The notes under the pieces were generated by a model. It was not told where the DNA came from and did not search any database. It saw nothing but the letters and a program-made list of their open reading frames with translations. Shown piece by piece: positions 1-25,706 of a stretch of 25,706 nt of DNA. Position 1 is the stretch's first letter. The number at the start of each line of letters is the position of its first letter. The DNA comes from a virus. The position numbers were made by a program, and so were the translations under genes. The DNA lies in the IMG/VR virus record IMGVR_UViG_3300042691_019489, positions 1 to 25,706 of that record, one strand, 5' to 3'.

Positions 1-42
1 GATACAAAAACAGATATTGATATAACAGGGGAGACAAAATAA
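1..42 (+). CDS. C-terminal end of an upstream gene (partial)
   Basis: Thirteen codons are open from the first base and end in TAA at 40-42, giving an acidic, Thr/Asp-rich tail. The stop overlaps the next start as TAATG, the tight coupling used across this genome. The body of the gene lies outside the window. From its place before a holin-like protein and an endolysin it could be a late or tail gene, which is inference from position only. Confidence 0.5.
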   Translation, partial: DTKTDIDITGETK

Positions 43-449
43 TGGCTAAAGAAAAACTATCACCACAAGATTTAGATGCAAGATTAAAGTTTATTTTAGG
101 TATTACACTAGGATCAATTCTATTTCTTACATCAGTAGGAATTTTGTATGGTCTTCTATTTGTTAGCCAACCAATTGGTGCACAATCAGAAAATGATAAA
201 ATGTTTTTTAATGTTCTTGGTTCAGTTGCAACATTTATTACAGGAACATTAGCAGGTCTTTTAATTGGTCAGTCTGGCGCTAAAGATGTTATGGCAGCCC
301 AGTTAGCAAACAAAGAAATGGATGCTAAAAATACACAAGCAGACAAAAAATTAGAAGCAGAAATTGATGCAACTGCAGCACGATTGGCTGCAAAACCAGA
401 TGGTGCAATGCCAGAAGAACAACCAGTTGATACAGATTGGGATAAATAA
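42..449 (+). CDS. Two-helix membrane protein, putative holin
   Basis: 135 aa. Two hydrophobic segments are visible, at about residues 17-42 (GITLGSILFLTSVGILYGLL region) and about 57-77 (LGSVATFITGTLAGLLIGQS region). A charged helical tail rich in Ala, Lys, Glu and Asp follows. The ribosome site GGGGAG precedes the ATG, which overlaps the stop of the upstream gene. The endolysin begins 1 nt after its stop. A short two-helix protein with a charged cytoplasmic tail immediately before an endolysin fits a holin that releases the enzyme through the membrane. The family was not recognised from sequence; a virion-associated membrane protein is the alternative. Confidence 0.55.
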   Translation: MAKEKLSPQDLDARLKFILGITLGSILFLTSVGILYGLLFVSQPIGAQSENDKMFFNVLGSVATFITGTLAGLLIGQSGAKDVMAAQLANKEMDAKNTQADKKLEAEIDATAARLAAKPDGAMPEEQPVDTDWDK

Positions 450-450
450 A

Positions 451-1032
451 ATGGCAGAACAAGGTACAGCAGCACGTTTAATTGAAGTTGCTACAGCAGA
501 AATTGGAACTATTGAAGGTCCTAAAGATAATGAAACAAAATATGGCGCTTATACAAAAGCAAACTTTCAACCATGGTGTGGTTCATTTGTTAACTGGTGT
601 GCAAATGAAGCAGGAGTAAAGGTTCCTAATACTGTTTACACACCTGGCGGAGCATCAGCATTTAAGAAGGCTGGTGCATGGATTGATGGAGATGTTGCAG
701 ATCCAGAACCAGGTGATATAGCCTATTTTGATTTCCCTTCAGATGGTGTTGATAGAATTTCTCACGTAGGAATTGTTATTAAGGATAACGAAGATGGAAC
801 AGTTTGGTGCATTGAAGGTAATACTTCTTCAAAGAAATCTGGAAGCCAAAGAAATGGTGGAGAGGTTTGCAAACAATTACGTGCCTACAAAAAAAATAAG
901 GCTGGAGTATTAATTTCAATTGTTGGCTTTGGAAGACCTAAATTTGGGGCATCAAAAACAGCAGCAGCCCCTGCTAAAAAATCTCAAAATAAAGCAAAAA
1001 CCTGCCCAACTTGCGGTCAACATATAAAATAA
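451..1032 (+). CDS. CHAP-domain endolysin with C-terminal zinc ribbon
   Basis: 193 aa starting at ATG 451. An ATG in the same frame at 364 would overlap the previous gene by 86 nt and is less likely. Residues about 8-165 look like a CHAP amidase/endopeptidase: Cys43 in QPWCGSFV is the probable nucleophile, His105 in ISHVGIVI the probable general base, and PGDIAYFD precedes it as is typical. CHAP enzymes cleave peptidoglycan amide bonds. A low-complexity Ala/Lys linker leads to a terminal CPTCGQ at residues 185-190, half of a zinc ribbon. No lysin wall-binding repeat is visible, so this short tail may take that role or dimerise. It lies directly after the holin-like gene. Confidence 0.8.
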   Translation: MAEQGTAARLIEVATAEIGTIEGPKDNETKYGAYTKANFQPWCGSFVNWCANEAGVKVPNTVYTPGGASAFKKAGAWIDGDVADPEPGDIAYFDFPSDGVDRISHVGIVIKDNEDGTVWCIEGNTSSKKSGSQRNGGEVCKQLRAYKKNKAGVLISIVGFGRPKFGASKTAAAPAKKSQNKAKTCPTCGQHIK

Positions 1033-1037
1033 CCTGC

Positions 1038-1066
1038 TTGACCGTTTAAAGTTTTGCTGGTATACT
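1038..1066 (+). promoter_or_regulatory. Sigma70-type promoter of the Ntn-hydrolase gene
   Basis: TTGACC at 1038-1043, a 17-nt spacer, then TATACT at 1061-1066 preceded by TGG (extended -10). The transcript has a normal leader with GGAGGGG at 1083-1089 before the ATG at 1097. Confidence 0.8.
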
Positions 1067-1096
1067 AAATATACCGCATTCTGGAGGGGTATTCTA

Positions 1097-1621
1097 ATGA
1101 CTTGTATCGCCGTAGTTCGCCATGAAGATAAAGTCTATATGGCTGGTGATCGTGGTGCTAGCGATGACGGAACAATATTAGCACTTGATGCTCCAAAGGT
1201 TTGGAAAATTGGTCCATATTTAATTGGATATGCTGGATCAATGGACGGAGAAAGAATCCGCTATAACTTTAAACCAAGTGTTCCTAATATTAAAGATATA
1301 GATAAGTTTATGCAAACTAAATTTATTAAAGAACTTAGAGAATTCTACAATGATTTTTGGGTTGATACGTCTAAAGAGGGCGATCTTGGTTTAATTATTG
1401 CAATTCGTGGACAAATATATGAACATAGTTCTGTGGATATGTCTTTATCTAAATACACTGTTGATTATTTAGCAATGGGTTCTGGAGCAGAATATGCATA
1501 TGGATATTTATTTGCTACAGATAAACAAAAAAATGCACGTAATCGTGTTATGGGGGCAGTTCATGCTGCTATTAAATTTAGCCCATCCTGCATGGGTCCA
1601 GTTGACGTAGTAAGCATTTAG
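1097..1621 (+). CDS. Proteasome-beta/HslV-like Ntn hydrolase
   Basis: 174 aa beginning Met-Thr-Cys. After Met removal the three canonical proteasome catalytic residues fall in the canonical places: Thr1, Asp17 (in AGDRGAS) and Lys33 (in APKVWKIG). Further family landmarks are YAGSMDGER near residue 46, DLGLIIAIRGQIYE near 96-109 and AMGSGAEYAYGYL near 127, matching the GSG loop. These enzymes use an N-terminal threonine to cut peptide bonds in a compartmentalised ring. No propeptide is present, so the nucleophile would be freed by Met aminopeptidase alone. No partner ATPase or alpha subunit lies in the window. It has its own promoter. The substrate is unknown; a host proteasome decoy or a homo-oligomeric Anbu/HslV-like protease are both possible. 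Confidence 0.75.
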   Translation: MTCIAVVRHEDKVYMAGDRGASDDGTILALDAPKVWKIGPYLIGYAGSMDGERIRYNFKPSVPNIKDIDKFMQTKFIKELREFYNDFWVDTSKEGDLGLIIAIRGQIYEHSSVDMSLSKYTVDYLAMGSGAEYAYGYLFATDKQKNARNRVMGAVHAAIKFSPSCMGPVDVVSI

Positions 1622-1630
1622 AGATATACT
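1602..1630 (+). promoter_or_regulatory. Leaderless promoter of the 1637 gene
   Basis: TTGACG at 1602-1607, a 17-nt spacer, TATACT at 1625-1630, then 6 nt before ATG 1637. No ribosome-binding site fits between, so the message would start at or next to the AUG. The -35 lies inside the end of the preceding coding region. Confidence 0.75.
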
Positions 1631-1636
1631 TATAGT

Positions 1637-1852
1637 ATGGAAGAGTTTGAAGAAATACTAAAAGATATTCAAAGCAAAGAGTCAGAAGACAAAGAGTTTG
1701 AAATTTGGCTTGATAACGGAATTGATCGGGGATGGATAACAGAACCGTTTTGCAATACTCATGATGGCGATCCATACATGACAGAAGAAGAGCAAGAAGA
1801 GTGGGAATCAGGTGGAGACCCATGTCAAGTAGTATTTAAAATAAAGGAGTAA
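1637..1852 (+). CDS. Small acidic protein of unknown function
   Basis: 71 aa, very rich in Glu and Asp, with a WLDNGIDRGWITEPFC segment, a THDGDP motif and two cysteines. No membrane segment or signal peptide. The start is fixed by the promoter whose -10 ends 6 nt upstream; no Shine-Dalgarno sequence is present. The next gene begins 2 nt after its stop and is probably co-transcribed. Proteins of this type occur widely as unknowns in actinobacterial phages, as far as I recall; I cannot assign a function. Confidence 0.7.
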   Translation: MEEFEEILKDIQSKESEDKEFEIWLDNGIDRGWITEPFCNTHDGDPYMTEEEQEEWESGGDPCQVVFKIKE

Positions 1853-1854
1853 AA

Positions 1855-2469
1855 ATGAAAAATAAGTTAAAAATTATTATACTATTTGCTTCAGCAATAT
1901 TAACTTTAAATATTGCAGTTGCAAAGGCAGATCCAACATATGCAGTTCTTGATTCAAACGGAAATGTTACTAACATTATTGTTTGTGGCAGTGCTTGTGC
2001 TGGAGGAACTTTTGGAGGACAAACTGTTGTTCCTCAAGTTGCTGCAGACCCAGTAACTGGAGGAAATCGTGGTGGATTTTGGCTTGGACCAAACACTACA
2101 ACTTATGACTCTAATACTGGTGTATTTACTGTTCTAGATTCTAGCACTGTAACAAAATCTTTAACTGAAGATGAAGATGGAAATCAAATTACTTCGTCGG
2201 CAACAATTTATGGTGGAGCAACAACACAGTTTACATATAATGATACTGTTGGAGATAATCTATTTACAAGGGGTGGTTTTGTTTATGGATATTTAGAAAA
2301 TACTTCTGTCACAATATCTGTAAATAAAAATAATACTACAGAATCTATAGGATTTGATAGTAGAAAAACAACAAATGAAATTCAAGAATCTGTGCAAAAT
2401 TCTGGATTAGCATTGCTTAACTCTAAAGTTCAAACATTAATTTCATTACTTGGTGGTTGGGTTAAATAA
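1855..2469 (+). CDS. Secreted protein of unknown function
   Basis: 204 aa. A classical signal peptide is visible: MKNKLK, a hydrophobic core at about residues 7-22, and a probable cleavage after AKA (about residue 25). The mature part starts with YAVLDSNGNVTNIIVC, a short beta motif, and is rich in Gly, Thr, Ser and Asn with alternating hydrophobics, typical of beta-structured extracellular proteins. One early cysteine pair (CGSAC) is seen. A GGAG ribosome site precedes it. The exported nature suggests action at the host envelope or in the medium. Family not recognised. It ends 10 nt before the tRNA cluster. Confidence 0.7.
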   Translation: MKNKLKIIILFASAILTLNIAVAKADPTYAVLDSNGNVTNIIVCGSACAGGTFGGQTVVPQVAADPVTGGNRGGFWLGPNTTTYDSNTGVFTVLDSSTVTKSLTEDEDGNQITSSATIYGGATTQFTYNDTVGDNLFTRGGFVYGYLENTSVTISVNKNNTTESIGFDSRKTTNEIQESVQNSGLALLNSKVQTLISLLGGWVK

Positions 2470-2479
2470 TATAAGGGTT

Positions 2480-2551
2480 GCGGAAGTAACTCAATGGCAG
2501 AGTACTACCTTGCCAAGGTAGATGTTGCGGGTTCAAATCCCGTCTTCCGCT
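2480..2551 (+). tRNA. tRNA-Gly (GCC)
   Basis: A complete cloverleaf: acceptor GCGGAAG/CTTCCGC, anticodon stem CTACC/GGTAG with loop TTGCCAA and anticodon GCC at 2512-2514, T-arm GCGGG-TTCAAAT-CCCGT. A CCA follows the discriminator T in the DNA (2552-2554), unlike the other tRNAs here. Confidence 0.95.
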
Positions 2552-2556
2552 CCACT

Positions 2557-2629
2557 GTCCCCATCGTCTAGTGGCCTAGGACGTCGCCCTTTCACGGCGT
2601 TAACACGGGTTCAAATCCCGTTGGGGACG
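2557..2629 (+). tRNA. tRNA-Glu (UUC)
   Basis: Acceptor GTCCCCA/TGGGGAC, anticodon loop CTTTCAC with anticodon TTC at 2591-2593, T-arm ACGGG-TTCAAAT-CCCGT. The outermost anticodon-stem pair is a T-T mismatch. CCA is not encoded. Confidence 0.93.
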
Positions 2630-2633
2630 CAAT

Positions 2634-2707
2634 GGAGTGGTAGCCAAGTTGGTTAAGGCACCGAACTCATAATTCGGCTATCGTAGGTTCAAGTCCTACC
2701 CACTCTA
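2634..2707 (+). tRNA. tRNA with CAU anticodon (elongator Met or Ile2)
   Basis: Acceptor GGAGTGG/CCACTCT with a G1-U72 wobble, anticodon stem CCGAA/TTCGG, loop CTCATAA with CAT at 2668-2670, T-arm GTAGG-TTCAAGT-CCTAC, discriminator A. The anticodon stem lacks the three G-C pairs of an initiator tRNA. Whether it reads AUG, or AUA after lysidine modification by TilS, cannot be told by eye. In an AT-rich genome an AUA reader would be useful. CCA is not encoded. Confidence 0.92.
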
Positions 2708-2717
2708 CTTCATAAAA

Positions 2718-2726
2718 TGGTATAAT
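2718..2726 (+). promoter_or_regulatory. Extended -10 promoter of hsp20
   Basis: TGGTATAAT: a consensus -10 (2721-2726) with the TGn extension. No convincing -35 is seen at 17 nt; the extension may compensate. It lies just after the last tRNA. The transcript has a leader with an AAGGGG ribosome site before ATG 2784. Confidence 0.6.
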
Positions 2727-2783
2727 TGTTTTGTATCTGCCAAATGGGGATACATTAACTTATTCGCTTGAAAGGGGAATAAA

Positions 2784-3200
2784 ATGGTAACAAACTTAAC
2801 TATGGATCTTTTTAATGATCCATTTTTTATTGGCTGGAATAGAGAGTTAGCCAGACTTAGTAATGCACATAAAATAAACTCTCAATCATATCCTCCATAC
2901 GATCTTCTTAAATTAGATGAAGATACATATAGACTATCTCTTGCAGTAGCAGGATTCTCAAAAGATGACATTGATGTTTCTGTTGATAATGGATCTCTTG
3001 TTATTAAGGGAGAACTTGTAGGAGTAACAGATGCTGAAGTTGTTCATAAGGGAATTGCTGGTCGTAAGTTTACCCGCACATTTTCTTTAGGAGAATATAT
3101 GGAAGTTACTGGTGCTGAACTTAAGGACGGTATGCTAACAATTCATATTGATAGAATAGTTCCAGAAGAAAAGAAACCAAAGTCTATTAAGATCAAGTAG
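2784..3200 (+). CDS. Small heat-shock protein (Hsp20/IbpA family)
   Basis: 138 aa, close to the usual size of IbpA/IbpB. The alpha-crystallin domain spans about residues 37-130: SYPPYDLLKLDEDTYRLSLA, then VAGFSKDDIDVSV, SLVIKGE, HKGIAGRKFTRTFSLGEYMEV and LKDGMLTIHIDRIVPEEKKP, each with a clear IbpA counterpart. Such ATP-independent chaperones bind unfolding proteins in the cytoplasm and form oligomers. Hsp20 genes recur in cyanophages and other aquatic phages, where they are thought to help virion assembly or tolerate stress of infection. It has its own promoter and a strong ribosome site, and sits between the tRNA cluster and a putative small RNA. No C-terminal IxI motif is obvious beyond KSIKIK. 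Confidence 0.93.
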   Translation: MVTNLTMDLFNDPFFIGWNRELARLSNAHKINSQSYPPYDLLKLDEDTYRLSLAVAGFSKDDIDVSVDNGSLVIKGELVGVTDAEVVHKGIAGRKFTRTFSLGEYMEVTGAELKDGMLTIHIDRIVPEEKKPKSIKIK

Positions 3201-3206
3201 TATAAT
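3201..3206 (+). promoter_or_regulatory. Putative -10 of the structured RNA
   Basis: TATAAT begins at the base after the hsp20 stop codon. Neither a TGn extension nor a good -35 is visible, so this is a weaker call than the other promoters. A start about 7 nt downstream would fall at the base of the long hairpin. Confidence 0.45.
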
Positions 3207-3212
3207 ATAAAC

Positions 3213-3297
3213 AGTCCCTACACAGGACCTTGGGATGGAGTAGTTACCTTTCTATATATTCCCTGGCCTAAGTGCTTGGAATACCTGTGTAGGGCTT
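3213..3297 (+). ncRNA. Putative structured RNA closed by an 11-bp perfect stem
   Basis: CCCTACACAGG at 3216-3226 pairs perfectly with CCTGTGTAGGG at 3284-3294. Directly abutting the 3' arm is a second stem, TATTCC (3257-3262) with GGAATA (3278-3283) around a 15-nt loop, which would stack on the closing stem. The remaining 5' half (3227-3256) contains GGGA, which could alternatively pair with TCCC. A TATAAT lies just upstream and the next gene's promoter begins just downstream. No open frame fills it. There is no T-tract after the stem, so it does not look like a simple terminator. I do not recognise an Rfam family in it. Confidence 0.5.
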
Positions 3298-3305
3298 ATA
3301 CACAC

Positions 3306-3314
3306 TGATATAAT
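3306..3314 (+). promoter_or_regulatory. Extended -10 promoter of the HNH gene
   Basis: TGATATAAT with the -10 at 3309-3314. The -10 ends 8 nt before ATG 3323 and no ribosome site intervenes, indicating a leaderless message. An ATG at 3316 hits a stop after four codons. Confidence 0.65.
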
Positions 3315-3322
3315 TATGGTTA

Positions 3323-3598
3323 ATGACTGACAAAGAGTTAGACCATTATAATAAGCAAGAGTATAAAAAAAGGCTTGCAAAAATTAAAGAAGACTCTGGG
3401 TGCGTAGATTGTGGAATTAACAATCACATTATTTTAGATTTTGATCATGTAAGAGATAAAAAATATAATATTTCAAGAATGATTCATGATGGATTTTCAT
3501 GGAAAGCAATAAAAAAAGAAATAGAGAAATGTGAAGTTGTCTGTGCTAATTGTCATAGGATAAGAACGTACCATAGATTGACACGAACAATAGCCTAA
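3323..3598 (+). CDS. HNH endonuclease-like protein
   Basis: 91 aa. A zinc-stabilised HNH (beta-beta-alpha-metal) core is visible: Cys27-x2-Cys30, then LDFDH with Asp41-His42 as the metal/catalytic pair, a helical spacer, and Cys74-x2-Cys77-His78 in CANCHRIRTYHR. HNH enzymes nick or cut DNA; small free-standing ones in phages are often homing endonucleases or packaging partners. No terminase is nearby, so a mobile or homing-type role is the simpler guess. The start follows a -10 by 8 nt without a ribosome site. It is a single-gene unit between two other promoters. Confidence 0.82.
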   Translation: MTDKELDHYNKQEYKKRLAKIKEDSGCVDCGINNHIILDFDHVRDKKYNISRMIHDGFSWKAIKKEIEKCEVVCANCHRIRTYHRLTRTIA

Positions 3599-3607
3599 TG
3601 CTATAAT
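3599..3607 (+). promoter_or_regulatory. Extended -10 promoter of the FmdB-like gene
   Basis: TGCTATAAT, with -10 at 3602-3607, overlapping the end of the HNH gene. The message carries a leader with GGAG at 3627-3630 before ATG 3635. Confidence 0.6.
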
Positions 3608-3634
3608 TAATAGATTGTTAGTAAATGGAGATAT

Positions 3635-3808
3635 ATGCCAGTATACGATTATAAATGTGTAACGTGTTCTTCTACTATTGAATTTAAACGAGAGTTTGGT
3701 GAAGATAGGGAACCTTCATGCTGTAATAAAACAATGCAAAGGCAATGGTCGTCACCTGGAGTTATGTTTAATGCCCCAGGATTTTATTCTACAGATAATA
3801 GAAAGTAA
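3635..3808 (+). CDS. FmdB-like zinc-ribbon protein
   Basis: 57 aa. It opens with MPVYDYKCVTC, the typical FmdB/CxxC_CXXC_SSSS start, with Cys8 and Cys11 as the first zinc knuckle and a Cys29-Cys30 pair as the second. It ends with SSPGVMFNAPGFYSTDN, matching the GxGFYxTD tail of that family. Family members are small putative regulators of unknown mechanism. A GGAG site lies 4 nt before the ATG. Preceded by its own promoter and followed closely by the next one. Confidence 0.8.
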   Translation: MPVYDYKCVTCSSTIEFKREFGEDREPSCCNKTMQRQWSSPGVMFNAPGFYSTDNRK

Positions 3809-3811
3809 CGG

Positions 3812-3817
3812 TATACT
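3812..3817 (+). promoter_or_regulatory. -10 element deciding the start of the DUF7455-like gene
   Basis: TATACT abuts an ATG at 3818, which would lie too close to be transcribed in full. The next in-frame ATG at 3827 is 9 nt downstream, consistent with a leaderless message starting at or just before it. A weak -35 (TCTACA, 3788-3793) is present at 18 nt. Confidence 0.55.
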
Positions 3818-3826
3818 ATGAATACA

Positions 3827-4072
3827 ATGATTGCAGAAAAAGTTGTAAGCAAAGAGTGGGCTCTTGGCCCAATGGATCGTTGTGATTCTTGTGCTGCAGA
3901 AGCCCTTGTAAAGATAACTGGACTAACTGGAGACTTAATGTTTTGTGGTCATCACTACAATAAAATTATTGATAATCCAGAAGGCTATGCAAAAATGATG
4001 GCATTTATGCTTACAATAATTGATGAGCGTGAAAAATTAGTTGAAAACAAAGCGAAAGGCAAGGACTACTAA
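3827..4072 (+). CDS. DUF7455-like zinc protein
   Basis: 81 aa from ATG 3827. The core reads DRCDSCAAEALVKITG-x4-LMFCGHHYNKI: a CxxC knuckle followed by a strand and C-G-H-H, the arrangement I know from DUF7455 proteins of actinobacteria and their phages. Four ligands (two Cys, then Cys and His) suggest a zinc site. The C-terminal half is helical and charged. Function is unknown. The stop overlaps the nuclease start as TAATG, so the two are translationally coupled and read from the same promoter. Starting at 3818 instead would add MNT. Confidence 0.75.
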   Translation: MIAEKVVSKEWALGPMDRCDSCAAEALVKITGLTGDLMFCGHHYNKIIDNPEGYAKMMAFMLTIIDEREKLVENKAKGKDY

Positions 4073-4479
4073 TGTATCAATATTTTGTTAAAGAAGTAAA
4101 AAGTGTTGTTGATGGAGACACAATTGATGTTTTAATTGATTTAGGGTTTGATATTTTATTTGCATCTCGTGTAAGACTTGCTGGTATTGATACTCCTGAA
4201 TCTCGCACAACAGATAAGGCAGAAAAAGTCCTTGGTCTTGAGTCTAAAGAATACTTAAAAAAACAACTCAAAGATGCTAAGTCTGTTGTAATTAAAACAG
4301 AAAAAATGAACTCTTCAGAAAAGTTTGGTCGCATTTTGGGTTGGCTATATGTAAATGGTGAAACAGAATCTATTAATGATAAAATGATTAATGATGGATA
4401 TGCATGGGGATATCTTGGTGATACTAAAGTTAAAGACTTTGAAGCATTAAAAAAGGCTAGAGCAAAGTCTGGAAAATGA
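4072..4479 (+). CDS. Staphylococcal-nuclease-like (SNase) nuclease
   Basis: 135 aa. The SNase fold is clear: VKSVVDGDTIDV at the start, RLAGIDTPES, and KFGRILGWLYV. The catalytic residues Arg35, Glu43 and Arg87 and metal ligand Asp40 happen to carry the same numbers as in mature S. aureus nuclease. These enzymes cut DNA and RNA with calcium. No signal peptide is present, so it would act inside the cell, perhaps in host DNA breakdown or nucleotide salvage. Translationally coupled to the gene before (TAATG) and to thioredoxin after it (ATGA). Confidence 0.9.
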   Translation: MYQYFVKEVKSVVDGDTIDVLIDLGFDILFASRVRLAGIDTPESRTTDKAEKVLGLESKEYLKKQLKDAKSVVIKTEKMNSSEKFGRILGWLYVNGETESINDKMINDGYAWGYLGDTKVKDFEALKKARAKSGK

Positions 4480-4733
4480 AAAACGTATTTTATTTTACAG
4501 CAGACTGGTGTGGTCCATGTAAAAAGGTTCGCCCAATTGTTGAAGAGTTAGTTAAAGATGGACACTCTTTTCAAATTATAGATGTTGATATTGAAAAAGA
4601 ATTAGTCAAAAATTTTGAAATCAGTTCAGTACCAACCTTTATATTGTTTGAAAATGAAAAACAAATTAATCGTATTTCAGGTGCACAAACAAAAAATAGT
4701 TTGGAGTTATTTATAAATGGACAAATTAAATAA
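4476..4733 (+). CDS. Thioredoxin-like protein
   Basis: 85 aa, shorter than the typical 105-110 aa thioredoxin. The active site WCGPC is at residues 11-15 in FTADWCGPCKKVRP, the cis-proline loop is VPTF (Pro53) and the strand FILFENEKQINRISG follows. It lacks the first helix and strand of full thioredoxins, like glutaredoxin-sized phage thioredoxins. It would reduce disulfides, for example for a ribonucleotide reductase, or keep the many cysteine-rich phage proteins reduced. It overlaps the nuclease (ATGA) and the sulfotransferase by 17 nt. Confidence 0.9.
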   Translation: MKNVFYFTADWCGPCKKVRPIVEELVKDGHSFQIIDVDIEKELVKNFEISSVPTFILFENEKQINRISGAQTKNSLELFINGQIK

Positions 4734-5418
4734 AACTTTTTACCATTTACAAATAGCAAAATGCGGTGGCACATATATTAATAATATGTTTGTTCATAGT
4801 TTATTTAACATATTTAATGAAAATTCTATTAAATATATAGATGGAGAATATCACTTAGGGTGGCAAGAGATTGAAAAGATATATACGTTATCATGCTTTA
4901 GAGATCCATTAAAAAGGACAATCAGTCATTATGCTTATTATAAAAATGGTGGTCACGAAGGAAAGCCAGTAGACGGATTACCAAACTTTATTGATTGGGT
5001 AAAAGAAAATAAAAACCTTCTTGAAAACTATCAAGTTAAAAACTTTTTATATACAAAGAAAAATTTTAATTTAAATCCATTTAATCCAACTAGTGGAATG
5101 GATCCTGACTTTATGTCAATTAAAGTAGATAAAAATAAAGTAATGAATAGAGTTAAAAATACTAATATTTTATTAAAAAATTCTCAACTTAATGACTCAA
5201 CATGTTTAAATGTAATGCAAAAAATTTTAAATGATTTTGGATTAAATAAAAAATCTTTTATTGATAAACATAAAAAGTATGATCATAATATTACTATTGG
5301 ATCAAAAGAAATATATGATACATTAAGCATTAAAGATATGGATTACATATATAGTATTAATGATTTTGATTCAGAGATATATATGTCTGATAGTTTATTT
5401 TTTAATGATGGTAAATAA
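4717..5418 (+). CDS. Sulfotransferase-family protein
   Basis: 233 aa. HLQIAKCGGTYINN at residues 10-23 corresponds to the 5'-phosphosulfate loop (PKxGGTS), and CFRDPLKRTISHY at 60-72 to the 3'-phosphate motif (FRDPxxRxxSxY), with Arg62 and Ser70 as expected ligands. Such enzymes move sulfate from PAPS to a sugar, lipid or protein hydroxyl. Cys replaces the usual Thr in the loop, which is tolerated in some carbohydrate sulfotransferases. Together with the glycosyltransferases later in the window it might decorate surface glycans. The C-terminal half is Asn/Lys-rich and AT-rich in codons. It overlaps thioredoxin by 17 nt. Confidence 0.75.
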   Translation: MDKLNKTFYHLQIAKCGGTYINNMFVHSLFNIFNENSIKYIDGEYHLGWQEIEKIYTLSCFRDPLKRTISHYAYYKNGGHEGKPVDGLPNFIDWVKENKNLLENYQVKNFLYTKKNFNLNPFNPTSGMDPDFMSIKVDKNKVMNRVKNTNILLKNSQLNDSTCLNVMQKILNDFGLNKKSFIDKHKKYDHNITIGSKEIYDTLSIKDMDYIYSINDFDSEIYMSDSLFFNDGK

Positions 5419-5885
5419 TGAAAAAAAACTATTTTGATGGTGCTTGGCAATGGAGAGAAGAAGATATAAACACTGTTGGTCTTCCAAGACCTTTTGCATT
5501 TCCAAATAGAAAGGGTATGGCAAAAAAGGTTCCAATTCCTTGGCAGTCTGAAGATAGGTTTGAATCTAAAGGACATCTTGGATTGAACCAAGTTAATGAA
5601 GATTTAGTATTTAAAAATAGCATCTGTGGCTATTGTGGAATAAAGATTAATGATGAAGAAATTACACAAAGATGGATTACTGCACCAGTTGAATTAACAA
5701 CACATGATGGACCAAAAGTTTTTTCAGACTTCCATCCATTGCATCTTGAATGTATGGAGCAAGCAAGAATTTTTTGTCCACATATGAGAAAGTTATTTGA
5801 TGAAGATTTTGAAATAGGACTTTTTAAAAATTTAAAAAATAATGCAATATTGGATAGACTTAAAAGTAAAGAAGGACTAGAATAA
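5418..5885 (+). CDS. Cysteine/histidine-rich protein of unknown function
   Basis: 155 aa. An N-terminal segment rich in Trp, Arg and Pro (about residues 1-45) is followed by a probable zinc site: CGYCGIKI near residue 70, then HPLHLECMEQARIFCPHM near 106-123, giving two Cys, then His and Cys, then Cys and His ligands. No membrane segment. The fold resembles treble-clef or RING-like metal sites but the family was not recognised. It starts at the last base of the sulfotransferase stop (TAATG) and is coupled in the same way to the next gene. Confidence 0.7.
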   Translation: MKKNYFDGAWQWREEDINTVGLPRPFAFPNRKGMAKKVPIPWQSEDRFESKGHLGLNQVNEDLVFKNSICGYCGIKINDEEITQRWITAPVELTTHDGPKVFSDFHPLHLECMEQARIFCPHMRKLFDEDFEIGLFKNLKNNAILDRLKSKEGLE

Positions 5886-6223
5886 TGAATGATGATGAAC
5901 TTATAGAAGATCTTATCTTAAAGGGTGGAATTCAGGCTGCAGGGGTTGATTCTCAAACTGGAGAGTTGCTTTATGCGTTTACTCCTAAAATTAAAGAACT
6001 TATGCCAGAATTATATGAAGATCATATTTCTAGTGTTAATACTGAAGTGATGGGGCTTTGGGAAAAAGGGTATATAAATATTGACCTATTTGAAAAAGAC
6101 CCAGTAATAACACTATCAGAAAAGGCATTAAATAAAGAAGAGGTTGAAAAACTTTCACCAAGGGATCAGTGGTCTTTGTATGAGATTAAACGCATAATTA
6201 TATCTCCAAGAGAAGAACTCTGA
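5885..6223 (+). CDS. Small protein of unknown function (phage/actinobacterial type)
   Basis: 112 aa, acidic. It contains AAGVDSQTGELLYAFTPKIKEL followed by LWEKGYINIDLFEKDPVITL. The wording tGelLYxFTpk with a later LWxxGyI resembles small helix-turn-helix-like unknowns common in actinobacterial phages; this is recollection, not a search. No cysteines or membrane segment. TAATG coupling to the preceding gene places it at the end of an operon running from 3812. A new promoter follows immediately. Confidence 0.65.
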   Translation: MNDDELIEDLILKGGIQAAGVDSQTGELLYAFTPKIKELMPELYEDHISSVNTEVMGLWEKGYINIDLFEKDPVITLSEKALNKEEVEKLSPRDQWSLYEIKRIIISPREEL

Positions 6224-6229
6224 TATAAT
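6221..6229 (+). promoter_or_regulatory. Extended -10 promoter of the 6256-8974 operon
   Basis: TGATATAAT with -10 at 6224-6229, sited over the stop of the preceding gene. The leader contains a strong AGGAGG at 6244-6249 before ATG 6256. Confidence 0.65.
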
Positions 6230-6255
6230 CAGTATATAAACCTAGGAGGTTCATT

Positions 6256-7056
6256 ATGCCAGTAGGCGGAGGCGGAAAGCCAGCAGGAGGATATCGTGCA
6301 GGCAAAAAGGGTACATACGGATGCGATGGATACCCAACAGTAAGTGCAGATGGAACAGTTCATGGGTGCCACCCTACAAAGGCTAAAGCAGCAGCACAGG
6401 CTCGTGCAATTTGGGCAAGCACTGCTCGCAAATCAATTACATCAGTAGAAAAGTCAATGGTCACAGAAGGTGACTTTGTTATGTTTATCAATGAAGATGA
6501 TGAAATTAAAGTTGGTCGTGTTGAGTATGTAATGACAAACCCTGGTTTACTTGGACTTGCTGGTTCTGAATATTCAATGGAGTATGCAGAAGACGACAAA
6601 CCAGTTATTATTCGCATGTATGAAGAAGAAGATGGTGCATGGGAAGAAGAAGAATGTGTTGTTTATCATCGCATGTCAGAAGTTGTTAAAATTGAATCAC
6701 TATCTGTGTCTGTTGATCTAATTGTTGAAATGGGTTCAACTGATTCAGGAATTCCAGAAACAGATTCAGAAACATTGATGGCAATGTATGATGCACAAAT
6801 TGGTAAAGCAGAAAAGCCTAACTATGAAGACATGATTAAGCCAAGACGTGGTGGAAGCAATCCATCAAATCCTAAACTTTATGCAAGAGTTGTGCAAGCA
6901 GCAAAAGATAAGTTTGATGTATATCCATCTGCGGTTGCCAATGCATGGGTAGTTGCTGAATATAAACGACGTGGTGGTACATATAAGTCTGAGCCTAAAA
7001 CAACTAAAACAATTTGGGATGGAAGCGTTTTTGATCCAAAGGGATTTACAAAGTAA
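6256..7056 (+). CDS. Phage protein with GCH-type N-terminus and DUF5872-like C-terminus
   Basis: 266 aa. The first 55 residues (GGGGKPAGGYRAGK, two cysteines, then HGCHPTKAKAAAQARAIWAS) resemble the GCHxTxAxAxAQxxALYA module found near phage prohead proteases and related structural genes. A central acidic beta-rich part (about 75-155: EGDFVMFIN, KVGRVEYVMT, YEEEDGAWEEEECVVYHR) follows. Residues about 212-250 (NPKLYARVVQAAKDKFDVYP, then NAWVVAEYKRRGG) look like DUF5872. The protein ends with IWDGSVFDPKGFTK, a tail shared with the gene at 7189. It has a strong ribosome site. A virion or assembly role is inferred from the module only. Confidence 0.65.
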   Translation: MPVGGGGKPAGGYRAGKKGTYGCDGYPTVSADGTVHGCHPTKAKAAAQARAIWASTARKSITSVEKSMVTEGDFVMFINEDDEIKVGRVEYVMTNPGLLGLAGSEYSMEYAEDDKPVIIRMYEEEDGAWEEEECVVYHRMSEVVKIESLSVSVDLIVEMGSTDSGIPETDSETLMAMYDAQIGKAEKPNYEDMIKPRRGGSNPSNPKLYARVVQAAKDKFDVYPSAVANAWVVAEYKRRGGTYKSEPKTTKTIWDGSVFDPKGFTK

Positions 7057-7196
7057 TGCCAAAAAGAAAATCAACTGCTTTTAATCCAATGCAAATTAAA
7101 GATGGTTGGATAGTACGTTTATATAAAGATGGTAGGATCAAATCAAAAATTGAACCATACTCTCCAAAAATAAAAAAGGAAAATAAAAATGGCTGA
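7056..7196 (+). CDS. Small basic protein
   Basis: 46 aa, rich in Lys and Arg, with a central IKDGWIVRLYKDGRIKSKI that looks like a short beta hairpin. The ATG overlaps the upstream stop (TAATG) and its own TGA lies 8 nt inside the next gene, so it fills the gap exactly. No ribosome site beyond coupling. Function unknown; a small nucleic-acid-binding or virion-associated peptide is possible. Confidence 0.55.
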   Translation: MPKRKSTAFNPMQIKDGWIVRLYKDGRIKSKIEPYSPKIKKENKNG

Positions 7197-7554
7197 TACA
7201 TATACACCTAATGACGGAATGAAAGCAGCAGCACGTCGTGCACTTAAATGGAAGGCTGATGGCAAAGCAACAGGTGCTGGAACTCCAGTTGGCTGGGGAA
7301 GGGCAACAGATATAGTTGCTGGAAGATCTATGTCTCTTGATACTGTTAAAAGAATGTTTTCTTTTTTTTCACGTCACGAGGTAGACAAAAAAGGAAAAGA
7401 TTTTTATAATACAAGTAATCCATCTAATGGAAGAATTATGTGGGATGCTTGGGGTGGGGATGCAGGTTTTACTTGGAGTCGTACAATTGTAGAACGAGAA
7501 AAGAAAAAGGTAGAAAAAATTTGGCAGGGCACTGCCTTTGATCTAAAAAAATAG
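7189..7554 (+). CDS. Phage protein with conserved WGGDAG module and shared C-terminal tail
   Basis: 121 aa. The body reads AAARRALKWKADG, GWGRATDIVAGRSMSLDTVKR, MFSFFSRHEVDKKGKDF and IMWDAWGGDAGFTWSR, a module I recall in structural or head-morphogenesis proteins of actinobacterial phages. It ends in a basic linker and KIWQGTAFDLKK, closely similar to IWDGSVFDPKGFTK in the 6256 protein, though the bodies are unrelated. A GGAAA-rich stretch precedes the ATG, and the small 7056 gene overlaps its start. Catalysis is not implied by any visible motif. Confidence 0.65.
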   Translation: MADTYTPNDGMKAAARRALKWKADGKATGAGTPVGWGRATDIVAGRSMSLDTVKRMFSFFSRHEVDKKGKDFYNTSNPSNGRIMWDAWGGDAGFTWSRTIVEREKKKVEKIWQGTAFDLKK

Positions 7555-7562
7555 GGGGATAA

Positions 7563-7724
7563 GTGGAAAATTTAGATAAAAATGAATTAGTTCAACTAGT
7601 AACATTTTATAAACAAAAACTATCTGATACAGAATTGGATTTGTTAAAGTTACAACTTGAGATAAATAAACTTAACTCTATGCTTTTAAGTTTAAATAAG
7701 CAATCTGAAAAAAAATCTAAGTAA
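7563..7724 (+). CDS. Small coiled-coil protein, GTG start
   Basis: 53 aa. GTG at 7563 is preceded by AGGGGGA at a good distance. Heptad-like Leu/Ile spacing runs through most of its length (ELVQLVTFYKQKL, ELDLLKLQLEINKLNSMLL), ending in a Lys/Ser tail. It is likely an oligomeric helix. It lies 3 nt before the next gene. Family unknown. Confidence 0.6.
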   Translation: MENLDKNELVQLVTFYKQKLSDTELDLLKLQLEINKLNSMLLSLNKQSEKKSK

Positions 7725-7727
7725 AAA

Positions 7728-8156
7728 ATGGAATATTTGTTGATTGTGGGGTTGACATTCGTTGTCTCATGGTCTATAATTAAAATATCAAATAAAAAAA
7801 GAGGAAGATTTTTATCAAAGATTAGATATAGACAAAGCAATATCTATGAAATGGTTAAAGATGTTATTCCAAAAGAAATGTTTGATAAACCAAAGGTTAT
7901 AACACAGTCTCAAAAACATGTTCAAAAAAACATGCTAAAGGTTGTAATAACCGAAGGTAGTGCATATTGGATATTAGACAATGTGTTTTATACTGCTAAG
8001 GCTATTAATGGAAGAGTAGATGAAAGCACGGTAAAACCATTAGATATTGAAAATTTGTCAAAAAAAGATTTAGTAAAAATGTTATCTATATTAGATGACT
8101 TAAGAAAAGGAATGGAATCAAATGATAGTGGCGGTTCAGGGAACAGCGGAGTTTAA
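7728..8156 (+). CDS. Membrane-anchored phage protein of unknown function
   Basis: 142 aa. One N-terminal transmembrane segment (about residues 3-20, LLIVGLTFVVSWSII) is followed by basic residues. The C-terminal domain (about 70-130) contains KVVITEGSAYWILDNVFYTAKAINGRVD and KPLDIENLSKKDLVKMLSILDDLRKG, a combination frequent in aquatic-phage unknowns (AYWi-NvfY motif). The last residues are a Gly/Ser linker. The next gene starts 34 nt inside it in another frame, so the two are coupled. Confidence 0.7.
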   Translation: MEYLLIVGLTFVVSWSIIKISNKKRGRFLSKIRYRQSNIYEMVKDVIPKEMFDKPKVITQSQKHVQKNMLKVVITEGSAYWILDNVFYTAKAINGRVDESTVKPLDIENLSKKDLVKMLSILDDLRKGMESNDSGGSGNSGV

Positions 8157-8472
8157 CGATTATAATGTTTTTCTTCGTGCTATGAGCGTTGCCTTGTCTG
8201 GAATGAAACAAGATGATAAAGAATTTATAATTTATTCTGTTGGTCCAGCAAGAGTGAATAATTTTGTTTCAGAATTTTCTAATTTGTCTGAACGTGGCAT
8301 GAAGGCTAGAGGTAAAAAAATTAAATTTTATAATACAGCACCTTCATGGCTTGATACAAATATGAACCAGGTAAATTATTTTGCTTTTTTAAGCAAACCA
8401 AATGAGTCAAAATCTAGATTAGTTTCTAGTGCTGAATCAAAAAATATTGAAGTTGGAATTTTTAGGTATTAG
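8122..8472 (+). CDS. Rossmann-like protein, possibly SLOG/YspA-related
   Basis: 116 aa. It starts MIVAVQGTAEFNDYNVFLRAM, a strand-loop-helix start like the DUF2493/YspA group of the SLOG superfamily, followed by FIIYSVGPARVNNFV and a KKIKFYN strand. SLOG proteins bind nucleotides or nucleic acids. The conserved NYFAFLSKP segment is characteristic here but I cannot place it. It overlaps the previous gene by 35 nt; a later start is not obvious. Moderate confidence in the coding call, low in the family. Confidence 0.65.
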   Translation: MIVAVQGTAEFNDYNVFLRAMSVALSGMKQDDKEFIIYSVGPARVNNFVSEFSNLSERGMKARGKKIKFYNTAPSWLDTNMNQVNYFAFLSKPNESKSRLVSSAESKNIEVGIFRY

Positions 8473-8480
8473 GAGAGCAT

Positions 8481-8690
8481 ATGATTATTAGAAGTTTAAA
8501 TACAATGGATAAAATTGTAAACAAAAACAAAAACCTTGTTTGGGATGGATGGAATGTTATTGATCTAAAAGAATCAGACATGGCAAAAACATCTGTAAAT
8601 GGAATTAGAATAAAAGATAAGTGGTACTTACATAAAATATACAAACCAGGTCGTAATGGTTGGGATATTCCAAATAAGTATAGGGAGTAA
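8481..8690 (+). CDS. Small protein of unknown function
   Basis: 69 aa. Aromatic-rich: KNLVWDGWNVIDLKES, then RIKDKWYLHKIYKPGRNGWDIP, suggesting a small beta-structured domain. An AGGAGA ribosome site precedes ATG 8481. It sits in an operon between the SLOG-like protein and whiB, with WhiB starting 2 nt after its stop. No motif gives a function. Confidence 0.7.
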   Translation: MIIRSLNTMDKIVNKNKNLVWDGWNVIDLKESDMAKTSVNGIRIKDKWYLHKIYKPGRNGWDIPNKYRE

Positions 8691-8692
8691 TC

Positions 8693-8974
8693 TTGAAGCA
8701 GCATTTATGGAAAGATGAGGCTTCTTGTTTAGGTCTTGAAACAAATTTATACTTTGATAAGTATGAAGATGAAGAAGGAATTAGACATAACGTTGATGCA
8801 CTTTGTAGACAGTGCCCTGTTAGAAAAACATGTTTTGCTAATGGAGTATCTGGAAAAGAGTGGGGAATTTGGGGAGGTATTTATCTTGAAACTGGAGAAA
8901 TCTCAAGAGAATTTAATAAACATAAATCTAAACAAGACTGGTCAAACACTTGGCAAGCACTGACAATGGAGTAA
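8693..8974 (+). CDS. whiB: WhiB-family iron-sulfur transcription factor
   Basis: 93 aa from a TTG start preceded by AGGGAG. The four cluster ligands are Cys12, Cys38, Cys41 and Cys47 in the standard C-x(n)-CxxC-x5-C order (ALCRQCPVRKTC), and the G[VI]WGG turn is at 58-62 (WGIWGG). A helical, basic C-terminus (NKHKSKQDW) could touch DNA. WhiB proteins are confined to actinobacteria and their phages; they bind a 4Fe-4S cluster and associate with the primary sigma factor. The mycobacteriophage TM4 copy represses host whiB2 and gives superinfection exclusion, a plausible role here. Confidence 0.93.
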   Translation: MKQHLWKDEASCLGLETNLYFDKYEDEEGIRHNVDALCRQCPVRKTCFANGVSGKEWGIWGGIYLETGEISREFNKHKSKQDWSNTWQALTME

Positions 8975-8978
8975 TATA

Positions 8979-9740
8979 GTGATTATACAAATAATTGGAC
9001 TACCTGGATCTGGTAAAACGGAACTGGCAAAATCACTTAAAGACCGTATAAATGCTATTCATCTTAATGCAGATGAGGTAAGATCAACAGTTAATTCGGA
9101 TCTTGGTTTTACCGCTAAAGATCGCATAGAGCAAGCACGACGTATGGGTGAAATGGCTAGGCTTATTGCTAAGCAAGGAGTTGCTCCAGTAATTGTAGAT
9201 TTTGTCTGTCCAACAGATGCTACAAGAGAGGCATTTGGTAAGCCAGATATTTTAATTTTTATGGATACAATTCAAAAAGGTAGATTTGAAGACACAAATA
9301 AAATATTTACAACACCAAAAGAGTTTGACTTTATGTTTTCTGATCATGAAAAAAATCCATACGATAAAGCAAGTTTAATTATTTCTTTATTTGAATTACA
9401 TGATTGGTCCGCTCCAACAACATTGATGCTTGGTCGCTATCAACCTTGGCATGAAGGGCATCATGCTTTGTATAAAGAGGCAGGGAAAAGAACAGAGCAG
9501 GTACTACTTGGAATACGTAATACATACAAAACTAGTGAAAAAGATCCACTGACATTTGATGAAGTAAAGGGTTATATTGATAAAGATGAATTTATGAAGG
9601 ATGCAATGGTATTGCGTTTGCCAAACATTACTAACATTGTTTATGGTCGTGATGTTGGATACAAGATTGAACAAGTAGATTTGGGGGCAGAGATTCATGC
9701 TATTTCGGCTACTGAAAAACGTCGTCAACTGGGTATCTAA
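8979..9740 (+). CDS. Fused APS-kinase-like P-loop kinase and HxGH nucleotidyltransferase
   Basis: 253 aa, GTG start with GGAG upstream. N-terminal domain (1-140): Walker A GLPGSGKT at 7-14, then NADEVRSTVNSDLGFTAKDR and RRMGEMARLIAKQG, closely following the APS kinase (CysC) pattern; FVCPTDATR stands where CysC has FISPYRxxR. C-terminal domain (145-253): LMLGRYQPWHEGH with His158 and His161 as the HxGH pair, and ISATEKRR near the end (ISxTxxR). This is the NMN-adenylyltransferase/cytidylyltransferase-type signature rather than the ATP-sulfurylase one. Possible roles are PAPS supply, NAD salvage, or sugar/nucleotide activation. The domain order is the reverse of NadR. Confidence 0.82.
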   Translation: MIIQIIGLPGSGKTELAKSLKDRINAIHLNADEVRSTVNSDLGFTAKDRIEQARRMGEMARLIAKQGVAPVIVDFVCPTDATREAFGKPDILIFMDTIQKGRFEDTNKIFTTPKEFDFMFSDHEKNPYDKASLIISLFELHDWSAPTTLMLGRYQPWHEGHHALYKEAGKRTEQVLLGIRNTYKTSEKDPLTFDEVKGYIDKDEFMKDAMVLRLPNITNIVYGRDVGYKIEQVDLGAEIHAISATEKRRQLGI

Positions 9741-9828
9741 TGTTGGGCAAGGAATTGTAGATGCAGAAGACCGATATATTAAAGGCATGTTTAAGGAAGA
9801 TATAGATGATGAAAGTAACCAAGACTAG
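9697..9828 (+). CDS. Small overlapping acidic protein
   Basis: 43 aa in the +1 frame over the end of the nucleotidyltransferase gene. GGGGG at 9683-9687 lies 9 nt before ATG 9697. A helical N-terminus (FRLLKNVVNWVSNVGQG) leads to an acidic tail (YIKGMFKEDIDDESNQD). It fills the 65-nt gap between the two larger genes and ends 22 nt inside the next one. Small phage proteins with YIxGmFxEDxDD tails exist in my recollection. Coding by overlap is not proven. Confidence 0.5.
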   Translation: MLFRLLKNVVNWVSNVGQGIVDAEDRYIKGMFKEDIDDESNQD

Positions 9829-10012
9829 ATCATTTGTTAAGGCATTAAGTTATCGCATATGGGGAACCTTGTCCTCTGTTGCTGTTGCTTATGTTATTAC
9901 AAAAAATACTTCACTTTCTATAACAATTGCATTTTGGGAAACTGTTGTCAAAGTATTTATTTATTACGCACATGAACGTGGATGGAATTATATTCAGTGG
10001 GGTAGAAAATAA
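9806..10012 (+). CDS. DUF2061 membrane protein
   Basis: 68 aa, with two adjacent ATGs at 9806 and 9809. It matches DUF2061 throughout: RSFVKALSYRIWGTLSSVAV, a second hydrophobic stretch, IAFWETVVKVFIYYAHERGW, and a final WNxIxWG. Two transmembrane helices with a conserved HERxW end. The family is linked in some bacteria to sulfite/sulfate genes, and its molecular function is unknown. It lies directly after the APS-kinase-like gene, which matches that association. The stop overlaps the next ATG (TAATG). Confidence 0.85.
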   Translation: MMKVTKTRSFVKALSYRIWGTLSSVAVAYVITKNTSLSITIAFWETVVKVFIYYAHERGWNYIQWGRK

Positions 10013-10242
10013 TGTATACAGATTCTATGCGAAAAGCCTTTCATTCAATACAGGCTCCAAAAGGATTTTCTGTTGAACTTGTTGACAACGATCACTTTCT
10101 TACAATTAAGTTAAATGAAAAACAATTTGCTAAAATGGTTCATGATGAAAAAATTCGGGCACTGCAATACACCGTTCAATTAAAAAAAGCATTAGAGATG
10201 GAAGGCGCTGTAGTATTAGTCACTAGAGAGGCTGTTAAATGA
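10012..10242 (+). CDS. Small phage protein of unknown function
   Basis: 76 aa. An N-terminal beta-like part (QAPKGFSVELVDNDHFLTIKLN) and a helical C-terminal part (FAKMVHDEKIRALQYTVQLKKALE) ending in VVLVTREAVK. No cysteines or membrane segment. Coupled by TAATG to DUF2061 and by a 4-nt overlap (ATGA) to the halogenase, so it is translated as part of that operon. Function unknown. Confidence 0.65.
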   Translation: MYTDSMRKAFHSIQAPKGFSVELVDNDHFLTIKLNEKQFAKMVHDEKIRALQYTVQLKKALEMEGAVVLVTREAVK

Positions 10243-11780
10243 AAAATATTGTTATTGTTGGTGGCGGGTCTGCTGGTTGGCTAACGGCTTTATATGCAAA
10301 AAAAATATATCAAGAAGATAATATTATTTTAGTAGAAAGTGAAGAATACGGCATTCTTGGTGCAGGAGAAGGATCTACTCCAAACATTATTGGCTTTATG
10401 AATTTTTTAGATATATCAGTAGAAGATTTAATAAAAAATTGCAATGCAACAATAAAAAATGGAATTAAATTTACAAATTGGTCTGAAAAAGAGGATAGTT
10501 ATTTTCATCCGTTTCAGTCAATAAATGAGGCATCAAATGATTATAATTTTTATTTAAATAGTCGTTTTATAGAAAACGATACAAACTTTTCTCATTACTG
10601 CGCTTCTTTAAATGATCATGAATTTAAAGATTATGTCTTTGTTGAGAAATTTTCAAATAATTTTCAAGTCCCATATTTAAAAGAAAACAATCCTATCAGC
10701 ATGAATCAACTATCTAATATATCTATTCATTTTGATGCAAACCTTTTAGCAAAATATTTAAGATTGATTGGAGAGTCTAGAGGAATCTTAAGAAAAGAAG
10801 GAATTGTAAGCGAAATATCTGAAGATTTAGAAGGATATATAAACAAAATAAAAACAAATAAAGAAGAAATAAGTTGTGATTTTGTTTTTGATTGTTCTGG
10901 TTTTAGAAGATTAATTATAGGAAAACATTATAAAATAAAATGGAAATCTTATTCAAAGTATCTTCCAGCAAAAAAAGCACTTCCATTTTTTTTAGAAATA
11001 GACAAAGACATACCACCGTATACAGAGGCAATTGCAATGGACTATGGATGGATGTGGAAGATTCCATTACAAAATAGGTATGGATGTGGATATGTCTTTG
11101 ACAGTGACTTTATTTCAGACGAAGAAGCAAAAAAAGAAATAGAAAATTACTTAGGGTTTGAGCCAATATATCCTAGAAAAGATAAAGGCGCTTTTAATTT
11201 TGAAGCAGGATGTTTTGAAGAAGTTTGGAACAAAAACTGTTTGGCTGTTGGTCTATCCTCTGGATTTTTAGAACCATTAGAGGCAACATCAATAATGCAG
11301 TTAATCACGGTTTTAACAAAATTTATGTCAAATAAACAAAACTTAACTACAAAAAATAATTTAGTTAAAAAAAGATTTAATGATATGTATTTAGAAGAAA
11401 CTCAAGAAATTGTTAACTTTTTATATTTACACTATGTAACAAATAAAATAAATACTAGTTTTTGGAAAAATTTTACAAAAAACAATGAAATGCCAGAAGA
11501 GATAAAATATATTTTGAGTGTTTGTAAAGATAAAACTTTATTTAATGATTTTGATTTTTATAAAAATAAAATTTTTTCTGCATACTCATATCACTATATT
11601 TTAATAGGAAATAAAATTATTGATAATGTTATTCTTAAAAGAAATGCAAACTTTATCTTAGACAATATCAAAAAAGAAAATTATAAAAATATTTTAAGAA
11701 AACAAGATTTTTTAATTCCTAAACTGTTGACACATAATTATTTTATTGATACAATAAAACAATGGGAGAATAATGATTAA
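10239..11780 (+). CDS. Flavin-dependent halogenase (tryptophan-halogenase family)
   Basis: 513 aa, the normal length for the family. FAD-binding IVIVGGGSAGWLTA at residues 4-17, GAGEGSTPNI at 41-50, CNATIKNGIKFTNW with the probable catalytic Lys73, FVFDCSGFRR near 215, and the diagnostic WxWxIP as WMWKIP at 271-276. GLSSGFLEPLEATSI follows (FLEPLE motif). Such enzymes use FADH2, oxygen and halide to make hypohalous acid passed to the lysine and then to an electron-rich substrate. A related viral halogenase from a cyanophage (VirX1) is known. No partner flavin reductase is in the window, so host FADH2 is implied. Its operon mates do not indicate the substrate. Confidence 0.9.
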   Translation: MKNIVIVGGGSAGWLTALYAKKIYQEDNIILVESEEYGILGAGEGSTPNIIGFMNFLDISVEDLIKNCNATIKNGIKFTNWSEKEDSYFHPFQSINEASNDYNFYLNSRFIENDTNFSHYCASLNDHEFKDYVFVEKFSNNFQVPYLKENNPISMNQLSNISIHFDANLLAKYLRLIGESRGILRKEGIVSEISEDLEGYINKIKTNKEEISCDFVFDCSGFRRLIIGKHYKIKWKSYSKYLPAKKALPFFLEIDKDIPPYTEAIAMDYGWMWKIPLQNRYGCGYVFDSDFISDEEAKKEIENYLGFEPIYPRKDKGAFNFEAGCFEEVWNKNCLAVGLSSGFLEPLEATSIMQLITVLTKFMSNKQNLTTKNNLVKKRFNDMYLEETQEIVNFLYLHYVTNKINTSFWKNFTKNNEMPEEIKYILSVCKDKTLFNDFDFYKNKIFSAYSYHYILIGNKIIDNVILKRNANFILDNIKKENYKNILRKQDFLIPKLLTHNYFIDTIKQWENND

Positions 11781-11892
11781 ATATATTATATGCAAAATAA
11801 AAAAACACACACTTGTTTTATCAGGATCTTGTCCATTTACTGGAAAAACTTACGATGTTTGTACAAGATGTGGGGTGAGCATTCCAAAATGA
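11773..11892 (+). CDS. Zinc-ribbon micro-protein
   Basis: 39 aa. MIKYIICKIKKHTLV is followed by GSCPFTGKTYDVCTRCG, with Cys20 and the Cys30-x2-Cys33 pair plus Cys7 as possible zinc ligands. The ATG overlaps the end of the halogenase and the TGA overlaps the next ATG, so it sits exactly between its neighbours. I recall similar CPFTGxTYxxCTRCG peptides in actinobacterial phages. Function unknown. Confidence 0.65.
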   Translation: MIKYIICKIKKHTLVLSGSCPFTGKTYDVCTRCGVSIPK

Positions 11893-12020
11893 AAAAAAAG
11901 ATTATTATATTAGTATTAGCAGCAATATCAAGTGCAATTGCATTTTCTTTGTTTTTTGCCTCACGAATGAGCAGGTTATCTGAACTAGATTTGTTTGACA
12001 TTGAAGGTGAGGACTTTTAA
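11889..12020 (+). CDS. Single-pass membrane micro-protein
   Basis: 43 aa: MKKK, a hydrophobic helix at about residues 5-22 (IIILVLAAISSAIAFSLFF), then a short acidic tail (ELDLFDIEGEDF). An in-frame ATG at 11790 would overlap the preceding zinc peptide entirely and is rejected. ATGA coupling to that peptide. It could be a lysis accessory or spanin-like peptide, without evidence for either. Confidence 0.6.
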   Translation: MKKKIIILVLAAISSAIAFSLFFASRMSRLSELDLFDIEGEDF

Positions 12021-12037
12021 TCATGCCTGGAATAGAG

Positions 12038-12043
12038 TACAAT
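12038..12043 (+). promoter_or_regulatory. Putative -10 of the 12051 gene (leaderless)
   Basis: TACAAT ends 7 nt before ATG 12051 and no ribosome site is present. The -35 is weak and there is no TGn extension, so this is less certain than the others. Confidence 0.45.
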
Positions 12044-12050
12044 AGATAGT

Positions 12051-12410
12051 ATGAGAACTGCTATTTTAATATTTTTTGCAACAATGTCAATATCTCTTAG
12101 TGTTGCATACCTGGCTTTATTTGATAAATTAAAAAAATGTAATCTTGCTTTAACAAAGTTATTCCTTGAAAACGAAGGTCTAAAAGAAGTATTGTTTCAA
12201 AATAAAAGTATTGATAGCCAATCTGAAGATGTCATACATAAAGAAAATTTTATAAAATTCTTGTCTGATTCAAGAGATTGGGCATTTGAATACATTGAAA
12301 CATCTCAAAAAACTATTAAAGAAGTTTCAGAGGAATTAAAAAAGCAAGGTCTTAATAATTACTCACAAAAACTTATGGAACTACTTCCAGAAAATATAGT
12401 AAAGGATTAA
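12051..12410 (+). CDS. Membrane-anchored coiled-coil protein
   Basis: 119 aa. An N-terminal transmembrane helix (about residues 4-25) and then a long helical region (LTKLFLENEGLKEVLF; EYIETSQKTIKEVSEELKKQ). The segment FIKFLSDSRDWAFEYIETSQ is a recognisable feature of small unknowns near the lysis genes of aquatic phages, in my recollection. It could be an i-spanin-like or membrane-organising protein. It is followed 3 nt later by a second membrane gene. Confidence 0.65.
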   Translation: MRTAILIFFATMSISLSVAYLALFDKLKKCNLALTKLFLENEGLKEVLFQNKSIDSQSEDVIHKENFIKFLSDSRDWAFEYIETSQKTIKEVSEELKKQGLNNYSQKLMELLPENIVKD

Positions 12411-12413
12411 AAA

Positions 12414-12572
12414 ATGAAAGAAATATTTTTTTCAATACTAACAGGTTTTGGGTGCGGTGTCGTGTTCGCAGCATTCAAATTGCCAGTACCAGCACCACCA
12501 GTTTTTGCGGGAGTCGCAGGAATTATTGGTTTATGGATTGGCTTTACAACAATAACACAAATTATATCCTAG
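12414..12572 (+). CDS. XapX-domain (DUF1427-like) membrane protein
   Basis: 52 aa. Two short hydrophobic helices surround FKLPVPAPPVFAGVAGIIG, which matches the XapX signature (kvPsPAPPviaGllGi-G). The family is a small bacterial inner-membrane protein of unknown role. It lies in a run of membrane genes, 3 nt after the coiled-coil protein. The GC-richer codons of its middle (ggtgcggtgtcgtgttcgca) stand out from the neighbours and could mark recent acquisition. Confidence 0.75.
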   Translation: MKEIFFSILTGFGCGVVFAAFKLPVPAPPVFAGVAGIIGLWIGFTTITQIIS

Positions 12573-12580
12573 GAGGAATA

Positions 12581-12865
12581 ATGAATAATATACTAAACGA
12601 TAAAAATAAAGCAATGCTAGCATCATACGGTAGATCTGTTCTTGGCTCAGTAATTGCACTTTATATGGCTGGCGTGACAGATCCTAAAGATCTTTGGGCT
12701 GCATTAGTTGCTGCTCTAGCACCAGTTGCATTAAGAGCACTAAATCCAAACGATAAGGCATTTGGCGTACTGCCAGATACTGGTGCTGTTTCAGATGCAC
12801 TTAGCAAGATTGTACCTGCTAAGAAGGCTCCAGCAAAGAAAAAGGCTGCTGCTAAAAAGAAGTAG
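12581..12865 (+). CDS. Holin-like membrane protein with Ala/Lys tail
   Basis: 94 aa from ATG 12581, preceded by AGGAGG. Two hydrophobic stretches (SVLGSVIALYMAGV and LWAALVAALAPVALRAL) and then NPNDKAFGVLP, a pattern seen in actinophage holin-like proteins. The last 18 residues are nearly all Ala, Pro and Lys, like histone H1 tails, and could bind nucleic acid or the inner membrane face. A longer in-frame reading from 12452 lacks support and overlaps XapX. It is the last gene before a terminator. Confidence 0.65.
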   Translation: MNNILNDKNKAMLASYGRSVLGSVIALYMAGVTDPKDLWAALVAALAPVALRALNPNDKAFGVLPDTGAVSDALSKIVPAKKAPAKKKAAAKKK

Positions 12866-12881
12866 TTAGTTAATTAGGAAG

Positions 12882-12922
12882 GGCGAATTTACTTAAAATA
12901 GATTCGCCTTTCTTAATTTTTA
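12882..12922 (+). terminator. Intrinsic terminator
   Basis: GGCGAAT (12882-12888) pairs with ATTCGCC (12902-12908) around a 13-nt loop. The following strand is T-rich (TTTCTTAATTTTTAT). It closes the + strand run before the glycan locus. Confidence 0.75.
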
Positions 12923-12934
12923 TATTGGAGAGTT

Positions 12935-13627
12935 ATGGATTTTGTTTATATATGTAAAGATGGAAGCAATGAAGAACTAAGGTATTCAATTAGATCTGTA
13001 GTTGAAAGTTTTCCAGACTCAAACATATGGGTTGTTGGTGGTAAACCAGGCTGGTATTTTGGAAACCATATTAATATTAAACAAACATTAACTAAATATA
13101 GAAATGCAATTCAAAATCTTAATGCTATTTGTAATTCTGATGAAATTTCTGAACAATTTGTATTAATGAATGATGATTTTTACATTATTAAAAATATTAA
13201 TACGATTAAAACATATCACGGTGGTTTACTTTTAGATAAAATAAATTTATATCAAAAGATTAATTCAAACTCTAACTATACTAGAAAACTTGCTGCCACA
13301 TATAAAAAAATTAAGTCATTGGGCATTGAAGATCCACTTGATTACGAGTTGCATGTTCCAATGATAATGGAAAAAGAAAAATTAAGGCAAACTCTTAAAG
13401 ACAATGATTCTTTTTTGTGGAGATCTATATATGGAAATATATTTAATGTTGGTGGAGAACAAATAGAAGATGTGAAAGTTTATACTAAAGGTCCTTTAGT
13501 TTTAAAGTCATACAATATAAAAAAAGACGAAAACATATACTTATCAAGTGCAGATACTTCATTTGACATGATACTAAATAATATACTTAGAAAACAATTT
13601 ACTCAAAAAACTAAATATGAGAAATAA
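12935..13627 (+). CDS. Stealth-like sugar-phosphate transferase
   Basis: 230 aa. VYICKDGSNEELRYSIRSVV at residues 4-23 and IWVVGGKPGW match the conserved Stealth CR2 block (DELRYSLRSI, then the V-W strand), and QFVLMNDDFYI with Asn79-Asp80-Asp81 is the NDD motif. Stealth proteins are hexose-1-phosphate transferases that build capsule polymers; the family includes the GlcNAc-1-phosphotransferase of eukaryotes. The protein is shorter than full Stealth enzymes and lacks a visible CR1 and CR4, so its activity is uncertain. GGAG lies before the ATG. It runs toward, and overlaps by 17 bp, the convergent GT4 gene. Confidence 0.75.
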   Translation: MDFVYICKDGSNEELRYSIRSVVESFPDSNIWVVGGKPGWYFGNHINIKQTLTKYRNAIQNLNAICNSDEISEQFVLMNDDFYIIKNINTIKTYHGGLLLDKINLYQKINSNSNYTRKLAATYKKIKSLGIEDPLDYELHVPMIMEKEKLRQTLKDNDSFLWRSIYGNIFNVGGEQIEDVKVYTKGPLVLKSYNIKKDENIYLSSADTSFDMILNNILRKQFTQKTKYEK

Positions 13628-14648
13628 TATCCAAATAACTATTTTTTAATTTATTGGGATCAAAATTATTATATCCTAATTCAAACGCTTTTTGTTTTTC
13701 AATAATCTTATTTTTATTATTAATATAATTATCTATTGTTTCTGCAAGAACAACAGAATCTGCTTCAAATAATTCAATTCTAGTTTTGGTTCTAAAAGTT
13801 TCAATTAACTTAGATTTAATAAGCCATTCTTTTGGAAGAATATAGTCATTAGGTGAAATATTGGTCATGAAAACTGGAAGGGCACTCATAAGAGCCTCAT
13901 TCATAGGCAAACAAAGCCCTGCATAACGTCTAGGAAGCACCATGGCGTCAAAACCAGCATACATATCTTCCCTATTATCTGGGTTGCCTATTTCAATCCT
14001 AAGCCTTGAATCTTTTATTTTTGTATCTATTTCACTCTGACTTTTAATAACTAACTCATAATCTGCATTAGAATATTTAAGCATTTCTAGGACAGTGTTA
14101 GTTCCATTTCTATCTTTTGCTGCTTTTTTTCCAGCAATATGTAATATTTTATTGTGATCTTTAGATAAGTTTATTTCTTTAGACATAGAAAACATTAGTG
14201 AATTTGTTGGTGGTGGTAAATGAATAACTTTTGATTGTTTAGAAAAAAGTTTTTTTACATGATCAATATGCCAAACACTCGGAGACAAAAGAACATCTGG
14301 GATTGGAAGGTTTGGCGATGCAAGATTGCCAAACAGTTCATAATTATACTGAAGAATTGTTTTTACTCCATACTTTTTTGCATATCTTACAAAATTTTGA
14401 TCATAAAATGTTTCACAACTAATAACAACATCAACTTGACTAAGGAATAATTTAATTTGTTGAAGGCTTGGAAAGCCAGTTGACTTAATGTAACTGTAAT
14501 TCACATACCATTCTGGATGTTGTTTATTTTTATTAAATGGTGTTGAATCAATCAATAGTATACTGCTTGGATTTAGCATATTAACAAGTTCTTTAGTTTG
14601 ATTTCCAAGACCAGTGTTATCAGATCTAGCAATAATTCCTATTCTCAC
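13611..14648 (-). CDS. GT4-family glycosyltransferase
   Basis: 345 aa from a GTG at 14648 whose GTGA overlaps the stop of the upstream gene, with GGGG 8 nt before it; an ATG at 14663 would add five residues. The GT-B fold is evident: RIGIIARSDNTGLGNQ at the start, LSPSVWHIDHVKKLF in the middle, HIAGKKAAKDRNGTN (donor domain start) and AMVLPRRYAGLCLPMNEALM, the E-x7-E-like GT4 donor motif region. It would transfer a sugar from a nucleotide donor with retention. Last gene of a five-gene - strand operon plus CgeB-like gene at 17801. Confidence 0.85.
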   Translation of the reverse strand: MRIGIIARSDNTGLGNQTKELVNMLNPSSILLIDSTPFNKNKQHPEWYVNYSYIKSTGFPSLQQIKLFLSQVDVVISCETFYDQNFVRYAKKYGVKTILQYNYELFGNLASPNLPIPDVLLSPSVWHIDHVKKLFSKQSKVIHLPPPTNSLMFSMSKEINLSKDHNKILHIAGKKAAKDRNGTNTVLEMLKYSNADYELVIKSQSEIDTKIKDSRLRIEIGNPDNREDMYAGFDAMVLPRRYAGLCLPMNEALMSALPVFMTNISPNDYILPKEWLIKSKLIETFRTKTRIELFEADSVVLAETIDNYINNKNKIIEKQKAFELGYNNFDPNKLKNSYLDIISHI

Positions 14649-15406
14649 TCTTTGTATCCCCATATATCATCATCACTTGTAAACTTTCTTGTACCTTGAC
14701 GACCATCTAGATGATAAGATCTTTTAATATTTCCTTCTGGATGATAAATCCAAAGTTTATGTTTATCCCAACCATGTTGATAAAATTTACCATCTGGCAA
14801 AACATCATCCTGAATTTTTCCATGGAATCTATCTTCAATAAATGTTTGTGGGTTAGAGAATGGAATAACAATATTTTTATAGTATTGTACAGTACTTAAG
14901 TGAGGTCTTTGACTCCATTGTGCAGTTTTCATAAAACCATCTTCTAGGCCAAACATTAAATGATTATGTGGTTCTGGAATTGATGACTCAAAATGAAAAC
15001 GAATAGTGTTTGCTTTATTATATTCTAACATATCTAAACATTTTTGCCAGTCAATAGGCTCATCTGGAGTTAATGGTGCATCTCCTTCAACATAAAGCAT
15101 TGCTGCAGTATTTATAAGTCCAATTGTTTCTTTCATCATTGTGGTTTGATGACTATGTTTATTAAATATTATTGGCAATATATTCTTGTACTCATGTAAA
15201 CATTTCCAAAGTATACGATTTTTATATTCATCATAATCTTTTTTACGATTAAGTTGTTCATCTCTTAATCCATCTATTTGCATAATAATTTCATTGTCTG
15301 GAAAATGAACACGCAAGTCATTAATTGTTTGATCTATCATTGTTGTATTAGGATGATCTGGAATTATTGATGTTGCAAGGATTATTGTTACATCTCTTTT
15401 ATGCAT
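14645..15406 (-). CDS. GT-A-type glycosyltransferase-like protein
   Basis: 253 aa. DVTIILATSIIPDHPNTTMI at the start and NEIIMQIDG read as a nucleotide-sugar Rossmann half, and MLYVEGDAPLTPDEPIDW supplies the D-x-D-like EGD with acceptor-side residues. C-terminal half is His/Trp/Asp-rich. The fold is most like GT2-type enzymes but no family is sure. It overlaps the genes on both sides by a few bases, as expected for one operon. Donor and acceptor unknown. Confidence 0.7.
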   Translation of the reverse strand: MHKRDVTIILATSIIPDHPNTTMIDQTINDLRVHFPDNEIIMQIDGLRDEQLNRKKDYDEYKNRILWKCLHEYKNILPIIFNKHSHQTTMMKETIGLINTAAMLYVEGDAPLTPDEPIDWQKCLDMLEYNKANTIRFHFESSIPEPHNHLMFGLEDGFMKTAQWSQRPHLSTVQYYKNIVIPFSNPQTFIEDRFHGKIQDDVLPDGKFYQHGWDKHKLWIYHPEGNIKRSYHLDGRQGTRKFTSDDDIWGYKE

Positions 15407-16253
15407 TTATTTGCCTCATTAATTTTATGCCAAGATCTCTTTTATATTTTATCCACCAACAAACAACTTGATGCATATTGTTTGGATAGTTTTCTAATAG
15501 TTCTGGAACTATTTTTTTTAATGAGTTCCAATGAGTTACTGTTTCCACTGGAACATTTTCATCAAAAATAAAATTATAATAGTTCATTGACCTACCTTGT
15601 GAATCAACCCCATCTGCAATAGGTAAACATAACATTTCTATTGCTTCATAAAACCTAAAAGAATCTATTACAACCTGCCCACTTGGACAAGGAATAATTT
15701 TACTAATAAACATTTTATCGTAATAAAGTTTTGGCTTTAATCCTTGAGCAAAACCCTCTGTTGGTCCGTAAAAAGAATTAGGTATTAATGGCATTACATT
15801 AGCCAACTCTTGCCTTCTTTGATGTGTAATCTGTCCAGCAAACGATACATCGTAAGTTTTGTCTTGATACTCTGGTAAATTTTTGTTTAAATGCTGTGGT
15901 ACGCCAAGGGCTAACTTATTATACTTACTATGTTTTTTATGAGGACATTGAATCCATATTTCAATGTTATCATGTTTAACTTTATCTATATCAAATGATC
16001 CACTTTCATCACCTGTTATAAATAAAACAACTCTATTAATCTTATTTAATTCATTAGATATTAAATCTTCATGACCAATATTTTGCGGACCAGGAATAAC
16101 AACAAATGCCCTTTCTTCATTAGGCAAAGATGTAACATTTATTTGTTCAATGTCATATTTAGTAAAAAATTCTTTTAACAATCCATAATCCCATTTATGG
16201 CTAGCAGAGTCTTCTTTATTAAAAGAATATAGGTAGCATTTAATTTGGTTCAT
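15399..16253 (-). CDS. CgeB/exostosin-like glycosyltransferase
   Basis: 284 aa from ATG 16253, which overlaps the end of the FkbM gene by 14 nt; an ATG at 16271 in the same frame is possible. YDVSFAGQITHQRRQELANV, followed by KLYYDKMFISKIIPCPSGQVV, VIDSFRFYEAIEMLCLPIAD and a C-terminal helical region resemble the donor half of exostosin- or CgeB-type GT-B enzymes (RxYEAlxxGcxPVi). The first half is less conserved. It is expected to add a sugar to the same glycan as its neighbours. Confidence 0.7.
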   Translation of the reverse strand: MNQIKCYLYSFNKEDSASHKWDYGLLKEFFTKYDIEQINVTSLPNEERAFVVIPGPQNIGHEDLISNELNKINRVVLFITGDESGSFDIDKVKHDNIEIWIQCPHKKHSKYNKLALGVPQHLNKNLPEYQDKTYDVSFAGQITHQRRQELANVMPLIPNSFYGPTEGFAQGLKPKLYYDKMFISKIIPCPSGQVVIDSFRFYEAIEMLCLPIADGVDSQGRSMNYYNFIFDENVPVETVTHWNSLKKIVPELLENYPNNMHQVVCWWIKYKRDLGIKLMRQINA

Positions 16254-16953
16254 AATAAAAATGAACCTCATGTTGATAATCTATTAGATGTTCTGTATAT
16301 CCAATACCCTTAATAAACTGTCTAAGATCATAAAGGTATTCTTTCCAGTACATTATCATAAACTCTGGATGACCAGACAGCCAAATCTTTGGTCTAAATT
16401 CTCTCATTACCTTTTCTGCACCACCAAGAACACGCCACTCACTGCCCTCAACATCAAGAGATATGCCTGTAGGTGGCTTTAATCCTTTTTCATAAACTAG
16501 AGTATCAATCTTTGTCTGACCATACTTATCTGCTTCATACTGCAATTCTTTAAATCCATGTGCTGCTTCAATAGGAGCATCTGCTTCTGGAGGAAACTCA
16601 TTGTAATAAATACGTGCAAGTTTATTATCTTTATCTGATGCAAAACCAGGTATGCAAGCAAGAGGCATTTCTAAATTATTAGCACTCCAAAGCAAAGGAA
16701 AGTGTGACCAAACCTTTGGATTAGGTTCAAATAAAACAACTTCTGATCCCCACATTTGACATAGGACAGGCATCTCTCCTTCTTCTGCCCCAACATAATA
16801 CATAACATCTCCAGATGAAATATTTTCTGACATATGCTTTAGCCTTGGCTTTTCCCAACCATGTGGTTGATACCAGTCTGGTCTATCTGCACGATGTTTT
16901 GGTAGTGTTATTTTAAACTCTCCATTAATAACTGCTTCAACCATCTCTGTCAT
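16240..16953 (-). CDS. FkbM-family methyltransferase
   Basis: 237 aa. SGDVMYYVGAEEGEMPVL takes the place of the SAM-binding motif I, EVVLFEPNPKVWSHF is motif II with the acidic Glu, and TGISLDVEGSEWRVLGGAEKVMREFRPKIWLSGH is the FkbM hallmark (kIDvEGxExxvLxGa). FkbM enzymes O-methylate sugars and polyketides with S-adenosylmethionine. In a glycosyltransferase operon it most likely methylates a sugar hydroxyl, perhaps capping the chain. The ATGA overlap couples it to the gene at 16950. Confidence 0.88.
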   Translation of the reverse strand: MTEMVEAVINGEFKITLPKHRADRPDWYQPHGWEKPRLKHMSENISSGDVMYYVGAEEGEMPVLCQMWGSEVVLFEPNPKVWSHFPLLWSANNLEMPLACIPGFASDKDNKLARIYYNEFPPEADAPIEAAHGFKELQYEADKYGQTKIDTLVYEKGLKPPTGISLDVEGSEWRVLGGAEKVMREFRPKIWLSGHPEFMIMYWKEYLYDLRQFIKGIGYTEHLIDYQHEVHFYYEPN

Positions 16954-17804
16954 TTTATTCCCCTTAGTCTATTGTGTTCTATAAGTACTGGATTACAGAC
17001 GCCACACGTAGTTATTTCTATTTTATTTTCAATATTTGTTGATTTATATTTAAAAGTATTACCGCAATTTGTGCAGGTAATTAATGTTTCTTTAAATTGT
17101 AAATTATTTTTTGTTGATTCTTTTTCTATCCATTTATTATAATAGTCATCAGAAAAATATGTTATGTCATTTTCTGGGTTATTAAATGGGTGCTCATATG
17201 TATTAAGAAGATGTTCTCCTGTTCCAGGAACCCTACCCCATTTTCTTTCATAGTATTCTCTGTGATGTGGGTCATCTGTATTAATTTTGTTTAACTTCAT
17301 GCTATGAGACATAATTGTATCTTTTACATCAACTAATTCTTTTGTCCAAAGAGAAACTTTCTCGGCATTAACAACAAATTTTTTGTCATCTGAAAATGCA
17401 TATGGAAATGCTTTTTGAATTCTAATACTAAAATCAAGATCGTCATATCCATACGGAGTAAAGTTAGTATCCCATTTTCCAACTTTATCTATTACATCTT
17501 TATGAAAAGCAATTAGATGCCATCCAAATACACCCATACCTTCTACAATTTTGTATTCAGTACTTTTAAGTTTTTCTATAAAATCTAAGCCACCAGACTC
17601 ACCAAAACGAATTGCTGGACTAATAACTATAAGCCAATCAGACTTAGTTTCGTACATTTTGTCAACACCAAGATTATGACTTGCCATGCAGCCAATATTG
17701 TTAGTTGTGTTATCAACCTGTAAAATATTTTCAAGTTTACACGTTGCCATAAACTCATCCATTATAGATTGAACTGTATAAGGAACAACGACTACATATT
17801 TCAT
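16950..17804 (-). CDS. GT-A glycosyltransferase with C-terminal L31-like zinc ribbon
   Basis: 284 aa. N-terminal part (about 1-220): KYVVVVPYTVQSIMDEF, TTNNIGCMASHNLGVDKM, SDWLIVISPAIRFGE and FTPYGYDDLDFSIRI, a GT2-like fold with galactosyltransferase-type YDDxDFxxR. C-terminal part (about 240-284): Cys244-x2-Cys247 in TCTNCGNTFKYKST, then ITTCGVCNPV with Cys267 and Cys270. This resembles the bL31 ribosomal zinc ribbon (CGNxxxxxST-x(n)-CSKCHPF). I know no such fusion. It may only reflect a generic zinc ribbon. Confidence 0.75.
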   Translation of the reverse strand: MKYVVVVPYTVQSIMDEFMATCKLENILQVDNTTNNIGCMASHNLGVDKMYETKSDWLIVISPAIRFGESGGLDFIEKLKSTEYKIVEGMGVFGWHLIAFHKDVIDKVGKWDTNFTPYGYDDLDFSIRIQKAFPYAFSDDKKFVVNAEKVSLWTKELVDVKDTIMSHSMKLNKINTDDPHHREYYERKWGRVPGTGEHLLNTYEHPFNNPENDITYFSDDYYNKWIEKESTKNNLQFKETLITCTNCGNTFKYKSTNIENKIEITTCGVCNPVLIEHNRLRGIK

Positions 17805-18760
17805 TTTATTCCTAATTCATCTATAATTGAACTCCATCTATGGACATAAGTATGTTCGCTCTTAGTTCTTTCATGCCCTGCTAATCTAATATTTTCTCTT
17901 GATATACCATCTAATAAATAATAATCAATCTTTTCTTTTAGATCTGTAAAGTTGCCATGTTCATAAAAAATAATCTCTTTGCCATCTTCAAAGTATTCTT
18001 CAAGTCCTTTAATGCGAGGGTAGATGGTAAAGCCACCACGACCAGTACTTTCAAACAATCTATCGCTAGTATAGTAAGGATAGTTGAAGTTAATATTAAG
18101 GCTATCTCCAATTGCTACCTTGCTTTTTGCATACATACGGTTTAATGCATCACCACGTACAGTTCCAGTATCTCCATCTCCACCAACATGAAGAAATCTT
18201 TTACCGTATGTCTTTCTTAAAAAATCTATTAGTTCTGGGCGATACTTATATTCAGGGTGATATCCTCTGCTACCAACAAAAATAACATCGTATTCAAATC
18301 CATATTTGTCATAATCTGAGTGAATATAACATTCTTTATCGTAAACACCAGCAGGGATAAAGTGTCCTTTTACATTTGTATTTTGATTAAACCAATCAGC
18401 CATTAGTTTGTCAACTGTAAAGAAATGCCCAATTGTTTTATAAAAATTATCATTTTCTAAATCTTTTTGACGCTCAATACCAAACCACAAATCAAGATGA
18501 TAGGTCATAGTAGGTATACCAGCAGAGTTTAATTGTTTTAATACTTTATCCATTGGCATTGATCCTGGTGTATTCCATTTATGCGTATGAACCCAAATGA
18601 AAAGGTTTGACTGTAATGCTTGTTTTAATATTTGTTCGCTTGTTGCTTTTTTTTCCTGCAACTTTTCAACGGTATGTCCAAGAGACTCTAAAGACTTAAC
18701 ATGATGATTCTCGCTGCTATAAGGAACCTCAAAGTTACCAAGAAATACTATCTTTGCCAT
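17801..18760 (-). CDS. CgeB-like GT-B glycosyltransferase
   Basis: 319 aa. Residues 1-150: IVFLGNFEVPYSSENHH and an acceptor domain with THKWNTPGSMPMDKVL and MTYHLDLWFGIERQKDL. Residues 150-319: DVIFVGSRGYHPEYKYRPEL, RFLHVGGDGDTGTVRGDALN, KVAIGDSLNINFNYPYYTSDRLFESTGRGGF, which fits the CgeB / glycosyl-transferase 1_2 donor half (RxFE-xxxxGgf). First enzyme of the - strand glycan operon. The ATG overlaps the upstream stop as TAATG. Retaining sugar transfer, donor unknown. Confidence 0.85.
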   Translation of the reverse strand: MAKIVFLGNFEVPYSSENHHVKSLESLGHTVEKLQEKKATSEQILKQALQSNLFIWVHTHKWNTPGSMPMDKVLKQLNSAGIPTMTYHLDLWFGIERQKDLENDNFYKTIGHFFTVDKLMADWFNQNTNVKGHFIPAGVYDKECYIHSDYDKYGFEYDVIFVGSRGYHPEYKYRPELIDFLRKTYGKRFLHVGGDGDTGTVRGDALNRMYAKSKVAIGDSLNINFNYPYYTSDRLFESTGRGGFTIYPRIKGLEEYFEDGKEIIFYEHGNFTDLKEKIDYYLLDGISRENIRLAGHERTKSEHTYVHRWSSIIDELGIK

Positions 18761-18930
18761 TAGTGCTCCAAGTATTCTTTAAATAATTCCATAATTCTAA
18801 TAGTATACTTATCATATTCTATGTCAATAATATAACTATCACTATCTAGTTTATGAACTTTTAGGTCTTGTCCAATGTCAAGAAGTATTGACTTTATGCC
18901 ATCTTCAAGGTTTTTCAATTTGAACCTCAT
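18760..18930 (-). CDS. Small protein of unknown function
   Basis: 56 aa from ATG 18930, which follows AGAGGA; an earlier in-frame ATG at 18963 is inside the preceding gene and lacks a site. Short beta/helical pattern (KLNDEDGIKSILLDIG-like start, then DSDSYIIDIEYDKYTIRIMELF). Overlaps the gene upstream by 26 nt and the CgeB-like gene by TAATG. No recognised family. Confidence 0.6.
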   Translation of the reverse strand: MRFKLKNLEDGIKSILLDIGQDLKVHKLDSDSYIIDIEYDKYTIRIMELFKEYLEH

Positions 18931-19132
18931 TTTGTCCTCTAGCAATTGCAGCAGAAATATCAAATGCTTTTTGTGTTCTGCGAGACTTGTTTAATCCTTT
19001 TGCTTTCCAAAGTTTTGCAGTACCTTCAATATCTACAGCAATCTGATCCCTGATTTCTTTAACTGTAAACACAATAAAATCCCAAACTTGTTCTTTTTGT
19101 TTTTCGGTTAGTTCATCTGTCCAGTTAGTCAT
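18905..19132 (-). CDS. Small helical phage protein of unknown function
   Basis: 75 aa from ATG 19132, placed 7 nt after GAGG; the two earlier in-frame starts (TTG 19144, ATG 19138) sit on or too near that site. Helical, with KEQVWDFIVFTVKEIRDQIAVDI and TQKAFDISAAIARGQN, a pairing common among actinophage unknowns I recall. Overlaps the zinc peptide before it by 8 nt. Function unknown. Confidence 0.65.
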   Translation of the reverse strand: MTNWTDELTEKQKEQVWDFIVFTVKEIRDQIAVDIEGTAKLWKAKGLNKSRRTQKAFDISAAIARGQNEVQIEKP

Positions 19133-19226
19133 CTTCATCCTCAAAATCTCTCAGGGCACTAGAATTGCTAAAACAATTATTACAATCGCCATTAACCAAC
19201 CTGCCACCACAGTAGTCACAAAACAT
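19125..19226 (-). CDS. Zinc-ribbon micro-protein
   Basis: 33 aa from ATG 19226: MFCDYCGGRLVNGDCNNC gives Cys3-x2-Cys6 and Cys15-x2-Cys18, a complete tiny zinc ribbon, then an acidic tail. The reading frame is open further upstream only because it runs through the tRNA-Arg gene. A TATCAT -10 lies 6 nt before the ATG. Probably first gene of the transcript entering the glycan operon. Confidence 0.6.
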   Translation of the reverse strand: MFCDYCGGRLVNGDCNNCFSNSSALRDFEDEDD

Positions 19227-19232
19227 ACTTCT

Positions 19233-19241
19233 ATGATACCA
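19233..19241 (-). promoter_or_regulatory. Extended -10 promoter, leaderless
   Basis: On the - strand TGGTATCAT, with the -10 at 19233-19238 and 6 nt to ATG 19226. The -35 is not convincing. It lies 3' of tRNA-Arg and would drive the zinc peptide and the glycan operon. Confidence 0.5.
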
Positions 19242-19246
19242 GATAG

Positions 19247-19319
19247 TACCCCTGGCAAGAGTTGAACTTGCGACACATGGCTTAGAAGTCCATTGTTCTA
19301 TCCACTGAACTACAGAGGC
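19247..19319 (-). tRNA. tRNA-Arg (UCU)
   Basis: On the - strand: acceptor GCCTCTG/CAGGGGT with G-U pairs, anticodon loop CTTCTAA, anticodon TCT (complement of 19284-19286), T-arm GCAAG-TTCAACT-CTTGC, discriminator A. The pair closing the anticodon loop is an A-G mismatch. AGA codons are common in the nearby genes. CCA is not encoded. Confidence 0.92.
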
Positions 19320-19323
19320 TTGG

Positions 19324-19396
19324 CTGGTCTGGCTGGGCACGATCCAGCAACTTCCAAATTAACAGTTTGGCACTCTACCAATTGAGTTACAGACCA
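19324..19396 (-). tRNA. tRNA-Asn (GUU)
   Basis: On the - strand: acceptor TGGTCTG/CAGACCA fully paired, anticodon stem CCAAA/TTTGG, loop CTGTTAA, anticodon GTT (complement of 19361-19363), T-arm GCTGG/CCAGC, discriminator G. AAC/AAU codons dominate the AT-rich genes here. CCA is not encoded. It lies 4 bases upstream of tRNA-Arg. Confidence 0.94.
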
Positions 19397-19429
19397 CTAA
19401 TATAATAAATAGTTAAAAATATAAAAAAT

Positions 19430-19588
19430 TTAATTTTCTTTTTTATATGGATTTAAATGATTATTTTTTATGTTTTTAGCCTCATGTAAATACTTAAAAT
19501 CACAAACTGTGCAAAACTCTAAAACATCCCCATTATCAAACGGCGTTATGTTTAACTTGCAATCTTCAGTGCTGTTTCTACATTTCAT
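19430..19588 (-). CDS. Small cysteine-rich protein
   Basis: 52 aa from ATG 19588; a second ATG at 19591 adds one Met. AGGG lies 6 nt before 19588. MKCRNSTEDCKLN gives two cysteines and FCTVCDFKY a CxxC pair, a probable four-Cys zinc site; the tail is Lys/Asn-rich. It starts just after the stop of the DUF6065-like gene at 19597 and should share its transcript. Function unknown. Confidence 0.55.
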   Translation of the reverse strand: MKCRNSTEDCKLNITPFDNGDVLEFCTVCDFKYLHEAKNIKNNHLNPYKKEN

Positions 19589-19596
19589 CATTTTCC

Positions 19597-20286
19597 CTAT
19601 CTATAGTTTTTTGATGTCCAAAATTGTCTTTTATAAGAATTAAAAAGCAAGGTTTTTAACTTTTTAATTACTAGATCTAGTTCTGTTCGTTCTTTATTAG
19701 ATCCTATTTTATGTTTCCAAGACTCTCTTTTAAATGGTATTATTTGAGCCATTGGAGTTCCTGCGGGTATTATCCCTTCCCATTTAACATCATTAAGTAC
19801 AAATGGAAAATTAACTGGGGCTTTGTATTGGTCAGTGTCTACGACTCCTTCAAGGATAGTAAACACAGATTCCCTGTGCATTGGTTGTGTAAATAAAACT
19901 GAGTATCCAGGTGGAGTGGCAATTGCATAAGGATTCATCCATTTAGGATATGGTGCTTCATTTTTTAATGGATGCAAAGGTGCTTGAACAATTGGATGAA
20001 AATCAATAGCATGTTGAGATGCCCAACTGTAGTATGGTAGGTTATCTTGTTGCGTTACCTGAACATCTACCTGAGTATAAAGAATATAGCCAGAAGTTAT
20101 TGCATCAAATACAGGCATACACTTTTTAATTGTGTGTGATGAACTACCATCATTAGGAACCTTTTTTACTTCATTGCCAATATATTCTGATGTATCTCTA
20201 TACCAATCTGGCACTTCTTTTACTGCTGGCTTAGGTGGAAAAAAATCTAATCCAAGCACATTAGTAAATATTATTTCTTTAGACAT
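19597..20286 (-). CDS. DUF6065-like protein, copy 1
   Basis: 229 aa. Shared with the copies at 21906, 22597 and 24858: PPKPAVKEVPDWY near the start, IKKCMPVFDAITSGYILY, then ATPPGYSVLFTQPMHR, ILEGVVDTDQYKAPVNFPF and EGIIPAGTPMAQIIPFKRESW, and a basic C-terminus ending in KNYR. The C-terminal half has the GVVDTD...(strand)...GTPxAQIIP order of the dUTPase motifs III and IV. I recall such proteins as DUF6065 in phages and bacteria; function unknown. Leaderless promoter, starts 6 nt after the -10. Confidence 0.7.
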   Translation of the reverse strand: MSKEIIFTNVLGLDFFPPKPAVKEVPDWYRDTSEYIGNEVKKVPNDGSSSHTIKKCMPVFDAITSGYILYTQVDVQVTQQDNLPYYSWASQHAIDFHPIVQAPLHPLKNEAPYPKWMNPYAIATPPGYSVLFTQPMHRESVFTILEGVVDTDQYKAPVNFPFVLNDVKWEGIIPAGTPMAQIIPFKRESWKHKIGSNKERTELDLVIKKLKTLLFNSYKRQFWTSKNYR

Positions 20287-20292
20287 ATAATA

Positions 20293-20301
20293 AGTATATC
20301 A
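20293..20301 (-). promoter_or_regulatory. Extended -10 promoter, leaderless, of DUF6065-like copy 1
   Basis: On the - strand TGATATACT with -10 at 20293-20298; the ATG at 20286 is 6 nt away. The -35 at 17 nt is poor. Confidence 0.65.
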
Positions 20302-20320
20302 CTAAGAATTTCTGTATCAT

Positions 20321-20461
20321 TTAATGACCCCTTGCAATTTTTGCAGCAAGAATTCTCATGCCCACAGCATTTGTTTTGCTTGCTTCAATTTCAATAGCCT
20401 CAATTTTTTGGGCTATTTCTTCACGTATTTCTTTTATTATAATTTCTTGTGTTTTTTCCAT
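20321..20461 (-). CDS. Small helical protein
   Basis: 46 aa, a continuous charged helix (TQEIIIKEIREEIAQKIEAIEIEASKTN) ending in ILAAKIARGH. Its ATG directly follows the TAA of the secreted protein gene upstream, so it is read from the same message. It ends shortly before the promoter of DUF6065-like copy 1. Function unknown. Confidence 0.6.
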   Translation of the reverse strand: MEKTQEIIIKEIREEIAQKIEAIEIEASKTNAVGMRILAAKIARGH

Positions 20462-20860
20462 TTATTTTTCTATTTCCTTACATAGTTTATCAAATTGCGT
20501 AATAGATTTAATTTTTAAATTCATAGCAAAAGTAATTGCTTCAACATTTTTATCATTTAGTGCTGTTTTTGTATTTTTTTCTGCTACAATCCAAGAAGAA
20601 ATTGTCGTTTTAATTTTTCCAGTTGTAGATTTTTGTTTTTTATTAAGCATGTTTATATTAAAATCTATTTCTTTTAATACATCTTGGTCACTGGCCATTC
20701 CATTAGACCACTTAGACATAACTTCTGATTGGTAAGTTGTTTTAATGTTTTTGCAAGAAGCCTTATTGGCTTTAGTTTTTAATGATTTTGTTGTAGCATC
20801 AGCAGATGCAATTGGCATAAACAATGATATTAATAAAGAAGTTATTATTATTTTTTTCAT
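20462..20860 (-). CDS. Secreted lysine-rich protein
   Basis: 132 aa. Signal peptide MKKIIITSLLISLFMPIASA with cleavage after the Ala-Ser-Ala, then a Lys/Thr-rich mature part of helical character with two cysteines (KASCKNIK and KLCKEIEK) that could form a disulfide. Exported, so it may act in the periplasm or outside the host. Its promoter is one of the clearest here and the mRNA should be leaderless. Family not recognised. Confidence 0.7.
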   Translation of the reverse strand: MKKIIITSLLISLFMPIASADATTKSLKTKANKASCKNIKTTYQSEVMSKWSNGMASDQDVLKEIDFNINMLNKKQKSTTGKIKTTISSWIVAEKNTKTALNDKNVEAITFAMNLKIKSITQFDKLCKEIEK

Positions 20861-20866
20861 ATTATA

Positions 20867-20895
20867 AGTATACCAATCTAAACGAGTTTTGTAAA
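20867..20895 (-). promoter_or_regulatory. Leaderless promoter of the secreted protein
   Basis: On the - strand: TTTACA (20890-20895), 17-nt spacer ending in TGG, TATACT (20867-20872), then 6 nt (TATAAT) and ATG 20860. Among the best promoters in the window. Confidence 0.8.
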
Positions 20896-20896
20896 G

Positions 20897-21016
20897 TCAT
20901 AAAATACTAATATCTAAAACATTGTCTACTGATTCATCTATTGTATTGCTAATAGGACTAATAGACTTTGGCAAACCACCAATATCCCATCCTGAAGGAG
21001 TTTGCGATTCACACAT
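20897..21016 (-). CDS. Small protein of unknown function
   Basis: 39 aa, MCESQTPSGWDIGGLPKSIS then a Val/Asp-rich end. I recall MCESQTPSGWDxGG-like short proteins as common in phages, but no role is known. The ATG lies 6 nt after a TAGAAT -10, with no ribosome site. It ends where the secreted-protein promoter begins. Confidence 0.55.
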   Translation of the reverse strand: MCESQTPSGWDIGGLPKSISPISNTIDESVDNVLDISIL

Positions 21017-21020
21017 AGTA

Positions 21021-21170
21021 TTATTCTATTCTTGTATCTGGACTTTTTAAATAAAATACCAAAGTCATTTTTAATCCGCAAGGGCAATGAAGGTTATAAT
21101 CTAACTCTTTATGGATTTCCATGTTGATCTTGGTAGCGCAACCATCACATATAAATTCATAGGTATGCAT
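21021..21170 (-). CDS. Zinc-ribbon micro-protein (FmdB-like start)
   Basis: 49 aa. MHTYEFICDGC gives Cys8-x2-Cys11, and LHCPCGLKM gives Cys29-x-Cys31, similar to FmdB-type MPxYxxxCxxC proteins. An AGGGG-type site precedes it and its ATG overlaps the stop of the gene before (TGATG). The last codons cover the -10 of the next gene. Function unknown. Confidence 0.6.
   Translation of the reverse strand: MHTYEFICDGCATKINMEIHKELDYNLHCPCGLKMTLVFYLKSPDTRIE
21023..21028 (-). promoter_or_regulatory. Putative -10 of the 20897 gene
   Basis: On the - strand TAGAAT ends 6 nt before ATG 21016, within the last codons of the zinc protein. It lacks the TGn extension, so it is less certain. It fits the spacing of other leaderless promoters here. 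Confidence 0.45.
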
Positions 21171-21346
21171 CAGTTACCCCTTCCTAAAAAATCTATTAAT
21201 TGTTCTACAATTATAACATCACGACCATTAATTTCATGCCCATACTCTGATGCAAAGGCTTGTATTTCTTTAATGATTCCAGTTCTCATCTTGTTAGCAA
21301 GTACTGGATGCATAATTTCAATTCTGTAAAAATCATCATTGCTCAT
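21170..21346 (-). CDS. Small helical protein
   Basis: 58 aa: MSNDDFYRIEIMHPVLANKM, then a helix (TGIIKEIQAFASEYG) and a strand (GRDVIIVEQLIDFLG). No cysteine or membrane helix. Overlaps its neighbours by a few bases on both sides. It reads as one unit with the 21021 gene. Function unknown. Confidence 0.6.
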   Translation of the reverse strand: MSNDDFYRIEIMHPVLANKMRTGIIKEIQAFASEYGHEINGRDVIIVEQLIDFLGRGN

Positions 21347-21434
21347 TTTTTTCCCAGACTATCCTGCCATCTTTCCAGACAGGCCAATAGCCAAGATCAC
21401 GCCAATCCATGTTCATAATTTTAGGTTCTTTCAT
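21336..21434 (-). CDS. Tryptophan-rich micro-protein
   Basis: 32 aa with four Trp (MDWRDLGYWPVWKDGRIVWEKN). A short beta-hairpin-like W-x-V-W-K-D-G-R-I-V-W pattern is seen. Overlaps both neighbours (ATGA with the 21431 gene). No strong ribosome site; read-through coupling is likely. Assigned as a gene from position and composition only. Confidence 0.45.
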   Translation of the reverse strand: MKEPKIMNMDWRDLGYWPVWKDGRIVWEKNEQ

Positions 21435-21517
21435 TGTTCAACTTTATATGTCATTACAAAATAACAAGCAGTGTATCCTAAAATAAATGCTGGTATAAGA
21501 AATAGTATATTAATCAT
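21431..21517 (-). CDS. Single-pass membrane micro-protein
   Basis: 28 aa, almost entirely a hydrophobic helix (INILFLIPAFILGYTACYFVM) with a basic end. AGGAG sits 6 nt before ATG 21517. First gene of the four-gene transcript from the promoter at 21540. A helper of lysis or membrane sensing is possible without evidence. Confidence 0.55.
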   Translation of the reverse strand: MINILFLIPAFILGYTACYFVMTYKVEQ

Positions 21518-21539
21518 TTTTTCTCCTATCGGTATATTC

Positions 21540-21568
21540 AGTATATCAATTTTTCAAGGGTATGTCAA
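21540..21568 (-). promoter_or_regulatory. Strong sigma70 promoter of the 21517-21021 gene set
   Basis: On the - strand: perfect TTGACA (21563-21568), 17 nt ending in TGA, TATACT (21540-21545). The leader includes AGGAG before ATG 21517. It overlaps the start region of the divergent gene at 21583. Confidence 0.85.
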
Positions 21569-21570
21569 GA

Positions 21571-21576
21571 TATAAT
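21571..21576 (+). promoter_or_regulatory. -10 of the GIY-YIG-like gene, leaderless
   Basis: TATAAT ends 6 nt before ATG 21583. The -35 is poor, and no ribosome site exists, so the message starts at the AUG. The opposite-strand TTGACA is 3 nt away, so the two polymerases would compete. Confidence 0.6.
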
Positions 21577-21582
21577 AAACAC

Positions 21583-21903
21583 ATGGAAAGAACTCTGCTA
21601 TACCTAATATACTCTCCAGCCCTTAAAGCATTTAAGGTTGGTATAACAAACCTATCTAATCGTAGATACTCGCAGCATAGAGTCAAAGGTTGGATGCTAA
21701 TTAAATACTGGTATTTTCAAGATAGAGGTTTGGCAAAAAATGTAGAATCTGAGGTTTTAAAAGTTCTTCGTAATAAGTTTCCAAAGGCTTATCTTGTTAA
21801 AGAAGATATGCCACAACATGGATACACTGAGGCTTTTAGTTCTGAAGCAATCTCATCCCGTAAAGTTATTAATATAATTAATAAATTAATAAAAGATTAT
21901 TAG
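21583..21903 (+). CDS. GIY-YIG-superfamily (T5orf172/MUG113-like) nuclease
   Basis: 106 aa from ATG 21583; an earlier ATG at 21562 lies upstream of the -10 and is unlikely. LLYLIYSPALKAFKVGIT takes the place of the GIY...YIG strands (LYLI...KVGIT), NRRYSQHRVKGW supplies the catalytic Arg region, and VESEVLKVLRNKF the metal-binding Glu. Such nucleases make single-strand cuts. Small copies in phages are homing or host-DNA-degrading enzymes. It is a + strand gene amid - strand genes and ends 2 nt from the convergent DUF6065-like copy 2 stop. Confidence 0.75.
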   Translation: MERTLLYLIYSPALKAFKVGITNLSNRRYSQHRVKGWMLIKYWYFQDRGLAKNVESEVLKVLRNKFPKAYLVKEDMPQHGYTEAFSSEAISSRKVINIINKLIKDY

Positions 21904-21905
21904 TT

Positions 21906-22604
21906 TTAATCGTATTTTTTTCTTGTCCAAAATGTTTTTTTATACCAACCATAAATTAAAGAAGAGGTTTTTGTATTATGTTCATTAGATTTTTTTAATA
22001 GTCCACTTATTTTTTTATGTATCCAATTTTCTTGACGATAAGGAATTAACTGAATTATTGGAGTTCCTTGTGGAATTATTCCTTCAAAGCCTTCTTTAAT
22101 AAAGAATGGAATTTGTCCTCTTGGATTCATGACAAGGCCTCCATCAACAATACCACTTAAAGTTATAAATGGTAGATCGTGCCTGTTAAGTGGATGTGTA
22201 AAAAGTATGCTATATCCAACTGGTACAGTATTTGAAACACCAGGTTGCCAAACAAATTCTATTGGATAATAACCAGTTGGAACTAAATCTAAACTGGATA
22301 ACTCTTGTCTTGCAATTGGTGGAAATTCAGTTTTATTCCAGGTAATAAAAGGAACACCATTATTATTTTTAACATAAAGGTCATTTGGTAAAACTATCAT
22401 ATATCCAGCAGTTAAAGAATCCATAAAGGGCATACAGTGTTTAACAGTAATATTAAACCCTTTTCCAACCTCAAACATTTCGTTATTTTTCCATTTTGGA
22501 ATTTTTTTATACCAATCTGGAATATGATTTTTTGCTGGAGTAATTATGTTTGGATATGTTTCTATTGCAGACTCATATTCTAATATTGTTTTCTTTCTAA
22601 ACAT
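21906..22604 (-). CDS. DUF6065-like protein, copy 2
   Basis: 232 aa. ITPAKNHIPDWYKKIP, VKHCMPFMDSLTAGYMIVLP, VPVGYSILFTHPLNRHDLPF, ITLSGIVDGG and EGIIPQGTPIIQLIPYRQENW reproduce the family landmarks. This copy differs by GG in place of the D-T-D after GIVD and by Arg-Gln in place of Lys-Arg. Its ATG overlaps the stop of copy 3, so the two are one transcript from 23305. Ends KKTFWTRKKYD, like copy 1. Confidence 0.7.
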   Translation of the reverse strand: MFRKKTILEYESAIETYPNIITPAKNHIPDWYKKIPKWKNNEMFEVGKGFNITVKHCMPFMDSLTAGYMIVLPNDLYVKNNNGVPFITWNKTEFPPIARQELSSLDLVPTGYYPIEFVWQPGVSNTVPVGYSILFTHPLNRHDLPFITLSGIVDGGLVMNPRGQIPFFIKEGFEGIIPQGTPIIQLIPYRQENWIHKKISGLLKKSNEHNTKTSSLIYGWYKKTFWTRKKYD

Positions 22605-23298
22605 ATGTTTTTTTATCTTTCATTAATGAAAAATAAGCACGATTTATTTTTGAATATAATTTTTCATTATCAAAAAAATGCTGATTTGGTTTTTTTACAC
22701 TAAAGTTTGATTCCCAATGATCTCTTTTGAATGGAATAATTTGAAACATTGGTGTATCTTTTTCTATCATACCTTCAAAATTATTTTTTATTACAAAAGG
22801 AACATTTATTGCTGCATCATAAATGTCTGTATCAACAATGCCAGGAATTGTATAAAATGGTAGATCTGGATAAGCCGTCGGATGCATAAAAATACATGAC
22901 CATCCTGGTGGAGTTTTGATTGTCCATCCATGCAAGTTTTTAAAAAATGGCTTAGAGTATCCATCCATAATCTTAAAATCAGCACCTTGAAAATCTGACC
23001 ATGTGTCTACGACTGGAGTATTTGTAGCCCATTGAACCCAAGGTCTTTCATTTTTCTGTGTTACATATAAGTCAGCCCACAATGGAACATAGTACCCAGC
23101 ACCAAGCATGTCTAATGTTGGAACACATCTTTTTACAGTAACAGTTGGATATGGATCTAAACTAAATTTATTTTCACTATTTGAGTAGGCTGGAGTTTCT
23201 TTCCACCATTTAGGCAAACCTTTTATTGCTGGATATGGCCTTGGCCTTACATTCCACACATGCTCATCTTGTGCTACAAAATCTATAATTTTCCCCAT
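22597..23298 (-). CDS. DUF6065-like protein, copy 3
   Basis: 233 aa. RPYPAIKGLPKWWKETP, VKRCVPTLDMLGAGYYVPLWADLYV, IKTPPGWSCIFMHPTAYPDL, IPGIVDTDIYDAAINVPFVI and EGMIEKDTPMFQIIPFKRDHW. It is closest to copy 4 in the LPKWF/W and the VPLWADxxV stretch. The last region is variable. The mRNA is probably leaderless. It heads an operon with copy 2. Confidence 0.7.
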   Translation of the reverse strand: MGKIIDFVAQDEHVWNVRPRPYPAIKGLPKWWKETPAYSNSENKFSLDPYPTVTVKRCVPTLDMLGAGYYVPLWADLYVTQKNERPWVQWATNTPVVDTWSDFQGADFKIMDGYSKPFFKNLHGWTIKTPPGWSCIFMHPTAYPDLPFYTIPGIVDTDIYDAAINVPFVIKNNFEGMIEKDTPMFQIIPFKRDHWESNFSVKKPNQHFFDNEKLYSKINRAYFSLMKDKKTYV

Positions 23299-23304
23299 AT
23301 ATTA

Positions 23305-23313
23305 AGTATAGCA
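23305..23313 (-). promoter_or_regulatory. Extended -10 promoter, leaderless, of DUF6065-like copies 3 and 2
   Basis: On the - strand TGCTATACT with -10 at 23305-23310; ATG 23298 is 6 nt downstream. The -35 is weak at 17 nt. Confidence 0.65.
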
Positions 23314-23330
23314 CCGACCCTTCTTTTCTG

Positions 23331-23441
23331 CTAAAACATTTCTTCCGAACATATAAGACAAAATCTTTTGTCATCTTTGCCAAGAGTAAAATGAAATCCC
23401 ATACGACATTTAATATGTCTTTTCCATATCCACCAAATCAT
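23331..23441 (-). CDS. Cysteine-containing micro-protein
   Basis: 36 aa: MIWWIWKRHIKCRMGFHF, then RFCLICSEEMF with a CxxC near the end; with Cys12 and His17 this could be a small zinc site. Its ATGA overlaps the stop of the glycosylase-like gene, so it is coupled to it. Function unknown. Confidence 0.5.
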   Translation of the reverse strand: MIWWIWKRHIKCRMGFHFTLGKDDKRFCLICSEEMF

Positions 23442-23899
23442 AACGTATGTGTTGGCCAATAATATAAACACTTGTCGCAGCAAGGGTTGGCGGTATTGAG
23501 TTTAAACTCTGCATAATGCATAGAGTCCTTACGATATAGATTAGCCCTATGGCTAAGAGTAACACGATCAAGATGCTCTGGCTGAGACCATATTGGTTTG
23601 ACATTACCCCAACGCCTTGCAAACTTAGCCTTTAGTTCTTTAAGGTTTGATATATTTTTATCTGTTTTAATTCCACGGTAGTTAGCCTCAATAGCCATAT
23701 AATTAATATACTCATCAAGGTAATGCTCAGAGTTCTTCCACATCAATACGGCTGGATGATTTCTCCAAGCACCTGATTCTGAAGCACCAGACAATATCTT
23801 TAAGATTTGATAGCCTTCAAGAATCTGTTTGTTGAGGCGTTTATTATCTAGCGTTTCGGCGACCTGCTCGTAATCTGAAAAGGGTAGAAAGGTTTGCAT
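23438..23899 (-). CDS. Pyrimidine-dimer-glycosylase-like protein
   Basis: 153 aa. MQTFLPFSDYEQVAETLDNKRLNKQ and ILEGYQILKILSG, WRNHPAVLMWKNSEHYLDEY, then LSHRANLYRKDSMHYAEF agree with the MQTFLPYxDF...LDxxRLxKQ...WRNHPAVxMW family commonly annotated as pyrimidine-dimer DNA glycosylase in actinophages. Direct similarity to T4 DenV is not visible, so the activity is tentative. UV repair would suit sunlit freshwater. A CCDKC near the C-terminus could bind zinc. Its promoter is TTGACT-N17-GACAAT and the mRNA leaderless. Confidence 0.75.
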   Translation of the reverse strand: MQTFLPFSDYEQVAETLDNKRLNKQILEGYQILKILSGASESGAWRNHPAVLMWKNSEHYLDEYINYMAIEANYRGIKTDKNISNLKELKAKFARRWGNVKPIWSQPEHLDRVTLSHRANLYRKDSMHYAEFKLNTANPCCDKCLYYWPTHTL

Positions 23900-23905
23900 G
23901 TATTA

Positions 23906-23934
23906 ATTGTCCCAAATTTTGTGGCAAAAGTCAA
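23906..23934 (-). promoter_or_regulatory. Leaderless promoter of the glycosylase-like gene
   Basis: On the - strand TTGACT (23929-23934), 17 nt ending in TGG, GACAAT (23906-23911), 6 nt, then ATG 23899. Confidence 0.7.
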
Positions 23935-23967
23935 GAGCCTTTTATACACATGCTCAGGTGTAACCAG

Positions 23968-24099
23968 TTATTTTATGTCGCTGTCTCCCCCGACAAGAGA
24001 GTTACGACCACTTCCACAAGATAGGGAACAATCGTCCATGCCTCTATGCCCTTTATATTTAGAGTCCGATGGCGGGACTAGGTAGTTTAATTTATTAAT
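23968..24099 (-). other. 43-codon open frame without a standard start, or structured leader RNA
   Basis: Below a promoter at 24130 the transcript carries AAGGAG (complement of 24106-24111) followed 6 nt later by an open frame that begins with ATT at 24099 and ends TAA at 23968. The peptide is Gly/Ser/Asp/Cys-rich, with LVPPSDSKYKGHRG and MDDCSLSCGSGRNS. AUU starts are rare (infC) but the ribosome site is well placed. The segment is GC-richer than its surroundings and contains hairpins such as AGTCC-7 nt-GGACT and TGTCG-10 nt-CGACA, so a non-coding RNA is equally possible. About 290 bases here, 23935-24226, lack any conventional gene. Confidence 0.35.
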
Positions 24100-24129
24100 G
24101 TTCGTCTCCTTGCCTAGGGCGACAAATTA

Positions 24130-24158
24130 ATTATATCAAAATTCGGCGATAAAGGCAA
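24130..24158 (-). promoter_or_regulatory. Promoter reading into the 24099-23968 segment
   Basis: On the - strand TTGCCT (24153-24158), 17 nt ending in TGA, TATAAT (24130-24135). Its spacer shares CCGAATTTT with the promoter at 24638, which suggests a duplicated or co-regulated element. Confidence 0.6.
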
Positions 24159-24226
24159 AGCGCAAAATATAGTTTTTAAGTTCGGCGACGGTAGAGATAT
24201 AAAACCTACCTATGCCCTAAAGGGCA

Positions 24227-24334
24227 CTATCGGTGAGTAGTCTTCATATGCCTAGATAAAGAGTCGTGAGCAAAGATACCCCATCTAAGTTCCCACTCTT
24301 TATTGCAAGTAGGACAGATTATTATCCTCATCAT
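24227..24334 (-). CDS. C2H2 zinc-finger micro-protein
   Basis: 35 aa from ATG 24334, with a second ATG at 24331. IICPTCNKEWELRWGIFAHD then SLSRHMKTTHR: Cys7-x2-Cys10, x12, His23-x5-His29, and a further His34, the spacing of a classical C2H2 finger with aromatic and leucine core positions. Its ATGA overlaps the stop of the previous small gene. A DNA- or RNA-binding regulator is likely. C2H2 fingers are unusual in bacteria but occur in some phages. Confidence 0.6.
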   Translation of the reverse strand: MMRIIICPTCNKEWELRWGIFAHDSLSRHMKTTHR

Positions 24335-24447
24335 TTTTTATTAATACACCATAATCTATCTGGAAGCCATTGATGGGTTTCATAGAAATCTTCTTCGTCT
24401 TCTGACATATTACATTGAATACAACTAGTATCCATTGAGGCACTCAT
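24331..24447 (-). CDS. Small CxxC protein
   Basis: 38 aa from ATG 24447 (a second ATG at 24435 gives 34 aa). TSCIQCNMSEDEEDFYETH, then RLWCINKK: Cys9-x2-Cys12, a His and Cys34 could hold zinc. An in-frame ATG at 24522 is inside the upstream gene and improbable. It overlaps the previous gene by 23 nt and the C2H2 gene by ATGA. Function unknown. Confidence 0.5.
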   Translation of the reverse strand: MSASMDTSCIQCNMSEDEEDFYETHQWLPDRLWCINKK

Positions 24448-24631
24448 TTCTAGTGTGGTAAAGTCTGGTTTGTATAATGGTTTTTTTGGTTGGGGCACAG
24501 ATAAGATACCCACAACACCCACAGTTCATAGACCACTCTCCAGCAAACCAATCATATATAAAGCCTTTAGACTTGCGTTCTTTCCTAGCGACAAACCTAG
24601 TAAATGGATCTGGGATTTCCATATTGATCAT
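24425..24631 (-). CDS. Cysteine-rich small protein
   Basis: 68 aa. MEIPDPFTRFVARKERKSKG leads to MNCGCCGYLICAP with Cys37, Cys39, Cys40 and Cys45 and later His59 and Cys64 in YHTRNECLNGY: a probable zinc fold with four or more ligands. It has a leaderless promoter of the common form and begins a three-gene unit of zinc micro-proteins. Function unknown. Confidence 0.6.
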   Translation of the reverse strand: MINMEIPDPFTRFVARKERKSKGFIYDWFAGEWSMNCGCCGYLICAPTKKTIIQTRLYHTRNECLNGY

Positions 24632-24753
24632 ATATCTATTATCTCAGAAAATTCGGGGGAAGTCAAAAAGTACCCAATTACCCCTATAAGACATAACCCT
24701 ATATACCAAACCTTGTTTTTGAGATAGCCAGATATGCCAGATAGTCCAGACAC
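24628..24753 (-). CDS. Possible membrane peptide with SG repeats, GTG start
   Basis: 41 aa: VSGLSGISGYLKNKVWY, a hydrophobic helix (IGLCLIGVIGYFL), then SPEFSEIIDI. The stop overlaps ATG 24631 as ATGA, typical of genes here. No ribosome site precedes the GTG, and the frame is open for a further 100 bases upstream without a start codon. It may be a decayed gene or chance. Confidence 0.3.
   Translation of the reverse strand: MSGLSGISGYLKNKVWYIGLCLIGVIGYFLTSPEFSEIIDI
24638..24666 (-). promoter_or_regulatory. Leaderless promoter of the zinc micro-protein unit
   Basis: On the - strand TTGACT (24661-24666), 17 nt ending in TGA, GATAAT (24638-24643), 6 nt, ATG 24631. Confidence 0.75.
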
Positions 24754-24848
24754 AGAATGTGCTTGATATAAAGGTTTGAACCCATAGGCTCTATGCTGGT
24801 TTGATAAACCAGATATGCCTGATATTGGATCCAGGATGATGGTTTGAT
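24728..24848. repeat. Short direct and inverted repeats
   Basis: CCAGATATGCC occurs at 24728-24738 and 24809-24819. GGTTTGA occurs at 24773, 24798 and 24841. CTGGTTT-GAT-AAACCAG at 24796-24812 is a perfect 7-bp hairpin. They lie between DUF6065-like copy 4 and the zinc micro-proteins. Possible operator, terminator remnant or replication-related element. Confidence 0.5.
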
Positions 24849-24857
24849 ACCCTGCGA

Positions 24858-25586
24858 TTATTTAAATTTCTTTTTAGAATGATGGTTTTTTAAGTAATGT
24901 CCTACCATTGTGCCATTAAAGTTTTTTTCTTCAATAACATCATAGTATTCACCATCTTCGTAGTAATCAAAAGTAGAGTACCAATCATCTCGTTTAAAAG
25001 GAATGATTTGTGCCATTGGAGTACCTTTTTCAACTATACCTTGAAAACCAGTTTTAATCCACATTGGAAAGATTAACTCAAGAGTTGACCTATCAGTATC
25101 TACAATTGCTGGAACAGCCTTAAATGGTAAGTCGTTATGGCCAAGTGGGGATACTATCAAACATGAATACCCCTTGGGTGTTTGTGGTATCCAGCAATTT
25201 AAGTACTTGTAAACTTGGTTGTCATATCCTGTTGGTGGAATAATATTTTGTGTAGATTCTCCATGTTTGGCAAATATATCATGCCTTGTTTTCCAAAATA
25301 GATCACCCCCAGATTCAGTCTGTTCAACCATTACATCTGCCCATAGGGGAACAATATATCCTGAACTCATTCCATCAAGCAATGGAACACATTTTTTAAG
25401 TGTTGCATTTGCTCCTCTATCTCTAAAATGAAGTTTTCCATCATTTGGGAAATTTGGATTGCTTTTGTCTGAATATGGTTCCATATCTAAAAACCATTTT
25501 GGTAATTGTTTAACTGCTGGATATGGCTTAGACTGAATGTTAAATTCTGTTTTACTTCTAGCCCTAAAATTTATATTTTTTGACAT
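24858..25586 (-). CDS. DUF6065-like protein, copy 4
   Basis: 242 aa, the longest copy, with an extra loop (about residues 45-60, GKLHFRDRGAN). KPYPAVKQLPKWFLDMEPY, LKKCVPLLDGMSSGYIVPLWADVMV, TPKGYSCLIVSPLGHNDLPF, PAIVDTDRSTLELIFPM and QGIVEKGTPMAQIIPFKRDDW show the common family. It has a promoter with TTGATC-N17-TATACT and a ribosome site (GGTGGG), unlike the leaderless copies. Its role is unknown, see the paralog finding. Confidence 0.7.
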   Translation of the reverse strand: MSKNINFRARSKTEFNIQSKPYPAVKQLPKWFLDMEPYSDKSNPNFPNDGKLHFRDRGANATLKKCVPLLDGMSSGYIVPLWADVMVEQTESGGDLFWKTRHDIFAKHGESTQNIIPPTGYDNQVYKYLNCWIPQTPKGYSCLIVSPLGHNDLPFKAVPAIVDTDRSTLELIFPMWIKTGFQGIVEKGTPMAQIIPFKRDDWYSTFDYYEDGEYYDVIEEKNFNGTMVGHYLKNHHSKKKFK

Positions 25587-25606
25587 TTACCCACCTAACT
25601 TATATA

Positions 25607-25635
25607 AGTATATCATCTATAAAAGCCCTGATCAA
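25607..25635 (-). promoter_or_regulatory. Promoter of DUF6065-like copy 4
   Basis: On the - strand TTGATC (25630-25635), 17 nt ending in TGA, TATACT (25607-25612). A 20-nt leader-like stretch with AGGTGGG leads to ATG 25586. Confidence 0.75.
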
Positions 25636-25641
25636 TGCAAA

Positions 25642-25706
25642 TTAAATCTTACTGATATTTTTTAGATATGGTTTTGGTGGAGGAAAGTGGAGTGAAGTGG
25701 GTGATT
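25642..25706 (-). CDS. C-terminal fragment of a further - strand gene (partial, uncertain)
   Basis: An open frame enters from the right edge and ends TAA at 25642: about 20 codons reading SLHFPPPKPYLKNISKI at its end. Proline-rich tail; the strand composition (purine-rich on +) is unlike the rest. Too short to identify, and other frames are also open here for a few codons. Confidence 0.3.
   Translation of the reverse strand, partial: SPTSLHFPPPKPYLKNISKI

Follow-up and report, generated by a model that had tools for sequence, protein, structure and literature searches.

The question raised by this locus is whether a phage gene that resembles a proteasome beta subunit encodes a proteolytic chamber of the virus itself or a protein that acts on the proteasome of its host. 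The window, meaning the whole stretch of DNA analysed, comprises 25,706 nucleotides of the IMG/VR virus record IMGVR_UViG_3300042691_019489. The protease gene and the elements around its start are as follows.

451..1032, + strand: endolysin with a CHAP domain, 5' of the protease gene (context and domain match)
1061..1066, + strand: TATACT, predicted extended -10-like element of the protease gene (TGGTATACT; sequence reading)
1083..1089, + strand: GGAGGGG, ribosome-binding-like site, 7 nt 5' of the protease ATG (sequence reading)
1097..1621, + strand: proteasome-like (HslV/BPH-type) Thr peptidase of 174 aa (ORF, PF00227 and phrog_1040 profiles, AlphaFold model)
1100-1102, 1148-1150 and 1196-1198, + strand: catalytic codons Thr2, Asp18 and Lys34 (by family alignment)

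The identity of the protease is well supported, and its kind is an ordinary one. It is a member of a known phage group, phrog_1040, and of group I of the homologues of Fuchs et al. 2021. The phrog_1040 profile, labelled 'peptidase HslV family', matches residues 1-174 with E=4.1e-21, and PF00227 matches with E=1e-5 (25.7 bits vs a cut-off of 22.4). The former profile reaches 36 of 36 family members, and the latter, at 0.01, just 19 of the 36; searching the window record with PF00227 in six frames gave zero matches at 1e-3. Three NCBIfam models, for the archaeal beta subunit, HslV and the bacterial beta subunit, give weak matches far under their cut-offs. Proteasome-like Ntn hydrolases of this kind correspond to MEROPS T1.

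The gene has an ATG start that directly precedes the Thr codon. No earlier in-frame start codon is present in the window, so a propeptide is impossible in the window protease; the original prediction had seen none. The same holds widely among the relatives: no upstream in-frame start is found in 111 of 139 distinct coding sequences (window included), 26 have one, and 2 lie at a contig edge. By a loose pattern, a ribosome-binding-like site precedes the ATG in 131 of the 139 distinct relatives. After removal of the Met, the register Thr1, Asp17 and Lys33 holds (T2, D18 and K34 in Met-numbering). The GSG turn is G128-S129-G130, and the oxyanion Gly position is filled by A46-G47 (mature 45-46).

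The relatives come from three scans of IMG/VR. Scan 1 confirmed 423 related stretches; the 80 best, with 88-100% identity, were kept. Scan 2 used a mixed alignment and confirmed 517, and the 80 kept were again close. In scan 3 the ranking was by similarity to a Vibrio phage protein; 520 were confirmed, and the 80 kept include distant phages. From 247 loci with a match, 246 proteins were extracted, 126 of them distinct; 214 of the 246 are 174 aa long. Within the clade of the window, identities span 76-100%; below that comes a gap to 38%, the highest value outside the clade among the sequences compared.

The catalytic residues are kept throughout these relatives, which bears out the active site that had been read from the window alone. 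Of the 126 distinct proteins, 125 have T as the nucleophile and one has S, and Asp18 and Lys34 are present in all 126. These residues were not selected for by the scan, because the pattern used for distant relatives spanned residues 40-49 only. The remainder of the site is less uniform. S129 of the GSG turn is replaced by C in 13 of the 126 and by A in 2, and Gly47 of the oxyanion site is S or T in 22. S162 aligns gaplessly to a BPH aspartate, presumably proteasome Asp166. Most of the 126 have N (68) or S (43) at this position, and 2 have D; as it is so rarely D, the extended active site of the protease is not canonical. The gene is under purifying selection. The median dN/dS of the window gene against 108 distinct genes is 0.093 (range 0.04-0.56), the set being 108 of the 111 distinct 174-codon genes after three with dS <=0.3 were left out.

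An AlphaFold2 model built from 36 sequences (pLDDT 92.1, pTM 0.88) is confidently predicted to have the alpha-beta-beta-alpha fold of an Ntn hydrolase. In VIA-align, 1000 of the 1000 chains compared with the model scored a Z of at least 8. The best is BPH 5ovt (Z 20.4, 165 aligned, 2.5 A), followed by HslV 6kr1 (Z 20.1, 163 aligned, 2.7 A) and Mycobacterium tuberculosis PrcB 3mka (Z 18.8, 168 aligned, 3.2 A). Rows within 1 Z unit were counted as tied, so BPH and HslV are level. Foldseek on the PDB also placed BPH and HslV as best matches, with Anbu at rank 48. Against BFVD, the model matches proteins of other phages best; one belongs to Gordonia phage Daredevil, and Caulobacter phages contribute short ones. 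A family-profile search of the PDB returned Thermotoga HslV 1m4y first (full length, E=2.6e-9) and BPH 5ovu second, also full length; mycobacterial PrcB was matched over residues 2-42 only.

These comparisons separate the candidate branches. The protease shares with BPH (5ovs, 5ovt, 5ovu) and HslV a Z of 19-20, a full-length profile match and a short C-terminus that ends in a strand, but identity to them is 16-24% and the position aligned to Asp166 is mostly N or S in the protease family. The HslV equivalog TIGR03692 is not passed either (21.1 bits vs 157.75). Anbu is a weaker fold match than BPH or HslV. It has a long C-terminal helix H5 that forms a coiled coil, whereas the model of the protease lacks H5 and closes with a helix (147-161) and a final strand (170-173). 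An HslV/Anbu-like machine had been suggested for this gene; the HslV-like half of that suggestion, extended to BPH, is favoured, and the Anbu half is not. Group I homologues have a compact core without S12/H5 and without insertions (PMC8665760), which the 174-aa model fits. PPH, compared by description only, has about 140 residues and lacks H2 (PMC8665760). The protease, at 174 aa, does not fit that size; its model places two helices, at 51-57 and 68-86, between S6 and S7 (the naming is that of this analysis).

The hosts of the clade phages are supported as actinobacterial, in agreement with the original prediction, by the gene content of the phages. A WhiB gene is present in the window and scores over its cut-off in 9 of 9 large protease-bearing records, and in 0 of 1 without the protease. 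These nine records (98-119 kb) were picked for length among the clade contigs and may be fragments. The habitat of the phages is presumably freshwater, judging from general background and from the Actinomycetia phage DSL-LC01. Prc proteasomes are present in many Actinobacteria, and PrcB matches the protease by both profile and fold, so the phage subunit could in principle join the Prc proteasome of the host, either in a mixed ring or as a decoy, and redirect or block it. This is very improbable. The catalytic residues are invariant, although a decoy would not need them, and the profile match to PrcB ends after the first ~40 residues. The PrcB model TIGR03690 is not passed (16.3 bits vs 191.9). 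PrcB is expected to carry a propeptide before Thr1, and the window protease has none. Moreover, a direct search listed phrog_1040-family members in phages of Salmonella, Escherichia, Vibrio, Aeromonas and Tenacibaculum. These genera are not known for Prc proteasomes.

The nine large records also bear on what the phage supplies besides the protease. An AAA_2/HslU-type gene was found in none of the nine, which may be fragments, and no AAA match over the cut-off was found in them, two records having sub-threshold matches of ~35 positions; the original prediction had likewise seen no partner ATPase in the window. Pup matches were likewise found in none of the nine. Each record has exactly one proteasome-like gene by the family profile, which a distant alpha subunit could escape. 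No PADLOC match, as would point to a defence-system role, was found. An HslU is not expected in the host, because Table 1 of PMC8665760 leaves HslV unmarked for Actinobacteria.

From its sequence and predicted structure, the protease is probably an active Thr peptidase that belongs to the HslV/BPH (group I) branch and forms its own compartment independently, carried by a phage without an unfoldase of its own. Methionine aminopeptidase would cut off Met1 and expose Thr1, so that no propeptide processing would be needed. The subunits would form a homomeric ring or double ring enclosing the active sites, by analogy with the family. From the nine large records, the phage appears to provide no unfoldase, Pup tag or second proteasome-like subunit. 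With no phage unfoldase detected, the ring would either take unfolded proteins and peptides unaided, as proposed for BPH, or borrow a host AAA+ enzyme other than HslU. Its role might be protein turnover in infection, whether the clearing of particular host or phage proteins or amino-acid recycling in a nutrient-poor host. If the protease is active, it would show that a virus is able to bring its own proteasome-type chamber.

A proteasome fold does not have to degrade proteins. Connectase proves the fold capable of other chemistry (PMC8665760), and the protease could be a processing enzyme, ligase or amidase that acts on one phage or host protein. The substitution at the Asp166 position and the lack of a detected unfoldase in the nine large records are consistent with such a role. 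However, connectase is without helices H1/H2 and has an insertion between S3 and S4 (PMC8665760), whereas the model of the protease has two helices there and no such insertion, and its nearest folds are general peptidases. We consider this role quite unlikely, and retain the self-compartmentalising peptidase as the preferred reading.

The most constant feature of the surroundings lies directly downstream of the protease.

1625..1630, + strand: TATACT, leaderless-type -10, just past the protease stop and six bases before the ATG of the downstream gene (spacing conservation and motif excess)
1637..1852, + strand: P0002, acidic protein of 71 aa with a net charge of -17, near-constant neighbour of the protease (ORF and locus survey)

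Neighbours were surveyed in 133 clade loci, 80 from scan 1 and 53 from scan 3, a few of which may share a contig; L204, L210 and L239 (divergent or at a contig edge) and the distant L168-L190 were left out. P0002 is downstream of the protease in 130 of the 133, and in 130 of 130 with room, because the three loci without it end 60-104 bases past the protease. The remaining neighbours vary much more; the endolysin, for example, is within 400 bp upstream in 24 of the 133 loci (9 without room). A scan centred on P0002 confirmed 234 stretches; among the best 80, which were kept, 63 have the protease immediately upstream and a further 15 have it upstream at a distance of 600-1040 bp. One has no protease and one has no room for it, so the protease is upstream in 78 of 79 with room. 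Thus a large, tight protease clade in WhiB-bearing phages, comprising 423 IMG/VR stretches and having P0002 as its constant neighbour, is added to what the original prediction described. The conserved protease and its neighbour are a concrete protein pair for study.

There are 148 distinct protease-P0002 pairs, 132 adjacent and 16 not. About 15 distinct loci have differing genes inserted between the two, and one (L268) has a broken protease frame instead. Read by eye, the inserts include a radical-SAM-like protein, relatives of a set of ~230-aa paralogues of the window, and others. The window encodes four of these paralogues (229-242 aa; 19597-20286, 21906-22604, 22597-23298 and 24858-25586, all - strand) with 30-34% identity to the first; none has a Pfam match.

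The spacer between the two genes is as constant as their order. From the protease stop to the P0002 ATG there are exactly 18 nt in 125 of the 132 distinct adjacent loci, with the typical sequence GAGTATACTTATAATATG. In the window, TATACT-N6-ATG occurs 5 times, where 0.42 would be expected, and four of these sites lie at ORF starts:

1625-1639, + strand: TATACT-N6-ATG at an ORF start
20284-20298, - strand: TATACT-N6-ATG at an ORF start
20858-20872, - strand: TATACT-N6-ATG at an ORF start
23296-23310, - strand: TATACT-N6-ATG at an ORF start

The constant spacing and the excess of the motif point to a leaderless promoter for P0002, and TATACT-N6-ATG looks like a leaderless promoter class of the window phage. 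Leaderless expression is a habit of Actinobacteria. A fusion of the protease and P0002 by stop-codon readthrough was also considered, as P0002 is in the frame of the protease in 128 of the 132 distinct adjacent loci. It was rejected: the protease stop varies (TAG 83, TAA 42, TGA 7 in the 132), and a second stop in the same frame occurs in many spacers. The 18-nt spacing appears better explained by the leaderless promoter.

Whether P0002 works with the protease is a separate matter. The pairing persists despite the inserts and the variable other neighbours, and P0002 is a small, acidic and strongly conserved family in which C39, H42, C63 and GGDPC are invariant. It might be an adaptor, an inhibitor, a degradation tag or a dedicated substrate of the protease. 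Outside the clade the pairing does not hold. Gp2 of Mycobacterium phage Aminay matches the P0002 profile (E=2.2e-9), but no protease match is found in the Aminay genome, and a 60-kb contig (G010, locus L304) has P0002 and no protease. Conversely, the P0002 profile finds nothing at E <=1 in four other actinophages that carry the protease (DSL-LC01, Pitbull, Pumpernickel and LeeroyJenkins), and no GxDPC motif was found near the protease among the distant relatives examined. P0002 is therefore constant within one clade and no general partner. It also has its own promoter-like element, and its AlphaFold model (pLDDT 52.5) is uninformative. On balance, a two-component unit is unlikely. Still more specific is an actinophage two-gene turnover module, in which a self-standing proteasome-type ring would be targeted, tagged or restrained by a leaderless-expressed acidic Cys/His protein, with no phage unfoldase and in hosts without HslUV; this is rather doubtful. 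As a further candidate, a Pup-like tag was rejected for P0002, given the absence of Pup from the nine large records and of any match to P0002 among Pfam, PHROG and PADLOC families.

Related phage proteases have been noticed before. Members of phrog_1040, such as those of the T5-like phage EPS7 (AGC_0103), Aeromonas phage 2L372X and Vibrio phage 166E36-1, are phage-borne and have the same active site, but identity of the window clade to anything outside it does not exceed the 38% given above. PPH and AAH are phage-linked group I homologues, and the group is also discussed with CPH and RPC (PMC8665760). For PPH and AAH, neither a co-occurring AAA+ partner nor an informative genomic context was found, and no Actinobacteria-specific phage was found to carry AAH (PMC8665760). 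In the literature found, phage proteasome homologues are catalogued without an assigned function (PMC8665760).

Among actinophages, the homologues of Arthrobacter phages Pitbull and Hum25 and Microbacterium phages Pumpernickel and LeeroyJenkins, all with actinobacterial hosts, carry the GenBank gene label 'protease', and that of DSL-LC01 is labelled 'ATP-dependent protease subunit'. A profile search (E 1e-33 to 4e-15) places the proteins of Pitbull, Pumpernickel, LeeroyJenkins and DSL-LC01 in the protease family, but that of Pitbull is distant from the window protease (23% identity). No actinophage is named among the matches listed in the direct search (60 of 155 records). A search of open-licence papers found none on the protease gene in actinophages: the words protease and HslV are absent from the available portion of the main text of the DSL-LC01 paper (PMC10611076), and no word beginning 'proteas' occurs in the available portion of the Nanopelagicales phage paper (PMC10202952).

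Cellular relatives are distant. Genome contigs scanned with P0001 alone gave zero, and the same scan with alignment A5 gave 14, mostly from myxobacterial MAGs; over their best segments they are 25-32% identical, and none has an actinobacterial title. Two of these 14 genomes were checked by profile, with a match in both. When the Tunturi_5 protein alone served as query for distant relatives, the scan gave zero matches.

Two variants of the architecture occur among the phage relatives. Aeromonas phage 2L372X has tandem 'peptidase HslV family' genes, 2L372X_210 and 2L372X_211 (L085, 4001 to the record end), which are possibly a two-subunit version. Vibrio phages 166E36-1 (L088, 327 aa) and VPMCC14 (L089, 320 aa) have homologues with a C-terminal extension, which may be of the RPC type described by Fuchs et al.

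Other genes of the window are of separate interest. A small heat-shock protein, Hsp20, is encoded at 2784-3200 (+ strand; PF00011, E=6e-18); of 122 relatives with room, 45 have it downstream. In a single ORF at 8979-9740 (+ strand), an APS-kinase/AAA_33-like domain precedes a weak cytidylyltransferase-like match. Finally, a tryptophan-halogenase-like gene lies at 10239-11780 (+ strand; PF04820, E=8e-106), and a tryptophan halogenase is likewise reported for phage DSL-LC01 in the available portion of its paper (PMC10611076).

Follow-up and report, generated by a model that had tools for sequence, protein, structure and literature searches.

Four paralogous genes and their upstream boxes

The window, by which we mean the whole stretch of 25,706 nucleotides of viral DNA that was analysed (IMG/VR record IMGVR_UViG_3300042691_019489), carries four paralogous genes on its minus strand, together with several occurrences of a short box, TATACTTA. 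The features are as follows.

19597..20286, minus strand: copy 1, DUF6065-like, 229 aa, the copy that was modelled; phrog_7084 E 1.7e-63
20291..20298, minus strand: TATACTTA box directly upstream of copy 1
21906..22604, minus strand: copy 2, DUF6065-like, 232 aa, its ATG overlapping the end of copy 3; phrog_7084 E 2e-28
22597..23298, minus strand: copy 3, DUF6065-like, 233 aa; phrog_7084 E 3.1e-37
23303..23310, minus strand: TATACTTA box directly upstream of copy 3, and hence of copy 2
24858..25586, minus strand: copy 4, DUF6065-like, 242 aa; phrog_7084 E 8.8e-41
25605..25612, minus strand: TATACTTA box upstream of copy 4

All four open reading frames that the initial annotation had placed on one strand were found intact at the starts it gave, encoding proteins of 229-242 aa. 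Pairwise BLASTP gave 30-38% identity among them over 185-218 aa (E 1e-26 to 3e-48), and 34 columns are invariant in their alignment. The invariant positions include PA..P.W, T.K.C.P..D....GY, P.G.S, VD and TP..Q.IP. In copy 2, motif III reads VDGG and not VDTD, so that the second Asp is lost, a further hint that the copies may differ in function.

The TATACTTA box occurs 10 times in the window against 2.0 expected, a number reached in none of 100 shuffles, and it also precedes the ORFs at 20462-20860 and 1637-1852. A generic sigma-70 scan of the window gave 38 matches against 32.4 +/- 5.7, which is not above background. Should TATACTTA serve as a -10 element, transcripts would have almost no leader, since in most cases only a very short distance separates it from the ATG. 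Mostly separate promoters had been suggested for the four genes; this agrees with copies 1, 3 and 4, each of which has its own TATACTTA, but not with copy 2, which has no box and whose ATG lies within the final stretch of copy 3. Copy 2 is probably translated from the copy 3 transcript.

The genes belong to phrog_7084, a viral relative of DUF6065

All four copies matched the phrog_7084 profile, with E values of 2e-28 to 2e-63 over 207-226 residues. The designation 'DUF6065-like' holds in the wide sense of profile-profile homology, but the window copies do not reach the gathering score of Pfam DUF6065 (PF19541). Against its cut-off of 26.6 bits, copy 1 scored 14.2 bits (E 0.031), and the Pfam search gave no match to PF19541 for copies 2, 3 and 4. 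The cut-off is passed by gp40 of the halovirus HSTV-2 (35.7 bits), by a Chloroflexi MAG protein (38.8 bits) and by a Sphingomonadales protein of the same family. When the viral profile, built from 94 copies, was compared with the core bacterial DUF6065 profile by hhalign, a probability of 97.7 and a P of 1.8e-12 over 140 columns were obtained. The two are homologous, with C-x-P, G-Y/W, P-x-G-Y and D/E-T-D in common; unlike the viral copies, the core bacterial members have GIVETDW, with Glu for Asp, and a motif IV without AQ. The literature that we searched held no mention of DUF6065 or phrog_7084.

Tandem arrays are frequent and their lineages are old

A scan of viral contigs yielded at least 80 loci which, together with HSTV-2 and the window, provided 144 copies among the matches listed. 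Among these matches, 58 non-redundant loci could be compared: 27 have one copy, 19 have two, 8 have three and 4 have four, so that tandem copies are present in 31 of the 58 loci of related viruses. These counts indicate that the family tends to form arrays, and the four copies of the window lie at the upper end within the short stretches examined, among the matches listed. Neighbouring pairs, again among the matches listed, are on the same strand in 40 of 47 cases and less than 50 nt apart in 26 of 47. About 50 haloarchaeal virus records and three cyanophages have one copy each. Bacterial copies occur in Rhodobacterales, Sphingomonadales and others; PF19541 was found in 36 of the 289 alphaproteobacterial genomes sampled, or about 1 in 8, and also in Caulobacter vibrioides. 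The genome scan was run with a 7-row alignment, the full 94-row alignment being too diverse.

The tree, built from 106 proteins, assigns the four window copies to separate lineages, all of which include relatives from other viruses. This backs the diversification of the copies that had been suggested. Relatives of copies 1, 2 and 4 occur together in one other contig, L021; its pairing with copy 2 has a bootstrap of 95 but an SH-aLRT of 73. The separate lineages and the joint set in L021 indicate that the duplications are old and that the lineages travel together. As reconstructed from the sequences, the paralog history fits specialisation rather than recent amplification.

Structure prediction points to a dUTPase-type barrel

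Copy 1 was modelled by AlphaFold2 using an alignment of 94 homologs, and the model had a pLDDT of 95.1 and a pTM of 0.89. A Foldseek search of the PDB returned 49 dUTPases among the best 50 matches, followed by a dCTP deaminase (2yzj) in 50th place, with an E of 2.5e-4 and a probability of 1.00 for the best match. The TM score normalised to the query was about 0.34-0.41, which is low because the protein is larger than a dUTPase. By VIA-align, the best 50 PDB entries were all dUTPases, with Z of 9.8-10.9; 3hza, for example, aligned with a Z of 10.4 and 2.6 A over 116 residues. The initial annotation had proposed this fold, naming the lack of a beta-clip or a different best fold as grounds against it; the model passes this check, with dUTPases filling the top of the comparison. 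Its assignment of the dUTPase likeness to the C-terminal half needs amending, as the fold match stands but spans residues 1-206. The model thus supports, as a prediction, a dUTPase-type beta barrel, the dUTPase/DCD fold, for the window copies. A fold by itself is no proof of function.

A gene of a second viral family, phrog_17480, is present in 15 of the 58 viral loci among the matches listed, where it often touches the DUF6065-like gene; the two are adjacent in many relatives, and the window has no phrog_17480 member. Its profile is related to the viral DUF6065-like profile (P 1.2e-4), and its signature differs, with C-P-A-F, G-x-F-D-I-G-x-W-F-R and x-E-P. The phrog_17480 model (pLDDT 89.3, pTM 0.87) likewise had only dUTPases at the top, with Z of 7.0-8.0; these scores are borderline alone, and the predicted dUTPase likeness is consistent with the DUF6065-like result.

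Sequence comparison gave a fainter signal. The viral profile searched against PDB sequences found dUTPases at motifs III-IV with a weak E of 1.4; matches to Kunitz inhibitors in this search (E 0.6) were set aside as chance. By hhalign, the viral profile scored 26.5 against 30 dUTPases (P 0.0027), while 30 column-shuffled profiles scored at most 19.3 and the reversed profile 15.4. Neither the core DUF6065 profile (P 0.71) nor the phrog_17480 profile (P 0.36) gave a sequence signal to dUTPases by hhalign, so that the dUTPase link rests on structure and on the intermediate family. The weakness of the direct sequence signal could mean that the resemblance reflects chance or shared topology. We regard this as extremely improbable, because two separately modelled families both return dUTPases at the top and the register of motifs III-IV agrees between sequence and structure.

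The family keeps part of the dUTPase site and has lost the rest

In dUTPases, the motif III hairpin recognises the nucleoside, the motif I Asp binds Mg, and the motif V arm is glycine-rich and P-loop-like. The functions of the motifs are established, in part from PMC5593958. No window copy matched PF00692 at E values up to 10 in the Pfam search. The hhalign register sets D150 (GIVDTD), present in 93 of 94 copies, on the catalytic Asp of the dUTPase motif III, G-x-[IV]-D, and sets Q181, within GTPxAQ, on the motif IV Gln; the earlier reading of these stretches as motifs III and IV is borne out in this way. Motif IV departs from G-x-R-[IL]-A-Q: Gly is kept in 92 and Q181 in 89 of the 94 copies, but Arg is replaced by Pro in all 94.

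The metal-binding Asp of motif I is absent, position 68 being I, L, M or V in 81 of 94 copies, and G66-Y67, aligned by topology and the G-Y pair and not by hhalign, takes the place of this motif. TPPGYSVLF was aligned by hhalign with the IPxG[FY] strand that precedes motif II, and not with motif II itself, so that the RSG of motif II corresponds to [ML][HN][RN]; P-R-S-G is absent, the aligned residues being P-[ML]-[HN]-[RN]. The glycine-rich arm of motif V is also absent, and the C-terminus reads Y-K-x-x-F-W-x-x-K-x-Y. Judged by the PF00692 family's own motifs, the window proteins are not dUTPases.

Residues of the family's own are strongly conserved across the 94 diverse copies: C56, G66, P178 and Y218 are found in 94 and K54 in 93. 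Those specific to the family are K54, C56, P58 and D61, preceding or on helix 57-64, then S129, K186-R187 and W190, and, at the C-terminus, Y218, W223, K226 and Y228. The window copies thus share with the trimeric dUTPase (Dut, PF00692) the predicted barrel over residues 1-206, motif III as G-x-[IV]-D-x-D, motif IV as G-x-x-[IM]-A-Q and the P-x-G-[FY] strand preceding motif II, whereas they differ in the extra helix with K-x-C-x-P-x-x-D, in their own C-terminal arm, and in size (230 aa against about 140 aa). dCTP deaminases and DCD-DUTs have the same superfamily fold, as the presence of 2yzj in the Foldseek list illustrates, and DCD-DUTs likewise have no motif V (PMC5593958). The window copies match dUTPases better than dCTP deaminases, and the DCD catalytic Glu was not recognised by eye in their sequence.

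Gene context in viruses and bacteria

Among the genes next to the copies in related viruses are those for tail fibre, glycine-rich, fn3, tail collar, tail-fibre assembly and baseplate-type proteins. Glycosyltransferases, tryptophan halogenases, 2OG-Fe(II) oxygenases and sulfotransferases are encoded nearby as well. The gene in HF1 and Hardycor2 is located between the RNR gene and the tail-fibre region, on the strand opposite to the fibre genes; in these Hafunaviridae the tail-fibre region tracks host specificity (PMC7230728). A thymidylate synthase gene adjoins it in HSTV-2, and an RNR gene is close to it in S-RIM4. The viral context is mostly of the tail-fibre and decoration kind, with nucleotide metabolism nearby only in these four viruses. 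In bacteria, inspection of 15 core and 17 other loci revealed solitary copies and no conserved neighbour beyond close relatives; with neighbours so unconserved, the chromosomal neighbourhood was rejected as a guide to function. For phages, the genomic setting favours an accessory role or one in interaction with the host, and the occurrence of copies in bacteria and archaeal viruses speaks against a role confined to the fibre.

It is quite improbable that the copies function as dUTPases or dCTP deaminases and provide the virus with such an activity. The predicted fold, the retained motif III Asp and motif IV Gln, the thymidylate synthase and RNR neighbours, and the failure to find PF00692 in three complete viral genomes are what such enzymes would lead one to expect; however, the copies lack the motif I Asp, RSG in motif II, Arg in motif IV and motif V altogether, and four diverged copies would be redundant. 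A role as dUTPase replacement was rejected, since a canonical dut gene coexists with a copy in 3 of 3 alphaproteobacterial genomes tested and is found in 2 of 5 long viral contigs tested.

The tail-side neighbours, the position of the gene at the border of the host-specificity region in Hafunaviridae (PMC7230728) and the diverged tandem copies raise the question of whether the proteins belong to the virion or tail fibre, with a trimeric dUTPase-like barrel as a structural or receptor-binding module. We hold this to be unlikely. The proteins have no attachment domain, and their pocket-type residues, unlike receptor-binding tips, are conserved across viruses and bacteria; moreover, in bacteria the copies occur singly among unrelated genes, and the halovirus gene runs opposite to the fibre genes.

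Another reading takes the copies for anti-defence or regulatory binders, either giving nucleotide-switched signals as staphylococcal phage dUTPases do or acting as sponges for immune nucleotides. Phage dUTPases are known to regulate the Stl repressor (PMC5593958), and multiple copies, accessory position and ancient paralogs kept together are in line with such a role. No association with defence genes was seen, though, and the gene is single in about 50 halovirus records and stands alone on bacterial chromosomes, which makes this reading rather unlikely. A literature search for dUTPase-fold tail or anti-defence proteins returned nothing relevant.

A probable divergent branch of the dUTPase fold with a site of its own

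The explanation that we favour, and consider slightly better than an even guess, is that the window genes encode divergent dUTPase-fold paralogs that bind or convert a nucleotide-type ligand at an altered site. These ancient paralogs would belong to a branch that has diverged within the dUTPase/dCTP-deaminase fold and comprises phrog_7084 and DUF6065, with phrog_17480 as a sister family. In the predicted monomer, the dUTPase barrel, the motif III hairpin with its Asp and the motif IV Gln are retained, while motif I is without its Mg-binding Asp, motif II without RSG and motif IV without Arg, and the motif V arm is lost. In their stead, the invariant K-x-C-x-P-x-x-D preceding or on the helix and the C-terminal arm Y-K-x-x-F-W-x-x-K-x-Y may act as replacements, a functional part that we infer for the family's own residues. 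Assembly would be into a dUTPase-like trimer, and a nucleotide or nucleotide-like ligand would occupy the inherited pocket. Since several standard parts of the active site are lost and others are kept, the proteins probably bind or process a different small molecule, be it through changed chemistry at the Lys/Cys site or as plain binding proteins. In the phage, the genes would belong to the accessory and host-interaction set.

The branch in question spans tailed phages, haloarchaeal viruses and alphaproteobacteria, and would have an invariant Lys/Cys site in place of the metal- and phosphate-binding motifs. It is possible, if doubtful, that it represents a hitherto unrecognised third branch of the superfamily, whose Lys/Cys site performs a new reaction on nucleotide-type molecules or uses them for a new signal, and whose phage arrays consist of specialised paralogs. 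With this analysis, two large viral families and one Pfam family gain a predicted fold, a candidate pocket and residues that can be tested; the families occur in aquatic phages and are conserved in haloarchaeal viruses.

Genes accompanying the DUF6065-like family

A second family of unassigned function, phrog_17480 (signature CPAF ... FDIGxWFRP), often lies beside DUF6065-like genes and is dUTPase-like as predicted by its model, as is the DUF6065-like family. Among contigs carrying DUF6065-like relatives, it was found in L062, L058, L066, L067, L072 and L049, and at:
L050:7226-7948, one copy
L055:6686-7399 and 8100-8789, two copies

Two converging DUF6065-like copies lie at L088:486-1874, on a 3.5 kb contig that was binned as Microbacteriaceae and is probably a viral contig within that MAG.

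Other features of the window

The window carries five tRNA genes, a glycosylase gene between DUF6065-like copies 3 and 4, and three further ORFs:
2480-2708, tRNA-Gly, tRNA-Glu, tRNA-Met
4717-5418, putative sulfotransferase-like ORF, assigned by eye
8979-9740, two-part protein: N-terminal half APS-kinase-like, C-terminal half nucleotidyltransferase (NMN adenylyltransferase-like)
10239-11780, FAD-dependent enzyme, halogenase/LodB-like
19246-19396, tRNA-Arg, tRNA-Asn
23438-23899, Pyrimidine dimer DNA glycosylase (Pyr_excise match, E 5.8e-18)

DUF6065-like genes in other viruses (L070) also adjoin tryptophan halogenases. The ORF called at 19125-19340 shares bases with tRNA-Arg and probably does not represent a gene.

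The box TATACTTA (1625-1632, 20291-20298, 20865-20872, 23303-23310, 25605-25612 and five other positions), enriched about fivefold in the window, stands directly upstream of several ORFs and could represent a phage-specific promoter with a very short or absent leader.
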